Part shown: positions 1 to 64,000 of the stretch, in pieces | Numbering within the stretch: the stretch's first letter is position 1 | How the letters are laid out: the number at the start of each line of letters is the position of its first letter | Source: Azotosporobacter soli | GTDB lineage: Bacteria > Bacillota > Negativicutes > SG130 | Length of the DNA stretch: 64,000 nt | NCBI RefSeq assembly: GCF_030542965.1 | Contig: NZ_JAUAOA010000004.1 | Span: forward strand, 124,001-188,000 | Reading direction: 5' to 3' | Notes under the pieces: generated by a model | Seen by the model: the letters and a program-made list of their open reading frames with translations, nothing else | Told to the model about the DNA's origin: nothing | The model's database searches: none | Made by a program: the position numbers and the translations under genes

Positions 1-451
1 TTTCCCAGGTCATGACGTCAACATATTCGTCATCTTTTGTTGTCGGTATCTTATATAAGGGGATTGAACCGAAGCAATCGCCACAACGAAGCGGTGATTC
101 CAGTGAAAGATAGTTGGTATAAAGAAAATAAGCATGCACTTTTTGGCAATTGCAAAGCGGTGCGCTTGAAGAATCATGTCCGATTATTTTCCATGACCAC
201 TCAATGCCCAAATTCTTTAGTGCGGCAGAGAAATTTTTTTCGTAAATAGTGGGAGCTTGCGCCAATGCAGTTTCCTCCGGCGCACATAAATAAGTACGAT
301 AGCCAGTAGGAACGCTTGCAAGCGGATACTCCTGACCGATAATTTTCCCTCCCATGCGCAATGCATGAAGTAGGCACTCGATGGCTTCCACTAAATGTTC
401 TTTCTTTGTATGTGGTTGAGCGGCATGAAAATCAATTTCGACTACAACCAT
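1..451 (-). CDS. Zn-ribbon protein of the DUF2310 family, 3' end outside the window
   Basis: The minus strand is open from an ATG at 451 to the window edge, giving 150 residues of a protein that continues leftward. A purine-rich ribosome site (AAGGAAAAGG) lies just upstream. The C-terminal half carries CNC, then YFLYTNYLSLESPLRCGDC and later a DVMTWE segment, which match the DUF2310 family described as Zn-ribbon, possibly nucleic-acid-binding proteins. The paired Cys (CNC and CGDC) are the likely metal ligands. Nothing more precise is known of its role. The next gene upstream on this strand is the MFS pump, 130 bases away. The family call rests on recalled sequence pattern. The reading frame itself is clear. 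Confidence 0.75.
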   Translation of the reverse strand, partial: MVVVEIDFHAAQPHTKKEHLVEAIECLLHALRMGGKIIGQEYPLASVPTGYRTYLCAPEETALAQAPTIYEKNFSAALKNLGIEWSWKIIGHDSSSAPLCNCQKVHAYFLYTNYLSLESPLRCGDCFGSIPLYKIPTTKDDEYVDVMTWE

Positions 452-580
452 ATGCGATACCTTTTCCTTTTTATTTCTCTGCGTATATGCAGATTGCGCT
501 AAATCGCTTCGAAAGTGCTGCAATCTACACAATCTTTTATTGCTAAAAAGTAAAAAATACTTTAGGGAAAATAAATCGAA

Positions 581-2011
581 TCAAACCGTCCGTTTTTTGC
601 GCGTCCACAACGAGAGCGCGAAGCCGACGATGCCCAGAAGGAGAAAGAAGCGGAAATTCTGCTGCGTGCCGAAGGCGATTGCTTGCGCTTGCAGCGCAGG
701 CGTAACGTCGCGATAGAGCGTAAGAAAATTGGCGCTGTTCATGGTCAGGAGACTTGAGGCCAGCGCCGTACCGAGCGCCCCGGCGACCTGCTGCAAAGTG
801 GCCATGATTGCGACGCCGTCGGCGTTGTACTTCGGCGGCAGCTGGTTGAGACCGTTCGTCTGCGCAGGCATTAAGAGCATCGAAGCGCCGAACATGAAGA
901 GCGCGTAAACGACGGTTGTCTCGTTCAGATTGGCTTGCGTGAAGGAAAAAACGGCCAGCGTCAGACTGAGCAGAAAAAAACCGGTCAGCAGCAAGAGTCT
1001 TGCGCCGTGTTTGTCGTAAAAACGGCCGGTAAACGGCGACATGATGCCGTTGATCATAGCGCCGGGCAACATGACCAAGGCCGCTGCAATGCTCGAAAAG
1101 CCCAGGGCTTTTTGCACGTAAAGCGGCAGGACGAAACCGGCAGCCAATACCGTCATCATGCTGATCATCACGATGGCCGCGCCGATGCTGAACATGGCAT
1201 GCGAAAATACGCGAACATGAATCAGTGGTTTATCGAGACGCAACTGGCGGACGACAAATGCGGCCAGACTTAAAGCGCCGCTAACGAGACAGCTGAGTAC
1301 GGCAGCGTCCTTCCAGCCAAGCTCGGCGGAAATGCTCACGCCGTAAACGAGTCCGACAAAGGCGAGCGTGGAAAGGAAAATGGAAAGCGCATCGATCGAA
1401 ATGCTTTCTTCAGAGCGGATGTCCTTGATATAGCGGCTGCCGCAAAGAAAAGAAAGCGCAAGCAGCGGCAGCACACTGAAGAAAATCCAGTGCCAGTTCA
1501 GCCACTCGATCATCACGCCGCCGAATGTGGGGCCGAGCGCCGGGGCGAAACTGGCGACAAGTCCGGCGAGTCCCATGACGCGTCCGCGATGGCTGAGCGG
1601 AATCTGCGCTAAGATAATGTTCATCAAAAGCGGCAGCGAGATGCTCGTGCCGACCGCCTGGATGATCCGCCCTGCGAGCAGCAGCCAGAACGTCGTCGCG
1701 AAGCCGCAGAGCATTGTGCCGAAGGCAAAGAGAAAGATCGCCGCTTGGAATAAGCGTTTCGTGCGAACCTTTTTTACCAAGAGCGGCGAAAGCGGGATCA
1801 GCGTCGAAAGCGTCAGCAGATAGCCGGTAGTCAGCCATTGAATGACGGCGGCCGAAACGCCAAGCTCATCGATCAGCAGCGCATACGCGATGTTCAATGC
1901 GGTTTCGGAAAGGATGCCGATAAACGTGACCAGAGCAAGCGAGACGATAACGATAAGCGTGGTTTTATGCACGGCGGCTTCTTCGCCGACCGCAAGTGCA
2001 GGCCGGTTCAA
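581..2011 (-). CDS. MFS drug efflux transporter, DHA2 (EmrB/QacA) type
   Basis: This 476-residue, highly hydrophobic protein has about 14 predicted membrane segments, the size and layout of the DHA2 proton-driven multidrug exporters. The first segment starts near residue 18. A motif-C-like stretch (GLVASFAPALGPTFGG) near residue 150 is typical of drug/proton antiporters. The start is a TTG overlapping the stop of the upstream marR gene by four bases, preceded by a strong AGGAGGTG. The two genes are therefore translationally coupled in one operon. The MarR protein probably represses the operon and responds to the exported compound. The substrate cannot be told from the sequence. Confidence 0.85.
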   Translation of the reverse strand: MNRPALAVGEEAAVHKTTLIVIVSLALVTFIGILSETALNIAYALLIDELGVSAAVIQWLTTGYLLTLSTLIPLSPLLVKKVRTKRLFQAAIFLFAFGTMLCGFATTFWLLLAGRIIQAVGTSISLPLLMNIILAQIPLSHRGRVMGLAGLVASFAPALGPTFGGVMIEWLNWHWIFFSVLPLLALSFLCGSRYIKDIRSEESISIDALSIFLSTLAFVGLVYGVSISAELGWKDAAVLSCLVSGALSLAAFVVRQLRLDKPLIHVRVFSHAMFSIGAAIVMISMMTVLAAGFVLPLYVQKALGFSSIAAALVMLPGAMINGIMSPFTGRFYDKHGARLLLLTGFFLLSLTLAVFSFTQANLNETTVVYALFMFGASMLLMPAQTNGLNQLPPKYNADGVAIMATLQQVAGALGTALASSLLTMNSANFLTLYRDVTPALQAQAIAFGTQQNFRFFLLLGIVGFALSLWTRKKRTV

Positions 2012-2451
2012 GCGGACACCTCCTGCATCGCTTGATGGATGAAAGCGACCGTGTCGATCATCGAGAGATATTTTTCGCGCTCAAGCCGGGAGAAGAGCGT
2101 CGCCAGTTTGGCATGGTAATCGAGCACGTATTGCTGGACGCAGTCCTGGCCTGGCGGCGTAAGTTCGAGCAATACGATCCGCTTGTCGGCAGCGTCCGTG
2201 ACCTTCTTTAGCATTGCCAAGTCGGCCAGCTCGTTGATCAGCTTTGTGATGCTGGGTTTGGTGATTTGCAGCGCGCTGCTGACGTCGCTGACGCGGACGC
2301 TGCCGTTTTGCGCAAGCTGCTGATGGATGGCATGCAAGACGCGAATATGGCTTGGCTTCATGCCGCTAGGCAGTTCGGGCAGCAATTCGGTTGCCTTTTT
2401 TGCCAGCCAGAGGGATTCTAAAATCGGGATGACCAGATCAGATGTAGACAT
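2008..2451 (-). CDS. MarR family transcriptional regulator
   Basis: This 147-residue protein has the winged-helix layout of MarR regulators. The recognition-helix region reads VSDVSSALQITKPSITKLINEL (residues about 54-75), and the wing is followed by the family's D-x-R segment (DAADKRIVLLELTPPG). It is the first gene of a two-gene operon with the MFS exporter and overlaps it by four bases. The ATG at 2451 is preceded by AAAGAGG. The AT-rich upstream region holds an inverted repeat that could be its operator. It most likely represses itself and the pump and is released by a toxic small molecule. It is divergent from the LysR gene at 2610. Confidence 0.85.
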   Translation of the reverse strand: MSTSDLVIPILESLWLAKKATELLPELPSGMKPSHIRVLHAIHQQLAQNGSVRVSDVSSALQITKPSITKLINELADLAMLKKVTDAADKRIVLLELTPPGQDCVQQYVLDYHAKLATLFSRLEREKYLSMIDTVAFIHQAMQEVSA

Positions 2452-2471
2452 GGGATGCCTCTTTCTTTAAA

Positions 2472-2505
2472 TTAGTTACTTATAGTAATTATTATATATA
2501 ACTAA
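2472..2505. promoter_or_regulatory. Candidate MarR operator, inverted repeat
   Basis: TTAGTTA (2472-2478) and its exact reverse complement TAACTAA (2499-2505) flank an AT-rich 20-base centre. A shorter TTAC-N5-GTAA palindrome nests in the left half. The site lies 21-54 bases upstream of the marR start, where an autorepressor would bind. Assignment to MarR is inference. Confidence 0.4.
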
Positions 2506-2609
2506 AAATGTTTTCGCAAGCGATAACGGCGCGGCGATTTTTTTATTAGGTGCAGTGTTATAATTGAAGGAAAGAAATGGGGATGCGGACAGGGGAGGCT
2601 CGGTGGAGC

Positions 2610-3506
2610 ATGGAATTACGACAGATCGAATATTTCTGCATGGTGGGCAAACTGCAAAGTTTTACGCGTGCCGCAGAACAATTACACATTTCGCAGCCGT
2701 CAATCACGCAGGCCATTCGCAAGCTCGAAGAAGAGATCGCGGTGCAGCTGTTTGATCGGAGCAAGAAGAAGGCCGTCCTTACGGCGGAAGGCGAAGCGTT
2801 TCTGCCCCGCATGCAAAAAATTCTTGAAGACTGCCGCGCAGCGGTTCAGGAAGCGAAAGACTTCAAGTCCTGCCGCAAAGGCACGGTCAAGGTCGGCGTG
2901 CCGCCGATGATCGAATCGTATCTCTTCCCGGATATCTTTTCCTGCTTTAAACAGCTCTATCCGGGCTTGCAACTGATCGCGTTCGAAGAAACCTCCTCGC
3001 TTGATGCGGGCGACAAGCTGGAGAAAGAAGAACTCGATCTGGCGATCATCATTCTGCCGGAAAGCTCGGAAACGCTGAACACGCTGGTGATCACGCAGGA
3101 AGAGTTCGTGCTCTGCGTGCAGCCGGGGCATCCGCTTTGCGCCGAAAAAGCGGTGCGATTTGAGCAATTGAAGAGCGAACCGTTCGTTTTGCTGAAAGAA
3201 AAATCGTTCCAGCACCAAATCGTCGCCAGTCGCTGTCAGCGCCAGCACTTCAGGCCGAACACGATCCTTTCCACCAACCAAATCAAGACGATGAAGAGTC
3301 TGATCGCCAACGGATCGGGTATCTCGCTCTTGATGAAGATGGTCGTGCGCGACGATCCGCAGATCGCGGTCGTGCCGCTGCAGGAACCAATTCGCTTTGA
3401 TATCGGTCTGGCGTGGAAAAAAGAGCGCTGTCTCTCCAACGCTTCGCTCGCGTTTATTAAATTCATTAAGGAACAGTATAAACTGACGCAGGTAAAGCAT
3501 TCATAA
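2610..3506 (+). CDS. LysR family transcriptional regulator
   Basis: This 298-residue LysR-type regulator has an N-terminal winged helix-turn-helix (residues 1-60, with FTRAAEQLHISQPSITQAIRKLE) and a periplasmic-binding-protein-like effector domain after residue 90 (VKVGVPPMIESYLFPDIF). I chose the ATG at 2610 because MELRQIEYF is the usual LysR beginning and GGGGAGG sits 11 bases before it. An upstream in-frame ATG at 2577 is less well placed. The gene is divergent from the marR-MFS operon. It precedes the glcD/glcF-like pair by about 560 bases, so it could control either. The effector is unknown. A long hairpin directly follows the stop codon. Confidence 0.85.
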   Translation: MELRQIEYFCMVGKLQSFTRAAEQLHISQPSITQAIRKLEEEIAVQLFDRSKKKAVLTAEGEAFLPRMQKILEDCRAAVQEAKDFKSCRKGTVKVGVPPMIESYLFPDIFSCFKQLYPGLQLIAFEETSSLDAGDKLEKEELDLAIIILPESSETLNTLVITQEEFVLCVQPGHPLCAEKAVRFEQLKSEPFVLLKEKSFQHQIVASRCQRQHFRPNTILSTNQIKTMKSLIANGSGISLLMKMVVRDDPQIAVVPLQEPIRFDIGLAWKKERCLSNASLAFIKFIKEQYKLTQVKHS

Positions 3507-3550
3507 AAGGGACATCGCAAAATAGGAAACGCTATTTTGCGATGTCCCTT
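3507..3550. terminator. Perfect 19-bp hairpin after the LysR gene
   Basis: The arms at 3507-3525 and 3532-3550 are perfectly complementary over 19 bases around a six-base loop. The right arm ends in CCCTT and no long T-run follows, so it may be an imperfect terminator, an RNA-processing element or a mobile hairpin repeat. Confidence 0.55.
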
Positions 3551-4071
3551 CCTTCATACTTGGGTTATAAGTGTTTTAAGAATTTGCCTTAGCAAAATAA
3601 ATTTGATAGTCATGCGATTTATTAATACTTTTAGTCTTTTCCGCGAAAATAGTTTTACCGGAACTGATCGTTCTTCGGACCAGCCATGGTCGCACCAACC
3701 TGCAACCACGGGAATACCAGATATATGACGCCATCCATGGCGCAATATCTGCAAGCAGCGTCCTGCTGCTTGTTCCAGTGCTTTTGGTTGTTGCTCCCTG
3801 GCTGGTTTCCTCGCTCTTAACGTCTCGGAAAAACTACTTCCGCGGGGAATTTGAAGGAACGGCTGAGGAAAATCATAGAGATTTGCAAAGCTCATTCTGT
3901 AATCGTTTTTTTTATTCTATTACTTCGGTCTGGCGACATGATAGGCGCAGGCTATCAACTCATTGTTAGAATGTATTTTGCTTTGCCGGAGCAAGGTGAT
4001 ACTGTGTAGATATGGGAATAAAATAACAATGTGAATGCGCTTCTTTTGCGCAGACGTTGGAGGTAGAGCGA
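3551..4071 (+). other. Gene-poor stretch with a possible decayed membrane-protein fragment
   Basis: No convincing intact gene lies in these 520 bases. One plus-strand frame from about 3685 to 3969 has no good start but encodes a hydrophobic segment near 3757-3812 (VLLLVPVLLVVAPWLVSSLL), followed by a charged stretch, and reads like the end of a membrane protein. It could be a gene remnant or chance. The last 60 bases carry the ribosome site of the next gene. Confidence 0.2.
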
Positions 4072-5460
4072 ATGATAAGCGAGGAAATCAAAAAAAAGAT
4101 CCGTGCGATCGTGGGCGCGGAGAATGCACTGGACTCGAAAGACGAATGCTTTGGCTATTCTTATGACTCCTCATTCGTACCGTTGGCGGAGCAGCATATT
4201 CCCGATCTGGTCGTCATGCCGCGCAGCACGGAGGAAGTTTCCGGCATCATGGCGATTGCGCACGAATACGGCGTGCCGGTCACGCCGCGCGGCACGGCGA
4301 GCGGTCGCACCGGCGGCAGCATCCCCGACAACGGCGGCATTTCGCTTGCGCTGCATCGCATGACCAGGATCATCGAACTGGACGAAGGCAACATGATGGT
4401 CACAGTCGAAGCGGGCGTGCGTACGATTGACGTCTATGATCACTGTGCGGCCAAAGGCCTGTTCTTTCCACCCGATCCGGCAAGCTGGAAATACTCGACG
4501 ATCGGCGGCAACATTGCGGAGAATGCGGGCGGCATGCGCGCGGTCAAATACGGCGTGACGAGCAATTACGTGATGGGGCTCGAAGTCGTCCTGCCGGACG
4601 GCAGCGTCATCAACACCGGCGGCAAAGCGATCAAAAACGTGACCGGCTATAACCTGACGCAGCTTTTTACCGGTTCGGAAGGCACGCTCGGCATCGTCAC
4701 CAAGGCGATTCTGCGTCTCATCCCGATGCCGAAGCTGCGCAACACGATACAACTGATGTTTCCTTCGCTCGACAGCGCCTGCGAGACGATACACAAGATG
4801 CTTGTTACCGGCGTCGTACCTGCGGCGGCGGAAATCATGGACAAGATCAGCTTGCAGGCGGTGAGCCGCCATCGCAAGCTCGACATCGATCCGCGCATCG
4901 AAGCGTGCATCGTGCTGGAAATCGATGCGGAAAGCGATGCGAATCTTGCTAAACAGGCGGAGCAGATCAAAGCCATTGCCGCAGAACGCGGCGTGCAGGA
5001 AGTCCGCGTCGCCGCGTCGCAGCAGGAAGTCGACGATATCTGGGCGATCCGGCGCGGACTTAGCTCCGCCATCGGCGCAGCCGCGCCGAACCGGTTCGGC
5101 GAAGACATTTCCGTGCCGCGCAACGCGTTTCCCGAAACGATCCGCCGGATTCGCAAAATCGCGGAAAAGTACGACCTGACTATTGCGGTCTACGGGCATG
5201 CAGGCGATGGCAACGTGCATCCGTCCGTGCTTTGCGACCTCTCAAAACCGGGCGAAGAAGCCAAAGTGCACGAAGCGATCAACGAAATCTTCGCGGTCGC
5301 GATCGATGTCGGCGGTACGCTCTCCGGCGAACACGGCATCGGCATAACCAAACGGCCGCACATCGAAAAGGCGCTGGGCGCAAGCGGCGTCAACGCGCTG
5401 CAACTCGTCAAGCAGGCCTTTGACCCAAAAGGGATCATGAATCCTAATAAAATTTGGTAG
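4072..5460 (+). CDS. glcD: FAD-binding 2-hydroxyacid dehydrogenase subunit (GlcD/D-lactate dehydrogenase type)
   Basis: This 462-residue flavoprotein oxidises a 2-hydroxy acid such as glycolate or D-lactate. It has a PCMH-type FAD-binding domain in the N-terminal half (VMPRSTEEVSGIMAIAHEYG, then the glycine-rich PRGTASGRTGGSIP). The FAD-linked oxidase C-terminal domain includes YGHAGDGNVHP and the terminal GEHGIG signature. The ATG at 4072 is preceded by GGAGGT with a seven-base gap. The in-frame TTG at 4057 lies before that ribosome site and is rejected. The Fe-S partner gene starts 13 bases after the stop. Electrons probably go to a quinone or, as in anaerobes with Etf, to another carrier. 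I cannot tell lactate from glycolate. Confidence 0.9.
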   Translation: MISEEIKKKIRAIVGAENALDSKDECFGYSYDSSFVPLAEQHIPDLVVMPRSTEEVSGIMAIAHEYGVPVTPRGTASGRTGGSIPDNGGISLALHRMTRIIELDEGNMMVTVEAGVRTIDVYDHCAAKGLFFPPDPASWKYSTIGGNIAENAGGMRAVKYGVTSNYVMGLEVVLPDGSVINTGGKAIKNVTGYNLTQLFTGSEGTLGIVTKAILRLIPMPKLRNTIQLMFPSLDSACETIHKMLVTGVVPAAAEIMDKISLQAVSRHRKLDIDPRIEACIVLEIDAESDANLAKQAEQIKAIAAERGVQEVRVAASQQEVDDIWAIRRGLSSAIGAAAPNRFGEDISVPRNAFPETIRRIRKIAEKYDLTIAVYGHAGDGNVHPSVLCDLSKPGEEAKVHEAINEIFAVAIDVGGTLSGEHGIGITKRPHIEKALGASGVNALQLVKQAFDPKGIMNPNKIW

Positions 5461-5473
5461 CGAGGAGTTCAAT

Positions 5474-6700
5474 ATGAAAAAGGCAGATACAAACGCATGC
5501 TTTACGGAAGTGAACGCCATCGTCAGCCAGTGCGACCGCTGCGGCAGCTGCCTGACCGTATGCCCGCTGTTCGGTGAAAAAGACATCGAGTCTTCCAGCG
5601 CGCGCGGCAAGAACAATCTGGCGCGCGCCTTGGTGCACGGCGTCGTTCAGCCAAGCGATGAAGTGCTTGGCATGGTCAATTTTTGCCTGCTCTGCCGCAG
5701 CTGCGTCGACAATTGCCCGAACAAGGTGAAGACCGATGACGCGATGATCGCGCTGCGTCAATACTTTGCCGACAAAAACGGCGGACCCGGCGCGAAATAT
5801 AAGGCGCTCGGCCTGCTGATGAAAAACAGGACGCTGGTGAAACTGTCAGCCGGAACCTGCAACGTGCTGCGCAAGATCGGCGCGAATGCGCTCTTGCCGA
5901 ACGGCGTCATACCGAGCGAATTCACGCGCCGCCAATACCTGGCGTCTTTTGCCGGGCCTGCCGCGCTGGGCTCGGCTGCGCCGCTGACGAAACAAAACGT
6001 GTCGCAAGAGAGCAAGGTCGCCTACTTTACCGGCTGCGGCATGCAGATGCTGTTTCCCGACGCAGTGGCGGCAAGTCTTGCTGCGCTGCGCACAGTGACG
6101 ACGCCGCAAGTCGTCGACAACCACTGCTGCGGCCTGCCGCATCTTGCGCACGGCCAGCGGACGGAATTCCTGGAGCTGGCCAAACAGAACATCGCCCTCT
6201 TCGAAGCGGCCGATCGGATCGTCAGCGACTGCGCTAGCTGCAGCGGGACGCTGAAGCATATCGCCGCTTACTTTGCGGACGACCCCGTCTGGCGCGAACG
6301 CGCGGCCGCCTTTAGCGCAAAAGTCATGGGACTCAGCGAATACCTCGTCCAAGCCGGCTATACGCCGCGCAAGGGCGGCGACGCAGTGATTACGTTCCAT
6401 GAACCATGCCACTTAGGACGCGGTCAGGGCATAAAAAAACAGCCGCGCGAACTGCTGCAGGCGACAGGCCGCTTCGTCGAGATGAAAGGCTCCGACCGCT
6501 GCTGCGGCGGCGCAGGTTCGTTTCATCTCGACTACCCCGAAATCGCGGCGAAAGTCCTCGAAAAAAAACGCAGCAACATCGAACAAGCCGGCGCGGACAT
6601 CGTCGTCTCCGAATGCCCGACCTGTCTCGTGCAACTGCAAAAAGCCTCCGCCCGCAGCAACGGAAAATTCAAAGTCATGCATATTAGTCAGGTGATTTGA
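5474..6700 (+). CDS. glcF: Iron-sulfur subunit of the 2-hydroxyacid dehydrogenase (GlcF type)
   Basis: This 408-residue partner of the upstream flavoprotein passes electrons from its FAD. Two ferredoxin-like 4Fe-4S motifs sit at the N-terminus (CDRCGSCLTVCP near residue 17 and CLLCRSCVDNCP near residue 73). Two CCG domains follow, one with FTGCGMQ and HCCGLP, the other with HEPCHLGRGQG and RCCGGAGSFH. That arrangement is typical of GlcF and of the LutA/heterodisulfide-reductase-D superfamily. GAGGAG precedes the ATG. The two genes form an operon ended by a hairpin at 6734. Confidence 0.9.
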   Translation: MKKADTNACFTEVNAIVSQCDRCGSCLTVCPLFGEKDIESSSARGKNNLARALVHGVVQPSDEVLGMVNFCLLCRSCVDNCPNKVKTDDAMIALRQYFADKNGGPGAKYKALGLLMKNRTLVKLSAGTCNVLRKIGANALLPNGVIPSEFTRRQYLASFAGPAALGSAAPLTKQNVSQESKVAYFTGCGMQMLFPDAVAASLAALRTVTTPQVVDNHCCGLPHLAHGQRTEFLELAKQNIALFEAADRIVSDCASCSGTLKHIAAYFADDPVWRERAAAFSAKVMGLSEYLVQAGYTPRKGGDAVITFHEPCHLGRGQGIKKQPRELLQATGRFVEMKGSDRCCGGAGSFHLDYPEIAAKVLEKKRSNIEQAGADIVVSECPTCLVQLQKASARSNGKFKVMHISQVI

Positions 6701-6733
6701 AGCGAAGATGTGAAGAATGTGCGCGGGGAAGGG

Positions 6734-6771
6734 AAGCCAGTTATGACAGTTGATGTTGTAGCTGGTTTTTT
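6734..6771 (+). terminator. Rho-independent terminator after glcF
   Basis: AAGCCAG (6734-6740) pairs with CTGGTTT (6762-6768), the inner arms also pair with G-U wobbles, and a T-run follows. It closes the glcD-glcF operon. Confidence 0.7.
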
Positions 6772-6920
6772 ACTTTTCGCACGAAAAGCAAAAGGAGTTG
6801 GTTAAAGCCATATGAGAAGAGGCGTTACTGCCGAAATTTAAATTAGTTTAATAATATTGATGGATACTTTTTAGCGATATACAATAAACAGAGAAAATTC
6901 GGGATGATGGGGGAAAAACG

Positions 6921-8003
6921 ATGCGATATAAAAAATGGTCTTTAGTGATGTTTTTGGCAGTGCTGTTTCTCTTTGGGACAACAGTAGAGGCAAGAAGTGT
7001 GGAAGATAAGAATGCAGGATACTCGATTGAAGTTCCTGATGCATGGCAGGTATCGGAGAAAGACGGAAGAATTAAAGTTTCTAAAGCGACATACGAAAGC
7101 GTTATGGTGGCGGTTTATCCGCCGTTTCCTTTGAGCCGGACCAATGAAGAAAATGATTTCATCATAAAAGAAATTAATCGTATGCTGATGGATCGATTTC
7201 CCAAAGCCACAGTGGATTTTGTAAAAAAAGATAAGATTGCCAATCAACCTGCTTTGTTTAGCAGTTTTTCTTCTACGCTAAAAGATGGTACTACTGTGAA
7301 AATATTGCGCATTTCTTTCTGGCTGAATCAATCGCCTGCAGAAATATTCTGCATGACGAAAAACGATCAGCTGGATGAAGAAATGAAGGGAATTGCTTAT
7401 TCGCTAAAGCTAAAAGCGCCAACGACTGCAGAATGGCAGGAAAAAGGATATCAGGCGAAAGAGAATAAGAATTATACCGAGGCGATTAGCGCTTTCACTA
7501 AGGCGACAGAGTTGGATGCGAAAAACGCAACTTCCTTCTATGAAATTGCCTATGCGAGTGCGGAACTGAAAAACTATCCCCAAGCCATTGCGGCCATTTC
7601 AAAGGCAATCGAACTGAAGCCGAAAAAAGCATTCTATTATAATGAACGAGCTTATTCGTATATAGCGTCCAATGAGGCGAAGGCTGCGATGGCGGATGCG
7701 AACAAAGCGATACAACTGCAACCGGAAGTGGCGACTTCTTATAGTGCACGCGGCAATGCCTACGCGAAACTGAAACAGTATGATGAGGCTATCGGTGATT
7801 TTGAAAAAGTGAAAGCCCTGAGAGGAGATATGGTTGAAGCGAATTTTAATCTTGCACAACTTTTCGAACTCAAAGGAAACCAGGCAGAAGCGTTAGTGCT
7901 CTACCAAAAAGTTGCGCAAGAGTCAAAGCTGCCAGAGGCAATTAAAGAAAAAGTAAATGACCGCGTGAATGGCAATTGGGATAGCTATAAAGAGTGGATA
8001 TGA
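6921..8003 (+). CDS. Exported protein with PsbP-like N-domain and TPR repeats
   Basis: This 360-residue protein starts with a signal peptide (KKW, then a hydrophobic core VMFLAVLFLFG, cleavage likely near VEARS). Residues 27-155 (AGYSIEVPDAWQVSEKDGRI) resemble small PsbP/DUF1795-like domains. From about residue 170 to 345 there are consecutive TPR-like repeats (NYTEAISAFTKATELDAKN, NYPQAIAAISKAIELKPKK, QYDEAIGDFEKVKAL). It should act outside the membrane as a protein-interaction scaffold. It heads a tight run of genes: the next ATG directly abuts its stop. No enzymatic motif is seen, so function is unknown. Confidence 0.75.
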   Translation: MRYKKWSLVMFLAVLFLFGTTVEARSVEDKNAGYSIEVPDAWQVSEKDGRIKVSKATYESVMVAVYPPFPLSRTNEENDFIIKEINRMLMDRFPKATVDFVKKDKIANQPALFSSFSSTLKDGTTVKILRISFWLNQSPAEIFCMTKNDQLDEEMKGIAYSLKLKAPTTAEWQEKGYQAKENKNYTEAISAFTKATELDAKNATSFYEIAYASAELKNYPQAIAAISKAIELKPKKAFYYNERAYSYIASNEAKAAMADANKAIQLQPEVATSYSARGNAYAKLKQYDEAIGDFEKVKALRGDMVEANFNLAQLFELKGNQAEALVLYQKVAQESKLPEAIKEKVNDRVNGNWDSYKEWI

Positions 8004-8420
8004 ATGGATAGTTTGTTGATTACGCTAGTAACTGTTCACATTGGAATATCGTATCTGTTTTATAAGATACATTGTAAATTTTCACGGAAAGAGGGACTTG
8101 GAAAATTTCTCATTCCTTTTTACAATTACTATTTATTGCTTAGGCATGTCAATTCAGAACCTGCATTTTATATATTGATAATGTTTGGCGGCAGCGGGAT
8201 TATAGCTGCGGCAATCGGCGTATATATAAAAGGGATTGTTAGCGTAACCTTCCTGCTTTTATTTGGGAACTCGATCGGTTTGCTAGCGAAAAAATTAGGC
8301 AAGAACTTTTGGCTATATGCCATTCTGACGGCGCTACCTCTTTTAAATGTTTTAGCACTAATGCGACTTGCTTTTGATAAAAGTCAGGCCAAGGAAATAG
8401 GAGAGTATACCCAAGCATGA
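8004..8420 (+). CDS. Small integral membrane protein, function unknown
   Basis: This 138-residue protein has about four hydrophobic segments (near residues 3-20, 49-72, 76-93 and 101-118) and a basic loop after the first. An LGKFLIPFYNYYLLLRHV segment resembles small membrane proteins of the DUF5684 kind, but I am not sure of that family. The ATG follows the stop of the TPR gene without a gap, so translation is probably coupled. The stop overlaps the next start by four bases (ATGA). Its place between an exported scaffold and a Zn-ribbon membrane protein suggests a shared membrane complex, which is inference. Confidence 0.65.
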   Translation: MDSLLITLVTVHIGISYLFYKIHCKFSRKEGLGKFLIPFYNYYLLLRHVNSEPAFYILIMFGGSGIIAAAIGVYIKGIVSVTFLLLFGNSIGLLAKKLGKNFWLYAILTALPLLNVLALMRLAFDKSQAKEIGEYTQA

Positions 8421-9040
8421 ACGTAAAAGAGGCTGCAAAGAAATATTTGCCAGACGTGCTGGGCTTTTTCTTACAGATGTTTCTCTTCGGAAGCGCAAGT
8501 TACGAGAAGCCGATCAAAAGTGATGTCGAGGATGAGAAAACTGCGACTAAGACTTGGGAATGGGTGGATAAATACATCGGCCAATTCTTTGCGGCGGTAG
8601 TGCTGCTTTATGCGGGGATCGTTGTATATGCATTTTGGCGGGATAATGATATGTTTCTCTTCAAACAAAAAATGATGGTGGTTGTCTTTATCGGCTTATG
8701 TATGGCGATTTTTGTGATTTTCTTTCGCTGGATGCGGCAGGGCAATCCAGCATTGCAGGCAAGGGCGTGGAATTACGATCAAAGCTTTGTCGAGCGAATT
8801 CGTTCCATATTCTGGACGCGACAATGTCCGTATTGTCAAACGACGTTGCTTTTGAAAAAGAAGAAAAGCTATCAGGGGAAGGATTGGATTACGCAGAGTG
8901 GATATTCGTCATATGGTGACATATATCAAATTAGATATTACTATGAATGCGTGACTTGCCAGAAAGAGATTCGCAAGTCGGAATATATGGGAATCGGCAA
9001 ACTGCGCAAACAAAGCGTTTGGAAAAAGAAGAAAAAGTGA
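8417..9040 (+). CDS. Membrane protein with C-terminal CxxC zinc-ribbon, function unknown
   Basis: This 207-residue protein has two likely membrane helices near residues 55-75 and 82-100. A cytosolic tail carries two CxxC pairs (CPYC near residue 135 and CVTC near 177), which look like a zinc ribbon. The N-terminal 50 residues are charged. It overlaps the upstream membrane-protein gene by four bases, making a three-gene operon with the TPR protein. The family is not recognised and no catalytic motif is visible. The C-terminus is lysine-rich (WKKKKK). Confidence 0.65.
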   Translation: MNVKEAAKKYLPDVLGFFLQMFLFGSASYEKPIKSDVEDEKTATKTWEWVDKYIGQFFAAVVLLYAGIVVYAFWRDNDMFLFKQKMMVVVFIGLCMAIFVIFFRWMRQGNPALQARAWNYDQSFVERIRSIFWTRQCPYCQTTLLLKKKKSYQGKDWITQSGYSSYGDIYQIRYYYECVTCQKEIRKSEYMGIGKLRKQSVWKKKKK

Positions 9041-9043
9041 TGC

Positions 9044-9196
9044 ATGGAAAAAGCGAAGCTTCTTCTTGCAGCAGGAACAATTGAAATGTTAACAGCAAAA
9101 GCATTTTTCGTTATCGGCGTTGATCAGCACGTAGCTGTTTTGTGCCAAGGAAAAAGGGAGGGATATTTGCGCGATAAGAAGAGCAATGAGAAGTAA
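9044..9196 (+). CDS. Possible 50-residue small protein
   Basis: An ATG three bases after the preceding stop opens a 50-codon frame ending at 9196. The product begins MEKAKLLLAAGTIEMLTAK and ends in a lysine-rich tail. It has a short hydrophobic middle (AFFVIGV) and one Cys. The upstream purine stretch is only a weak ribosome site. Coupling to the preceding gene makes translation plausible, but a frame this short could arise by chance. No family is recognised. Confidence 0.3.
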   Translation: MEKAKLLLAAGTIEMLTAKAFFVIGVDQHVAVLCQGKREGYLRDKKSNEK

Positions 9197-9356
9197 TAAC
9201 GCGCAAAAGGTAAAAAGAGGAGGCTATCTTCGCAGCAATCGTCCGTAAGTTTTCTTGCGTGCTAAAAAGGTCTGAAAACACCATTGCGTATAACGTTTGA
9301 CAGGCTTATGCTTAAGGCAAATGATGAGCCGCTACGGATCGAAGAAGGTGTTTGCG

Positions 9357-10070
9357 ATGATCAGTAATGTCGTTTCGAAAGGTGCACTCTACTACTACAG
9401 CAATTACCGTTCGACGCCGATTTACGCATCTGCGGAGCCGTATGCCATCTTGCCGCTTCCCGGCACTTCTTTTGCTGCACCTTATGCCGCCAGTTCGCTC
9501 GGTGCAGTGATTAGTGATGCCGAAAAAATATGGAACCAGGTGAATTTTTTACAGAATGCGGCTCAGAATTTCCAAACGGCGGCAAAGGATAACGCGGCAA
9601 CGGGAACAGCTGAGATCGTGCAACTGACAGAGAAGTTTACCCAGCAATACAACAGTACAGTACAAAGTCTTACAGAGCAGAGCCGTCTGCGACAGAACCT
9701 GCAGGCAGTCGCGGAAACTGCCGCACCGGAATTGGCGCAGCGCGGCATTCGTCTGGATGAATCTGGACAATTGAAGCTGGATAGCACGCAACTCCAGAGC
9801 GCTTTAGAAAAAGATCGTTCGGCAACGCTGACGGCACTGAGTGGTGAGAAAGGGCTGATCAGCGGCAGTCAAAAAGTATCAGAAGCCGTCACGGAGAACG
9901 GTCTGAGCGGATTACTGGCGAAAGATGCCGCGATCCAGCAGAACACGGCGGCGGATGAGCAAGAGCAGACGGCAGCAAATGATGAGGAAGAATACCAAAC
10001 GATGTTGAAACAAGGCTTGGCTTGGCTGCAAACGAATCCAATCGGCAACTTTTTAAATATTCTTGCCTAG
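9357..10070 (+). CDS. FliD C-terminus-like protein, function unknown
   Basis: This 237-residue protein has a C-terminal half resembling the end of flagellar cap protein FliD. It has an APELAQRGIRLDESGQLKLD segment followed by STQLQSALEKDRSATLTAL, the pattern FliD uses before its C-terminal helix. The N-terminal 80 residues (tyrosine- and alanine-rich, AEPYAILPLPGTSFAAPYAA) are not FliD-like. The ATG at 9357 follows GAAGAAGGTG with good spacing. Longer upstream starts are possible. No other flagellar gene is nearby and the protein is far shorter than FliD, so it is probably an orphan secreted or surface-associated relative. Confidence 0.55.
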   Translation: MISNVVSKGALYYYSNYRSTPIYASAEPYAILPLPGTSFAAPYAASSLGAVISDAEKIWNQVNFLQNAAQNFQTAAKDNAATGTAEIVQLTEKFTQQYNSTVQSLTEQSRLRQNLQAVAETAAPELAQRGIRLDESGQLKLDSTQLQSALEKDRSATLTALSGEKGLISGSQKVSEAVTENGLSGLLAKDAAIQQNTAADEQEQTAANDEEEYQTMLKQGLAWLQTNPIGNFLNILA

Positions 10071-10076
10071 TGAGGA

Positions 10077-10109
10077 AATTCTGGTAAGGGTTCTTACCGG
10101 AATTTTTTT
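10077..10109 (+). terminator. Terminator after the FliD-like gene
   Basis: AATTCTGGTAAG (10077-10088) pairs with the arm at 10093-10102 around GGTT, and seven T follow. Confidence 0.75.
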
Positions 10110-10283
10110 GTATAAAGAAAGTACTGCTTCCTCGTTTGCATCGAACGCTTCATAATTTGGAAAAATCTAAAGCGGTACGAACGGGCAGGGATTTGGCTGT
10201 GAAAACCCGAAAAGTCTGGATAGATGAAGATAACTTTTAGCGGCATGCTAAGTAAGAAAAAGTGATACAGGAGTGATTTTCGC

Positions 10284-10724
10284 ATGGAGATTAGTGCTTT
10301 TCTAGAACATGATGAAAAAGATACGCAGAATGTGAAGCAGGTAAAAGCGCTTTACAAGGCGTTAAGAGAAAAGGATCGGGAAACGATTGCCAGGGTGTTG
10401 ACTGATGATCCGGTATGGAATGTATCGCCGGGGTTTCCTGACGGCGGAGTCTATAAGGGCATGGCTGAAATATTGGGGTCTTTTTATGCAAAACTTCGCA
10501 ATCGCTTTAGAAGTTTTAGCGCTGTTCCGGAAACGTTTATTGATGGCGGCGATGTTGTTGTCGTGCTTGGCTTTTATAAATTTGAAAGGCAGGAAGAAGA
10601 AAATTCTTTTAGATTCGTACGTTTTGCGCATACCTGGGGAATAAATAAAGATGGTCGCATAAGAGGAGTGTGGCAGGTGGCCGATTCGGCACAGTTTCTT
10701 TCATTCGACGAATTGGAAGCATAA
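10284..10724 (+). CDS. SnoaL/NTF2-like fold protein
   Basis: This 146-residue protein looks like the SnoaL-like (NTF2-fold, ketosteroid-isomerase superfamily) group. It has an N-terminal helix region (NVKQVKALYKALREKDRETI), a strand with DDPVWNVSPGFP, a GVYKGMAEILGSFYAKL segment and a C-terminal HTWGINKDGRIRGVWQ strand. These proteins bind or isomerise small hydrophobic molecules in a cone-shaped pocket, but many have no known reaction. AGGAG lies 12-16 bases before the ATG. It stands alone, with a terminator-like hairpin at 10968 downstream. Confidence 0.65.
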   Translation: MEISAFLEHDEKDTQNVKQVKALYKALREKDRETIARVLTDDPVWNVSPGFPDGGVYKGMAEILGSFYAKLRNRFRSFSAVPETFIDGGDVVVVLGFYKFERQEEENSFRFVRFAHTWGINKDGRIRGVWQVADSAQFLSFDELEA

Positions 10725-11109
10725 AGACGTTGCAAATTTGTGAGAGTTTAAGTCATAGGTAAGGTGAGCGCGCTGCCGATGTAGGCGCAAACGAAAATGT
10801 TGTTGAAGCCAACCTACCGGGCAATGATTGCTGCATTTATTGAAGCGGAAAGAGGCGAATACTCTCGCTTGAAAAATGGTTAATTGCATATTGTAGAGGG
10901 AGAGTTGGCGTCTAGTTAATGCGTCTGTTTGCCGAAACGCCCGTCGTAAAAAAATCTTCCATTCAAGGTCAGCGCTTTGCTGGCTTTTTTTGTTTTGCCT
11001 AAATTTGTAAAATGGCTAAATAAGTTTTAAAAATTAGCCAAACTTGATGCATTGGGAAAAGGTGGTAGCATTTAGATTGGAATGACTACAAGTTTAGGAG
11101 GCGGCGTGC
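10725..11109. other. Intergenic stretch before the toxin-like gene
   Basis: About 385 bases hold no clear gene. A 28-codon frame near 10798-10884 (KPTYRAMIAAFIEAERGEYS) may be the decayed start of an acetyltransferase-like gene, but this is weak. A terminator lies at 10968-10995. The ribosome site AGGAGG for the next gene lies at about 11096-11101. Confidence 0.3.
10968..10995 (+). terminator. Terminator upstream of the toxin-like gene
   Basis: GTCAGC and GCTGGC pair (one G-U) around GCTTT and are followed by TTTTTTTGTTTT. It isolates the toxin/immunity locus from upstream transcription. Confidence 0.7.
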
Positions 11110-12507
11110 ATGAGTTATGGCGGTGATGGTTCGGATGGGAATTCGGGCGGCGGTTACGGAGGAAGCGAAAGCTCGAACAGCAACACGGGCGGAGAACAGT
11201 CGGGACAGGGATTTGGAAGTTCTTACTCCGGCAGTCCTGCCGGTCAGAATAACGACAATGGTGAGAGCAACGGCGCTGGTTATGGGAGTGAAGGAACGGG
11301 CGGCGGCGAAGGCGAGGAAAGTTCGAACAGCAATGCGGGCAGTTCGTATGGCGCTGCGCAAGCGGGCGAAAGCGAGTCCGATAGTGAAACGGGAGGCCAA
11401 GGCGTTGTGGGGGGAGAACCTTGCACGCTGAGCGGCTATAACGCTGCGGCTGAGGCGGAGCCAGGCGCAGCAGTCGCTGCTTATGATTACAATGGCGATA
11501 TCAGCGATTATTATAGCGGACTCGATTCCAATGCGCTAAACACGAGTGAGGAAGAAAACGATGGAACGATAGCCGGAAGCGTGTTGAGCTGGGGCGAAGA
11601 GCATATTGCGCAACCGCTACAAACGGCGTATACGAACTATGTCGCGCAGCCGCTCGAGGCTGTCGGAGCATTCGTCAGCGACTGCTATCAGAACACGGTA
11701 AAACCGGCGTTTGCCGGTGCGGAGGAAAGCCTCCGCACCGGTTATGAAAACTACGTTGCGCAACCGCTAAACAATCTCGAAACCTCTCTCGCAACCGCAT
11801 ATGAGGAAGGGGTAGAGAAAACAGAGAATTATATCCATGAAAACAAAGCGCTGGATAATCTGGTGAACCACCCGGAGAACATTGAATGGGGTGAAGTCGG
11901 CTTGGGGGCCGTGCAGGCGACTGGAGGAATAACAGAAATTGGTTTAGGCTCTGGAGTAGCAAGTTCCACTGCAGTGGCTTCGATGGGAGCAGCAGCCCCG
12001 CTGAGCTTGGCTGTCGGCGGATACTTAATGGCTGATGGTGGCAGTAATTTTACAGGCGGCATTAGCCGGATGAAAAATGGAGTGGAAGGGAATTTTGAGG
12101 GTGATACCGCTAATTTTGTGAAAAACGCATATATTGCGTATGGACCGGCGTCTACGCCGGATAGTTTTTATAACGGGGCGAACCTGTATAATTGCACGCA
12201 ACTGGGCGTCGGCGGATATTCGCTAGCAGCGGGAGTCCGCAATTTAGCGCAAAACGCGGTTGCCGTCGAGCGCTCTGCACTAGGCTATGCAGCGGCTTTA
12301 AAAGGCGCGGATACGCAGGCGGATTTTTCCGCGACGCTGAAGAACATAAATTATAGCCAGTGGACGACGGGCGGCTTGGCGATCAAAGCGGTGAATATCG
12401 ACTTAGGAAACATCGCGACACGGACGTTTAATTTTGGCATTGACGGAACCAACGCCACTCAATCGGTGCCAAGCAAGGCGAAGGCAAAAGATGATAAAAC
12501 GGAGTGA
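11110..12507 (+). CDS. Candidate bacteriocin/polymorphic-toxin protein with Gly/Ser-rich N-terminus
   Basis: This 465-residue protein has no recognised enzyme domain. Residues 2-105 are low-complexity Gly/Ser/Asn (GGGYGGSESSNSNTGG), like the flexible translocation region of colicins. Residues 160-245 hold three AQPL repeats, two preceded by Y-x-NYV. Residues 262-330 are hydrophobic and glycine-rich (MGAAAPLSLAVGGYLMADGG, then GGISRMKNGVEGN) and resemble the pre-toxin membrane segment of some polymorphic toxins. The last 100 residues may be the effector. There is no signal peptide. AGGAGG precedes the ATG. The first small membrane gene starts six bases after the stop. A toxin paired with immunity proteins is inferred from this architecture. 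A structural or surface protein is the alternative. Confidence 0.5.
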   Translation: MSYGGDGSDGNSGGGYGGSESSNSNTGGEQSGQGFGSSYSGSPAGQNNDNGESNGAGYGSEGTGGGEGEESSNSNAGSSYGAAQAGESESDSETGGQGVVGGEPCTLSGYNAAAEAEPGAAVAAYDYNGDISDYYSGLDSNALNTSEEENDGTIAGSVLSWGEEHIAQPLQTAYTNYVAQPLEAVGAFVSDCYQNTVKPAFAGAEESLRTGYENYVAQPLNNLETSLATAYEEGVEKTENYIHENKALDNLVNHPENIEWGEVGLGAVQATGGITEIGLGSGVASSTAVASMGAAAPLSLAVGGYLMADGGSNFTGGISRMKNGVEGNFEGDTANFVKNAYIAYGPASTPDSFYNGANLYNCTQLGVGGYSLAAGVRNLAQNAVAVERSALGYAAALKGADTQADFSATLKNINYSQWTTGGLAIKAVNIDLGNIATRTFNFGIDGTNATQSVPSKAKAKDDKTE

Positions 12508-12513
12508 TGCTAG

Positions 12514-12864
12514 ATGTTTATTTTTGAAAAAATAGTGCTCTTTTTTCTTGAGCGTTGGAAATATCTGCTCGTGTTTTATATGGTGGGATATGGTATTTCG
12601 CTAGCGCAGACGGGTGCTCCGACCTGGCAGTATTGGATCCCGTTAAAAACCAATGCCGTTGCAATTGGTTGGGGTATGGGTAATGGCGTATATGAAGTGA
12701 TAAGCGAGAAAAAGAAAAGAGGGGGCGGAAAAATTCCAATGCATCTTCATTACTATGGAGGAGTAAAATATGGAATTTCTATGATATTGTTAACAGGAAT
12801 TTACGCGTTGTTAATATCGATCGCTGGAGTGGTATTCAATTTTGATTCCAAGCCTTTTCATTGA
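12514..12864 (+). CDS. Array copy 1, small membrane protein, candidate immunity protein
   Basis: This 116-residue protein has hydrophobic segments at about residues 15-30, 38-58 and 84-108, with a basic KKKRGGGK loop between the second and third. The conserved core is ERWKYLLVFYMVGY, then PTWQYWIPLK, then VKYGIS and a terminal FDSKPFH. It starts six bases after the toxin-like gene and must be co-transcribed with it. A membrane location suits immunity to a membrane-damaging toxin, but that role is inferred from position and amplification. I recognise no named family. Confidence 0.7.
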   Translation: MFIFEKIVLFFLERWKYLLVFYMVGYGISLAQTGAPTWQYWIPLKTNAVAIGWGMGNGVYEVISEKKKRGGGKIPMHLHYYGGVKYGISMILLTGIYALLISIAGVVFNFDSKPFH

Positions 12865-12951
12865 TGCATAGCCAGTGTTGCGGCGTAAACGGTTGAGCCG
12901 TTTATTTTGCTAAGGCCGAAAACAAAGCAAGAGCAGGCGGAGTGATGCTAA

Positions 12952-13302
12952 ATGTCTATTATTGAAAAGATGATGTTGTTTTTTCATGAGCGGTGGAAAT
13001 ATCTGTTGCTGCTTTATATGGTGGGATATGGTATTTCGCTGGCACAGACGGGGGCTCCGACCTGGCAGTATTGGATTCCGTTAAAAAGCAATGCGGTTTT
13101 AATTGGCTGGGGAGGGGGGAATGTAGTATATCTAGTTGCACAAGAACGCAAAAAAAGAGGCGGAGGGAGGATCCCAATCTACTTTCATTATTACAATGGA
13201 ATGAAATATGGAGTTTCTGGACTTTTTTTAATGGGTCTGTACAGCGTAGTGGTGTTTTTTTTAGGGTCGTTTCTCTTTTTTGATCCATATCCATTTCTCT
13301 GA
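12952..13302 (+). CDS. Array copy 2, small membrane protein, candidate immunity protein
   Basis: This 116-residue paralogue keeps ERWKYLLLLYMVGY and PTWQYWIPLK but ends in FDPYPFL instead of FDSKPFH. Its third hydrophobic segment has diverged (VSGLFLMGLYSVVVFFLGSF). Its basic loop, QERKKRGGGRIPIYFHYY, is nearly identical to that of copy 5 at both protein and DNA level, pointing to exchange between copies. GGCGGAGTGATG precedes the ATG. Confidence 0.7.
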   Translation: MSIIEKMMLFFHERWKYLLLLYMVGYGISLAQTGAPTWQYWIPLKSNAVLIGWGGGNVVYLVAQERKKRGGGRIPIYFHYYNGMKYGVSGLFLMGLYSVVVFFLGSFLFFDPYPFL

Positions 13303-13398
13303 CTATAAAAACAACATAGTGAAAAAATCTTGGAATGCATAGGTCATTTTAAGCGTAGAATGCAGTCGCAAATCTTGAAAGGGAGAGATAAGTAGTGG

Positions 13399-13752
13399 AT
13401 GTTTATTCTTGAAAAGATGCTGTTGTTTTTTCATGAGCGGTGGAAATATCTGCTCGTGTTTTATATGGTGGGATATAGTATTTCACTGGCACAGACGGGG
13501 ATTCCAACATGGCAGTATTGGATTCCTCTTAAAAGTAATGCGGTAGCAATTGGTTGGATAGTAGGTAATTGTTTGTATAAGGGGGTAAAAGATATTGAAA
13601 AAAGGGGAGCGAGTTGGAATATTCCAATGCATATCCATTACTATGATGGCGTGAAATATGGCATTTCTGGGTTGGTATTAACAGGGCTCTACGCTTTAGT
13701 GAGGCTGATTGTTGGAGCGGTATTTGAGATTGACGTCACGCCTTTCCATTGA
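13399..13752 (+). CDS. Array copy 3, small membrane protein, candidate immunity protein
   Basis: This 117-residue paralogue carries ERWKYLLVFYMVGY and PTWQYWIPLK. The middle loop differs from the other copies (YKGVKDIEKRGASWNIPMHI) and is one residue longer. It ends in FEIDVTPFH. The divergence lies in the loop and the third segment, which would be the likely specificity regions if the protein recognises a toxin. AAGGGAGAG precedes the ATG. Confidence 0.7.
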   Translation: MFILEKMLLFFHERWKYLLVFYMVGYSISLAQTGIPTWQYWIPLKSNAVAIGWIVGNCLYKGVKDIEKRGASWNIPMHIHYYDGVKYGISGLVLTGLYALVRLIVGAVFEIDVTPFH

Positions 13753-13830
13753 TATATGAGTAAAGTTGCAGTGCAAAAGAGTAAGCAGGTTATTTTGACA
13801 AGAAGGAAAGTAAAGGACGATCAAACTTAA

Positions 13831-14178
13831 ATGTTTATTTAAAAAAATAGTATTGTTTTTTATGGAGCGCTGGAAATACCTGCTGGTGTTTTATATGGTG
13901 GGATATGTTATTTCAGTGGCGCAGTCGGGGACACCGACCTGGCAGTACTGGATTCCGCTAAAAGTCAATGCGGTTGCACTTGGCTTGGGAGTGGGCAATG
14001 GGGTATATGGTTCAAAAAAGAGCGCGAAAAAAGAGGGGGAAGGAAAATTCCAATCTATGTCCATTGCTATGACAGTGTGAAATGTACCATTTTGGCATTG
14101 TTATTAACAGGAATCTATGCACTATTGATATCGATCGCTAGCACGATATTCAACTTTGATGCCAAGCCTTTTTATTGA
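13831..14178 (+). pseudogene. Array copy 4, frameshifted remnant
   Basis: Aligned to the other copies, this one has lost two bases within the first dozen codons, so the ATG at 13831 meets a stop at codon 4. A second shift lies near 14005-14015, after the GVGNGVY segment. Past that point the family resumes in another frame (KIPIYVHCYDSV through LTGIYALLISIAS to FDAKPFY) and stops at 14178. The core ERWKYLLVFYMVGY and PTWQYWIPLK are intact in the middle frame. A truncated product from an internal ATG at 13853 is possible but would lack the third segment. Confidence 0.8.
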
Positions 14179-14248
14179 TAAGCTGCGAAGAGCATTGCGT
14201 TGGGTAATGCTGTAGCGCGAGAGAGCGAGAAAGCTGGAGTGATGCTAA

Positions 14249-14599
14249 ATGATTATTCTTGAAAAGGTGGCATTGTTTTTTCGTGAGCGTTGGAAACATT
14301 TGTTGGTGTTTTATATGGTGGGATATGTTATTTCAGTGGCACAGACGGGGGTTCCGAGCTGGCAGTATTGGATTCCGCTAAAAAACAATGCCGTTGCAAT
14401 TGGTTGGGGGATGGGAAATGGATCCTATCTAGTTGCACAAGAACGCAAAAAAAGAGGCGGCGGGAGGAGTCCAATCTACTTTCATTACTACAATGGCATT
14501 AAATATGGAATTTCTATGATATTGTTAACAGGAATTTACGCGTTGTTAATATCGATCGTTGGAGTGGTATTCAATTTTGATTCCAAGCCTTTTCATTGA
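14249..14599 (+). CDS. Array copy 5, small membrane protein, mosaic of other copies
   Basis: This 116-residue paralogue (ERWKHLLVFYMVGY, PSWQYWIPLK, ending FDSKPFH) is a visible mosaic. Its middle DNA (about 14425-14490) nearly matches copy 2, while its end (from about 14508 into the following gap) nearly matches copy 1 and copy 7. This fits gene conversion or unequal crossing-over inside the array. GGAGTGATGCTAA immediately precedes the ATG. Confidence 0.7.
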   Translation: MIILEKVALFFRERWKHLLVFYMVGYVISVAQTGVPSWQYWIPLKNNAVAIGWGMGNGSYLVAQERKKRGGGRSPIYFHYYNGIKYGISMILLTGIYALLISIVGVVFNFDSKPFH

Positions 14600-14686
14600 T
14601 GCAGAGCCAATATTGCGGTGTAAACGGTTAAGCCGTTTATTGCGCTAAGGGCTAAAATAAAGCAAGAGCAGGCGGAGTGAGGATAG

Positions 14687-15040
14687 ATGTTTATTTTTGA
14701 AAAACTTGTGTTGCTCTTTCATGAACGTTGGAAGTACTTTTTAGGGGCATATATGCTCGGGTATATGATTTCTCTGGCACAAACGGGGGTTCCGAGAGCG
14801 GTGTATCTTATCCCAATAAAAGGATTGGGTATTTTATTTGGCTGGGCAATTGGAAATGCATTTTATAAACAGGATCAAGAAATGAAGAAAAATGGAAGGG
14901 GAAAGATTCCGATTTATCTATACAGCTGGAATGGAATAAAATATGGCAGCAGTGCAATCCTGTTGTTGCTAATCTATCGAATGACGATTGGAATTATAGG
15001 AGCCATATTTCAGTTTGATGCCACTCCGTTTCTTTGGTAA
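14687..15040 (+). CDS. Array copy 6, most divergent small membrane protein
   Basis: This 117-residue copy is the most divergent. It has ERWKYFLGAYMLGY and, in place of PTWQYWIPLK, PRAVYLIPIK. The loop is QDQEMKKNGRGKIPIYLYSW and the end is FDATPFLW. It still keeps three hydrophobic segments and the KYG motif before the last. If these are immunity proteins, this one would be expected to have a different specificity. The gap before it resembles the gap after copy 1. Confidence 0.7.
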   Translation: MFIFEKLVLLFHERWKYFLGAYMLGYMISLAQTGVPRAVYLIPIKGLGILFGWAIGNAFYKQDQEMKKNGRGKIPIYLYSWNGIKYGSSAILLLLIYRMTIGIIGAIFQFDATPFLW

Positions 15041-15075
15041 CAGCGAGAAAGATAAAAAGGAACGATAGGTGCTAG

Positions 15076-15426
15076 ATGTTTATTATTGAAAAGATGCTGT
15101 TGGTTTTTCTTGAACGGTGGAAATATATGCTGGTGTTTTATATGTTTGGATATGTCATTTCAGTGGCGCAATCGGGAACCCCAACATGGCAGTACTGGAT
15201 CCCTTTAAAAAACAATGCAGTCGGACTTGGATGGGGCGGAGGTAATATAGTGTATGCAGTTGCAAAAGAACGAAAAAAAAAGGGGGGAGGCGAGATTCCG
15301 ATCTACTTCCATTATTACAACGGTATCAAATATGGATTTTCTGCAATATTATTAACAGGAATTTACGCGTTATTAATATCGATCGCTGGAGCGGTATTCA
15401 ATTTTGATTCCAAGCCTTTTCATTGA
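15076..15426 (+). CDS. Array copy 7, last small membrane protein of the array
   Basis: This 116-residue copy has ERWKYMLVFYMFGY, PTWQYWIPLK, the loop KERKKKGGGEIPIYFHYY and an end (LTGIYALLISIAG to FDSKPFH) nearly identical to copies 1 and 5 at DNA level. It closes the array. After it there are about 90 bases to a hairpin at 15516. The match of its 3' end to copies 1 and 5, but not to copy 6 just before it, supports recombination within the array. Confidence 0.7.
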   Translation: MFIIEKMLLVFLERWKYMLVFYMFGYVISVAQSGTPTWQYWIPLKNNAVGLGWGGGNIVYAVAKERKKKGGGEIPIYFHYYNGIKYGFSAILLTGIYALLISIAGAVFNFDSKPFH

Positions 15427-15515
15427 TGCATAGCCAATGTTGCGGCAAAGGGACGATAAGCTTATCTTGAATAAGTGAACGGTTTAAAATAAAATAGGTC
15501 GCGTATCTAAGTAAA

Positions 15516-15547
15516 ACAAGCTTCCGGGCATTTGTCCGGGAGCTTGT
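15516..15547. terminator. Hairpin ending the array
   Basis: ACAAGCTTCCGG (15516-15527) pairs with the arm at 15536-15547 (CCGGGAGCTTGT), with one mismatch. The T-run after it is short. It probably ends transcription of the toxin/array operon before the NRPS gene. Confidence 0.55.
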
Positions 15548-15709
15548 TTGCGCTTTGAATGCTTTGCAAAGCGAATAAATGTAAAAGCGTGGCTCGCATG
15601 GGCAGGGATTCGGCTGCGGCGACGCGAAGGAACTGATACATGAAATTTACCAAGCCGTGTGCGCAAGGCGCCGTTAAAAGATTTCGTTTGAGGCGAAGGG
15701 GTGGGAAAT

Positions 15710-18700
15710 ATGGATGAACAGCAGCGTCATCGATTATTGCATGAACTGAGCGGCAGTCCGTTTCGCGAAGAGTATTGCCGCGATGAGTTTCTGCATGAGA
15801 TGTTTGAAAAGAACGCGGATCAGCAGCCGGAGAAAATGGCGCTGGAATGCCGCACGACCAAGCTCACGTACCGCGAGCTGGAGGAACGCAGCAACCGGTT
15901 GGCCGCTTATCTGCGCCGCAGTGGTCTAAAGAGCGGCGAGCATGTGATCTTAATGCTCGACAAGACGGAAAACCTGTACATTGCGATGCTGGGCATCATG
16001 AAAGCGGGCGCGGCGTATGTGCCGATCGATTTGTCGTTTCCGGGCGAACGGGTGGAATACATCATCGCCGATTCGGGCGCGCGTTTCTGCATCAGTTCGA
16101 GCGAGATCTGGCAGGCGAAAGGGATCGTGCCGGGTGAAGGCGGCGTGCAGCCAGTCTTGGTGGATCGCGATGCGCCGCAGATTGAGCAGGAAAGCCCGGC
16201 TCGCTTGACGCCGGAAGAAATTGGCCTGAACCGGAGCGCGCTTTTTTCCTCCTGCTACATCATCTATACGTCAGGAACGACCGGCAAGCCGAAAGGCTGC
16301 ATCATTGACCACCGCAACATCTGCAACTATGTGCGCGGCGCGACCGTTACCTACGGCATCAAGGGCGACGATCGCATTTTGCAGTGCGCTTCGGTCGCGT
16401 TTGACGCGTCGCTGGAAGAAATATGGATGGCGTTTGCCAACGGCGGCACGCTGATCGTCGGAACGAAGGAAATTATGCAGGCGGGTGCGCTGTTCGGCGA
16501 AATGATGACGCAGCATCAGGTCACGGTGCTTTCTTGCTCGCCGACCTTGCTCTCGATGGTCGAAAGCGATATGGACACGGTGCGTCTTTTGATCCTTGGC
16601 GGCGAGGCGTGTCCGCACGATCTGGTGAAACGCTGGGCTGGCCCGCAGCGCACGATTTATAATTCGTACGGGCCGACCGAAGCGACGATCGTCGCGACCG
16701 TCGGCGAACTGAAAGCCGATAAGCCGGTGACGATCGGCAAAGCGCTGCCGAATTATCGCACCTACATCGTCGACGAAAAACTGGAGTTGGTCGACATCGG
16801 CGCGGAAGGAGAGCTGTTGATCGCCGGGCCGAGCGTGTCGCGCGGTTATCTGAACATGGACGATCTTGACGCGAAGCGTTTCGTCTTTACGCATAAGATC
16901 ACTGGCGAACCGGACTGCTTCTACCGCACCGGCGATCTGGTCTGTTATACAGAGGACGGCGAGATCGAGTATCATGGACGCGGCGACGATCAGGTCAAGC
17001 TGCGCGGTTTCCGCATCGAACTGTCGGAGATCGAATCGCTTCTGATGCAGGACCCGGCGATTCTTTCGGCGGCGGTCGCGCTGCACCAGACAGGACAGCA
17101 GCTCGCGGCCTACGTCGTCTTGCGCGAAGGGGAAACGATCGACTACAAAGCGCTGCGCGAGACGCTGAAAAAAAAGCTGCCGCCGTACATGATCCCGTCC
17201 TGGCTCGATGAAGTGGCGTCGCTGCCGACGTCGATCAGCGGCAAGATCAACCGCAAGCAGCTGCCGACCGCATTGCAGCCTTTCGTCGACGAGCAGCGCG
17301 AGATCATTGCGCCGCGTACGCCGCTCGAAGAGGAGATCACGGCGGTCTGGAAGGAAGTCTTCAAGCTGAGCGAAATATCGGTGACCGATGATTTCTTCTA
17401 CGATCTCAGCGGCCATTCTTTGCTGGCGGCCGGTGCGGTCTCCAAGCTGCGCAAGCTGGACCGCTTCAAGAGCGTCGCGGTCGGCGACATTTATAAATAT
17501 CCGACGATAGAGGGCTTGGCGAGAAACATCGAAACGTCCGCTGCGCCGCAGCCGTCCGACGTCAAACGTGATTTCTACCATGCAACGACGTCTTCCTACC
17601 TTGCCTGCGCGCTGGCGCAAGGCCTGGCGATTGCCGGATTGTCGCTGCTGCATTTTTGGCAATGGCTGGGCGTGTTCTTCGTCTTCGCCTATCTGTCGAA
17701 CCAAGGTTTCGAAGTGGCACAGGCTGTCGGCTGGGCGATCGCCAGCTATGCGATCGTACTGCCGCTGCTCTTTATCTTCGTGCTGGCGGCCAAATGGCTG
17801 TTGATCGGCAGGCTGAAGGCGGGCAGCTACCCGCTCTGGGGTTCGTATTATTTCCGTTACTGGCTGGTCTGCAAACTGGTCGAGATCCTGCCGCTGAATT
17901 TTTTCGAAGGCAGTCCGGTTTTGCCGTGGTTCTACCGCCTCTTGGGTGCTGAGATCGGCAGCGGCGTATACATGGGCTCAGCCAGTTTGATGACGTTTGA
18001 TCTGCTGCGTGTCGGCAGCGGCGCGACGCTTTGCGCGGGCAGCAGCGTGAGCGGCGCCTGGGTGACGGGCGGACGGCTGTATCTTGCGCCGATTGCAATC
18101 GGCGAGAAATGTCTGGTCGGTAACCGCGCGGTGCTGGCGGGCAATAATGTGATGGGCGACGGTGCGGCGCTCGGCGATATCTCGCTGCTGCCGGAAGGCG
18201 TCAACATCCCATCGCATGAACTTTGGAACGGTTCGCCGGCTGCATTTTCCTCCCCCTGCCATTTGATCAAAAACGAAACGGTCGAATGGTCGGGCGGACT
18301 GGTCGCGCTCTTTGCACTGAGTGCGCTGCTTTTGCCGACGCTGATGGAAAGTCTCTTTTTCCCCGGCCTGCTCTTTATTGAGACGATGATCGAAGTGCCC
18401 GACAGCATCGGAGCCTGGCTCTTGTGTGCGCCGTTTTTGGCGCTGAGCTATATTCTGATTTTGCTGCTGTTGACTTCACTCAGCAAAAAGATCCTGTGCT
18501 TTGATATGAAGGAAGGCTGCTATCCGCTCAACAGTTCCTTCTATTTTCGTTACTGGCTGTTCAGCCAATTGTTCCGGCATGTCGAATCGATGCTCAGCGG
18601 CCTCTTCGGGACGATCTATACCGCCGCTTGGCTGAAAACGCTCGGTTTGCGGCTCGGTAAAGGCAGTGAGGTGTCTTATGTGCGCGACATCATGCCGGAT

Positions 18701-19678
18701 ATGCTGGAAGCGGGCGACGGCTGCTTCTTTGCCGACGATGCCAGCGTCAGCGGCGCGGTGATTGACGGCGGGAAACTGTATCTGAAAAAGACGCGAATCG
18801 GCGATCATAGCTTTATCGGCAACAGCGCGGTCATACCGGCCGGAGCGCAGATCGGCAGCCATTGCCTGATCGGCGTGCTGTCGACGGTGAGCGTGCAGAC
18901 GCCGGTTTCGGATGGCACGTCATGGCTTGGTTCGCCGCCGATCTTTTTGCCGAAACGGCAGAAGGTCGAAGAATTCGGCGACGCGCAGACCTTTACGCCG
19001 TCGGCCAAACTGATCTGGCAACGGCGGCTGATCGATTTTTGCAAGATCCTCTTGCCGATGACGATCTTTATCAGCCTGGCCTGCATTGTGATCCAACTGG
19101 TGTTCAGCGATTTTGGCGCGAGCCGCATCGAAGTCCTGCTCGCGCTGATGCCTCTCATTTATATCAGCGCGGGCATCGCCTGCATCCTGCTGTTTGCGCT
19201 GCTGAAGCAGCTGTTGGTGGGCCGCTACAAACCCGGCGTGCATCCGCTCTGGAGCCTTCATGTCTGGCTGGCGGAACTGCTCACAGGTTTGTATGAAGAC
19301 CTGGTCGTGCAGTTCTTCTACCGGGTCTTATGCGGCACGCCCTATGCGGCGTGGGTGCTGCGCTGTCTCGGCGTGAAGGTGGGACGGCGCAGCTATATCC
19401 AGACCAGCTGGATCACGGAATTCGACATGGTGGAAATCGGCGACGATGTGGCGCTCAATGAGGATGCGAATCTGCAGACGCATCTTTTCGAAGACCGGAT
19501 CATGAAGATCGGCAAGATCACGCTCGGCGATCGCTGCACGGTCGGCGCTTCGGCGACGGTACTCTACGATACCGAACTGGGCGACGGCTGCGAAGTATCG
19601 GATCTGAGTCTGATCATGAAAGGCGAGATGCTGCCTGCAAACACGACCTGGCAGGGCGTGCCGGGACAACGGATTTAA
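15710..19678 (+). CDS. Pls-like NRPS: adenylation, thiolation and three membrane/beta-helix domains
   Basis: This 1322-residue protein is laid out like epsilon-poly-lysine synthetase, which the literature gives as about 1319 residues. The adenylation domain (about 15-515) shows YTSGTTGKPKG (residue 185), NSYGPTEA, YRTGDLV and GKINRK. A thiolation domain follows with phosphopantetheine Ser570 in SGHSLL. The rest alternates membrane helices with three hexapeptide-repeat (left-handed beta-helix) regions near 760-850, 980-1075 and 1225-1320, as in the Pls/TIGR02353 C-terminus. There is no condensation or thioesterase domain. Asp232 and Glu236 line up with Stachelhaus positions 235 and 239. The acidic Glu would suit a basic amino acid, by eye only. 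I prefer the ATG at 15710 over the GTG at 15701 for spacing. Confidence 0.8.
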   Translation: MDEQQRHRLLHELSGSPFREEYCRDEFLHEMFEKNADQQPEKMALECRTTKLTYRELEERSNRLAAYLRRSGLKSGEHVILMLDKTENLYIAMLGIMKAGAAYVPIDLSFPGERVEYIIADSGARFCISSSEIWQAKGIVPGEGGVQPVLVDRDAPQIEQESPARLTPEEIGLNRSALFSSCYIIYTSGTTGKPKGCIIDHRNICNYVRGATVTYGIKGDDRILQCASVAFDASLEEIWMAFANGGTLIVGTKEIMQAGALFGEMMTQHQVTVLSCSPTLLSMVESDMDTVRLLILGGEACPHDLVKRWAGPQRTIYNSYGPTEATIVATVGELKADKPVTIGKALPNYRTYIVDEKLELVDIGAEGELLIAGPSVSRGYLNMDDLDAKRFVFTHKITGEPDCFYRTGDLVCYTEDGEIEYHGRGDDQVKLRGFRIELSEIESLLMQDPAILSAAVALHQTGQQLAAYVVLREGETIDYKALRETLKKKLPPYMIPSWLDEVASLPTSISGKINRKQLPTALQPFVDEQREIIAPRTPLEEEITAVWKEVFKLSEISVTDDFFYDLSGHSLLAAGAVSKLRKLDRFKSVAVGDIYKYPTIEGLARNIETSAAPQPSDVKRDFYHATTSSYLACALAQGLAIAGLSLLHFWQWLGVFFVFAYLSNQGFEVAQAVGWAIASYAIVLPLLFIFVLAAKWLLIGRLKAGSYPLWGSYYFRYWLVCKLVEILPLNFFEGSPVLPWFYRLLGAEIGSGVYMGSASLMTFDLLRVGSGATLCAGSSVSGAWVTGGRLYLAPIAIGEKCLVGNRAVLAGNNVMGDGAALGDISLLPEGVNIPSHELWNGSPAAFSSPCHLIKNETVEWSGGLVALFALSALLLPTLMESLFFPGLLFIETMIEVPDSIGAWLLCAPFLALSYILILLLLTSLSKKILCFDMKEGCYPLNSSFYFRYWLFSQLFRHVESMLSGLFGTIYTAAWLKTLGLRLGKGSEVSYVRDIMPDMLEAGDGCFFADDASVSGAVIDGGKLYLKKTRIGDHSFIGNSAVIPAGAQIGSHCLIGVLSTVSVQTPVSDGTSWLGSPPIFLPKRQKVEEFGDAQTFTPSAKLIWQRRLIDFCKILLPMTIFISLACIVIQLVFSDFGASRIEVLLALMPLIYISAGIACILLFALLKQLLVGRYKPGVHPLWSLHVWLAELLTGLYEDLVVQFFYRVLCGTPYAAWVLRCLGVKVGRRSYIQTSWITEFDMVEIGDDVALNEDANLQTHLFEDRIMKIGKITLGDRCTVGASATVLYDTELGDGCEVSDLSLIMKGEMLPANTTWQGVPGQRI

Positions 19679-19698
19679 ATAAAAAAGGACGTGGACGC

Positions 19699-20205
19699 AT
19701 GAAAATATCGGAAGCGATACGAAGCAGACGAAGCGTGAGAAAGTATGAGGAACGTCCGGTGGAGCGGGAAAAGATTGAGCAGTTGCTGCGGGCCGCGATG
19801 CAGGCGCCGTCGGCGGGCAATCAGCAAGCTTGGGAATTTCTCGTTGTTGAAAATAAGGAGATGCTGCAAAAACTGGCGAAGGCGCATCCCTATGCGTTGC
19901 CGATGGCGAAGGCCGCACTAGGCATACTTGTGTTGTCAAAAGAAGCGGCGCTAAAATATCCGGCGTATTGGCAGCAGGATTTGGCTGCCGCGACGCAAAA
20001 TCTGCTGCTTGAAGCGGTGGAACTCGGCCTGGGGGCGGTCTGGATGGGCGTTGCGCCGGAAGAAGAGCGGATGCAGTTTATTAAAGACCTGTTTCAGTTG
20101 CCGCAAGGCGTGACGCCCTTTGCCATGCTGGCTGTCGGTTATTCACCGGATAATCAATTTGTCGATCGCTTTGACGCGACGAGGATTCATTACGAACAGT
20201 ATTAA
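19699..20205 (+). CDS. Nitroreductase family FMN protein
   Basis: This 168-residue protein of the nitroreductase fold begins ISEAIRSRRSVRKYEERPV, the family's FMN phosphate-binding start, followed by AMQAPSAGNQQAWEF. The C-terminal half has LGAVWMGVAPEEER and AVGYSP. Such enzymes use FMN and NAD(P)H to reduce nitro groups, quinones or related acceptors. The physiological substrate is unknown. It starts 20 bases after the NRPS-like gene behind AAAAGGACG and is probably co-transcribed with it, so it might modify the NRPS product, but that is a guess. Confidence 0.85.
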   Translation: MKISEAIRSRRSVRKYEERPVEREKIEQLLRAAMQAPSAGNQQAWEFLVVENKEMLQKLAKAHPYALPMAKAALGILVLSKEAALKYPAYWQQDLAAATQNLLLEAVELGLGAVWMGVAPEEERMQFIKDLFQLPQGVTPFAMLAVGYSPDNQFVDRFDATRIHYEQY

Positions 20206-20308
20206 AGGGGCAAGCAGAGTATCCGATATTATTAGCGCCGCTGACAGGGAATGCGGCAGATAGCGTCGAAAAAACCTAAAATATGGAAAATGAAAAGGGG
20301 GACGCTAT

Positions 20309-21610
20309 ATGTTCGAAAAACGCTGGATTATCCTTGCCCGCTTGCTGATTGCACTGGCCGTACTCAATGGCGCTTTTTTCTCCGGCAGCAGTACCGTCGC
20401 TGCGGCGGAACTTAGCAGGCAACATGCGCCGGATACCGAGATGCTGATGACGATTGTTGAGCACAATGCGGACGTTAAGCGCATGCTGCTGCAATCGATC
20501 GATCAGGCGAAGCAGATCAATCCTGATCGGGAAACGAATCCGGCCCAATCGCTGGAAGAGTATTACGCCTATATCGATTGGGCGACAACGGCTATGCCGT
20601 TCAACATTCTGCCTGCGGCGGAGCGGTATCCCAAATTGTACGAGAGCATCGATCAAAGCCTGGATTACTTTTATTTTATCAATGACCAACCGCTGGCCGA
20701 ACTCAGCGGCAAAGGCTACTACCACAATTCGCTGCAATATGTCGAACCGTATCGTTCGTGGCTGGTTGTTTTCACGAAGCATTGGGGAGACTATCTGAGC
20801 ACCAAGAATTCTTGGAACGAAGAGTTTTACCGAAAATCCTGCGCCGATGAGCGGTTCGGCATGAACAATGGCTGGTATGAAAGTCCGGAAAAATGGACAA
20901 CCTTCAATGAATTTTTCGCCCGTTATCTGAGTTCGCCGGCTGCGCGGCCGATTGCCGCCGCAGCGAATGAAGCGGTCGTCGTTTCTCCGGCGGATTCCGC
21001 GCCGCAGGGCGTCTGGAAAATTGACAAGGACTCCCGCTTTGTACAACAGCCGGGCGTACAGTTAAAATCGGCCAACTTTAATTCCGTAATCGATCTTATC
21101 GGCAAGGACAGCGCCTATGCCGGAAAATTTGCCAATGGCGTGCTGACGCATACATTCCTGGACGTGAATGATTATCATCGTTACCATTTCCCGGTGAGCG
21201 GCACGATCAAAGAAGTGCGCGCGATCCTCGCCGACGATGCGGTGGGCGGCATCATCGTCTGGGATAAACAATTGCGCAAGTACGTGCTGGAGGATCAAAT
21301 CCCCGGCTGGCAGGCGATCGAGACGCGTGCCTGCGTGATCATCGAGACGGAGAAATACGGCTTGGTCGCGGTGCTGCCGATCGGCATGTCGCAAGTCTCT
21401 TCGGTTAATTTTGAAACAAGCGTGAAAGTCGGCGCGAAGGTCAAAAAAGGCGATCCACTTGGTTATTTCCTCTTCGGCGGTTCCGACATCGTGATGCTGT
21501 TCCAGCCGCAGGCCAACTTTACGCTGACGGCGCCTGCGCTTGACGCGAATTCCTATAAGCATATTTACATGGGCGAGGCGTATGGACTGCTGCAGAAAGG
21601 TGTCCGATAG
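20309..21610 (+). CDS. Exported phosphatidylserine-decarboxylase-like pyruvoyl enzyme
   Basis: This 433-residue protein has an N-terminal signal or anchor sequence (hydrophobic residues about 8-32). An alpha-helical region (about 38-160) comes before a PSD-type decarboxylase domain with WTTFNEFFARYL, DVNDYHRYHFPVSG and, near the C-terminus, FGGSD. Ser392 of that FGGS is the predicted self-cleavage site that becomes the pyruvoyl group. The long N-terminal region and GGS instead of LGST resemble the PsiD-like branch, which includes amino-acid decarboxylases, so phosphatidylserine is not the only possible substrate. Export is unusual for the family. It follows the nitroreductase gene by about 100 bases and is closed by a strong terminator. 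Confidence 0.75.
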   Translation: MFEKRWIILARLLIALAVLNGAFFSGSSTVAAAELSRQHAPDTEMLMTIVEHNADVKRMLLQSIDQAKQINPDRETNPAQSLEEYYAYIDWATTAMPFNILPAAERYPKLYESIDQSLDYFYFINDQPLAELSGKGYYHNSLQYVEPYRSWLVVFTKHWGDYLSTKNSWNEEFYRKSCADERFGMNNGWYESPEKWTTFNEFFARYLSSPAARPIAAAANEAVVVSPADSAPQGVWKIDKDSRFVQQPGVQLKSANFNSVIDLIGKDSAYAGKFANGVLTHTFLDVNDYHRYHFPVSGTIKEVRAILADDAVGGIIVWDKQLRKYVLEDQIPGWQAIETRACVIIETEKYGLVAVLPIGMSQVSSVNFETSVKVGAKVKKGDPLGYFLFGGSDIVMLFQPQANFTLTAPALDANSYKHIYMGEAYGLLQKGVR

Positions 21611-21625
21611 GTAAGAAATAAAACG

Positions 21626-21664
21626 AAAGACCGCCCGGCGAAAATGAACTGCCGGGCGGTCTTT
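21626..21664. terminator. Bidirectional terminator between convergent genes
   Basis: AAAGACCGCCCGGC (21626-21639) and GCCGGGCGGTCTTT (21651-21664) are perfectly complementary, with A and T tails on both sides. It serves the decarboxylase-like gene and the convergent transporter gene. Confidence 0.85.
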
Positions 21665-21673
21665 GTTTTGTGT

Positions 21674-22963
21674 TTAGAAAAAATAGCGAAAGTAGACGTA
21701 GATGTGGCTGAGTACGATCGATACGAGCATCAGCGGAAACGCGAGTTTGAAAAAACCGCGGAAAGTAATTGCGATGCCGTTCTTTTCGGCGATTCCGGCG
21801 ACGACGACGTTGGCGGACGCGCCGATCAATGTGCCGTTTCCGCCCAGGCAGGCGCCCAGCGCGAGTGACCACCAGACCGGTTCGAGATTCATGCCGGACA
21901 GCTGTCCCATTTCCTGCAGCATTGGGATCATCGTTGCGACAAAAGGGATGTTGTCGATGAAAGCCGAGGCGATGGCGGAGAGCCAGAGCACCAAAAGCGA
22001 AGTCTCCATCACCTGTCCCTGCGTCAGGGCAAGAGCCCAGTACGCGATCGCCTTGATCACGCCGGTCGCTTTCAGGCCGCCGACCAAGACGAAGAGTCCG
22101 GTGAAGAAGAAGATCGTCGGCCATTCGATATGCAGCAGAATCTCTTCCGGCTCTGCCTTACTGATGAGCAACAAAAGCATTGCGCCCGCCAAGGCGACGG
22201 TCGCGGATTCTAAATGAAAAAAGCCGTGCAGTGTGAAACCGAGAATGGTAAGGGCAAGAACGAAGAGCGATTTCTTCAGTAGCGCCTGATCGTGAATCGC
22301 ATCTTGATAATTTAATTGTAAGACGCTAAGTCGATCTTCTTCTTCGACCTGGAGATCCTTTCTGTAAAAGAAAAGCAAGAGCGCGATGGTGACAAGCAAA
22401 ATCAAAATGCATATCGGCGCAAGATGATAGGCGAATGCATTAAAACTTAAACCGGCGGCGCTGCCAATCATGATATTGGGCGGGTCGCCGATCAAAGTGG
22501 CCGTGCCGCCGATGTTGGAAGCGAGTATTTCGGAAATCAAAAACGGCAGCGGGTTGATTTGCAGTTTATCGGTCAACGTAAGTGTTACCGGTACAATCAA
22601 TAAGACCGTGGTCACATTGTCGAGTAAAGCGGAGGCGGAGGCTGTGATGCCGGAGAGCAAGGCGAGCAGACGGAACGGATGCCCTTTGGTTACATGCGCC
22701 GACCAGATCGCGACTGCCTCGAATACGCCGCTGCGGCGGGTGATGGTGACGAGAATCATCATGCCGATCAGTAAGCCCAGCGTGTTGAAATCGATGTCGT
22801 CTTTTAGCGCGGTCTCCTGGCTTAAAAAACCGAGCAGCATCATCACGATGCCGCCCGTCATCGCGACCACCATGCGATGGAACTTTTCCCAGATGATCAG
22901 AACGTAGGTAAGCGTGAAAATCAGAATCGAGGCGTAGAAAGCGATATCGTGCACATGAAACAC
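21674..22963 (-). CDS. ArsB/NhaD-type (IT superfamily) membrane transporter
   Basis: This 429-residue protein with about 11-12 membrane segments belongs to the ion-transporter superfamily that holds ArsB, NhaD and CitM. Diagnostic stretches are SALLDNVTTVLLIVPVTLTL, NIGGTATLIGDPPNIMIGSA and the second-half repeat IASAFIDNIPFVATMIPML with LGGNGTLIGASANVV. The paired GDPPN-like and DN-x-T/P signatures are shared by these antiporters. The ion carried (arsenite, sodium or an organic anion) cannot be decided. It is transcribed alone on the minus strand and converges on the decarboxylase-like gene. A purine-rich AAAGGAGTG precedes its ATG. Confidence 0.8.
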   Translation of the reverse strand: MFHVHDIAFYASILIFTLTYVLIIWEKFHRMVVAMTGGIVMMLLGFLSQETALKDDIDFNTLGLLIGMMILVTITRRSGVFEAVAIWSAHVTKGHPFRLLALLSGITASASALLDNVTTVLLIVPVTLTLTDKLQINPLPFLISEILASNIGGTATLIGDPPNIMIGSAAGLSFNAFAYHLAPICILILLVTIALLLFFYRKDLQVEEEDRLSVLQLNYQDAIHDQALLKKSLFVLALTILGFTLHGFFHLESATVALAGAMLLLLISKAEPEEILLHIEWPTIFFFTGLFVLVGGLKATGVIKAIAYWALALTQGQVMETSLLVLWLSAIASAFIDNIPFVATMIPMLQEMGQLSGMNLEPVWWSLALGACLGGNGTLIGASANVVVAGIAEKNGIAITFRGFFKLAFPLMLVSIVLSHIYVYFRYFF

Positions 22964-23202
22964 TCCTTTTCAGCTGAAAATAAAGAGAAGAAGCCCTTGG
23001 TGACAGGCTCCTCCGAAAAAAATACGTGTGCTATGTTTCTTTTTCCAGTATAGCGGATTGGGACTATGGACGTCAAATGCCAAAGAAGCAGGAGTTTATT
23101 CTTCGAAGCGGGAGTTTCGCTTGAAACGGATGGTATTTTTGGGGCGGGTAGGTTAAAATTAGAGTTGAAATAGTTGGAATAATGCGACGAGGGGGAAACG
23201 GG

Positions 23203-25659
23203 ATGCTGCGCTCAATAAAAAGTCAGCTCTTGATGATCGTTTTTTTGCTCGTTTCCATATCGTTTCTTGTCTCCGGTGCGGTGAACATGTATATGGTGTC
23301 CTCTTCGTTCGAGCGCCACAGCAAAGAAGACAACCTGATGTTCGCCGAAGCGCTGGCGAAGAACGTATACGGTTTTTTCCATAACGCATACAATATCATT
23401 GATGGCTTGGCGAAAAACGGCGAAGTCCGCGAAATGGCGCCGGAAAAACAACGGCAGCTCTTTGTTTCGACGGCGGCGCGCTTTCCGTTTTTCAACAATT
23501 TGTATTCGACCGCGGTTAGCGATGGCATGCAGCTGGCGCGTGCGTACGGGCCGAATGCCAGTCGACGCAACCGGGAATGGTTTAGCGAAATGCGGGAGCG
23601 GGCGGCGCCTTGGACGTATTCGGGTTATACACTCTCTGGTGATGTGGCTGTCGCAGCGATTTTTTCGCCGATTTTTGACAAACGGGGAAATTATGCTGCG
23701 ATTATGGGCGGCGACCTGAAACTGGATTATGTGCAGGATTTAGTGGAACGTTTCAACGAACGACCGGGCAGTTATGCCTGCGTTTTGGACGGTAATGGCG
23801 TAGTGCTCGCTCACCCCGAGCGTGTGCAGTTTCAAGAACGCTACAATTATCAAACGCGCAGCAAGAGTGTAGTTGTCAAAGACGAGCGCGGCAATGTCGT
23901 GTCACTCGCCGAAGGCGGCGAGCAAAAAACGGAAGTGGTTGCCATCGCGATTCCCGATGCGCTGCATGAAATGGCATGGAAGGCCTTGTCGGGCGAAGCA
24001 GGAACGCTCGAATTTCGCGATCTTGAAGGCCGGCAAATGATCGGCGCGTACTATCCGGTCGAGATTCCGGAGGTGCCGAGCCGTTGGGCGGTCATCACCG
24101 TACAGGACAGAGGCGTTGCACTGGCGCTGGTTTATGACGTGACGCGGCGCAATGCCGTAATTGCCACGGTCATTTTGCTGTTGGCGTTTAGTGGCGTCTA
24201 CCTCTTTGTTTCCCGGCGCGTTGTGCAGCCGATCAACGATTTGATTGAAGGAACGGATGAAATTGCCCGGGGCGACTTATCGAAGCGCTTGAAGATAAGC
24301 CGCTTGAAGGAACTGGGGCAATTGGCCAAGGCATACAATGAGATGGCGGAAACGCTGGAGCTGCGGAATCTGGAACGCGAGCGCGACCGTGTGGCGCTCG
24401 CCGCATCGGAGACCAAGTTTTCCAAGGCCTTTCGTTATTATGCGGATGTCATCGGCATCACGCGCCTGACCGACCGGAAGATCGTCGAAGTGAACGAGGC
24501 GTTTTATGAAATTTTCGGCTATCAAGCGCAAGAAGTTCTCGAACATACGACGATGGAAATCGGAATGATGCCGGATACGGAGGAAAATAAGGCGAAAATT
24601 GCGGCGGTGTATCGTGACCTGAACGAAGGGAAGGCGGTGCGCAACCGCGAAGTCGAGTGGCGGACGAAAGACGGCATGAACCGTCTTGGACTATGGTCGG
24701 CCGAAGCGATTGAAATCAACGGCGAACGCTGTTCGATCTTCGCCTGGAAAGATATCAGCGAGCTGAAAAAGGCGCAGCAAGAGTTGCAGGAGGCGCACAA
24801 TGAACTGGAAGTGAAGGTGGAGCTGCGGACGCAGGAACTGACCGCGCTGAATGAAGAACTGGTCGCCAGCAATGAAGAGCTGTCGAATGCGCTGGCGGAG
24901 CTGCGCCGAACGCAGGATCAGCTGGTGCGTTCGGAAAAAATGGCGGCGCTTGGCGGTCTGGTGGCTGGAGTGGCGCATGAGATCAACACGCCGATCGGCA
25001 GTAGCGTGACGGCGGCGTCGCATCTGACCGTGATTTCGAAGGAGCTGCGCGAGGCCTATCAGCTGCAAAAACTGGGCACGCGGCAATTTGTCGAATACAT
25101 GGAAGACTGCCTGGAAGGCGCGAGAATCATTCAGGTCAATTTGGAACGCGCCGCCCGATTGGTGAAAAGTTTCAAACAGGTGTCGGCTGATCAGGTGAGT
25201 GAGACAAAACGCGTCTTTAAGGTAAAGGAATATCTCGAGGAAGTGTTGCTCAGCATTCAGCCGCATTATAAACGGACGAAACATCGCATCGTGACCGAAT
25301 GTGACGAGGAGCTCGAAGTCGATACCTTTCCCGGCGCTTTTTCGCAGATCATCACGAATCTGCTGATGAATTCGATTCTACACGCCTATGATGAGTCGGA
25401 TGAGGGAAAGATGACGATCAGGGTCTATAAAGAAGACGAGTGTCTGGTGCTCGATTATGCCGATGACGGCAAAGGCATGGCGAAACATGTGCAGGAACGG
25501 ATTTTTGACCCTTTCTTCACGACGAAGCGTGGGGTAGGCGGAACCGGCTTGGGATTGTATGTTGTCTACAATATTATTACCCAGCAACTCGGAGGCAGCA
25601 TTCGATGCGAGAGTGAACCGGGCAGAGGGACGAAATTTCATATCCGGATGCCGCTCTGA
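23203..25659 (+). CDS. Membrane sensor histidine kinase with Cache, HAMP and PAS domains
   Basis: This 818-residue kinase has a membrane helix at residues 9-31, an extracellular Cache-type domain (about 35-305), a second helix (about 315-335), a HAMP (RRVVQPINDLIEGTDEIARG) and a PAS domain (about 405-525). A coiled coil comes next, then an H-box (MAALGGLVAGVAHEINTPIG) and an HATPase domain with NLLMNSILHAY, DDGKG, FFTTKRG and GTGLGLYVVYNI. The His in VAHE is the likely phosphorylation site. GAGGGGGAA precedes the chosen ATG. No response regulator is adjacent. The nif operon follows by 460 bases on the same strand, so a role in nif control is possible but untested. The kinase at 58167 is a shorter relative. 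Confidence 0.85.
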   Translation: MLRSIKSQLLMIVFLLVSISFLVSGAVNMYMVSSSFERHSKEDNLMFAEALAKNVYGFFHNAYNIIDGLAKNGEVREMAPEKQRQLFVSTAARFPFFNNLYSTAVSDGMQLARAYGPNASRRNREWFSEMRERAAPWTYSGYTLSGDVAVAAIFSPIFDKRGNYAAIMGGDLKLDYVQDLVERFNERPGSYACVLDGNGVVLAHPERVQFQERYNYQTRSKSVVVKDERGNVVSLAEGGEQKTEVVAIAIPDALHEMAWKALSGEAGTLEFRDLEGRQMIGAYYPVEIPEVPSRWAVITVQDRGVALALVYDVTRRNAVIATVILLLAFSGVYLFVSRRVVQPINDLIEGTDEIARGDLSKRLKISRLKELGQLAKAYNEMAETLELRNLERERDRVALAASETKFSKAFRYYADVIGITRLTDRKIVEVNEAFYEIFGYQAQEVLEHTTMEIGMMPDTEENKAKIAAVYRDLNEGKAVRNREVEWRTKDGMNRLGLWSAEAIEINGERCSIFAWKDISELKKAQQELQEAHNELEVKVELRTQELTALNEELVASNEELSNALAELRRTQDQLVRSEKMAALGGLVAGVAHEINTPIGSSVTAASHLTVISKELREAYQLQKLGTRQFVEYMEDCLEGARIIQVNLERAARLVKSFKQVSADQVSETKRVFKVKEYLEEVLLSIQPHYKRTKHRIVTECDEELEVDTFPGAFSQIITNLLMNSILHAYDESDEGKMTIRVYKEDECLVLDYADDGKGMAKHVQERIFDPFFTTKRGVGGTGLGLYVVYNIITQQLGGSIRCESEPGRGTKFHIRMPL

Positions 25660-25734
25660 AACGGTGTCGCATGAGAGTTTTTTTAAAATGCTCCAGTAGA
25701 GAAAGAATGAAAATTGCGAATATGATGCACACTA

Positions 25735-25763
25735 TTGTCAAGCTGGAAAAACTATGATAGAGT
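25735..25763 (+). promoter_or_regulatory. Candidate promoter of the nif leader region
   Basis: TTGTCA (25735-25740), 17 bases, then TAGAGT (25758-25763) resembles a sigma-70 promoter. It lies just before the two hairpins. The -10 box is poor, so this is tentative. Confidence 0.3.
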
Positions 25764-25797
25764 AACAACAAAATAAATAAGTCGGCAAAAAGCGATG

Positions 25798-25834
25798 AAG
25801 CTTACAGATGCATGATGCGCCTGTAAGCTTTTTG
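25798..25834 (+). terminator. First terminator-like hairpin upstream of nifH
   Basis: AAGCTTACAG (25798-25807) pairs perfectly with CTGTAAGCTT (25821-25830) and is followed by TTTGTCTTTT. It could end the kinase transcript or act as an attenuator in the nif leader. Confidence 0.6.
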
Positions 25835-25875
25835 TCTTTTGAGAGAAGAATCTCCGAAGCCGCTTATGAGCAATG

Positions 25876-25913
25876 AAGCTTATAAACGTAATGCGCGTTT
25901 ATAAGCTTTTTGC
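25876..25913 (+). terminator. Second terminator-like hairpin upstream of nifH
   Basis: AAGCTTATAAACG (25876-25888) pairs perfectly with CGTTTATAAGCTT (25896-25908), followed by TTTGCC. Its left arm and flank (ATGAAGCTTA) repeat those of the first hairpin, so the two look like diverged duplicates. Confidence 0.6.
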
Positions 25914-25954
25914 CTAAAGGAGGTGGTTGCAGCGAAAAAAACAAGTGCTGCTAA

Positions 25955-26047
25955 AAAGAAAAATGCTCCATGAGTACCGCAAATACTCATGGAGCGCAGG
26001 CTGCGTCATGTTCCCCAGTGGTCGCCAGGGTTTATTCAGCATACCCA
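25955..26047 (-). ncRNA. Candidate small RNA antisense to the nif leader
   Basis: On the minus strand a good sigma-70 promoter (TTGAAA, 18 bases, TATAAT) would start a transcript near 26047. About 50 bases on, it reaches a perfect 12-bp hairpin (arms 25984-25995 and 25965-25976). That is followed by ATTTTTCTTTTT, a complete Rho-independent terminator. The stretch between has no start codon with a worthwhile frame and contains a small CCC/GGG hairpin around TGG-CGA-CCA. The predicted RNA is about 93 bases. It would overlap the region just upstream of nifH and, if nif is transcribed from further up, the nif leader. I match it to no known RNA family. Ends are estimates. Confidence 0.6.
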
Positions 26048-26053
26048 TTGTTC

Positions 26054-26083
26054 ATTATAAGGCACAAAGCAAACTGTTTTCAA
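26054..26083 (-). promoter_or_regulatory. Sigma-70-type promoter of the candidate small RNA
   Basis: Read on the minus strand: TTGAAA (26083-26078), an 18-base spacer and TATAAT (26059-26054). Both boxes are near consensus. It points away from nifH, whose start is 40 bases to the right. Confidence 0.6.
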
Positions 26084-26094
26084 GCGATAAATAA

Positions 26095-26943
<849 letters not shown>

Positions 26944-26977
26944 GAAAGAAAAATAAAAAGAGAAAGGTGATGAAGCC

Positions 26978-27304
26978 ATGTTATTAGTCAGAGCAATCGT
27001 CAGACCGGAAAAAAAGGATGAGGTGCTGGCGGAATTGACCAAAGGCGGTTTTAATGCGGCTACGGTGATTGATGTGGTCGGGCGTGGCAAGCAAAAAGGG
27101 ATTAAGATCGGCAGCATCATTTATGACGAAATCCCCAAAGTCATGATTGTGATGGCCATTCGCGACGAATACCGTCAGGATATTGTCGATATCATTTTGC
27201 GGACGGCTAAGACCGGCGAAAAGGGCGTCTATGGCGACGGCAAGATTTTTGTCAGTCCGATTGAAGAGGCGTACACGATCTCGACCGGCGCGACCGGGAT
27301 ATAG
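26978..27304 (+). CDS. nifI1: PII-family nitrogenase switch-off protein 1
   Basis: This 108-residue GlnB/PII-family protein begins MLLVRAIVRPEKKDEVLAELTKGGFNA in the PII style and has the VVGRGKQKGIKIG T-loop start and the C-terminal KIFVSPIEEAYTISTG signature. In archaea and clostridia NifI1 and NifI2 form a complex that binds NifDK and blocks activity when ammonium is present, sensing 2-oxoglutarate and ATP. The location between nifH and nifD is diagnostic. AGAAAGGTGATG precedes its ATG. nifI2 starts 11 bases after the stop. Confidence 0.95.
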   Translation: MLLVRAIVRPEKKDEVLAELTKGGFNAATVIDVVGRGKQKGIKIGSIIYDEIPKVMIVMAIRDEYRQDIVDIILRTAKTGEKGVYGDGKIFVSPIEEAYTISTGATGI

Positions 27305-27315
27305 GAGGGATTGGC

Positions 27316-27726
27316 ATGAAAGAAATCATGGCCATTGTACGGATGAACAAGACGAACGCGACGAAAAAAGCGCTGGTCGAAGCCGGGGCGACCGGCTTTA
27401 CAGCGACAAAGGTACTGGGCCGGGGTAAATTGGTCAAAGACAAATCGCTGATTGCCGACCGGAAGATTGAACTCATGTCGATGGTGGATGCGGAAGACGT
27501 CAAAGAAGCGGAAAAACTGATCGACGGCTTTTTGGACGGCGCGCGCCTTTATTCGAGACGGCTCTTCAATGTGGTGGCCAATGATGAAGATGTGCCGCGC
27601 ATCGTGGAAGCGCTGATGCAGGCGAACCGAACCGAAAATAAGGTGGGCGACGGAAAAATATTTATCATGCCGATTTGCGACGTCGCCAGAGTTCGCACCG
27701 GAGAAATCGGCAAAGAGGCGCTTTGA
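27316..27726 (+). CDS. nifI2: PII-family nitrogenase switch-off protein 2
   Basis: This 136-residue PII paralogue is longer than NifI1, as NifI2 proteins usually are. It opens MKEIMAIVRMNKTNATKKAL and ends with the KIFIMPICDVARVRTGEIG signature. A region of about 25 residues after the T-loop (EAEKLIDGFLDGARLYSRRL) accounts for the extra length. It should work as a hetero-oligomer with NifI1 to inhibit the MoFe protein after a nitrogen upshift. GGAGGG precedes the ATG. Confidence 0.95.
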   Translation: MKEIMAIVRMNKTNATKKALVEAGATGFTATKVLGRGKLVKDKSLIADRKIELMSMVDAEDVKEAEKLIDGFLDGARLYSRRLFNVVANDEDVPRIVEALMQANRTENKVGDGKIFIMPICDVARVRTGEIGKEAL

Positions 27727-27760
27727 CAAGGCGCAGGTAAATGCAAAGGGGGCGTAAAGC

Positions 27761-29380
27761 ATGAAGAAAACGGTGACAGAGCAACAGATTGAGGCGATGC
27801 TGGATCAATTGCCTTCTAAAGTGGTAAAGAACCGGAAAAAACATATCGTCGTAAAAAATACGGCACTGGATGCGCAGACGATCGAAGCGAACACGCGGAC
27901 GATTCCCGGCATTATCAGCAACCGGGGCTGCGCCTATGCCGGCTGTAAAGGCGTGGTGCTGGGCCCGCTGAAAGATATGGCGCATATCGTCCACGGACCG
28001 ATCGGCTGCAGCTACTACGCATGGGGCACAAGGCGCAATAAAGCAAGATCAGAAGATCCGGCGAAAAACTTTCTGAATTACTGTTTTTCCACCGATATGC
28101 AGGAAAGCGATATCGTCTTTGGCGGTGAAAAAAAGCTGGCGGCGATGATCGATGAAGTGGTGGAAAATTTTAAACCGAACGCGGTGACGATATCGGCCAC
28201 CTGTCCGGTCGGGCTGATTGGCGACGACATTAACGCGGTCGCGCGTGCCGCCGAAGAGCGACACGGCATTCAGGTACTGGCCTTCAGCTGCGAAGGCTAT
28301 AAAGGGGTAAGCCAGTCCGCCGGTCATCATATCGCCAACAATATTTTGATGGACAAGGTCATCGGCGTATCGGAGGAAGAGAGTGCGCCAGCGCCTTATG
28401 CGATAAACATCCTGGGCGAGTACAACATTGGCGGCGACAGTTGGGAAATTGAACGCATCTTGAAAGACATCGGTTATCATATTGTCTCGGTAATGACCGG
28501 CGACGGATCGTATGAAGAATTAAAGAAAGCGCATGTCGCCGAACTGAATCTGGTGCAGTGCCATCGCTCCATCAACTACATCGCTGAGATGCTGGAAACG
28601 AAATACGGCACGCCTTGGCTCAAGGTTAACTTTATCGGTGTGCAGGGCACTGTCGATTCGTTGCGCGATATGGCCGTGTATTTCGGTGATGCGGAACTAA
28701 CGCGCAAGACGGAAGAAGTGATTGCGCGTGAATTGGCCAAAGTCGAACCGGTCATGGAGCAATACCGCAAAATCTGCGAAGGAAAGACTGCATTCTGCTT
28801 TGTCGGCGGTTCGCGCGGGCATCATTATCAAAACCTGTTCAAGGAACTGGGCATTGATACCGTGCTGGCCGGTTATGAATTCGCGCATCGCGATGATTAT
28901 GAGGGCCGTCAGGTCATTCCGACGATCAAGCCAGATGCCGACAGCAAGAATATTCCCGATTTGCAGGTCAAACCGGACGAAAGGCGCTTTAAGCTTAAAT
29001 TGTCGCCGGAAAAAATGGCCGAACTAAAAGAGCGAATTCCGCTGAACCACTACTGCGGCATGCAACTCGAAATGAGCGAGGGCACGGTGATGGTTGACGA
29101 TCTGAACCATTATGAAACCGAACATTTCATCAAACTGTTGAAGCCGGATATCTTCGCATCTGGCATCAAGGACAAATATGTCGTGCAAAAAATGGGCATT
29201 CAGGCGAAACAACTGCATTCGTATGATTACAGCGGCCCGTATGCCGGATTTAACGGCGCAGTGAATTTTGCCCGCGATATCAGCATGGGCTTTGCTTCGC
29301 CGACCTGGAATTTCATTACGCCGCCTTGGCGGAGCCAACCGTTGCTGAACGGTGAATTGACAGAGGAAGGAGTGGCCTAA
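27761..29380 (+). CDS. nifD: Nitrogenase molybdenum-iron protein alpha chain
   Basis: The 539-residue alpha subunit carries the FeMo-cofactor. P-cluster cysteines lie in NRGCAYAGCKG, GPIGCSYYAWG and SATCPVGLIGDD. The cofactor is held by Cys in LNLVQCHRSINY and His in QLHSYDYSGPYAG. A long insertion (about residues 390-425, with DSKNIPDLQVKPDERRFK) before the C-terminal third matches the extra 50-residue stretch known from Clostridium pasteurianum NifD. This supports a molybdenum, clostridial-type enzyme and not an Anf or Vnf form. AAAGGGGGC precedes the ATG. nifK begins one base after the stop. Confidence 0.97.
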   Translation: MKKTVTEQQIEAMLDQLPSKVVKNRKKHIVVKNTALDAQTIEANTRTIPGIISNRGCAYAGCKGVVLGPLKDMAHIVHGPIGCSYYAWGTRRNKARSEDPAKNFLNYCFSTDMQESDIVFGGEKKLAAMIDEVVENFKPNAVTISATCPVGLIGDDINAVARAAEERHGIQVLAFSCEGYKGVSQSAGHHIANNILMDKVIGVSEEESAPAPYAINILGEYNIGGDSWEIERILKDIGYHIVSVMTGDGSYEELKKAHVAELNLVQCHRSINYIAEMLETKYGTPWLKVNFIGVQGTVDSLRDMAVYFGDAELTRKTEEVIARELAKVEPVMEQYRKICEGKTAFCFVGGSRGHHYQNLFKELGIDTVLAGYEFAHRDDYEGRQVIPTIKPDADSKNIPDLQVKPDERRFKLKLSPEKMAELKERIPLNHYCGMQLEMSEGTVMVDDLNHYETEHFIKLLKPDIFASGIKDKYVVQKMGIQAKQLHSYDYSGPYAGFNGAVNFARDISMGFASPTWNFITPPWRSQPLLNGELTEEGVA

Positions 29381-29381
29381 A

Positions 29382-30770
29382 ATGTTGGATTGCACACCGA
29401 AAGAAATCAAAGAACGCCTCAGCGGAGGCGTGATTAACCCGGCAAAAACCTGCCAACCGATCGGTGCGATGTATGCGGCGCTCGGTATTCACAAGTGCCT
29501 GCCGCACAGCCATGGTTCCCAAGGCTGCTGTTCCTACCATCGGATGCACCTGACCCGTCATTTTCGCGATCCGGTTATGGCTTCGACCAGTAGTTTCACC
29601 GAAGGCGCTTCCGTATTCGGCGGCGCGGCCAATTTGAAAACCGCGATCAAAAACGTATTTTCCATATACAATCCGGACGTCATGGCCGTACATACCACCT
29701 GTTTGTCGGAAACAATCGGCGATGATATCCCGACGATCATCAAAGACGCCGAAGTGCCGGAAGGAAAAGTCGTATTTCACGCCAACACGCCCAGTTACCA
29801 AGGCTCGCACGTCACCGGCTTTTCCAACATGGTCAAAGCGATGGTCAACTATTTCTCCGAAGCGGCAGGCGGCGTTAAGAAAGAGCAGGTCAACATCATT
29901 CCGGGCTTCGTCAATCCCGGCGACATGCGTGAGATCAAACGGCTGGTAAAAGAAATGGGCATCGATTCGATTCTCTTTCCTGACACGTCCGGCGTGGTTG
30001 ATTCGCCGATGACAGGAGAATTCAATATGTATCCGGATGGCGGCACGCGGCTTTGGCAATTGGCCGATACCGGAAATTCAAAACTTACGTTAGCCTTGGG
30101 GCGTTTTGCTTCCAGCGATGCGGCCGAAGCGCTGAAGAAAAAATGCAAGGTGCCGGCCATGGCTCTTAAGACGCCGATCGGCATCAAGGCAACCGATGCG
30201 CTTTTGATGGCGCTGCGCAGTAATTTTGCGCAGGAAGTGCCGCGTAGTCTGGAGGAAGAACGCGGGCAACTGGTGGACATCATGACCGACACGCACTTTC
30301 ACTTTCATGGAAAAAAAGTGGCGATCTTCGGCGATTCCGACGTTGTTACCGGCTTGACGGAATTCGTGCTTGGCCTCGGCATGCTGCCGGTACATGTGCT
30401 GACCGGAACGCCGGGCGGGGCGATCGGTTCCGCAGTGGGAAGCTTTGAAGACGATATCAGGGAACTGTTGGCGCCGGGGGCGATAGAGGCCAATGTAAAA
30501 GCCGGCGGCGATCTCTTTACCTTGCATCAATGGATCAAGAACGAACCGGTGGATTTGTTGATCGGCAATACCTACGGCAAATACATCGCGCGGGCGGAAG
30601 ATCTTCCGTTTGTCCGGGTTGGCTTTCCAATTCTGGATCGCAGCGTGCACTCCTATCTGCCAATCGTCGGTTACAAGGGCGCGATGCGTTTGATAGAAAT
30701 GATAGCCAATGCGCTGCTGGACCGGGCTGATCGTGATGCGGCCGACGAAGATTTTGAATTGGTCATGTAA
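29382..30770 (+). CDS. nifK: Nitrogenase molybdenum-iron protein beta chain
   Basis: This 462-residue beta subunit completes the MoFe protein. P-cluster ligands are visible in AKTCQPIGAMYA, SQGCCSYHRMHLTRHF and HTTCLSETIGDDIP. The N-terminus is short, lacking the 50-residue extension of proteobacterial NifK, as in Clostridium pasteurianum, whose NifD insertion is thought to fill that space. The NifD/NifK pairing in this operon is therefore self-consistent. The start is one base after nifD, with GAGGAAGGAG inside the nifD end as the ribosome site. Confidence 0.97.
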   Translation: MLDCTPKEIKERLSGGVINPAKTCQPIGAMYAALGIHKCLPHSHGSQGCCSYHRMHLTRHFRDPVMASTSSFTEGASVFGGAANLKTAIKNVFSIYNPDVMAVHTTCLSETIGDDIPTIIKDAEVPEGKVVFHANTPSYQGSHVTGFSNMVKAMVNYFSEAAGGVKKEQVNIIPGFVNPGDMREIKRLVKEMGIDSILFPDTSGVVDSPMTGEFNMYPDGGTRLWQLADTGNSKLTLALGRFASSDAAEALKKKCKVPAMALKTPIGIKATDALLMALRSNFAQEVPRSLEEERGQLVDIMTDTHFHFHGKKVAIFGDSDVVTGLTEFVLGLGMLPVHVLTGTPGGAIGSAVGSFEDDIRELLAPGAIEANVKAGGDLFTLHQWIKNEPVDLLIGNTYGKYIARAEDLPFVRVGFPILDRSVHSYLPIVGYKGAMRLIEMIANALLDRADRDAADEDFELVM

Positions 30771-30812
30771 AAAAAGTGGTGAAGAGGAAGGCCGGAAGGG
30801 AGAGGCTTGTAT

Positions 30813-32180
30813 ATGTTGGATGAACGCATGATCGGCGAACGAAGCGAATTCATTGCGACAAAGGGGAAACAAAAACAAAGTTTGAAATGCGACGCCGACA
30901 GCATTGCCGGCTGCGTCAGCCAACGCGCCTGCGTATATTGCGGCGCACGGGTGGTGCTGAATCCGATCACCGATGCGATTCATCTGGTGCATGGACCGGT
31001 TGGCTGCGCCAGCTATACCTGGGATATTCGCGGCAGTCTGAGCAGCGAATCCGAAATGTACCGCAACAGCTTTTCCACGGATTTGAAGGAACAGGATGTC
31101 ATTTTCGGCGGCGAAAAAAAATTGGCTGCGTCGCTCGATGAATTGGTGGAAAAGTACAAGCCGGAGCTGGTCTTCGTCTATGCCACCTGCATTGTCGGCG
31201 TGATCGGCGATGACTTGACGGCGGTTTGCAAAGCAGCGGAAAAACGGCACGGCATCAAGGTGATTCCGGTGCAGTCGAGCGGTTTTGCGGGCAACAAATC
31301 AGCCGGTTACCGTGCAGCTTGCGATGCGCTTTTGCAGTTGATTGCAGCGGCGGAGGGAAAAGGCGCTGCGCTAAAAGAAAAAAACTGCATCAATTATCTG
31401 GGCGAATTCAACCTGGCTGGCGAGGCGTGGATCATTGCCAATTATCTGCGGGAAATGGGCGTGTCGATTAACGTGGCTTTTACCGGCGATGCCACCTACC
31501 GGCGTCTGAAGACGGCCCGCCAGGCGACGCTAAACATTATGCAATGCGCCGGATCAATGCATTATTTGGCGGGGAAAATGCAGGAAAAGTACGGCATACC
31601 CTATCTCCAGGTTTCGTTTCTCGGTCTCGAAGACACGGCGGCTTCGCTGCGCAGCATTGCCAAAGCGCTGCAGGATGAAACAGCAGCGCAAAAAGCCGAA
31701 GCGCTGATTCAACGTGAAGAAGGAAAAGCTAAGGCGGCCATCGATTATTACCGGCAAAAGTTGTTGGGGAAAAAAGCGGCGGTTTACGTTGGCGGCGGTT
31801 TCAAAGCCATTTCTCTGATCAAGCAGTTTCGTGAAATCGGCATCGAAGTGGTGATGATTGGCACGCAGACCGGGCGGCAGGAGGAATATGATGCGATCAA
31901 TCGTCTGGTGGCTGACGGCACGGTCATTCTCGATGATGCCAATCCGGCCGAGCTGGAACGATTCATGGTTGAGCAGGGCGCACATCTCTTGGTCGGCGGC
32001 GTGAAGGAACGGCCTTTGGCCTACAAACTGGGCGTGGCCTTTATTGACCACAACCATGATCGCAAACATCCGCTGAGCGGTTTTGCCGGTGCGGTGAACT
32101 TTGCCGCCGAGGTCTATGCAACGGTCTGTTCGCCGGTCTGGAGCTATGTAAAAGAGCAGGGAGGTGGCTGCAGTGAATGA
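30813..32180 (+). CDS. nifE: Nitrogenase FeMo-cofactor scaffold subunit NifE
   Basis: This 455-residue NifD paralogue forms, with NifN, the scaffold on which the NifB-cofactor matures into FeMo-co. Conserved parts include RACVYCGARVVLNPI, HGPVGCASYTWDIRG, FGGEKKLAASLDELVEKY and YATCIVGVIGDD. It lacks the NifD cofactor-ligand sequence around the His, as expected. I chose the ATG at 30813, seven bases after GGAAGGGAGAGG, over an upstream TTG. Its last eight bases overlap the GTG start of nifN. Confidence 0.95.
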   Translation: MLDERMIGERSEFIATKGKQKQSLKCDADSIAGCVSQRACVYCGARVVLNPITDAIHLVHGPVGCASYTWDIRGSLSSESEMYRNSFSTDLKEQDVIFGGEKKLAASLDELVEKYKPELVFVYATCIVGVIGDDLTAVCKAAEKRHGIKVIPVQSSGFAGNKSAGYRAACDALLQLIAAAEGKGAALKEKNCINYLGEFNLAGEAWIIANYLREMGVSINVAFTGDATYRRLKTARQATLNIMQCAGSMHYLAGKMQEKYGIPYLQVSFLGLEDTAASLRSIAKALQDETAAQKAEALIQREEGKAKAAIDYYRQKLLGKKAAVYVGGGFKAISLIKQFREIGIEVVMIGTQTGRQEEYDAINRLVADGTVILDDANPAELERFMVEQGAHLLVGGVKERPLAYKLGVAFIDHNHDRKHPLSGFAGAVNFAAEVYATVCSPVWSYVKEQGGGCSE

Positions 32181-33576
32181 TGAATTAAAACATTGCCGCA
32201 ATGTAAATGAAAATCCCTGCAACATGTGCATGCCGATGGGCGGGATTTTAGCGCTGAAAGGCATTGAAAGCAGCATGGTCATCCTGCACGGCTCACAAGG
32301 CTGCAGCACCTATATGCGTCGCCACATTGCCGAACATTTTAACGAACCGGTGGATGTTGCCTCTTCCTCGTTAAATGAAAAAGGTACGATCTACGGCGGC
32401 GAAAGCAACTTGAAACAGGCAATTGATAATGTCCGGAAAGTCTACGAGCCGAAACTGATCGGCATATTAAACACTTGTTTGGCGGAAACGATTGGCGAAG
32501 ATGTGGAGCGGATTGCCGATAGTTATTCAGCGCAACAGGACGCGGCCAGTCCGCTGCTTGTCAGTGCGGCAACGCCGGGTTACGGCGGCAGCCATGCGGA
32601 AGGCTATTTTTTCACGCTGCGCCGGATCGTTGAGCAACTGGCTGAACCGGTTGAGCGGCACAGTAAAGTCAATATCATCCTGCCCAATCTCAGTCCGGCC
32701 GACATCCGGGAAATCAAACGTATCTTGCAATTGTTGCAGGTCGATTATATTTTGTATCCGGACATCTCCGACACGTTGGACAGGCCGTTTCTGCCGCGCT
32801 ATACGAAACTTGCGCAAGGCGGAACGCCGCTCGCCGATATCAAAGCGATGAGCGGCAGCGTCGCCACGATTCAAATGGGAATGACGGTCGAAGATAAGTA
32901 TTCGCCGGGCCAGTATCTGGCGGATGCGTTTGGCGTACCTCTCTACAACATACCACTGCCGATCGGGCTTAAAAACACCGATTTGTTTTTGGAGTGTCTG
33001 CAGCAACAGGCGGCCGCGCAGCGCGTGCCGCTGGAATTGCAACAGGAGCGGGGGCGTTTGCTTGACGGCATGATTGATTCGCATAAATACAATTTTCAAA
33101 AACGCAGTGTGATTTTCGGCGAACCGGAAATCGTTTATGCCGTAGCAAAAACCTGTCTGGAAAACGGTCTTTTCCCGGTTGTTATAGCTACCGGCAGCAA
33201 AACAACGCGACTCGATGCTTTGTTACGCAGCGAATTGGCAGCAAGTCCGGACGAATGCACGATTTTGAATGAAACGGATTTTGCCGCGATCCGTCAGACG
33301 GCAAAAGAGGCCGAAGCCGTAATTGCAATTGGTCATTCCGACGGACGCTATCTCGAAGAGAGACAGGGCATTCCGTTAATCCGACTTGGCTTTCCCATTC
33401 ACGACCGGGTGGGTGGTCAACGCTTGCTGTCTGTAGGCTATCGGGGAACCGCCGTTTTTCTCGACAGGATAACCAATACCTTGCTGGAAAAAAGGCAGAA
33501 AAACTACCGCCGTTCGTTGTATGAAACCTTTTATCAAGAAGCGACTGAGGAAAGGCGAGGTGATCAGTGTGACTGA
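32173..33576 (+). CDS. nifN: Nitrogenase FeMo-cofactor scaffold subunit NifN
   Basis: This 467-residue NifK paralogue is the partner of NifE. It opens with PCNMCMPMGGILALKGIE, then HGSQGCSTYMRRHIAEHFNEP and LNTCLAETIGEDV, all typical of NifN. In Clostridium pasteurianum nifN and nifB are one fused gene. Here nifN ends on its own stop and nifB follows as a separate frame. The start is the GTG at 32173 behind AGGGAGGTGG, overlapping nifE by eight bases. The overlap with nifB is also eight bases, so translation is coupled through all three genes. Confidence 0.94.
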   Translation: MNDELKHCRNVNENPCNMCMPMGGILALKGIESSMVILHGSQGCSTYMRRHIAEHFNEPVDVASSSLNEKGTIYGGESNLKQAIDNVRKVYEPKLIGILNTCLAETIGEDVERIADSYSAQQDAASPLLVSAATPGYGGSHAEGYFFTLRRIVEQLAEPVERHSKVNIILPNLSPADIREIKRILQLLQVDYILYPDISDTLDRPFLPRYTKLAQGGTPLADIKAMSGSVATIQMGMTVEDKYSPGQYLADAFGVPLYNIPLPIGLKNTDLFLECLQQQAAAQRVPLELQQERGRLLDGMIDSHKYNFQKRSVIFGEPEIVYAVAKTCLENGLFPVVIATGSKTTRLDALLRSELAASPDECTILNETDFAAIRQTAKEAEAVIAIGHSDGRYLEERQGIPLIRLGFPIHDRVGGQRLLSVGYRGTAVFLDRITNTLLEKRQKNYRRSLYETFYQEATEERRGDQCD

Positions 33577-34834
33577 TGCAGAGGAAACGGTGAAGAGAAA
33601 TAGAACCTGCGAACATCCTTGCTATTCAAAAGACGCGCATCACAAATATGCCCGCATGCATTTGCCGGTTGCGCCGCGCTGCAATATCGGCTGCAATTAC
33701 TGCAACCGCAAATATGATTGCGTAAACGAAAGCCGTCCGGGCGTGACCAGCGAAGTGCTGACGCCGCAAGAGGCCAAGGAAAAATTTGCACGGGTGAAGG
33801 AAAAAATAGCAAATCTCAGCGTTGTCGGCATTGCCGGGCCGGGCGATGCGCTGGCCAATTGGGAAGAGACGAAAGAAAGCATTGCTGCGATTAAGGAACT
33901 TGATCCGGATGTGATGATCTGTTTGTCGACGAATGGTCTGCGTTTGCCGGAATTGGCGGCGGAAATCGTGAAATTGGGCGTTCGGCATGTAACGGTCACC
34001 GTAAACTGCCTCGAAGCGGAAATTGGCGCACGCATTTACCGCTTCGTCCATTATCAGGGGCAAAACTACAGCGGGCTGGAAGGCTCAAAGATACTGATCC
34101 GCAACCAATTGGCCGGAATTGAATATTTGGCCCGGCATCAGGTGATGGTCAAAGTGAATATCGTAATGATCAAAGACATTAATGACTGGCATATCCCGGC
34201 AGTCGTGAAGAAAGTGAAAGAGCTTGGCGCGTTTATCAGCAACATCATGCCGCTGATTCCGGCTCCCGGCAGCGTCTATGAAGCATTTCTGCAAACGAGC
34301 ATGAAAGATCTCGAAAAGATGCGTGATAAATGCCAGCTCGATCTGCAGCAAATGAGACACTGCAAACAGTGCCGTGCAGATGCAATCGGTTTGCTGGAAG
34401 AAGATCGCGCGCAGGAGTTCTCCAAACACAGTCTGACTAAAGCGATGCCGGTTGCAACAACGGCGGGCAAAAGAGAGCTATATCAGATTGCGGTAACGTC
34501 AAAGCACGGTAAGCTGGTGGATCTGCATTTCGGTCATGCCGGAGAATTTTTGATCTATCAGACGGATGGGGATTTTATCCGCTTGCTGAAAAGCCGTCCG
34601 GTTGAAAAATATTGCCGCGGCATGGCCGAATGCGATGCGGAAGAAGCGAAGCGACAGGCTGTAATTGATGCAATCGGCGATTGCGATGCCGTACTCACGA
34701 TGCGCATCGGCGAACAGGCGCAACAAAAGTTGCGCGGCAAGGGACTGCTCAGCGTGGAGGCGTGTTATACGGTGGAGGACGGACTGCGCCTTGCGGTGGA
34801 ACGGTTGCGGCAGGGAAAAACAGAATCGGCATAG
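33569..34834 (+). CDS. nifB: Radical-SAM FeMo-cofactor precursor synthase with NifX-like tail
   Basis: NifB inserts carbide and fuses two 4Fe-4S clusters to make the 8Fe core (NifB-co). The 421-residue protein has the radical-SAM motif CNIGCNYC near residue 40, preceded by HLPVAPR and followed by CVNESRPGV. A C-terminal NifX/NafY-like domain starts near residue 315 (AVTSKHGKLVDLHFGHAGEF). The cluster-ligand region MRHCKQCRADAIGLL is present. The GTG at 33569 sits seven bases after GGCGAGGTG and overlaps nifN by eight bases. A GTG at 33560 is the alternative. No separate nifX is seen in the operon. Confidence 0.95.
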   Translation: MTDAEETVKRNRTCEHPCYSKDAHHKYARMHLPVAPRCNIGCNYCNRKYDCVNESRPGVTSEVLTPQEAKEKFARVKEKIANLSVVGIAGPGDALANWEETKESIAAIKELDPDVMICLSTNGLRLPELAAEIVKLGVRHVTVTVNCLEAEIGARIYRFVHYQGQNYSGLEGSKILIRNQLAGIEYLARHQVMVKVNIVMIKDINDWHIPAVVKKVKELGAFISNIMPLIPAPGSVYEAFLQTSMKDLEKMRDKCQLDLQQMRHCKQCRADAIGLLEEDRAQEFSKHSLTKAMPVATTAGKRELYQIAVTSKHGKLVDLHFGHAGEFLIYQTDGDFIRLLKSRPVEKYCRGMAECDAEEAKRQAVIDAIGDCDAVLTMRIGEQAQQKLRGKGLLSVEACYTVEDGLRLAVERLRQGKTESA

Positions 34835-34844
34835 GGGGAAGAAG

Positions 34845-35153
34845 ATGGAAAAACCGAAACGTCATATTTTTGTTTGCACCAGTTCGCGAATCAATGGACA
34901 GCAAAAGGGCTATTGTCATGCTAAAGCAGGCGTGGAAATTGTGAGCCGTTTTATGGAGGAAATTGAAGAATGTGAGCTAGGCGGCGAAGTTTTCGTCTCC
35001 AATACCGGATGCTTCGGCATCTGCGAAAAAGGGCCGATTGTCGTGATATATCCGGACAATATCTGGTACGGTTCGGTTACGCCAGACGATGTGGAAAGAA
35101 TTATTGAGCAACACATCGAAGGCGGAGAGCCGGTAAAGGAATTGATGCTGTAA
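34845..35153 (+). CDS. Thioredoxin-like 2Fe-2S ferredoxin of the nif operon
   Basis: This 102-residue ferredoxin is of the thioredoxin-fold 2Fe-2S type. Cysteines lie in FVCTSSRINGQQKGYC and NTGCFGICEKGPIVV, the C-x10-12-C ... C-x3-C pattern of the family known from Clostridium pasteurianum and from Azotobacter FeSII (Shethna protein). It might donate electrons to NifH or protect the nitrogenase. The ATG at 34845 follows AGGGGGAAGAAG. Its place between nifB and the anfO-like gene ties it to nitrogen fixation. Confidence 0.88.
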   Translation: MEKPKRHIFVCTSSRINGQQKGYCHAKAGVEIVSRFMEEIEECELGGEVFVSNTGCFGICEKGPIVVIYPDNIWYGSVTPDDVERIIEQHIEGGEPVKELML

Positions 35154-35173
35154 AAAAGAAAGGAGGAGGGGCA

Positions 35174-35797
35174 ATGGCGTCGGAAGTGGGAGTGTTTATT
35201 AATAAAGCAGGTCTGAGCGCGACATTGTACGAACCGGGACGACTGGCCGTCTATGCTAAGCAGAACGGAAATTGGCGCATTGTGCGACAGATTCCCTTTG
35301 GGCTCGATACATTGCAGGGGATAAAACAGATGCGTTGGGCAATGGCCGAGGCCGTCGGCTTTTTGGCGGACTGCAAAGTGGTCGTCGGAGAAAAAATCAA
35401 CGGTATGCCGTACTTTGAACTGGAAAAAGCCGGTTGCAATATCTGGGAATTTAGCGGCAGTCCCATGGAGTTTCTTCCTTATGTTGCGGCCGAAGAAGAA
35501 CAGGCCAGGCGGCAGGAGACGATAAAGTCTGCTGTGGAAATACCAGCCCCGAAAGAAATCGCGGACGGATGTTTTTCTGTTTCGATTAAAGAAATTCAAG
35601 CGCTGAACAGCGGCATTACCTCCAAGCAAATTTTGCAACCGTTTTTACGCAAAGGAAGTTTTCAGCAGTTGGAGGTTGTTTGCAGCCATGTGCCGCCGTG
35701 GCTGGAAGAGGAAATGCTTAGCGGTAAATTGTCCGGCGAGCTGAAAAAAAGCGGCAACAGTGAAATGACGCTTCAGATCCGCAAGGCGCAAGGCTAG
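35174..35797 (+). CDS. AnfO-like nitrogenase accessory protein
   Basis: This 207-residue protein matches the AnfO family, first named from iron-only nitrogenase operons. Segments that recall it are an opening like EVGVFINKAGLSATLYEPG, then VVVGEKINGMPYFELEKAG, NIWEFSGSPMEFLPYV and the C-terminal ITSKQILQPFLRKGSF with EVVCSHVPPWLEEEM. The role of AnfO is poorly known, probably in cofactor insertion or apoprotein stability. No anfD, anfG or anfK is seen here, so it serves a molybdenum-type operon in this organism. AAAGGAGGAGGGG gives it a strong ribosome site. Confidence 0.8.
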   Translation: MASEVGVFINKAGLSATLYEPGRLAVYAKQNGNWRIVRQIPFGLDTLQGIKQMRWAMAEAVGFLADCKVVVGEKINGMPYFELEKAGCNIWEFSGSPMEFLPYVAAEEEQARRQETIKSAVEIPAPKEIADGCFSVSIKEIQALNSGITSKQILQPFLRKGSFQQLEVVCSHVPPWLEEEMLSGKLSGELKKSGNSEMTLQIRKAQG

Positions 35798-35831
35798 AAG
35801 ATAATCTGCAATGAGGAGGGGGAGGATAGGG

Positions 35832-36902
35832 ATGGCAACAGCAATACAATGGATCGATCAAACCCTTGGTTTGGGCCTGCAGCAGGGCTTGAAAGGGCTT
35901 AAACTGGAACTGCTGCTAGATAATTTATTAAAGCTGCCGATCGGCGTTATGGATGTGTGGATCGAAGATTGGAAGCACTGTGGCCTCAAATGGCCGGAGC
36001 TAACTTCGTATCCGCAGCTGCGGGGAAAAGTGACGGCCGATCCTGCTCAAGTTTTTGCTGCGCAGCAGCTGGGGTTTAAGAAAATTCTCTTGTCGTACCG
36101 TCATGACGAAATGGCAGACATGGAGGGCCTTAAAGAAGCCTTGCGAGCGGCTGAGGGCCTTAGCCTAGAAGCGGATCTGCTTCTAGAGAATGCGTCGGCA
36201 ATTTCTACAAGGGAAGTTGTTGCACTGGCAAAAGAATTACACTGTTTTTCGATTCGTGGCTTTGCATACGGCGACGAAGAAAGTCGCTTAGAGCCTCTTG
36301 CTGCATTGGAACAACTTGCGTTTTTGCAGACGAAGTTGCCGATGGAAATGGAATTTCATGGACATAACGCTTATGGCTTGGCAACGGCCAATGCCTTGAG
36401 CGCGATTCGCGTCGGCATTAGGCATATTGCCGCAACGGCCGGAAATTTGACGAGAAATGGCTATGCGCCATTGGAAGAAGTGGTTATGGGCAGCAAGATA
36501 TTGTTGGGCGAAGAAACCACAGGCACGGAAAAATTTGTCGACGCGTGTGAAGGAATCGCAGCTTGTTTTGATGCGGCATTGCCGGTGAATAAGGCGATTG
36601 TCGGCAAACATGTTTTTGCGCATGAATCGGGGCTGCATGTGGATGGCGTGATAAAAAATCCATCGTTGTATGAAGCCTTTTCTCCAAAGGACGTCGGTGC
36701 AGTGCGGAGACTGGTAATCGGCAAGCATTCGGGAACCGCTTCGCTGAAAAATTGTTTGGCCGGCTTTGGCATCAGCCTGGCTTCGGAGGCCGGAAAAAAT
36801 TTATTGCAAAAAGTAAGGCGCTTAGCGGTACTGCAAAAAAGAGCTCTGACGGAGGAACAGCTTTTGCAGTTATACTGTGAGAGCAATCGGCAGGTGGTGT
36901 AA
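35832..36902 (+). CDS. nifV-omega: Homocitrate synthase omega subunit, catalytic start motif degenerate
   Basis: This 356-residue protein has a homocitrate/isopropylmalate-synthase barrel and the C-terminal part of NifV (GKHVFAHESGLHVDGV, then VIGKHSGTASLK). The barrel start is altered: where the family has DTTLRDGEQ this one reads DQTLGLGLQ (residues 10-18), losing the catalytic Arg and metal-binding Asp. It still has EFHGHNAYGLATANAL. In Clostridium pasteurianum homocitrate synthase is made of NifV-omega and NifV-alpha, and this gene and the next fit that arrangement. Homocitrate is a ligand of FeMo-co. GGAGGGGGAGG lies upstream. I used the ATG at 35832. Confidence 0.85.
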   Translation: MATAIQWIDQTLGLGLQQGLKGLKLELLLDNLLKLPIGVMDVWIEDWKHCGLKWPELTSYPQLRGKVTADPAQVFAAQQLGFKKILLSYRHDEMADMEGLKEALRAAEGLSLEADLLLENASAISTREVVALAKELHCFSIRGFAYGDEESRLEPLAALEQLAFLQTKLPMEMEFHGHNAYGLATANALSAIRVGIRHIAATAGNLTRNGYAPLEEVVMGSKILLGEETTGTEKFVDACEGIAACFDAALPVNKAIVGKHVFAHESGLHVDGVIKNPSLYEAFSPKDVGAVRRLVIGKHSGTASLKNCLAGFGISLASEAGKNLLQKVRRLAVLQKRALTEEQLLQLYCESNRQVV

Positions 36903-36903
36903 A

Positions 36904-37716
36904 GTGAGTAGACGGCGGCTGGAAATTGTCGATACGACATTGCGCGACGGCGAGCAAGCCGCGGGTATTGTCTTTAACGCGACGGAAAAACTGGCGATTG
37001 CCAAGGCGCTCGACCAAGCCGGTATTGCCTGGATCGAAGCAGGAACTCCGGCGATGGGCGAAGAGGAGCAGGATGCGATGCGACTGCTTCTCGCCGCATC
37101 GTTGCGGGCTACGATTATTGCCTGGAATCGTGCGGTAAAACAGGATATCTTAGATTCCATATCCTGTGGCTGCTCGTTCTTGCATATTTCCGTGCCGATA
37201 TCGGAGCTTCATATCCGGCATAAGTTCGGCAAAGAGAGAAACTGGGTTCTTGAGCAATTGCAGCGTTCGATCATGTTGGCGAGGAGTTTTGGCTGCGACG
37301 TATCGGTCGGAGCGGAAGATGCTTCGCGCGCCGAAGCGCAGGACTTTTTGCAGGTGGCCGAATTGGCGGCGAAACTCGGCGCGAAACGAATCCGCTATGC
37401 CGATACGATTGGCAGGTTGGATCCGTTAACAACCTACCTGCGTTTATGCGAAATCGTACCGAATTGTCCGTTGCCGATCGAGTTTCACGCACATAATGAT
37501 TTTGGCTTGGCGACGGCCAACACCTTGGCGGCGGCGCAAGCCGGCGTGGCCTTTGCCAGCACGACAGTCTCGGGCTTGGGGGAGCGGGCGGGGAATGCTG
37601 CGCTGGAAGAACTGGTCATGGCGTCGAGCTTGGCGGACTGCGAGCTTTCACTAAAAACGGCTACGTTGAAAGCTTTGATTGGCACGGTTGGCGATGCGGC
37701 AAAACGTTGTCTCTGA
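36904..37716 (+). CDS. nifV-alpha: Homocitrate synthase alpha (catalytic) subunit
   Basis: This 270-residue protein is the catalytic barrel: RLEIVDTTLRDGEQAAGI (residues 5-22) holds the Arg and metal Asp. EFHAHNDFGLATANTL has the metal histidines, and GLGERAGNAALEEL is the family's conserved later motif. It stops where full-length NifV would continue into its C-terminal domain, which the upstream omega subunit supplies. It condenses acetyl-CoA with 2-oxoglutarate to homocitrate. The start is the GTG at 36904, one base after the omega stop, behind AGGTGGTG. It is the last gene of the operon, with a terminator 16 bases on. Confidence 0.88.
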   Translation: MSRRRLEIVDTTLRDGEQAAGIVFNATEKLAIAKALDQAGIAWIEAGTPAMGEEEQDAMRLLLAASLRATIIAWNRAVKQDILDSISCGCSFLHISVPISELHIRHKFGKERNWVLEQLQRSIMLARSFGCDVSVGAEDASRAEAQDFLQVAELAAKLGAKRIRYADTIGRLDPLTTYLRLCEIVPNCPLPIEFHAHNDFGLATANTLAAAQAGVAFASTTVSGLGERAGNAALEELVMASSLADCELSLKTATLKALIGTVGDAAKRCL

Positions 37717-37731
37717 AGAAAAAATGCGGAG

Positions 37732-37767
37732 AAAATAGCCCTGGCGTACATTTGCCAAGGCTATTTT
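37732..37767 (+). terminator. Terminator of the nif operon
   Basis: AAAATAGCCCTGGC (37732-37745) pairs with GCCAAGGCTATTTT (37754-37767) with a single mismatch. It lies 16 bases after the last nif gene. Confidence 0.8.
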
Positions 37768-37860
37768 GCGCGTAAGAGGTGAAGCATAAAGCAGGAAATG
37801 ATTGGACTTTAGCGAAACAAGACTGTTATATGTATAGGTGTTAACGGAGGGCGAAGGCGC

Positions 37861-39297
37861 ATGGCAACGGAACAGAGCCAACAACAGAGGTATGGGGAGG
37901 CATTGCATGAAACCGCATTGGCCTTGATGAATCGGCTCGATACAAAGGAACTTTTGGAGACGATCATCACGCGAGCCTGCGAAATCCTTAAGACGCCGCA
38001 TGGTTTCATCTATATCTTGGAGCCGGAAGAGGACGCAATGGTGGTGAAGGTTGGGCTTGGCATCTACCAAAGCTATCAGGGCGTACGGCGCAAGAAAGAC
38101 GAGCCTTCGGCTTCGAGTGCCGTTTGGCGCAGCGGCAAGCCGCTGAGCGTGGTCGACTATCAGCATTGGGCCGGCCGTGCGCATGACCGTATGATAAATC
38201 GCTATTCGATAAAGTCGATCATCTGTCTGCCGTTGACGTCGGACGAGAAGGTCATCGGTCTGATTGGCGTGGGTTTTGAAGTGCAAAAGGAAAGTTTCAG
38301 CCAAGCCGAAGAAGATGTCATGGAGCGCTTTGCCGCTTTGGCGTCGCTTGCGCTCGACAATGCCAAGCTCTATCAGGCATTGCAAAATGAGTTGGAAGAG
38401 AAGAAGCGCGTCGCAGCGGCGCTGCGCGACTCGGAAATGAATTACCGCGGCATTTTTGACTCGGTCAGTGATTTGATCTTTGTTATGGACGCGCAAACCG
38501 GCGACCTAGTCGACATTAATCAGAATGTGCTAGAACTATTTGATTATCAGTGTGAAAAAAAAGACTGTCTGCCTGATATCGCCGCCGAACTGACGAACAC
38601 GTTGCTTCATGTGGTGCAGCAACTGCGCGCCGATCCGAAGTTGAAACGTTATATGCTGGAATGGAAGCTGCCAGGCAAGACGGTCTGGCTGGAATTCAGC
38701 ATCCGCCAGGCTGTGATCGCTTCACGCGAGAGGATCTTAGCGGTGGCGAGAGATGTGAGCGATCGCAAGAAATTTGAAGATCAGCTCGAATACCAGGCCT
38801 ATCATGATGTGCTGACCGGGCTGCCGAACCGCCGCATGCTCGAGCGGCATTTGACTGAACTGATCGCTCAAACGGAGAAACGGGCATTGCCGAACGTATT
38901 GGCTGTCGTCTTTATCGATCTCGACGGTTTCAAGCAGGTCAACGACTGGTTTGGCCATGACGCCGGCGACAACGTGCTGAAACAGGTTGCCTTGAAGATG
39001 GGCAATTATATCGGAGAATCGGATCTGGCCGCCCGTATGGGCGGTGATGAATTCGTCGTCGTATTGAACGAGGCCGGTGACCGAAGCATCCTTACGACGC
39101 TGCTGCAGCAACTGAAGAAAGCCTGCCGCTGCGTGGTCGAAGTGAAGGGCCGTACGGTCACGGTCACGGCCAGCATGGGCGTCAGTCTCTTTCCTGCTGA
39201 CGGACGCTCTGCCGCCGAATTGATCCGCAGGGCTGACAAGGCGATGTATCGGTGCAAGAAAACGGCCAGAGGCGGTTATTGCCTGGTTTCGCAATAA
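37861..39297 (+). CDS. GAF-PAS diguanylate cyclase
   Basis: This 478-residue soluble protein has a GAF domain (about 15-175), a PAS domain (about 185-305, FDSVSDLIFVMDAQTGDLVDIN) and a C-terminal GGDEF domain (about 315-475). The active site is GGDEF in AARMGGDEFVVVL, so it should make cyclic di-GMP. The product-inhibition I-site RxxD normally found five residues earlier is absent (GESD instead). No EAL domain is present. There is no membrane segment, so it would sense an intracellular signal. GGAGGGCGAAGG precedes the ATG. It stands between terminators and is transcribed alone. Confidence 0.88.
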   Translation: MATEQSQQQRYGEALHETALALMNRLDTKELLETIITRACEILKTPHGFIYILEPEEDAMVVKVGLGIYQSYQGVRRKKDEPSASSAVWRSGKPLSVVDYQHWAGRAHDRMINRYSIKSIICLPLTSDEKVIGLIGVGFEVQKESFSQAEEDVMERFAALASLALDNAKLYQALQNELEEKKRVAAALRDSEMNYRGIFDSVSDLIFVMDAQTGDLVDINQNVLELFDYQCEKKDCLPDIAAELTNTLLHVVQQLRADPKLKRYMLEWKLPGKTVWLEFSIRQAVIASRERILAVARDVSDRKKFEDQLEYQAYHDVLTGLPNRRMLERHLTELIAQTEKRALPNVLAVVFIDLDGFKQVNDWFGHDAGDNVLKQVALKMGNYIGESDLAARMGGDEFVVVLNEAGDRSILTTLLQQLKKACRCVVEVKGRTVTVTASMGVSLFPADGRSAAELIRRADKAMYRCKKTARGGYCLVSQ

Positions 39298-39300
39298 GCA

Positions 39301-39346
39301 AAAAACTCCGCGTCTTTCATAGAGAAAGACACGGAGTTTTTCTTTT
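39301..39346. terminator. Bidirectional terminator between convergent genes
   Basis: AAAAACTCCGCGTCTTT (39301-39317) pairs with AAAGACACGGAGTTTTT (39325-39341) with one mismatch, with A and T flanks. It serves the diguanylate cyclase and the convergent chemoreceptor. Confidence 0.8.
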
Positions 39347-39351
39347 GTTTG

Positions 39352-41064
39352 CTAGACTTTAAACTGACTCGCCATGCCCTCGAGTTCCTGCGCGAGGTTC
39401 GCCAAATCGCGGCTGGCTGCGGAGATTTCTTCCATCGAGGCGGCCTGCTCTTCGGCGGCGGCCGAGATCGTCTCGGTCTGCAGTGCGATATTGCGCGTGA
39501 CGCCGTCGATCGACTGCGAATCGGCCACGATCCGCTGGCTGTTTTCGGCTAAATGATGCATGGTCAGCGAAATTTCCTTTACTTGCTGTGAAACCAGATT
39601 AATCGACGCTGTAATGTCTCGGAACGATTGCCCGGCTTCGGCAACGACTTCGGTGCCGACTTTGACTTCGTTGCGTCCGCTGTGCATCGCGCGGACCGCG
39701 TTGTCGGTGTCTTTTTGAATCTCATCGATCATTTCGGCGATTTTTTTCGCCGCGTCGTTCGACTGTTCCGCGAGCTTGCGCACCTCGTCAGCGACGACCG
39801 CGAAGCCGCGCCCTTGTTCACCGGCGCGCGCTGCCTCGATTGCGGCGTTCAGAGCCAGCAGATTGGTCTGACCGGCGATGTTGGAGATCGTTTCCACGAT
39901 CTGCCCGATGTCTTTCGAGCGTTCGCCCAGCTGGCTGACGACTTCGGCGGAGGAGGAAACCGTTTTTTCAATATGCGACATCTGTTCGACCGATTTGTTG
40001 ATTGCGCTCAAGCCGGTCTGCGTGGAGTCGGAAGTTTTTTCGATAGAAGAAGCGACATTGCCGGTGGTGGCGGCCGCCTCCTCGATTCCGGCAGACATCG
40101 TCTCAATTGTTGCGGCGGTATTGGTGACGCCTTTTACCTGCTGTGCGCTTCCGGCGGCGACATCAGTCACCGCGTCAGCGACCTGGCTCGCGGCGCTGGA
40201 AGACTGTTCCGCGGTGGCTTTTAAGCTGGTGGCCGCAGTGGTGATCTGCTGGCTCGAAGCGAAGAGGCGCATGACAAGCTGGCGCAAGTCCTGCCGCATC
40301 TTGACAATCTCATCGGCCAGTTGCCCTAGTTCGTCCCTGGAGACAAAGGTGCGCGGCACTTCGGTCAGATTGCCGCTGGCGATCGTCCGCACGGCAGCCA
40401 GCATGCGCGAAAGCGGGAAGCAGATCGCTTTGTTGAGGAGAAAACCGAGCAAAGCGGAAAGGAGTAAGGCGGCGGCTGTAGCTATAGCAATCAAAAGGCG
40501 CGCTTTATCGGAGACTGCGTTGCTTTCCAGATACAACGCATTAGCCTGCTGTACATTGTAATCGGAAATGTTTTTACGCGGCGTCAATGATTTTTCAAAG
40601 ATCGGTTTGCTTTTTACGTAGAGGTCAAATGCTTCGGCAGCTTTGTTTTCATTAGCTAGCTTGATGATCGCGCTGCGGACCTGACGGTATTCGCCCAGAT
40701 TTTTTTGCAGTTCATCCCAGTTCTGTTTTTCCACGGCATCCAGTTCAGTAGCCTGGTATTTTTCCTGCAGCACGTTGATCGCCTTAGTGTTGCTGTCGAT
40801 GTTCGCGAGCAAGGTCTGGCGGCGTGCCGCATCGGTCGTTTGGATCAGCTGCAGTAGCGTTGTTTCCGTGTCTTTGCTGAGCAAACGAACCTCATCCATC
40901 ATTTGAATCGGCAGCAAGCGTTCTTCATACATCTGGGCCGATTTGCGGGCGATCGTCGCGGAGGCGAAAAAGCCGACCGTTCCGACCAACAGGGTGAAAA
41001 GCAGCATGACGCTCAAGATCACTGTGATTTTTGTCGAGACTCTTTGGTTATGCAAGATAGCCAT
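39352..41064 (-). CDS. Methyl-accepting chemotaxis protein with 4-helix-bundle sensor
   Basis: This 570-residue chemoreceptor has membrane helix 1 (about 10-32, [19 protein letters not shown]) and an extracellular helical sensor (about 33-187) of the 4HB_MCP kind. Helix 2 (about 190-212), a HAMP (about 213-265) and a long signalling coil follow, with [19 protein letters not shown] and [18 protein letters not shown]. The ATG at 41064 follows AAAGGAGGGG with good spacing. A longer frame upstream lacks a ribosome site. Methylation-site Gln/Glu pairs appear on both sides of the tip. The ligand is unknown. It is divergent from the FIST-domain receptor. Confidence 0.9.
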
Positions 41065-41246
41065 GAATAGCCCCTCCTTTAGCAAAAAGAGTGAGATAGG
41101 ATGACTTTGTAAGTTCATTATACGCCGCCTAAAATCGCGTTGGCAAATGAATTTTCTGAATTGTATAAGCGTATTTAATTGAAATAAACGCGATAAATGA
41201 TAAAATGATAAAAAAGAGGCGGAATGGAAGGGAGCTGTTGTTCGTA

Positions 41247-43298
41247 ATGAAATGGTTCGACAAGACGCAAACGGACGCAAAACGGGAAGCGGGAGAGGCG
41301 CCGTGCTTTGCGGCGAGCGAGACGGAAAAGGATATGCAGACGGCATATTTGTCGTTTGCGGAGCTCAGTGCAGCCAGCATCGCCAGTGTTTGTGCGGTGG
41401 CGGATGGAGCGGCGCTGCTGATCGCTTTTGCCTCGCCGGACAACGATTTTTCCCAGCTGGCGACGACGATCAAACAGTGTCTGCCAAAAGAAACCGCATT
41501 TTTGATGCTCTCGACAGCCGGTGAATTATGCAACGGCGCTGAGCATGCCTGCCTTTACAAACCCGCGCCCGAGGCACGCCGGAAAGTGCTGCTGCAATCG
41601 TATTCCAACCGAATGCTGAAAGCGTGCCAGATCGTCGCGGTGCCGTTGGCGAATGAGGATCTAAAAAGAGGCGTCGTTGAAAAGAGCGTCGATGACCGGG
41701 TCGCGCAGATAAAGCGCGAGTTGGAGAAGGTTTCGCTTCGTTTCAGCATCAACAGCTACAATACGGTTGCGCTTGCGTATATTGACGGACTGTCCAATTC
41801 GGAAACGTTCTTTATGCAGGCGGTCTATGCGAGCAAGAAGTTCCCCTGTATGTTCGTCGGCGGTTCGGCCGGCGGCAGCCTCGATTTTTCGAACACGTAT
41901 ATTTTTGACGGCGACGCGGTCAGGCAGAACTGCGCGGTGCTTTGTCTGCTGAAGCTGCAGCCCGGCTATCGGTACGGCATTTTCAAGACGCAATCATTCA
42001 CAAGAGATAGCGGTGAGTTTGTCGTATCGGATTCAAATTCGGCGCTGCGCTACGTGAGCAAAGTCTTTGATGAAAATTACAACAGCATCAGTTTTCTCTC
42101 CGTACTAAAAAAGCGCTTCCAAGCGCAAACGATTGCGCAGTTGACGAAAACGCTGGAAGCTTACAGTTTCGCGATCGAAATCGGCGGTGAAATGTTGGTG
42201 CGCTCGATCGCGAAGATCGATGAGGCCAGTGACCGCGTCTATTTCTTTTGCGACTTGGCGATGGGAGAACGTCTGCATCTCGTGCGGCGCGCTCCACTGG
42301 CCGACACGATCGACCGCGACTGGCAGGCGTTCAGCCGCGGCAAGCCGAAACCACTCGGCGGCATCTTGAATGACTGCATTCTACGGCGTCTTTACAATGC
42401 GGAAACGCTCGAGAGCGTCAAAGGGTTTCCGGATGGCGCGGTGGCCGGTTATTCGAGTTTTGGCGAATTGCTTGGTTCCAATATCAATGAAACATTGACG
42501 GCGATTTTCTTTTTTCGTGTCGAGGGCGACGCGGAGTTTTGCGATGAATACCTTGATAATCTGCCGATTCACTATGGGAATTTCGAAAAATATTTTCTGG
42601 CGCGTGAGCTGACGCAGATTAAGATTTTGAACAAATTGCGCGGCAAAGCGATTGAACTGTTAGATGCCAACAGCAGCAACCTTTCAACGATACTGGAAAA
42701 TGTCAATAAGATCGGCGATCAGGTGCGCAATGTTGGCGGCGATACGAATAACCTGCTGCAGGCGCTGAGCCAAAACATGAGCGGCGTAAATGAGCTGATT
42801 GCGAGCAACAGCCAAATCGCACCGAGCATTGCGGCGCTGACCGAGAGCACAAAAGAGATCAAAAATGTCCTGGCGCTGATCATGAACATCGCGGCGCAGA
42901 CGAATCTGCTGGCGCTCAACGCTGCGATCGAAGCGGCGCGTGCGGGCGAGCAGGGGCGCGGCTTTGCGGTCGTTGCCGAAGAGGTGCGCAAACTGGCGCA
43001 AAACACGCAGGACAGCTTGAACAAGACGAATGATTCGATCAACAACCTGTTCGCGAGTGTGAATGAAATCGCGACGAAGCTCAGCGTCAGCGGTGATTTC
43101 ACGCAAAAATTTCAAAAGGATATGGAAACGTTCAATACCGGACTGACGAGCGTCGTCACCGGCATTGTTGGCGCGGTGGACGTCATTTCCTCGCTGGTCG
43201 GACGCATTGACGAACTGGATGCCTCGCATCAAGCCACGCAGAATGAATTGACGAAAGTCTCGCAACTCGTGAAATTCATGGAACGGGAAGAAAAATAG
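41247..43298 (+). CDS. FIST-domain soluble chemoreceptor
   Basis: This 683-residue protein joins a FIST sensor (FIST_N about 60-265, with [21 protein letters not shown] and [17 protein letters not shown] about 270-425) to an MCP signalling domain (about 500-683). That domain has [20 protein letters not shown] and [18 protein letters not shown]. It has no membrane helix or HAMP, so it should be a cytoplasmic receptor. FIST domains are predicted small-molecule, possibly amino-acid, sensors. The ATG at 41247 is about ten bases after GGAAGGGAG. A second soluble receptor follows by 75 bases and is probably co-transcribed. Confidence 0.85.
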
Positions 43299-43372
43299 TA
43301 AATTATGGCAAAGGGATTTCAATATAGTTGTCGAAATATTCTCGATACGAGCAAGCGAAGGGGGTGTCGAAA

Positions 43373-44221
43373 TTGGCGGGTGGAGATAAGATCGAAACGA
43401 ATGAAGCTATTCTTGAGGCATTTAAGCTGGTCCTACCCTATTTGAACAGAATCGTACGTGAGGATATGGCGGTCGGCTTGACCGACTTGGAATTCTATTT
43501 GAGCTATTACCGTGCCCGAGAGTTTGAACTGGATTTGCCGGCAGGAAAGCCGATCAAGGAAATTGACACGATCGAGGAATGCATCCGCACCGGCAAGGAC
43601 ACGTATGCCGATATTCCGCCTGAAGTCTATGGACGGACGATAAAGACGATCTTTACGCCGATATACGGCGTGAACCGGGAAATCATCGGCACGCTGAGCT
43701 CTGGAATCGATCTGAAGCACAGCCTGGAACTGGTCGATAATGTCGAAACTTTGGCGGCTTCTACGCTGCAGGTTTCCGAAAACGTCGAGCAGATTGCGCA
43801 AAGCGCGAGCGCGCTCGCGGCCGCAGGACAGCAGGCCATCAAGATCGCGCAGGAACTGACCGAGAAGAACCGCCATACCGCGCAAGTCCTCGAATTCATA
43901 AAGAACATCGCGGCGCAGACGAATCTTCTGGGTTTGAACGCTGCCATCGAAGCGGCTCGAGCGGGTGAGCACGGCAGAGGTTTCGCGGTGGTTGCCGAAG
44001 AGGTGAGAAAACTGGCCGATCAGTCGCAGGAAGCCGTGAAAAAGATCCAGGACACGTCGCAGGAGATGAGCAAGGCGGTCGCTGAGATCAGCAAGTCGAT
44101 TGAGACCAACGGCGCGATCAGCCAGGAGCAGGCTGCGACGACGCAGGAGATATCGAGTAACATCGAACGGATCAATGAAAATGCAAAACTGCTGCAAGAC
44201 TATGTGGCCCGCTATAAATAG
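43373..44221 (+). CDS. Small soluble methyl-accepting chemotaxis-like protein
   Basis: This 282-residue protein has an N-terminal sensor of about 125 residues with PAS-like features ([32 protein letters not shown] and [21 protein letters not shown]). A shortened chemoreceptor signalling domain follows, with [20 protein letters not shown] and [18 protein letters not shown]. It has no membrane segment. The start is uncertain: AAGGGGGTG is six bases before the TTG at 43373, while a GTG at 43364 is closer to the purine tract. It pairs with the FIST receptor upstream and ends before a terminator at 44252. Confidence 0.8.
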
Positions 44222-44251
44222 CAAGTCTGTCAGTTGATTGTTTGCGCGGCG

Positions 44252-44296
44252 TGCAGGGCGGATGTGTCGGTCGGACACGCTGGCCCTGCTTTTTTC
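44252..44296 (+). terminator. Terminator after the soluble chemoreceptor genes
   Basis: GCAGGGC (44252-44258) pairs with GCCCTGC (44283-44289), enclosing a GTGTC/GACAC inner stem and followed by six T. Confidence 0.75.
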
Positions 44297-44411
44297 TCTC
44301 CGGCAGGCAGGAGTATCGCTGCTGCGCGTGAATTAATAAAGAAGTCGGATGCGCAGCGCGCGCAATCTTTTAAAAATGCAATGCTGCCATCAGCATGAGG
44401 AGGAGTAAGGG

Positions 44412-45527
44412 ATGAAATCACTCGTCTATTTTACCAATATGCGGGCTAAGGCCAATTTGAACCTGCTGCAAAAATTGGAGCGCTTGATCAAAAAAGCAGG
44501 CATCAAGGAAATCGATTTTAAAAACAAATTTGTCGCGATCAAGCTGCATTTCGGCGAACCAGGCAATCTTGCGTATCTGCGCCCGAACTATGCGAAGGTG
44601 GTCGCGGATCTGGTGAAAGGTCTGGGCGGCAAGGTGTTTCTCACCGACTGCAACACGCTCTACGTCGGACGACGCAAAGATGCGATCGAGCATCTCGACG
44701 CGGCGTATGAAAATGGCTACAATCCTTTGACGACCGGTTGTCAGGTCATTATCGGCGACGGCTTGAAAGGGACTGATGAAGCCTATGTGCCGGTACCGAA
44801 CGGCGAATATGTCAAGGAAGCCAAAATCGGCCGCGCGGTGATGGACGCGGACATCGTCATCAGTCTTAATCATTTCAAAGGACATGAACTGACCGGCTTC
44901 GGCGGCGCGTTGAAGAACATCGGCATGGGTTGCGGCTCGCGCGCCGGAAAGATGGAAATGCACTGCGACGGCAAGCCTCGCGTCATCAGCAAGGTTTGCG
45001 TAAAATGCGGTGAGTGCATCAAAATCTGTGCGCAGGATGCGATCGCGCTCGGCGAAGCGTCGGCTGCGATTGATAAAGAAAAATGCGTCGGCTGCGGTCG
45101 CTGCATCGGCATCTGCCGTTTTAATGCGATTTTGCCGGCCTGGGATGAATCGAACGATGTCCTGAATAAGAAGATTGCCGAATATACGCATGCGGTATTG
45201 CACGACCGGCCGCATTTTCATATTAGCCTGGTCATCGACGTATCGCCGAACTGCGACTGCCATGCGGAAAATGACGTGGCAATCATTCCCGACGTCGGCA
45301 TGTTCGCCTCGTTCGATCCGGTCGCGCTCGACATGGCCTGCGCCGACATGGCGAACAAGGCTCCGGTCAATGCCGGAAGCTATTTGACCGAGCAACTGGC
45401 AGTCGCTAAAGACGGCGCAAAGGATCATTTCCACAACACGCATCCGGAAACGAATTGGATCAGCTGTCTCGAGCATGCGGAAAAACTCGGCATCGGGACA
45501 AAGAAATACGAACTGATCGAAGTGTAA
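44412..45527 (+). CDS. DUF362 protein with two 4Fe-4S clusters
   Basis: This 371-residue protein has a DUF362 domain (residues about 40-185 and 235-330) interrupted by a ferredoxin module with CVKCGECIKICAQDAI (near 197) and CVGCGRCIGICRFNAI (near 222). DUF362 proteins are widespread in anaerobes and their biochemical role is unknown, with iron-sulfur or redox-related roles proposed. GAGGAGGAG precedes the ATG. It is transcribed alone and followed by a strong bidirectional terminator. Confidence 0.88.
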   Translation: MKSLVYFTNMRAKANLNLLQKLERLIKKAGIKEIDFKNKFVAIKLHFGEPGNLAYLRPNYAKVVADLVKGLGGKVFLTDCNTLYVGRRKDAIEHLDAAYENGYNPLTTGCQVIIGDGLKGTDEAYVPVPNGEYVKEAKIGRAVMDADIVISLNHFKGHELTGFGGALKNIGMGCGSRAGKMEMHCDGKPRVISKVCVKCGECIKICAQDAIALGEASAAIDKEKCVGCGRCIGICRFNAILPAWDESNDVLNKKIAEYTHAVLHDRPHFHISLVIDVSPNCDCHAENDVAIIPDVGMFASFDPVALDMACADMANKAPVNAGSYLTEQLAVAKDGAKDHFHNTHPETNWISCLEHAEKLGIGTKKYELIEV

Positions 45528-45547
45528 ACGAATGCCGCAGGACGGCT

Positions 45548-45595
45548 AAAAACCAGCCCTCTTATGCCGGGATAGGCGAAGAGGGCTGGTTTTCT
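45548..45595. terminator. Bidirectional terminator between DUF362 and TauE genes
   Basis: The arms at 45548-45563 (AAAAACCAGCCCTCTT) and 45579-45593 are complementary and end in TTTT. A- and T-rich tails on both sides suit convergent genes. Confidence 0.8.
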
Positions 45596-45610
45596 TTAAC
45601 AGCGAGGGCG

Positions 45611-46375
45611 TCAATGCAGTACGTCCCAAAGCTGTTTGCCGATCAGCAATGCGGTGATCGAGACGAAGAGCGGCTTGACGTAGGCGGCTCCTTTGGCAAT
45701 CGCAAAACGCGAACCGACCAGCGCACCGGCGATCATCGCCAAGCCCATCATGAGTCCATAGGTGTAGTTGACGGAGGAAAAGAACATGAAAGTCGCCAGA
45801 GAACCGATATTACTGGCAAAGTTCAGCGCCTTCGCGTTACCGGCGGCGACGACGAAATCAAAGCCCAGCAGGAGAAAGACGAAGAGCAGGAACGAACCAG
45901 CGCCCGGACCGAAAAAACCGTCATAGAAACCAAGCGTGAACGCGGCAAGTCCGCCCAGGAAGCGGACGCGTTTGTCGATGCCCCGGTAGGTGGAGCGATC
46001 GCCCCAGTCTTTTTTCAGCAGCGTGTAAATGGCGACGAGAACCAGCATGACGATGACCAGCGGCTTTAAAAATTCCGGCGGAATCAACTGAACCGTGTGT
46101 GTGCCAAGGATCGAGCCGAGTAAGGAGAGCGGGAAGAGATATTTGATCAGGCCGAGATCGATTTTTTTTGAGCGCAGGAAGGAGAGGCTGCTGGTGCTTG
46201 AACAGCAGATCGAGGCGAGTTTGTTCGTACCCAGCACGATGCCGGGCGGCAGGCCGGTCATCAAAAGAGCGGGCACAGAGATCAAACCGCCGCCGCCAAC
46301 GACCGAGTCGATAAAGGCCGCGAGAAAACCCGCGCCGAGGAGAAAACCAAGCATTTCGCCGCTGAGAGAATCCAT
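45611..46375 (-). CDS. TauE/SafE family anion exporter
   Basis: This 254-residue membrane protein has about eight hydrophobic segments. The family signatures are GFLAAFIDSVVGGGGLISVPALL near residue 20 and ALGFYDGFFGPGAGSFLLFVFL near 140. TauE/SafE proteins are proposed to export sulfite, sulfoacetate or other small anions. The ATG at 46375 is nine bases after AGGAGG. A TTG two codons earlier lies too close. The gene is divergent from a LysR regulator, a usual arrangement in which the regulator controls the transporter. Confidence 0.87.
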   Translation of the reverse strand: MDSLSGEMLGFLLGAGFLAAFIDSVVGGGGLISVPALLMTGLPPGIVLGTNKLASICCSSTSSLSFLRSKKIDLGLIKYLFPLSLLGSILGTHTVQLIPPEFLKPLVIVMLVLVAIYTLLKKDWGDRSTYRGIDKRVRFLGGLAAFTLGFYDGFFGPGAGSFLLFVFLLLGFDFVVAAGNAKALNFASNIGSLATFMFFSSVNYTYGLMMGLAMIAGALVGSRFAIAKGAAYVKPLFVSITALLIGKQLWDVLH

Positions 46376-46535
46376 ATCCAAAGACCTCCTGATGGAAAAG
46401 TCGCAAGAGCCGTGCCGCGTTTGTCAGCAAAGACCGATGCCGTTATCATTATAGGCAGACTTTATATATGAAGTAAAATATGTTAAATTAATAAATAATA
46501 TGCGCTTTTTCGATATTTAAAAGGAGGACAGCGGT
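46376..46535. promoter_or_regulatory. Shared divergent promoter region, TauE and LysR genes
   Basis: This 160-base AT-rich gap separates the two divergent starts and must hold both promoters and any LysR site. I see no unambiguous promoter boxes, only AT-rich tracts near 46450-46520. Confidence 0.4.
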
Positions 46536-47432
46536 GTGAATCTGGACGACATGAAAGCGTTTTTGGCTATTGCTGCGCACAGGAGCCTGACTAAGGCGGC
46601 GGAAAGTCTGCATGTCTCACAGTCTTCGGTCAGCCATCGCTTGAAAAATCTGGAACAGGAACTGGAATTGCTGTTGGTTGAACGGGGCAAAGGCGTCAAA
46701 TCGATCGTGCTCACGCCGGCCGGGGAAGAATTCACGCTTGTCGCCGAACGCTGGATGCAATTGGCGCTGGAGACGCAGTCGCTAAAAGCAAAAAATCGCC
46801 TCTCTCTGGCGATCGGCGCGGTCGACAGCGTAAACACCTATTTGCTGCCCGGATTGTATCAACAGATTATCTGTCGTCAACCGGATTTGCGCCTGCACAT
46901 TCATACGCAAAATTCCGCGGCGTTATATCCGTTGCTGGAAGAGCGGACGATCGACGTTGCCTTCGTGCTGCAGGAGCGGATCATGAAGAATATTGAAGTG
47001 ACGCCTCTTTTTGCCGAGCCGATGGTTGTGATCCGGCTTGCTGCGGCGGAGCATGCGGCGGAGCCGCTGATTGATCCGCGTCAGTTAAAGGCACGGGACG
47101 AACTGTATCACGAATGGTTTCCCGCCTATTCAATCTGGCATGACAAATGGTGGGATCCGTTTCAGGCGTCGCACATCCAGGTCAGTAACGGGCCGATGGT
47201 GCTGCCGCTTTTGCAGACGCCGCAGCAATGGGCGATCGTGCCGCTGTCGATCGCGCAGTCGAAGGCCGCGACGCAGGAATATGTCATTCAATATTTGAGT
47301 GAACCGCCGCCGGAGCGGATTTGTTATAAGCTGACGCATAAATTTGCCAAGTCCAGGACGAAGGAAGTGCTGGCTCTCCTGGATGAGTTGCTGGCCGAAC
47401 TGGTAAAACAGTTCACTTATCTGAGAAAATAG
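46536..47432 (+). CDS. LysR family transcriptional regulator
   Basis: This 298-residue LysR regulator has an N-terminal helix-turn-helix (LTKAAESLHVSQSSVSHRLKN, about residues 18-38) and an effector-binding domain from residue 88 (LSLAIGAVDSVNTYLLPGLY). It begins with GTG at 46536, eight bases after AAGGAGG. Divergence from the TauE exporter suggests it controls that gene in response to an anion. The GmhB-like gene 31 bases downstream may be read through from it. The effector is unknown. Confidence 0.87.
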   Translation: MNLDDMKAFLAIAAHRSLTKAAESLHVSQSSVSHRLKNLEQELELLLVERGKGVKSIVLTPAGEEFTLVAERWMQLALETQSLKAKNRLSLAIGAVDSVNTYLLPGLYQQIICRQPDLRLHIHTQNSAALYPLLEERTIDVAFVLQERIMKNIEVTPLFAEPMVVIRLAAAEHAAEPLIDPRQLKARDELYHEWFPAYSIWHDKWWDPFQASHIQVSNGPMVLPLLQTPQQWAIVPLSIAQSKAATQEYVIQYLSEPPPERICYKLTHKFAKSRTKEVLALLDELLAELVKQFTYLRK

Positions 47433-47463
47433 GCTCTATCAAGCAGGTCACAGGAGGTTGAAG

Positions 47464-48030
47464 ATGATTCATAACAAGAAAAATCCAGCCGTGTTTCTCG
47501 ACCGGGACGGCACGATCAATCTTGACAAAGGATATTTTTACCGGCCGGAAGAATTTGAATTTGAACCCGGTTCGATCGAGGCGATTCGGCTCTTGAATCA
47601 GGCCGGATATAAAGTATATGTCATATCCAATCAGGCGGGAATTGCGCTGGGGCATTTCAGTGAAGCGCAAGTGGATGCGCTGCATCAGTGGCTAGCGGCT
47701 AAATTGAACGAGCAGGGCGTTCGGATTGACGGTTTCTATTATTGTCCGCATCATGCCAAACTGGGACAGGGCGAATACAAAAAAGAGTGCGACTGCCGTA
47801 AGCCTGCGCCGGGTCTCTTGCTGAAAGCGGCGCAGGAACGGCAAATCGACCTTGGCGCATCCTATATGGTAGGCGATCATAACAGCGACGTAGAAGCGGG
47901 GCGGGCTGCCGGAGTAAAACCGATTTTCGTCCGAACCGGGCATGGCGCGCAGGAAGAAGCGCTTGTCGCGCAGGATATTCCTAAAGCTGCGAATTTGTAT
48001 GAAGCGGTGACGAAATATATATTGGCGTAG
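47464..48030 (+). CDS. gmhB: HAD phosphatase, GmhB/histidinol-phosphatase-like
   Basis: This 188-residue HAD-superfamily phosphatase has the nucleophile motif FLDRDGTIN (residues about 11-19) and the zinc-site cysteines CPHH...CDCRKPAPG that mark the GmhB branch. The closing acidic motif is YMVGDHNSDVEAG. GmhB removes the 1-phosphate of D-glycero-beta-D-manno-heptose 1,7-bisphosphate in LPS or S-layer heptose synthesis. Related enzymes act on histidinol phosphate. No other heptose gene is in the window. CAGGAGG is seven bases before the ATG at 47464. Confidence 0.85.
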   Translation: MIHNKKNPAVFLDRDGTINLDKGYFYRPEEFEFEPGSIEAIRLLNQAGYKVYVISNQAGIALGHFSEAQVDALHQWLAAKLNEQGVRIDGFYYCPHHAKLGQGEYKKECDCRKPAPGLLLKAAQERQIDLGASYMVGDHNSDVEAGRAAGVKPIFVRTGHGAQEEALVAQDIPKAANLYEAVTKYILA

Positions 48031-48059
48031 AAAATAAAAAAAGAAATGGGGTCTGGAAA

Positions 48060-49082
48060 ATGTACAGTTTTAAAAATGACTATAGCGAGGGTGCGCATCC
48101 GCGCATTCTGCAGGCGCTCCTGGCGACAAATCTGGAACAGGGCGAAGGGTACGGCAATGATCCGTATACGCTGGAAGCGATAGCGCTGCTGAAAGAACGG
48201 CTCCATTGCCAAGCGGCCGATATCCATCTCTTGTCGGGCGGCACGCAAACCAACCTTACGGCGCTGGCTGCTTTTTTACGGCCGCACGAAGCGGCTATTG
48301 CCGCTCATACAGGACACATTTTAGTGCATGAAACCGGCGCGATTGAAGCGACCGGGCACAAAATCATTGCAGTTGACAGCGCGGACGGCAAGCTCCGCGC
48401 CGCAGATATTGCAAAGGTTGTCGCCTTGCACAGCGATGAGCATATGGTAAAACCGCGTCTTGTCTACATTTCGAATCCGACGGAAATCGGCACCATTTAT
48501 ACGAAAAGCGAATTGGCAGAACTAAGTCGCTATTGCCGGGCCAAGCAACTGTTTTTATATCTCGACGGCGCACGGTTGGGCTCTGCACTCTGCGCGGACG
48601 GAAACGACCTGACGCTGCCGGATCTGGCGCAGCTGACCGATTCGTTTTACATTGGCGGCACCAAAGGGGGCGCGCTGCTTGGTGAAGCGCTTGTCATTGT
48701 CAACAATGAACTGAAACGCGATTTTCGCTTTCATCTCAAACAGCGCGGCGCACTACTTGCCAAAGGCCGTTTGCTTGGCATCCAGTTTCGCGAATTGTTT
48801 CGCGATGAACTCTATTTTGATTTGGCAAGGCATGCGAACCGCATGGCGCAACTTTTGCAAGATGCGCTCAGCAGTGCGGGCCATCGTTTTCTCGTGGATT
48901 CGCCGTCCAACCAGCTCTTTCCGATTCTGCCCGATGCCTTGATCGAAAAACTAGAGAAGAACTATGCGTTTTATCGCTGGGAAAAAATCGATGAGCGCCA
49001 TTCGGCGATTCGCCTCGTCACCTCCTGGGCGACAAAGGAGGAAGAAGTCCTGGGTTTTATCGCTGCGCTGAAAGAGGCGTAA
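48060..49082 (+). CDS. Threonine aldolase family PLP enzyme
   Basis: This 340-residue PLP-dependent enzyme resembles low-specificity L-threonine aldolase and the beta-eliminating lyase group. It starts with FKNDYSEGAHPRILQALL and has LLSGGTQTNLTALAAFLRP, HETGAIEATGHKI, LDGARLGSALCADG and the PLP lysine in YIGGTKGGALLGEAL (near residue 201). It probably cleaves L-threonine or L-allo-threonine to glycine and acetaldehyde. The acetaldehyde would link it to the alcohol and aldehyde dehydrogenases downstream, but there is no operon link. It lies 29 bases after the GmhB-like gene and is probably co-transcribed. Confidence 0.85.
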   Translation: MYSFKNDYSEGAHPRILQALLATNLEQGEGYGNDPYTLEAIALLKERLHCQAADIHLLSGGTQTNLTALAAFLRPHEAAIAAHTGHILVHETGAIEATGHKIIAVDSADGKLRAADIAKVVALHSDEHMVKPRLVYISNPTEIGTIYTKSELAELSRYCRAKQLFLYLDGARLGSALCADGNDLTLPDLAQLTDSFYIGGTKGGALLGEALVIVNNELKRDFRFHLKQRGALLAKGRLLGIQFRELFRDELYFDLARHANRMAQLLQDALSSAGHRFLVDSPSNQLFPILPDALIEKLEKNYAFYRWEKIDERHSAIRLVTSWATKEEEVLGFIAALKEA

Positions 49083-49095
49083 GCGGCATAAAATA

Positions 49096-49127
49096 ACAGC
49101 CAGCCTGGAAGTATCCGGGCTGGCTGT
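49096..49127. terminator. Bidirectional terminator between convergent genes
   Basis: ACAGCCAGCC (49096-49105) pairs with GGCTGGCTGT (49118-49127), with A/T flanks. It lies between the aldolase-like gene and the convergent DJ-1 gene. Confidence 0.75.
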
Positions 49128-49144
49128 TTCCGTACAACTGCCGA

Positions 49145-49723
49145 TCAGAGTGCGGCAACATCGACTGCGTATTCGATTTTGTCGGCGACTTCCTGCGCCA
49201 AACGGACGTCAAACATTTCACGCAGCAGATAAAAACCTAATTCCAGGCCGGAACTTACGCCGCCGGCGCTGATAATCTGCCCGTCTGCGACAACTTTGAG
49301 CGGCAGGACTTCGATGCCGTACGTTTCCAGTTCGGCAAAAGCGGTATGATAGGTAGTCGCTTTTTTGCCGCGGAGCAAACCGGCTTCGGCCAGGAAAAAT
49401 GCGCCGGTACAAACCGAGGCGATGTAGGATGCATTTTTCGCCTGCGCTTGTACAAAGGCGAGGAGGTTTTTGTCCCGCATCGCGTGCAGACGCCCTTTGC
49501 CGCCGGGAACGACGAGGACATCGAGCGCGGGGCAGTCGGACAGTGTGGTGTGCGGCAAAAGACGCATGCCGTTAGCGGCCGTAAGCGGTTCTTGATTTTG
49601 TGCGATCAGCAGGACATTAGTGCTGGCAGGTTGTATCTTATTGATATAACTCAGCACTTCGAACGGCGCGACAAAATCAAGTTCCTCCACATGCGGGAAA
49701 AGCAGGATGCCGATTGTTTTCAT
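49145..49723 (-). CDS. DJ-1/PfpI family protein, isonitrile-hydratase-like
   Basis: This 192-residue protein has the DJ-1/ThiJ/PfpI fold. It opens KTIGILLFPHVEELDFVAP, has LDVLVVPGGKGR, and the nucleophile Cys lies in ASVCTGAFFLAEAGLL. The nucleophile elbow with HTAF and an ELDF start resembles the isonitrile hydratase/GATase-like group of short stand-alone proteins. The ATG at 49723 has AAGGAGCG before it. It is divergent from a MerR regulator 110 bases away, which may control it. The substrate is unknown. Confidence 0.82.
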   Translation of the reverse strand: MKTIGILLFPHVEELDFVAPFEVLSYINKIQPASTNVLLIAQNQEPLTAANGMRLLPHTTLSDCPALDVLVVPGGKGRLHAMRDKNLLAFVQAQAKNASYIASVCTGAFFLAEAGLLRGKKATTYHTAFAELETYGIEVLPLKVVADGQIISAGGVSSGLELGFYLLREMFDVRLAQEVADKIEYAVDVAAL

Positions 49724-49832
49724 AGCGATCGCTCCTTGCAAAAAATGATAACTCTGCTTACTATAAAATGTAACTGATTTTGAAAAACGGCGCAATGAAA
49801 AATGCCTATGAGCAGAGAGAAAGAGAGTGGCA

Positions 49833-50675
49833 ATGAAAAAATTATATGCGATTGGCGAAATGGCGAAAATGCATAATGTGCCGATTCGGACGCTGCGCTA
49901 TTATGATGCGATCGGCCTTTTCAAACCGGCGTCGGTCGATGAAGGCAGCGGCTACCGGTATTATTCGGTTGAGCAGTTTGAACACCTGAATACGATCAAA
50001 TATTTAAAATTCCTCGGCTTTTCCCTTAAAGAAATTGACGAGCACTTAGCTGCCAGAGACATGCAGGGATTTTTACGTTTATTGAAAAAGCAACACGGCG
50101 CAACGGCGGCGATGCTGGAAAAACTGCAGGCGATTGCGGCGCAGGTGACAAACCGGATCAACGAACTGGAGGACTGCGCCAGTTTTTCCATGCTTGAGCA
50201 GCCTCTGCTCAAAACCTTGCCGCGCCGTCTGATCAGCATCAGCACACAACCGGTCAGCAGCGAGGCGCAGTGGGAAGTCGCCCTGAGTAAGCTGGAGCGG
50301 CTGTGCGGCGGACATCCGTCGCTTTTTATCGGTAAAGTCGGCTTTATCGTGACGCAGGATCGTTTGCGGGAAAAACGTTTCGACGGATATGACGCGGTCT
50401 TTATCTTTCGCGATGAACTGTCGCCAAACGAAGCAGCGGCGACCTGTCTGGCGGAAGGAGTATACTTGTGCATGCGCTTTCGCGACGGACATGGCGCAGC
50501 GCCTGTCTGTTACGAAAAAATGCTGTGCGAAATTGAACGTTGCGGTTACGTGGTGAACGGCGATGCGGTTGAACGGATTTTAATTGACGAATATATAACA
50601 AAAGATGAAAAGATGCAGTTGAGCGAAATCCAGATACCAGTAAAAACGGACATTGACTCTCCCGTTACGGAATAG
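49833..50675 (+). CDS. MerR family regulator, BmrR-like with effector domain
   Basis: This 280-residue regulator has a MerR winged-helix domain (YAIGEMAKMHNVPIRTLRYYD, residues about 4-24), a coiled dimerisation helix (90-120) and a C-terminal ligand domain of about 150 residues. This matches the BmrR/GyrI-type drug-sensing members in size. The ligand part lacks obvious Cys metal sites, so it should bind an organic compound. The start chosen is the ATG at 49833 behind GAGAGTGG. It is divergent from the DJ-1 gene. Multidrug or electrophile sensing is inference. Confidence 0.82.
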   Translation: MKKLYAIGEMAKMHNVPIRTLRYYDAIGLFKPASVDEGSGYRYYSVEQFEHLNTIKYLKFLGFSLKEIDEHLAARDMQGFLRLLKKQHGATAAMLEKLQAIAAQVTNRINELEDCASFSMLEQPLLKTLPRRLISISTQPVSSEAQWEVALSKLERLCGGHPSLFIGKVGFIVTQDRLREKRFDGYDAVFIFRDELSPNEAAATCLAEGVYLCMRFRDGHGAAPVCYEKMLCEIERCGYVVNGDAVERILIDEYITKDEKMQLSEIQIPVKTDIDSPVTE

Positions 50676-50769
50676 TTTATGATAAAGTGTAATCGTGTAA
50701 TGAAAACGAAGGGAAATTGCAGCGAATGATAAGAAAAGTTGGAGCAAGAGACGGGAAGGCGGTACAAAG

Positions 50770-51447
50770 ATGACGGGAACATTAGTGAATGCCAGCGCAG
50801 TGCTGATCGGCGCGACGGCAGGCTGTCTGCTGCGGCAAGGCTTGCCGCAGCGCTGCCGGGAAACGTTGATGGCGGGGCTTGGCCTGGCAGTCGGCGTGAT
50901 CGGTCTGCAGATGGCGCTGAAGGGTGATAATGCGCTAATCGTGATCATCAGCCTGGTGGCAGGCGGACTGATCGGCGAAGCACTCGATATTGACGGTTGG
51001 CTAAAACGTCTTGGCGATCAGCTGACTGCTAAAGTCGGCAACCAGTTCGGCGATATCGGCAAAGGTTTTGTGACGGCCAGTCTGGTCTATTGCGTCGGTG
51101 CGATGGCGGTTGTCGGAGCGATCCAGGAAGGTCTGACCGGCGAGGCGGGTACGCTGTATGCCAAGGCGATGCTCGACGGCGTTTCGGCAATCATCTTCGC
51201 GGCCGGCATGGGCATCGGCGTGGCATTTTCCGCTGTTTCTCTGCTGCTGTATCAGGGTTCGATCACACTGTTGGCTGGAGTGGCCAGCCAGTGGATCACG
51301 GAACCGATGCTAACCGCGATGACTGCGACTGGCGGCGTCATGATTCTTGGCATCGGCCTATTAGTACTCGAGATCAAAGAAATACGAGTGGCTAATTTGC
51401 TGCCCGGATTATTGATTGCCGCCGTCCTGGCGAAATATTGGCCTTGA
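50770..51447 (+). CDS. DUF554 family membrane protein
   Basis: This 225-residue membrane protein has about seven hydrophobic segments and matches DUF554 (YdfK/YqgA-type). The typical parts are an ALIGGLLG-like N-terminus (VNASAVLIGATAGCLLRQGL), FVTASLVYCVGAMAVVGAIQ and GVSAIIFAAGMGIGVAFSA. The function is unknown, with a possible transport role. AGGCGG precedes the ATG by about ten bases. It is 94 bases after the MerR gene, and a terminator follows. Confidence 0.85.
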   Translation: MTGTLVNASAVLIGATAGCLLRQGLPQRCRETLMAGLGLAVGVIGLQMALKGDNALIVIISLVAGGLIGEALDIDGWLKRLGDQLTAKVGNQFGDIGKGFVTASLVYCVGAMAVVGAIQEGLTGEAGTLYAKAMLDGVSAIIFAAGMGIGVAFSAVSLLLYQGSITLLAGVASQWITEPMLTAMTATGGVMILGIGLLVLEIKEIRVANLLPGLLIAAVLAKYWP

Positions 51448-51461
51448 TATGAAGGAACGGC

Positions 51462-51505
51462 AAACGAGGGCGTTCATGCAAACTTGCGTGAATGTCCTCG
51501 TTTTT
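51462..51505 (+). terminator. Terminator after the DUF554 gene
   Basis: AAACGAGGGCGTTCA (51462-51476) pairs with TGAATGTCCTCGTTT (51489-51503), one G-U, followed by more T. Confidence 0.75.
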
Positions 51506-51519
51506 ATGCGGAAAAAAGA

Positions 51520-51548
51520 TTGACAAATAATATGACCGGTTGTATATT
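51520..51548 (+). promoter_or_regulatory. Strong promoter of the alcohol/aldehyde dehydrogenase operon
   Basis: TTGACA (51520-51525), a 17-base spacer and TATATT (51543-51548) are close to the sigma-70/sigma-A consensus. The spacer overlaps the operator-like repeat. Confidence 0.75.
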
Positions 51549-51632
51549 AATAGTGTGGTCAAAAAAAATAACGTCAAGTGTGCGTAACGCAGGCTTGACG
51601 CATTTTAAAAACAATAGTTATACGATCGGTCA
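51533..51632. promoter_or_regulatory. Operator-like half-sites and leader hairpin of the dehydrogenase operon
   Basis: TGACC (51533-51537) and GGTCA (51557-51561) form an inverted repeat over the -10 box. A further CGGTCA half-site lies at 51627-51632, matching TGACCG at 51533. Between them an RNA hairpin is encoded (CGTCAAG 51572-51578 with CTTGACG 51594-51600, an inner TGCG/CGCA stem, then CATTTT). Repression by a TetR-like protein plus leader control are possible. No TetR gene is nearby. Confidence 0.5.
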
Positions 51633-51662
51633 TTTAATTAAAAGAAAAGAGGTAGCAAGAGC

Positions 51663-52823
51663 ATGAAAAACTTTCAATTTGTAAATCCGACTAAGATTAT
51701 TTTTGGTCAAGAACAGATCGAAGAATTGGCGGGGCAAATTCCCTCCGGCAGCAGAGTGCTGGTCTTATACGGCGGCGGCAGCGTGCAAAAAAGCGGTCTG
51801 CTCGATCGCGTGAAGGAAAAACTGCGTGCGTATACCGTTGGGACATTTGGCGGCATTGAACCGAATCCGACTTATGAAACGCTGATGAAAGCGGTCGAAG
51901 TGATTCGAAGCGAGCAATACAATTTCCTACTGGCAGTCGGCGGCGGTTCGGTGATTGACGGAACAAAATTTATTGCGGCAGCGGTACCGCATCTTGAAAG
52001 TGATCCGTGGGATATCGTGAAAAAACAGTTAGCGGTGCAAAACGCGCTGCCGTTCGGCGTCATTTTGACGCTGCCGGCGACCGGCTCGGAAATGAATAAC
52101 GGCGCGGTAATTACCCGCAAGGAGTATAAAATAAAATTACCGTTTATGAGTCCGTCGGTCTTTCCGCGCTTTGCGATTTTGGATCCGGTTTATACGTATA
52201 CGCTGCCGCCGAAGCAAATCAGCAACGGCGTCGTTGATTCATTTATCCATGTGATGGAGCAATATCTGACCTATCCGGTTGAGGGCAAGCTGCAGGATCG
52301 TTTTTCCGAAGGACTGCTATTGACGCTGATTGAGGAAGGTCCGAAAGCGCTCGCAGAGCCAAAAAATTATGCGGTGCGCGCCAATTTGATGTGGGCGGCC
52401 ACGCTGGCGCTGAATGGACTGATCGGTAGCGGCGTGCCGCAGGATTGGGCGACGCATATGATCGGGCATGAGATCACTGCATTATATGGTCTCGATCATG
52501 CACAGACGCTGGCGATCGTCCTGCCGTCGCTGCTCGATGTGATGAAAGAGGAAAAGCAGGAGAAGTTGCTGCAATACGGCGAGCGGGTCTGGAATCTGCC
52601 GCACGACATGGCGGCCGATGAAAAAGCGACTGCCGCGATTGAACGAACCCGAAGTTTTTTTCAAGCGATGGGCGTGAAAACGCGTTTTGCCGAGTACGGA
52701 CTCGGGAGTGAAGTGATTGAACCGATTCTTGCCAACTTGCGGGCGAACGGCATGCTGAAACTCGGCGAGAAAGGTTTGATTACGCCGGACGTCGTGCGGA
52801 CGATTCTGACGAACAGTTTGTAA
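51663..52823 (+). CDS. Iron-containing alcohol dehydrogenase, YqhD/BdhA type
   Basis: This 386-residue group III (iron-containing) alcohol dehydrogenase reduces aldehydes with NAD(P)H. The nucleotide site is VGGGSVIDGTKFIAAAV. Metal ligands lie in NGVVDSFIHVMEQYL (Asp, His) and ATHMIGHEITALYGLDHAQ (His, His). Layout and length match YqhD, the broad-range NADPH aldehyde reductase, and BdhA butanol dehydrogenases. It heads an operon with an aldehyde dehydrogenase and a nitroreductase-like gene, so it may detoxify or recycle aldehydes. AAGAGGTAGCAAGAGC precedes the ATG. Confidence 0.9.
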   Translation: MKNFQFVNPTKIIFGQEQIEELAGQIPSGSRVLVLYGGGSVQKSGLLDRVKEKLRAYTVGTFGGIEPNPTYETLMKAVEVIRSEQYNFLLAVGGGSVIDGTKFIAAAVPHLESDPWDIVKKQLAVQNALPFGVILTLPATGSEMNNGAVITRKEYKIKLPFMSPSVFPRFAILDPVYTYTLPPKQISNGVVDSFIHVMEQYLTYPVEGKLQDRFSEGLLLTLIEEGPKALAEPKNYAVRANLMWAATLALNGLIGSGVPQDWATHMIGHEITALYGLDHAQTLAIVLPSLLDVMKEEKQEKLLQYGERVWNLPHDMAADEKATAAIERTRSFFQAMGVKTRFAEYGLGSEVIEPILANLRANGMLKLGEKGLITPDVVRTILTNSL

Positions 52824-52866
52824 AACGAATGAATGATGGCATCGCAAAAAAGAAGGGATGATTAGC

Positions 52867-54384
52867 GTGAGTAAAGATTATGATTTATATATAAATGGAC
52901 AATTTAGCAAAGGGGAGAACGAAGCGCGGCTTACGGTTATTAATCCAAGCGACGAAAGCGTTGTCGGCAGTGTGCCAAGTGCGACGCTGGCGGAGACGGA
53001 TGCGGCCGTCGCGGCCGCGCGACTTGCTTTTGACAGCGGCGTCTGGAGCGGTTTGTCGCCAGCGCAGCGCGCCGAAGCGTTGCTGCGCATCGCAGCTGAA
53101 GTCAAAGCCGATCAAGAGACATTGGTGGATTTATTGATCAAGGAATCCGGTTCGACGGTCGGGAAAGCGAACGGCGAAGTGAACCTTGCAATAAAGACGC
53201 TTACTTATTATGCGAAACTGCTGCAAAGTCCGTACGAAGAGGCTGCGATCGCAGCGGACGAAGAGGCGGCTTTATACAGTCATAATTTTATCCGGCGCGA
53301 GGCGATCGGTGTTTGCGCAGCGATCGTGCCCTGGAATTTCCCGCTGTCGCTTGGCGTATGGAAGATCGCACCTGCGCTCGCTGCCGGCAATACGATCGTC
53401 GTAAAACCGCCGAGTGAAGCGCCGCTTGCGCTGCTTGCGTTTGCAAAGGCGGTTCACAGAGCGGGTCTGCCAAAGGGCGTTTTCAATATGCTGACGGGTT
53501 CAGGAAAAGTGATCGGTGAAGCGCTGGCCGCGCATCCGTTGGTGGACAAGGTCGCCTTCACCGGTTCGACTGAAGTCGGCAAGCGCGTGATGAGCCTGGC
53601 TGCACAGTCTAACCTGAAAATCACCACGCTCGAGCTGGGCGGTAAGTCGGCGAATATTCTGCTGGAAGATGCTGATTTAGACGAAGCGATTGACGGAGCG
53701 CTGTTCGCTTTTCTCTATCACAGCGGACAGGTGTGTGAGTCGGGGACGCGGCTCCTGGTACCGCGCAGCAAATACGAGGAAGTGATCAAACGTTTGGTCG
53801 AACGCGCCGAGAAACTAAAGATCGGCGATCCCGGTGATCCTGAAACGTCGATTGGGCCGGTCATTTCAAAGCGGCAGCAGGAAAAAATTGCAGCCTACAT
53901 CAGCGGCGCGATTAAAGAGGGTGCTCGTTTGGTATTGGGCGGCGAACCGCTGAGCGGAAAAACGTTCGAGAAAGGTTTCTGGGTGCGGCCGACTATTTTT
54001 GCCGATGTGAAAAACGAGATGACGATTGCGCGCGAGGAAATCTTCGGACCGGTGCTTTCTGTAATCGCCTATGACAGTGAAGAGGAAGCGATCCGCATTG
54101 CGAATGACAGTATTTATGGTTTGGGCGGCGGCGTATGGTCAAAGGATTATCGTCGTGCTGTCGAGGTGGCAAAACAGTTGCGCACTGGTACGGTATGGAT
54201 CAACTCCTATCATCTGCTGAGTCCAATCGCGCCGTTCGGCGGCTACAAACAAAGCGGCATTGGTCGAGAACTGGGGCTGCAGGGCTTGCTGGCCTATACG
54301 CAGACCAAACACATCCATCTTGATCTGGCGAATGACCGTGGAGCACGCTATCAGCGCTTTCTCGGGCAAGCGACGAAAAAATAA
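52867..54384 (+). CDS. NAD(P)-dependent aldehyde dehydrogenase
   Basis: This 505-residue ALDH-superfamily enzyme has the active-site Glu in LELGGKSANILLEDADLD and Cys in HSGQVCESGTRLLVP. The NAD site is seen in VPWNFPLSLGVWK, and the C-terminal IAPFGGYKQSGIGRELG motif is present. It oxidises an aldehyde to the acid. With the upstream alcohol dehydrogenase it could handle one aldehyde in both directions. The ribosome site AAGAAGGG is too near the ATG at 52858 and fits the GTG at 52867. The next gene starts 13 bases after the stop. Confidence 0.9.
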   Translation: MSKDYDLYINGQFSKGENEARLTVINPSDESVVGSVPSATLAETDAAVAAARLAFDSGVWSGLSPAQRAEALLRIAAEVKADQETLVDLLIKESGSTVGKANGEVNLAIKTLTYYAKLLQSPYEEAAIAADEEAALYSHNFIRREAIGVCAAIVPWNFPLSLGVWKIAPALAAGNTIVVKPPSEAPLALLAFAKAVHRAGLPKGVFNMLTGSGKVIGEALAAHPLVDKVAFTGSTEVGKRVMSLAAQSNLKITTLELGGKSANILLEDADLDEAIDGALFAFLYHSGQVCESGTRLLVPRSKYEEVIKRLVERAEKLKIGDPGDPETSIGPVISKRQQEKIAAYISGAIKEGARLVLGGEPLSGKTFEKGFWVRPTIFADVKNEMTIAREEIFGPVLSVIAYDSEEEAIRIANDSIYGLGGGVWSKDYRRAVEVAKQLRTGTVWINSYHLLSPIAPFGGYKQSGIGRELGLQGLLAYTQTKHIHLDLANDRGARYQRFLGQATKK

Positions 54385-54397
54385 GGAGTGACTTTTG

Positions 54398-55135
54398 ATG
54401 AATACGACAATTGAAACGATAAAAAATCACCGTTCGATTCGCAATTATTTAGAGCGCGAAGTGCCGGATGAGATGCTGCAGGAAATTTTAGCGGCGGCTA
54501 GAGCGATGCCGACATCGATCAACGGGCAGCAACTTTCGATCATCGTGGTAAAAGACAAAGCGAAAAAAGAAGCGATGGCGCATCTGGCCGGGGATCAGGC
54601 CTGGATTGCGCAGGCTCCGGTCTTCCTGATTTTTGTCGCCGATTATTACAAGGCGCATTTGGCAGGCGAAAAAAATGGCTTGCCGGAAATTATCCATGAA
54701 AGCGTGGAAGGCGCATTGGTGGGAACGTTTGATGCGGGACTTGCAATGGGCGCGGCGATCATTGCAGCTGAATCTATGGGCCTGGGCATTGTACCGATCG
54801 GCGCGGTGCGGCGCAAGCCAAATGAAATGATTGAATTACTCGAGCTGCCGCCATACACGTATCCGTTGGTTGGACTGGTTGTCGGCTACCCGGCTGACGC
54901 GTCGGCGCAAAAACCAAGAATGCCGGTCGCGGCGCTCGTGCATCAGGAAACGTATGACGCCGCTGCGATGCGTGACGCTATTGACGAATATGACGTCACG
55001 ATGGAACAGTATTATAGCATACGCGGCGATAAAGTCAGTAATTGGAGCCAGCAAATTGCCGGCACATACAAGCAGGTTTATTTTCCTGAAGTGTATGGCA
55101 GCATTAAACGACAAGGCTTTATTAATGACAAATAA
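54398..55135 (+). CDS. NfsA/NfrA-like nitroreductase
   Basis: This 245-residue flavin reductase of the NfsA/NfrA group has TIKNHRSIRNYLEREV, MPTSINGQQLSIIVV and GLGIVPIGAVRRKPNEMIEL, with a C-terminal extension that these NADPH-dependent FMN enzymes use (YYSIRGDKVSNWSQQIA). Expected substrates are nitro compounds, quinones or flavins. Its place as third gene of the aldehyde operon suggests a general electrophile-stress response. The ATG at 54398 follows AAGGAG. A long hairpin ends the operon at 55159. Confidence 0.88.
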   Translation: MNTTIETIKNHRSIRNYLEREVPDEMLQEILAAARAMPTSINGQQLSIIVVKDKAKKEAMAHLAGDQAWIAQAPVFLIFVADYYKAHLAGEKNGLPEIIHESVEGALVGTFDAGLAMGAAIIAAESMGLGIVPIGAVRRKPNEMIELLELPPYTYPLVGLVVGYPADASAQKPRMPVAALVHQETYDAAAMRDAIDEYDVTMEQYYSIRGDKVSNWSQQIAGTYKQVYFPEVYGSIKRQGFINDK

Positions 55136-55158
55136 AGAAAAAATAAATGCCTGAAAGC

Positions 55159-55199
55159 ACCTGCAAATACTTGTAAAAAAATTACAAATATTTGCAGGT
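55159..55199 (+). terminator. Terminator of the dehydrogenase operon
   Basis: An 18-base arm at 55159-55176 pairs with 55182-55199 with one mismatch around AAAAA, followed by ACTTGTATTTTATT. The stem is long but AT-rich. Confidence 0.65.
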
Positions 55200-55294
55200 A
55201 CTTGTATTTTATTGTCGAATACTAAGAGCAATGAAGCAGCGAAGACCTCGTATCTCTTCCTCGTGGCAACATTAAAATGCAAGGAGGGATTCTG

Positions 55295-56350
55295 ATGGCA
55301 ATCGGTGATAAGAAAAGAGTGGACGGCGACCTGGATCTCAATAACGTCAGACTGGAAGACGTAATCGACATTGAATTTCTGCAGAAATTTCAGGATGACT
55401 TCGCCACCGGTGTTGGTTTGGCGAGCGTCACGGTCGATCCGGAGGGGAATCCTGTAACTAAGCCCAGCCGTTATATCCGGTTTTGCATGGATTATACCCA
55501 TGCGACGGAAACCGGCGACAGGCGCTGCGCGGAATCGCATCGCAAATGCGGCGAAGAAGCGGCAAGAACCGGCAAACCGGTTGTTGCCGAATGCCATGCC
55601 GGCTTGATCGATTTTGCTGCGCCGATCATGCTGGAAGGACGATTGATCGGTACGATCCTGGGCGGGCAGGTCTTGACCGGGCCGCCGGTGGAAGGGAAAT
55701 ACCGGCAAATTGCCAAGGAAATCGGCGTAAATGAAGACGAATATGTCGAAGCTTCGAAAGAAGCGCGCATTTTGACGCGCGAAAGCATTGAAGCGGCGGC
55801 GAATGTGCTCTTCATCGTGGCGAACAGTCTTTCCGGCGCCGCGTATCGGCAGATGAAACTGAAAAGCGTCGTCAATACGCTTAGTGACGGAGCGCATCAG
55901 ATTTCGGCTACGATGGAGGAATTGGCGGCTTCGGCTTCGACGGTGAGCGACAACCAGGCGAATCTGAATGAAGAGATCAAGAATGTGAATGTGGTCACCG
56001 GCAAGATCGATGAGGTCATGGATTTTATCAAGGATATCGCGGATGAAACGCGTCTGCTTGGCTTGAACGCGGCGATCGAAGCGGCGCGGGCGGGCGAAGC
56101 CGGTCTTGGCTTCGGCGTTGTGGCGCAGGAGATCAGGAATCTTTCGGCGGACTCCAAACAGACGGTCAGCAAGATCAAGGATCTGACGACGATCATCAAG
56201 GAATCGGTCGAGAAAACCGTCAGGATGGGCGGCGAGACGACGACGACGATTCATCAGCAGGCCGCGGCGATCGAGCAGGTGACGGCGAGCATCCAGGAAA
56301 TCAGTAGTCTGAGCGAGTTGCTGAGCGAAATGGCAAATAAAGGCGGCTGA
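55295..56350 (+). CDS. PocR-domain soluble chemoreceptor-like protein
   Basis: This 351-residue soluble protein has an N-terminal PocR sensory domain (about 14-175; [20 protein letters not shown], then [16 protein letters not shown] with paired Cys and [16 protein letters not shown]). A short MCP-type signalling domain follows ([35 protein letters not shown]). It has no HAMP or membrane helix. PocR domains bind small ligands such as propanediol-type molecules. AAGGAGGG precedes the ATG at 55295. A cheW gene starts 32 bases after the stop, so receptor and coupling protein are made together. Confidence 0.85.
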
Positions 56351-56382
56351 TGAGCCGATTCGGCTGAAAGGAGGCGAAATTG

Positions 56383-56850
56383 GTGAGCAAGCAATTTGTC
56401 GTTTTCTCGATAAACGAAGAAGAATACGGCTTTGACGTTTCGGCAGTCAACGGAATTCTGCGCGCCAAAAAATTCACGATCAAGACGATGCCGGGCACGT
56501 CGAAAGTGATCGAAGGGATCATCAATGTGCGAAACAGCATCAATTACGTATTGAACCTGCGGCATAAATTCGGTCTTGTGCCGCGCGAAATGGATGAAGA
56601 GAGCAAGTTCATCATGCTCAACATCGGCGAGTCGAATGCCTGCTGCATCGCCGATGAGGTCACGGACATCATGAAGCTGGAAGAGGAGGACATACAGGCG
56701 GCGCCGACGTTTGTCAGCGGAATCAGTGCGAAGTATATTGAAGGAATCGGGAAAATGGATGAGCGGATCATCATCATCTTGAATCCGCAGAACATCTTGA
56801 ACCTGGAGGAACGCGTCAGCATCGAAGAAGCGGCTGCTGCCGCCAAGTAG
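56383..56850 (+). CDS. cheW: CheW chemotaxis coupling protein
   Basis: This 155-residue single-domain CheW protein (FVVFSINEEEYGFDVSAVNG, then GIINVRNSINYVLNLRHKFG and IGKMDERIIIILNPQNIL) links receptors to the kinase CheA. No cheA, cheY or cheB is in the window. Its gene follows the PocR-type receptor, so it probably serves that receptor's signalling array. I chose the GTG at 56383 after AAAGGAGGCG. A TTG one codon earlier is the alternative. A terminator follows at 56903. Confidence 0.9.
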   Translation: MSKQFVVFSINEEEYGFDVSAVNGILRAKKFTIKTMPGTSKVIEGIINVRNSINYVLNLRHKFGLVPREMDEESKFIMLNIGESNACCIADEVTDIMKLEEEDIQAAPTFVSGISAKYIEGIGKMDERIIIILNPQNILNLEERVSIEEAAAAAK

Positions 56851-56902
56851 AGGCTTTTGACGCGCGCAGGGAAAACTGAAAAAAGGCCGAGAACGGTCGA
56901 CG

Positions 56903-56943
56903 AAGAGCCATGCGAAAATGAAAATTTTGCAAGGCTCTTTTTG
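56903..56943 (+). terminator. Terminator after cheW
   Basis: AAGAGCC and GGCTCTT arms (56903-56909 and 56932-56938), extended by an AT-rich inner stem, end in TTTTT. Confidence 0.7.
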
Positions 56944-57022
56944 GCAGAAAAAGGCAAGGGATTTTATGCGATGATGGCGAAGTAAGTGCTAATACTATGC
57001 GGCTAGTAAAGGGGGTAAAGAA

Positions 57023-58183
57023 ATGGAGAAACAATGGGAACTGAAAAAGTTTGTTGCCCCTGAAATCATATTCGGTTTAGGCGCGATCGACTTGGCGGGA
57101 CGGTATGCCGTCAATCTCGGCGCACGAAAGGTCATGGTCGTCAGTGACAGCGGCGTCATCGCGGCAGGCTGGACGAAACGCGTCACAGACAGTCTGACGG
57201 AGGCGGGGCTGTCTTATGAAGTTTTTGCCGAGATCAGCGCGAACCCGCGCGATCATCAGGTCATGGCCGGAGCGCAGTTTTACCACGCGCAGCGCTGCAA
57301 TGCATTGTTGGCGGTCGGCGGCGGCAGCCCGATGGACTGCGCGAAGGCGATCGGCATCGTTGCCAGCAATGGCGGCGATATCCGCGAGTTCGAGGGAGTG
57401 GACAAGGTGGCGCATCCGATGCCGCCTTTGCTTTGCGTTCCGACGACGGCGGGAAGTTCAGCCGATGTATCGCAGTTTGCGATCATTACCGATTCAGAGC
57501 GTCACGTAAAGATGGCGATCGTCAGTAAGACGATCGTGCCGGATATCGCCTTGATCGATCCGAACACCTTGCTGACGATGCCGGACTATCTGGCGGCCTG
57601 TACCGGCGTCGATGCGCTGGTGCATGCGATCGAAGCCTATGTCTCGAACGTTCATTGGCCGCTGGCCGATCTGCACGCACTGGAGGCGATCCGCCTGATT
57701 CATACCTATCTGCCGCTGGCGATCGCACAGCCGCAGGAAGTGAACTACCGCGCGCAGGTGATGCTGGCCAGCATGGAAGCCGGGCTGGCTTTTTCCAACG
57801 CGATCTTAGGCGCAGTGCATGCGCTGGCGCATAGTCTGGGCGGTTTGCTCGACCTGCCTCATGGCGAGTGCAATGCGATCCTGCTCGAACATGTCGTGGC
57901 GATGAATTTTTCGGCCTGTCCGGAGCGTTATAATGTGATCGGCGAAGCGATGGGGCTGAACCTGAGGAACTTGTCGCAGGAGGAACAGCGGCATGCGCTG
58001 GTGCATGAACTGGCGCGTTTTCGCAGATCGGTTGGCTTGTCCCGCACGTTGCGCGAACTGGGGATGACACGGGAGCAGGTTCCCAGTCTGGCGGGATATG
58101 CGGTGCAAGATGTCTGTATGGCAACGAATCCGCGGGTGCTGACCCGGCGCGAGGTGGAAGAAGTGTATGAACAGGCATTCTGA
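57023..58183 (+). CDS. Iron-containing alcohol dehydrogenase
   Basis: This 386-residue group III alcohol dehydrogenase has the nucleotide motif VGGGSPMDCAKAIGIVA and metal ligands in TGVDALVHAIEAYVS (Asp, His), AVHALAHSLGG (His) and DLPHGECNAILL (His). It resembles ethanol, 1,3-propanediol or butanol dehydrogenases more than YqhD. It is not close to the copy at 51663 at the active-site motifs. AAAGGGGGTAAAG precedes the ATG. Its end overlaps the sensor kinase start by 17 bases, an unusual coupling of an enzyme with a kinase. Confidence 0.9.
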   Translation: MEKQWELKKFVAPEIIFGLGAIDLAGRYAVNLGARKVMVVSDSGVIAAGWTKRVTDSLTEAGLSYEVFAEISANPRDHQVMAGAQFYHAQRCNALLAVGGGSPMDCAKAIGIVASNGGDIREFEGVDKVAHPMPPLLCVPTTAGSSADVSQFAIITDSERHVKMAIVSKTIVPDIALIDPNTLLTMPDYLAACTGVDALVHAIEAYVSNVHWPLADLHALEAIRLIHTYLPLAIAQPQEVNYRAQVMLASMEAGLAFSNAILGAVHALAHSLGGLLDLPHGECNAILLEHVVAMNFSACPERYNVIGEAMGLNLRNLSQEEQRHALVHELARFRRSVGLSRTLRELGMTREQVPSLAGYAVQDVCMATNPRVLTRREVEEVYEQAF

Positions 58184-59546
58184 TGCGAAAGAAAACAGCG
58201 CGGAATTGCGCGAAAAACTGATCGGCTTGGGCGACGTGTCGATGCGCAAGAGTTATTATCCGGAACTGCAGGAGCGCCTCGATGAACTGGAGCGTTTTAA
58301 GACGCTGCTCGACCATTGCAACGATTATATTTTTCTGGCGCGGGCGGCTGACGGCGCTTTGATCGACGTCAGCGCTTCGGCGCGCAGTCAGCTTGGCTAT
58401 GAAGAGGAAGCACTAAAAAAAACTTCGATCTATGATTTGTTTTTTCCGGGCTTGCTGGAACCGCTGATCGAAAAATTAAGCGGACAGGCTACGGAAACGG
58501 AAGAGAAGATCATGCTGGTGACCGAGTTGAAACGCGGCGACGGTGCAGTTATGCCGGTAGAGATCAGTTTTCGCATCGTTGTCTTTGCCGCGCTCTATTA
58601 TGTAGTGATCGTCGCGCGCGATATCACGGAACGCAAGCGCTCGATGGATGAATTGCGCAGGGCGCATGACCAACTGGAAGAGAAAGTGGAAAGCCGCACG
58701 CAGGAATTAATGGCGGCGAACGAAGAATTGCGCGCGATAAACGAAGAGCTGCAAAATGCATTCACGCAGCTGACGAAAATGCACAACCAACTGGTGGAAG
58801 CGGAAAAAATGGCGGCACTAGGCAGCATGGTTGCCGGAGTGGCGCATGAAATAAACACGCCGGTAGGCCTTGGCGTCACGCTGGCTTCGCATTTGACGGA
58901 AATCACGCAACGCGCGGCGGAGAAAATGGCGCAGGGCGTATTGCGACGCCAGGAACTGACGGATTATTTTCAGGACTGTCAGGAAGCGGCACAAATATTA
59001 CTGGGAAATTTAAATCGCACGGCAAGCCTAGTGCAAAGCTTCAAGCAGGTATCGGTCGATCAGATCAGCGAACAGCAGCGAAGTTTCAATGTCAAGGATT
59101 ATCTGGAAGACATCCTGCGTAGTTTGCATTCGAGACTGAAAAAGACGAAGCACCAAATTCAGATTGATTGCCGGGACGAAATTGTGATTGATAGTTATCC
59201 AGGACCGTTTGCCCAAGTAATGATGAATTTGCTGATGAACAGTTTGATTCACGGCTACGAAGACGGTGTTTCAGGAACGATCAAAATTTCATTCGCGGAA
59301 GAAGGCAATGAGTTTGTTTTGTTGTATCAGGATGACGGAAAAGGGATTGCGCCGGATGCGTTATCGAAAATATTTGATCCCTTTTTTACCAGCAACCGCA
59401 GCGGCGGAAACACCGGGTTGGGTTTGCATATTTTGTATAATATCGTTAGGCAAATCTTTAAAGGCACAGTAAACTGCCGTAGCCGCTTGGGCGAAGGTGC
59501 AGTCTTTGAAATTCGCTTTCCTAAAATGCATGCCAGCATAGAATAA
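58167..59546 (+). CDS. Soluble PAS sensor histidine kinase
   Basis: This 459-residue kinase has no membrane helix. Residues about 30-165 form a PAS domain (LDHCNDYIFLARAADGALIDV ... VVIVARDITERKRS), then a coiled coil, the H-box in MVAGVAHEINTPVGLGVTLA and an HATPase (NLLMNSLIHGY, DDGKG, FDPFFTSNRSG, NTGLGLHILYNI). The C-terminal half closely parallels the kinase at 23203 (same H-box and KSFKQVS segment). The ATG lies inside the end of the alcohol dehydrogenase gene (17-base overlap), so the two are translated together. It has no adjacent response regulator. Confidence 0.85.
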   Translation: MNRHSDAKENSAELREKLIGLGDVSMRKSYYPELQERLDELERFKTLLDHCNDYIFLARAADGALIDVSASARSQLGYEEEALKKTSIYDLFFPGLLEPLIEKLSGQATETEEKIMLVTELKRGDGAVMPVEISFRIVVFAALYYVVIVARDITERKRSMDELRRAHDQLEEKVESRTQELMAANEELRAINEELQNAFTQLTKMHNQLVEAEKMAALGSMVAGVAHEINTPVGLGVTLASHLTEITQRAAEKMAQGVLRRQELTDYFQDCQEAAQILLGNLNRTASLVQSFKQVSVDQISEQQRSFNVKDYLEDILRSLHSRLKKTKHQIQIDCRDEIVIDSYPGPFAQVMMNLLMNSLIHGYEDGVSGTIKISFAEEGNEFVLLYQDDGKGIAPDALSKIFDPFFTSNRSGGNTGLGLHILYNIVRQIFKGTVNCRSRLGEGAVFEIRFPKMHASIE

Positions 59547-59555
59547 AAAGCGTTG

Positions 59556-59592
59556 AAAAGCTCTTGCCGTTCTAAGGTAGGAGCTTTTTGTT
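59556..59592 (+). terminator. Terminator after the sensor kinase
   Basis: AAAAGCTC (59556-59563) pairs with GAGCTTTT (59581-59588), followed by TGTTAAA. It ends the alcohol dehydrogenase and kinase operon. Confidence 0.7.
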
Positions 59593-59722
59593 AAAAAAAT
59601 GTTAAGTGGCAGGTGGTTTTCGTATGTTTGGAGAAAAGGGTGAGATTGGTCCAAAAAAAGGTCGATTATTTGAAAAAAGATAGGAAGGATGTATAATAAT
59701 ACAGTATGAATGGGAGGGGTAT

Positions 59723-61756
59723 ATGGTGAGGATTACCAAAGTACGCACGCGCTTGTTAATGATGTTGCTGCCGTTTTTCGTTTTTTCTTTTTTGGTTCTT
59801 TCCGGCGTAAGTTATTATTTTTCAACGCAAGCATTGACGAAAAGTTCCAATGAAACGGCGCTGTCGATCAACGCAGATTATTCGAATCAAATTCGCGCGA
59901 TTGTTGATGACCGGGTCGTAGAGCTGGAAGATCTGGCCAGCAATTGGACGATCCATGAGAATGCCGATACGGCGAAAATTGTCAGGCTGCTGGCGGAAAC
60001 GCATAAACGAACCGGTGACTTTGACAATATCAACTTTCTGCAGCCAAACGGCAGCGGCGTTCGCTATGACGGAAGCACGACCAACGTGGCGGATCGTGAA
60101 TATGTGAAGCAGGTGGTCAGCACGAAGAAGACATACATCTCGGACCCGATTCTGGCCAGGGCTAACGGCAAACAGGCGATCATCATCGCGTTGCCGGTGC
60201 TGGAAAACGGAAGACTGGTCGGCATCATTACCGGCAATGTCTCGCTCGAGCGGATCTCGGAATTGATCAAAGAGAGCCGCTTCAAAGAGAGCGGTTTTGT
60301 CACGATCATCCACAGTTCCGGCACAATCGTGGCGCACGGCAGACAGCCGGAATTGAACGGCCGCTTGAATGTCGCGCAAAAACAGATCGATCCCGAACTG
60401 AAGACGAAAGTAAGCGAAGTCGATCAAAACCTCACCGCGCTCTTTGAAGCCGCCAAGGCGGATAAGCAGGTGATCGGTCAATATACGAATCTCGACGGCG
60501 TCAAGCATGTCGGCGTCTTTGCCCCGCTGCAGCTACCGGGCAGCCAAAAGTGGATCACGGTCGTATCGGCGCCGGAGTCTGAGGTGACGCAGGCGACGCA
60601 AAAACTCGCGAATACGCTACTGCTGATTTCGGCGCTGTTCATCGCGATCGCGGTGTTCTTCATTATCTATATCAGCAAGAGTTTTGCCAAACCGATACAG
60701 TTGATGCGCGATGAATGCATCGCGTTAGCGGACGGCGATCTGAGCATCCGAGGCGTTCAGGTGCAGTCCGAGGACGAAATCGGCCAACTTGCGCAAGGGT
60801 TCCAGGCGATGCGTCTGAACCTGCGGCAAATGGTCGAGCAGGTGCAGGCGCAGGCGGAGAGCGTCAGTGCCTCGAGCGAAGAACTGACAGCCAGCGCCGA
60901 ACAGTCGGCGCAGGCGACGCATCAGGTGGCGGAGGCTGTCGGCGAAGTCGCGCATGGTGCGGAAAAACAATCGAAAGCGGTCGACAGTACGGCGATCGTT
61001 GTTGAACAAATGTCGGCGAGCATCGAGCAAGTTGCGGCCAATGCCAATGTCGTTTCCGGCGTGGCCGATAAGACCTCGGCTGCTGCGACGCAGGGCAACA
61101 GCGCGGTAACCGCCGCGATGCGTCAGATGGAGCTGATTGAAAAAACGGTTTCCAGCTCAGGACAGGTTGTCACGAAACTGGGTGAGCGTTCAAAAGAAAT
61201 CGGCCAGATTGTCGATACAATCGCCGGCATTTCCGGACAGACGAATCTGTTGGCGTTGAACGCCGCGATCGAAGCGGCGCGCGCGGGCGAGCAGGGACGC
61301 GGTTTTGCGGTCGTCGCGGAAGAGGTGCGCAAACTGGCCGAGCAATCGCAGGAAGCGGCCAAGCAAATCGCCGATTTGATCGGTGAGATTCAGACCGACA
61401 CCGATAAGGCGGTCGTCGCGATGGAGGAAGGCTCACGCGAGGTTAAAGCGGGAACGGATGTCTTTAACAGCGCCGGACAGGCGTTTAGCGATATCGTGAC
61501 GTTGGTCGGCGAAGTCTCAGTGCAAATCAGAAGCATTTCAGACGAGATTCAGCATATGGCTTCCGGCAGTCAGCAGATCGTTGCTTCCGTGCATGACATC
61601 GAGGCGATCAGCAAGGATACGGCCGCACAAACCGAGACCGTGTCTGCCGCGACGCAGCAGCAGTCTGCGACGATGTCGGAAATTGCAACGTCCAGTCTGG
61701 CGCTGGCCAGGATGGCCGAAGAATTGCAAGTGGCGGTTGGCAAGTTTAGAGTATAA
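59723..61756 (+). CDS. Methyl-accepting chemotaxis protein with dCache sensor
   Basis: This 677-residue receptor has helix 1 (about 12-34, [19 protein letters not shown]) and a large extracellular dCache-type domain (about 40-295; [50 protein letters not shown]). Helix 2 (about 300-320), a HAMP (to about 375) and a full signalling domain follow ([38 protein letters not shown]). dCache receptors usually bind amino acids or organic acids directly. The ATG is preceded by GGGAGGGG. It is transcribed alone. Confidence 0.92.
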
Positions 61757-61972
61757 TACAAACACGAATAACTGCGTCAGAGCAATATGCTTTGGCGCAG
61801 TTTGTCTTTTGGCGATGTTAAAAGAGGAAGCAGATATTATAATGGTGGACGATTCGGAACTTGATAAAGTAGTGGAACAAAGTTTAGGTCTTCGGCAGTC
61901 GGATTTGACGCTGTGAAAATTAGAACGGTAACGCTTGTTGTGAAACCGAGCGGAAAGACGAAAAGAAATAGA

Positions 61973-62001
61973 TTGACAATTTGCCCCCTCCTTTATAAAA
62001 T
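61973..62001 (+). promoter_or_regulatory. Promoter of the BglG-type operon leader
   Basis: TTGACA (61973-61978), a 17-base spacer and TAAAAT (61996-62001). It starts transcription just before the antiterminator RNA target at 62022. Confidence 0.65.
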
Positions 62002-62021
62002 GAAGCTGAAATCAATAAGCA

Positions 62022-62097
62022 GGATTGTTACCGCATAGCGGGCAAGACCTAGGTGCGACAAGGAACGGTATTGTCCTTGTTGTGCGTAGGCTTTTTT
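62022..62097 (+). promoter_or_regulatory. RNA antiterminator target (RAT) and overlapping terminator before the antiterminator gene
   Basis: GGATTGTTACCG (62022-62033) and CGGGCAAGACC (62039-62049) have the two-bulge pattern of LicT/SacY-type RAT hairpins. Immediately overlapping, arms at 62048-62064 and 62074-62090 form a terminator followed by CTTTTTTA. Binding of the BglG-type protein to the RAT would block the terminator. The gene thus controls itself. Confidence 0.85.
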
Positions 62098-62146
62098 ATT
62101 GCCGACCGTACAATGCAGCAAAAGAGGGAGGAGGATTTCTCCTACG

Positions 62147-62986
62147 ATGAAGATCCATAAAGTACTAAACAACAATGTGGTCATCGTCCAGGAAGACGGT
62201 CAGGAAAAGATTGTGATGGGCAAAGCGCTGGGGTTTCAAAAGAAACACAACGACCCGGTGGATAAGACGGGGATTGAAAAAACCTTTGTCTTGGCTAATC
62301 AGGAAAGCAGCGCGTTTGAAAGACTGGTTAAGCAAATTCCTGAAGAGCATATACAGACGGCGGAAGACATTATCAGCCAGGCGGAAAGGGAATTAAAAAC
62401 GTCGTTAAATGGACATATTCATATTGCGCTCGCCGATCATCTGGCGTTTGCCATTGAACGACAGAAAAACGGCCTGCAGATTCAAAACCGGCTGCTGCCG
62501 GAAATTCGCTTGCTCTATCCGCAGGAATACGCGATTGGTTGTTGGGCGCTTGCGCATATCGAAACATGTTTGCAGGTCGTGATGCCGGAAGACGAGGCCG
62601 GATACTTGGCCTTGCACATTCATACGGCTAAGATGCAGCACAGCGATATGGCTGCGACGTTAAATGTTACGTCAATGATCAAGGAAGTGCTCGAAATCAT
62701 CGAAATGGAGTTCAATTTGCGCTTAACGGCAGGCAGTATTTCCTATCAGCGTTTATTGACGCACTTACGTTTTGCCTTGCAGCGTCTCGTTGGCGGAGAA
62801 AGTTTGCATCAAATGGAAGAAGAACTGCTGCTGATGATTCGCAGCAAATATGTAGCGGAGTTTGCTTGTGCGCAAAAAATTGCCGCACACATTCGCTCCG
62901 ACTATGCCTACGAAATGTCGGAAGCCGAAGCGGCTTACATTGCCTTGCATCTCAGACGTATTTGCCAGGCGAAGGAAGAGTTTTGA
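62147..62986 (+). CDS. BglG/LicT-family transcription antiterminator
   Basis: This 279-residue antiterminator has an N-terminal CAT RNA-binding domain (MKIHKVLNNNVVIVQEDGQE, residues 1-55). Two PTS regulation domains (PRD1 about 65-165, PRD2 about 170-275) follow, with His in IHIALADHLAFAIER, GYLALHIHTAK and EAAYIALHLRR. PTS proteins phosphorylate these His to set activity according to sugar supply. It binds RAT hairpins and prevents termination. One lies before its own gene and one before the PTS gene. I used the ATG at 62147 after the GGAGGAGG tract. A longer frame start lacks a CAT-domain match. Confidence 0.92.
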   Translation: MKIHKVLNNNVVIVQEDGQEKIVMGKALGFQKKHNDPVDKTGIEKTFVLANQESSAFERLVKQIPEEHIQTAEDIISQAERELKTSLNGHIHIALADHLAFAIERQKNGLQIQNRLLPEIRLLYPQEYAIGCWALAHIETCLQVVMPEDEAGYLALHIHTAKMQHSDMAATLNVTSMIKEVLEIIEMEFNLRLTAGSISYQRLLTHLRFALQRLVGGESLHQMEEELLLMIRSKYVAEFACAQKIAAHIRSDYAYEMSEAEAAYIALHLRRICQAKEEF

Positions 62987-63031
62987 CAGATAGAAAAGAG
63001 ATCTTATGCAGACAAGGAAATCGCATAGGCG

Positions 63032-63100
63032 GGATTGTTACTGGAAACAGGCAAGACCCAAAAACAAAGGCGCAGCGTCTTTGTTTTTGGGTCTTTTTTT
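63032..63100 (+). promoter_or_regulatory. RAT hairpin and terminator before the PTS gene
   Basis: GGATTGTTACTG (63032-63043) and CAGGCAAGACCC (63048-63059) form a RAT. A perfect 15-bp terminator (63055-63069 with 63079-63093, then TTTTTTT) overlaps its end by five bases. This is the classical mutually exclusive antiterminator/terminator pair. Confidence 0.9.
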
Positions 63101-63141
63101 ATAGCACAAGTGTAAAGAAAAAGAAGGCGAGGCGGATAAAC

Positions 63142-64000
63142 ATGGAACCGATGAAAATTGCCCAGGCAGTGTTGGCGCATTTGGGCGGGCGTGATAATCT
63201 GGAAAGCGCAGCGCACTGCGCCACCCGGCTGCGTTTAGTGGTGAAGGATATGACGTTGGTGAACGTTGCTGCAATTGAAAATCTCGACGATGTGAAAGGT
63301 TGTTTTACTACTGACGGCCAGTTTCAAATTATCTTGGGCAGCGGGGTGGTAAATAAGGTCTACCGTCATATGACAAGCGAAGGGGAGATTCAGGCTGCGA
63401 CGACGAGTGAGGTAAAGCGGGCGGCGATGAAAAAGTTGAACCCGCTGCAGCGTTTGGCGCGGACGATGTCGAATGTGTTTGTGCCGATTATCCCTGCTAT
63501 CGTTGCCAGCGGTTTGATGATGGGGACGCTTGGCATGGCTAAAACCTTTCAATGGGTAAATGGCGACAGCGGCTTGTTTATGGTGATGGACATGTTTGCC
63601 AATACGGCTTTTGTCTTTTTGCCGGTGCTGGTCGCCTTCAGCGCGGCCAAAGAGTTTGACGCCAATCCGTTTTTGGCGGCTGCGCTGGGCGGCATTATGA
63701 TTCATCCGGCGCTGCAAAATGCCTGGACGTTGGGTGGCGGCATTGAAAAAACGATCGAAGTGTTCGGCGTCAGCATCGGCATGGTCGGTTATCAGGGAAC
63801 CGTGTTGCCGGTATTGTTCGCGGTCTGGGTGATGGGCGGCGTAGAGCGAACCGTGCGGCGTTTCGTGCCGAATGCGCTCGATATTATCGTAACGCCGTTC
63901 ACCACGATTGTGCTGACAGGTTTGATTACGCTGGCGGCGATTGGCCCGGCAGGCCGCTTTCTCGGCAACGGCATTTCCACAACGCTGGCGTTGGTGTATG
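63142..64000 (+). CDS. PTS sugar transporter EIIBC, sucrose/trehalose type, 3' end outside the window
   Basis: The visible 286 residues begin with an EIIB domain whose phosphorylated Cys is in SAAHCATRLRLVVKD. After a linker comes the EIIC membrane domain (IIPAIVASGLMMGTL, MDMFANTAFVFLPVLVAFSA, MIHPALQNAWTLGGG). The HPALQNAWT stretch recalls sucrose (ScrA/SacP) and trehalose (TreB) transporters, so glucose-PTS is less likely. The substrate is not certain from this part. Control is by the upstream RAT/terminator. AAGGCGAGGCGG precedes the ATG. Confidence 0.88.
   Translation, partial: MEPMKIAQAVLAHLGGRDNLESAAHCATRLRLVVKDMTLVNVAAIENLDDVKGCFTTDGQFQIILGSGVVNKVYRHMTSEGEIQAATTSEVKRAAMKKLNPLQRLARTMSNVFVPIIPAIVASGLMMGTLGMAKTFQWVNGDSGLFMVMDMFANTAFVFLPVLVAFSAAKEFDANPFLAAALGGIMIHPALQNAWTLGGGIEKTIEVFGVSIGMVGYQGTVLPVLFAVWVMGGVERTVRRFVPNALDIIVTPFTTIVLTGLITLAAIGPAGRFLGNGISTTLALVY

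Follow-up and report, generated by a model that had tools for sequence, protein, structure and literature searches.

A conserved, structured small RNA predicted opposite the leaders of nitrogenase operons in Negativicutes

In the 64,000-nucleotide stretch of Azotosporobacter soli DNA analysed here (the window), an unannotated small RNA (sRNA) had been predicted on the minus strand, opposite the leader of the nif operon. Conservation of its promoter, fold and position in related genomes strongly supports this prediction, and the RNA predicted opposite the start of nifH is almost certainly a real, conserved sRNA. In the reading that we favour, to which we give a probability of about one half, it would be a structured, cis-encoded antisense regulator of nitrogenase leaders that also carries a recognition core. 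The gene, its promoter and its terminator were located computationally beside nifH:

25953-26049, minus strand: predicted sRNA gene, matched by covariance models R1 (95.5 bits) and R2 (71.6 bits)
26054-26083, minus strand: sRNA promoter TTGAAA-18-TATAAT, sigma-A type, an 11/12 match to the consensus
25953-25995, minus strand: intrinsic terminator, a 12-bp stem followed by ATTTTTCTTTTT, from the sequence and from covariation of the stem
26122-26943, plus strand: nifH, which opens the divergent nif operon (TIGR01287, 456 bits)

Most details of the original prediction are borne out at this locus. The two promoter boxes are present on the minus strand (TTGAAA at 26083-26078 and TATAAT at 26059-26054), and the perfect 12-bp hairpin reads GCTCCATGAGTA-TTTGCGG-TACTCATGGAGC at 25995-25965 of the minus strand, ahead of the tail; its 12 perfect pairs become 14 with G-U pairs included. 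The hairpin had been placed about 50 bases past the promoter and in fact begins 58 bases after the -10 box. The predicted transcript, from about 26047 to 25955 on the minus strand, has the proposed length of about 93 nt and would begin some 75 bases ahead of nifH (ATG at 26122) in divergent orientation, again as proposed. The claim that there is no coding frame between promoter and terminator stands as regards coding, but a leaderless frame, ATG GGT ATG CTG AAT AAA..., is open on the minus strand. This frame (MGMLNKPW...) was rejected as coding because many relatives no longer have the ATG (ATAGG, ACGGG) and the reading frame is not maintained. A scan of 12 kb gave 10 promoter-like sites, of which the sRNA promoter scores highest; about 10 are expected by chance at the 9/12 threshold, and neither promoter-like nor terminator-like sites are enriched in these 12 kb relative to shuffled DNA. 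The sequence of the window is insufficient by itself as proof of a gene; it is the conserved promoter, fold and position that point to one. The outer helix P1, the AAAUAA loop, the leader attenuators, the SD-like motif and the copies at Fe-only operons described below were all absent from the original prediction.

When a 177-nt minus-strand stretch was used as BLASTN query against 60 relatives of the class, three other genomes (G039, G007 and G023) proved to have related sequence directly upstream of nifH and in divergent orientation, the G039 copy being 75% identical to the window sRNA over 114 nt. Covariance model R1 was built from these homologues, and R3 is the final model; E-values of the models built in this analysis are rough. 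Searching with R1 revealed relatives of the sRNA in 54 of 380 Negativicutes-class genomes, often as two tandem copies. A NifH census of the same 380 genomes (TIGR01287) identified full-length NifH in 82, and the sRNA is present in 52 of these 82 vs. 2 of the 298 NifH-negative genomes (Fisher p=6e-40). The two latter cases are a weak match (G112) and a Sporomusa-group genome that is 58% complete (G316). A sensitive re-search of 39 genomes with R3 produced no additional strong copies elsewhere. Among 398 genomes of the phylum outside the class there were only terminator-like false matches, without nif genes, and among 80 named NifH loci strong matches occurred in Negativicutes only, with none in Clostridia or methanogens; a search for homologues with a short DNA pattern had low power. 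The sRNA is found at nifH in Sporomusa ovata, S. acidovorans, S. silvacetica and S. malonica, and also in Pelosinus, Propionispora, Lucifera butyrica and Anaerospora hongkongensis. As judged from these genomes the family is specific to Negativicutes and is predicted to be transcribed independently, from its own vegetative promoter to its own terminator.

To which genes are the copies attached? We took 60 sRNA loci with 4-kb flanks and typed the adjacent operon against NifD and AnfD proteins. Nitrogenase operons are present at 57 of the 60 loci, comprising 38 MoFe nif operons, 17 Fe-only anf operons (AnfD/AnfG being confirmed for the operon at L118) and two of a third type. The orientation is uniform, with the sRNA upstream of the operon and on the opposite strand in all 57 cases. 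The distance between the sRNA and nifH is mostly 50-140 bp; several anf operons have nifI-like and small genes in between, and the sRNA then precedes the first gene. Genomes with both nif and anf operons have one sRNA copy at each, and the anf copies are 77% alike between genomes, whereas likeness between anf and nif copies within one genome is 63%. The copies therefore track operon type rather than genome, and this argues for a role in cis, linked to the operon. The proposal that the RNA regulates nif receives indirect support from this association and from the presence of one copy per operon type; since the sRNA occupies the same spot at nitrogenase operons in most of the operon-bearing Negativicutes tested, it probably tunes nitrogen fixation. 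That one RNA family occurs once per nitrogenase operon type, at MoFe and Fe-only operons, points to an RNA-based layer of control.

Three of the 60 loci lack a nitrogenase operon. In L102 (3900-4500) the sRNA diverges from an operon for an MFS transporter and formate-tetrahydrofolate ligase, the sense leader of which has a ZTP riboswitch upstream, and in L135 (560-960) it diverges from a formate/nitrite-family transporter. Both loci belong to the Sporomusa group, hinting at a possible link beyond nitrogen fixation. The third locus, L143, is a doubtful member of the family, as are the two loci with the third type of nitrogenase (L115 and L125); all have weak scores and no promoter. Separately, second tandem copies of the element occur, mostly at anf operons, in which the 5' box, P2 and a hairpin are kept with no promoter and little of P1 (L087:4001-4093, L086:3925-4017, L095:4240-4345, L104:4001-4101, L108:4202-4304 and others).

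Individual RNAfold folds give the sRNA a common architecture of an outer helix (P1), an internal loop, an inner hairpin (P2) and the terminator, with P1 joining the extreme 5' end (GGGUAAAUU) to the bases immediately before the terminator (AAUUUGCCU). In the window these parts are:

26037-26046, minus strand: 5' strand of P1, GGGUAUGCUG (RNAfold; P1 covariation)
26031-26036, minus strand: core of the internal loop, AAUAAA, for which the family has AAAUAA (near-invariant columns)
26013-26030, minus strand: P2 inner hairpin, CCCUGG-CGACCA-CUGGGG (RNAfold; covariation)
25996-26003, minus strand: 3' strand of P1, CAGCCUGC, abutting the terminator (RNAfold; covariation)

An alignment-free comparison of 40 representatives shows that P1 strands pair with their own partner at -8.3 kcal/mol vs. 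-6.5 +/- 0.3 kcal/mol for permuted partners, with 0 of 20000 permutations as good. In a covariance-model alignment of 58 sequences, double-sided changes are seen in 22 of the 26 pairs, and 88% of cells are paired, vs. 37-44% in slid controls; for the terminator stem, which also covaries, this figure is 98.9%. A MAFFT alignment, which is not fitted to structure, agrees on the double-sided changes. The P1 signal is stronger on the sRNA strand (5.7 sd, with 49 wobble pairs among 319) than on the nif strand (3.4 sd), which is the result expected if selection acts on the minus-strand RNA. The unpaired loop core is nearly invariant: weighted column frequencies of the loop core are A1.00 A0.97 U0.88 A0.99 A0.93, with 0.71 for the sixth base. 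The CC/GG pairs that flank AAAUAA are nearly invariant as well, and the internal loop is well conserved on one strand only. The original prediction expected promoter and hairpin to be conserved together, and this is what we observe: a sigma-A-type TTGA..TATAAT-like element lies just upstream of the RNA in 54 of 56 MoFe and Fe-only loci, vs. 1.1% in shuffles, and both promoter and hairpin are kept in these 54. Promoter, body and terminator of the sRNA are thus each conserved in their own right. Pairing of the 5' AUGGGUA with the 3' arm of the terminator, suggested by similarity, was rejected for lack of covariation, and pairing of the P1 3' strand with the terminator 5' arm does not covary either; neither of these two alternative pairings gave a terminator/antiterminator switch by covariation.

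On the other strand, the nif leader of the window contains the following elements:

25735-25763, plus strand: likely nif operon promoter TTGTCA-17-TAGAGT, TG-extended (consensus match)
25790-25834, plus strand: candidate attenuator 1, AAGC-GATGAA-GCTT overlapping the terminator AAGCTTACAG...CTGTAAGCTTTTTG (sequence)
25870-25912, plus strand: candidate attenuator 2, GC-AATGAA-GC (a hexaloop with A1 and G4) overlapping the terminator AAGCTTATAAACG...CGTTTATAAGCTTTTTG (sequence and relatives)
25916-25926, plus strand: SD-like AAAGGAGGTGG, lacking a suitably spaced start codon (comparison of MoFe leaders, aligned by eye)

Similar TTGC..-17-TATACT/TATAGT elements occupy the same place in MoFe leaders of relatives. 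The nif mRNA most likely begins about 350 nt upstream, a start placed from the promoter consensus only, and would run through two ANTAR-like attenuators. No strong sense promoter is present in the window between the sRNA and nifH, and a sigma-54 promoter for nif was discarded, as no sigma-54 site was found in any of 61 loci. Each of the two terminators in the window leader is associated with one RAWGRR hexaloop, that of the first beginning with G. Across MoFe leaders, at least one hexaloop mini-hairpin is present in 33 of 39 and an SD-like motif (AAGGAGGTG) within 70 nt in 38 of 39, the motif being followed by TTNTATCGA/TATAG in many relatives; it could perhaps be a ribosome-binding site, or a ribosome-bound site that stabilises the mRNA. 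The order in MoFe leaders is promoter, hexaloop attenuator(s), SD-like motif, the region complementary to the sRNA and the nifH ribosome-binding site. The complementary region stops some 70 nt short of the nifH start and so leaves the ribosome-binding site uncovered. In genomes scored as lacking the sRNA, the sequences upstream of 18 NifH loci have neither the paired hexaloops nor the nearby SD-like motif, except G058, in which hexaloops and SD-like motif are both present together with a diverged sRNA copy. As loci without the sRNA are also without the leader module, the two travel together in MoFe operons. Fe-only operons have kept the sRNA and lack the hexaloops.

ANTAR target RNAs consist of dual hexaloop hairpins that follow an A1/G4 rule, and ANTAR control of nitrogenase genes has been predicted in Pelobacter carbinolicus (PMC3369931). 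The nif sense leader resembles them in having hexaloop mini-hairpins that overlap terminators, and the genome encodes one ANTAR response regulator. Its gene adjoins that of a sensor kinase close to groES (G000 contig 9, L144), and it is likely to be the regulator of the two tandem attenuators. ANTAR targets are described as having closely spaced dual hairpins (PMC3369931); the window leader, with one hexaloop per terminator, is a candidate ANTAR target. This likeness belongs to the neighbouring sense leader and not to the sRNA, the P2 and terminator loops of which do not fit A1/G4 hexaloops. A role of the sRNA as an ANTAR decoy was rejected for the same want of suitable hexaloops, and because Fe-only operons have the sRNA without ANTAR-like attenuators.

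How might an RNA in this position act? In the mechanism that we favour, the sRNA, encoded on the opposite strand within the 5' leader of nitrogenase operons, would base-pair along its entire length with the nif or anf mRNA of its own locus, in the part of the leader that separates the attenuators from the first ribosome-binding site. Should nif transcription begin at the upstream promoter, every nif mRNA leader would contain a stretch complementary to the entire sRNA. Pairing would serve as a local brake or processing signal, through formation of a duplex, cleavage by RNase III or loss of structure in the leader, and the brake would be overrun once the operon is fully induced. For expression of the sRNA, coverage of this region by nif transcripts, pairing and braking we argue from sequence throughout. 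The near-invariant unpaired AAAUAA and the conserved fold are needless for a pure antisense RNA, suggesting that something besides its own leader also recognises the sRNA; the core formed by P1, the AAAUAA loop and P2 would probably be bound by a shared trans factor, for example Hfq, of which the genome encodes one, or another RNA-binding protein. Counting against the cis-antisense reading are the nitrogenase-free copies at L102 and L135, the promoterless tandem copies, and the fact that the complementary region stops short of the nifH ribosome-binding site.

The alternative that survives best, although we find it doubtful, is an sRNA acting in trans or by binding protein, in which the core (AAAUAA loop, GGGYA 5' end and P2) binds a common target such as an mRNA seed, Hfq or another protein, and the position in the nif leader merely reflects shared ancestry of the operon control region. 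The near-invariant unpaired nucleotides and the fold conserved across families would suit such a function, as would the two Sporomusa-group copies beside non-nitrogenase genes and the presence of Hfq; yet nearly all strong copies are antisense to a nitrogenase operon leader and follow operon type, not genome, and NifH-positive genomes without the attenuator/SD leader module are also without the sRNA. Less probable, and in our view unlikely, is a ligand-gated antisense RNA, with P1, loop and P2 forming an aptamer that sets termination at 25965 vs. read-through, the latter sweeping antisense polymerases over the nif leader and promoter. The layout of helix, conserved internal loop and helix directly before an intrinsic terminator is aptamer-like, and antisense-acting SAM and cobalamin riboswitches provide a precedent (PMC9943018), but neither alternative pairing tried yields a covarying antiterminator, good conservation is confined to a single strand of the internal loop, and no Rfam aptamer matches. 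The original prediction had offered promoter interference, pairing with leader RNA or action in trans. Interference as the sole mode, whereby a strong divergent promoter would cut sense transcription and the RNA product would be irrelevant, is the least likely of these three, and improbable overall, because the RNA fold is under selection: a near-consensus promoter firing against the leader is indeed kept in the 54 loci, but conservation of P1, P2 and the loop is at the RNA level, and the compensatory changes fall on the sRNA strand. Finally, we consider it very improbable that the conserved block functions chiefly through the nif-sense strand, as a leader element or DNA site to which the minus-strand promoter and terminator are secondary; the palindromic terminator reads on both strands, the promoterless second copies are partly conserved and the SD-like motif adjoins on the sense strand, but the P1 wobble pairs, the stronger covariation and the conserved promoter all belong to the minus strand.

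Structured antisense or regulatory sRNAs are a known kind of regulator; the family, its fold and its tie to the leaders of MoFe and Fe-only operons appear to be new. Rfam (release 15) gives 0 matches above the gathering cut-off for the whole window, and only chance-level matches at relaxed thresholds for three members of the sRNA family. No description of the family was found in the literature on nitrogenase sRNAs, nif antisense RNAs and nif RNA motifs, a search that left subscription journals mostly uncovered. CopA and RNAI typify structured cis-antisense RNAs. The sRNA resembles them in being short, strongly structured and equipped with its own promoter, and in its putative leader overlap; it differs in its location at chromosomal metabolic operons and in an unpaired core that exceeds the needs of antisense pairing. 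NfiS and NfiR of Pseudomonas stutzeri and sRNA154 of Methanosarcina mazei are sRNAs that tune nitrogenase; their described targets are nif mRNAs, among them nifK, nifD, nifH and nrpA (PMC9170634). They share with the Negativicutes sRNA the tie of a small RNA to nitrogenase expression, whereas the latter comes from another lineage, lies opposite an operon leader, occurs once per operon type and has a different fold; no homology to these RNAs was found with Rfam. Antisense-acting riboswitches, namely the ubiG SAM riboswitch of C. acetobutylicum and the cobalamin riboswitch/PocR system of Listeria (PMC9943018), likewise combine a structured RNA and an intrinsic terminator transcribed against the operon that they regulate, but the Negativicutes sRNA is positioned at the operon 5' leader, and no known aptamer, ligand or antiterminator was found for it.

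It is possible, and we put it forward tentatively, that the family represents an undescribed class of structured RNA restricted to Negativicutes, which would serve Mo and Fe-only nitrogenase operons as a built-in antisense controller and whose core would sense a metabolite or protein signal. To our knowledge, the control of nitrogenase transcription in this class is poorly known. If the antisense reading is correct, nitrogenase mRNA would be set by a leader that combines opposed sense attenuators and an antisense RNA. The sRNA is present in cultured Sporomusa ovata, S. silvacetica, S. malonica, Anaerospora hongkongensis and Lucifera butyrica, making direct testing possible, and its covariance model can be deposited and searched.

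Several other genes of the window deserve mention. A dCache-HAMP-PAS sensor kinase (23182-25659, plus strand) lies immediately upstream of the nif leader in this genome. Downstream of the MoFe cluster nifH I1 I2 D K E N B is a gene for an AnfO-family protein (PF09582; 35174-35797, plus strand); the family is named for the Fe-only nitrogenase, yet the member in the window accompanies a MoFe cluster. Two overlapping HMGL-like genes (35811-36902 and 36877-37716, plus strand) resemble a split homocitrate synthase of the NifV omega/alpha type. Unrelated to nif, an NRPS-like protein of 1325 aa with AMP-binding, carrier and hexapeptide-repeat acyltransferase domains is encoded at 15701-19678 (plus strand).
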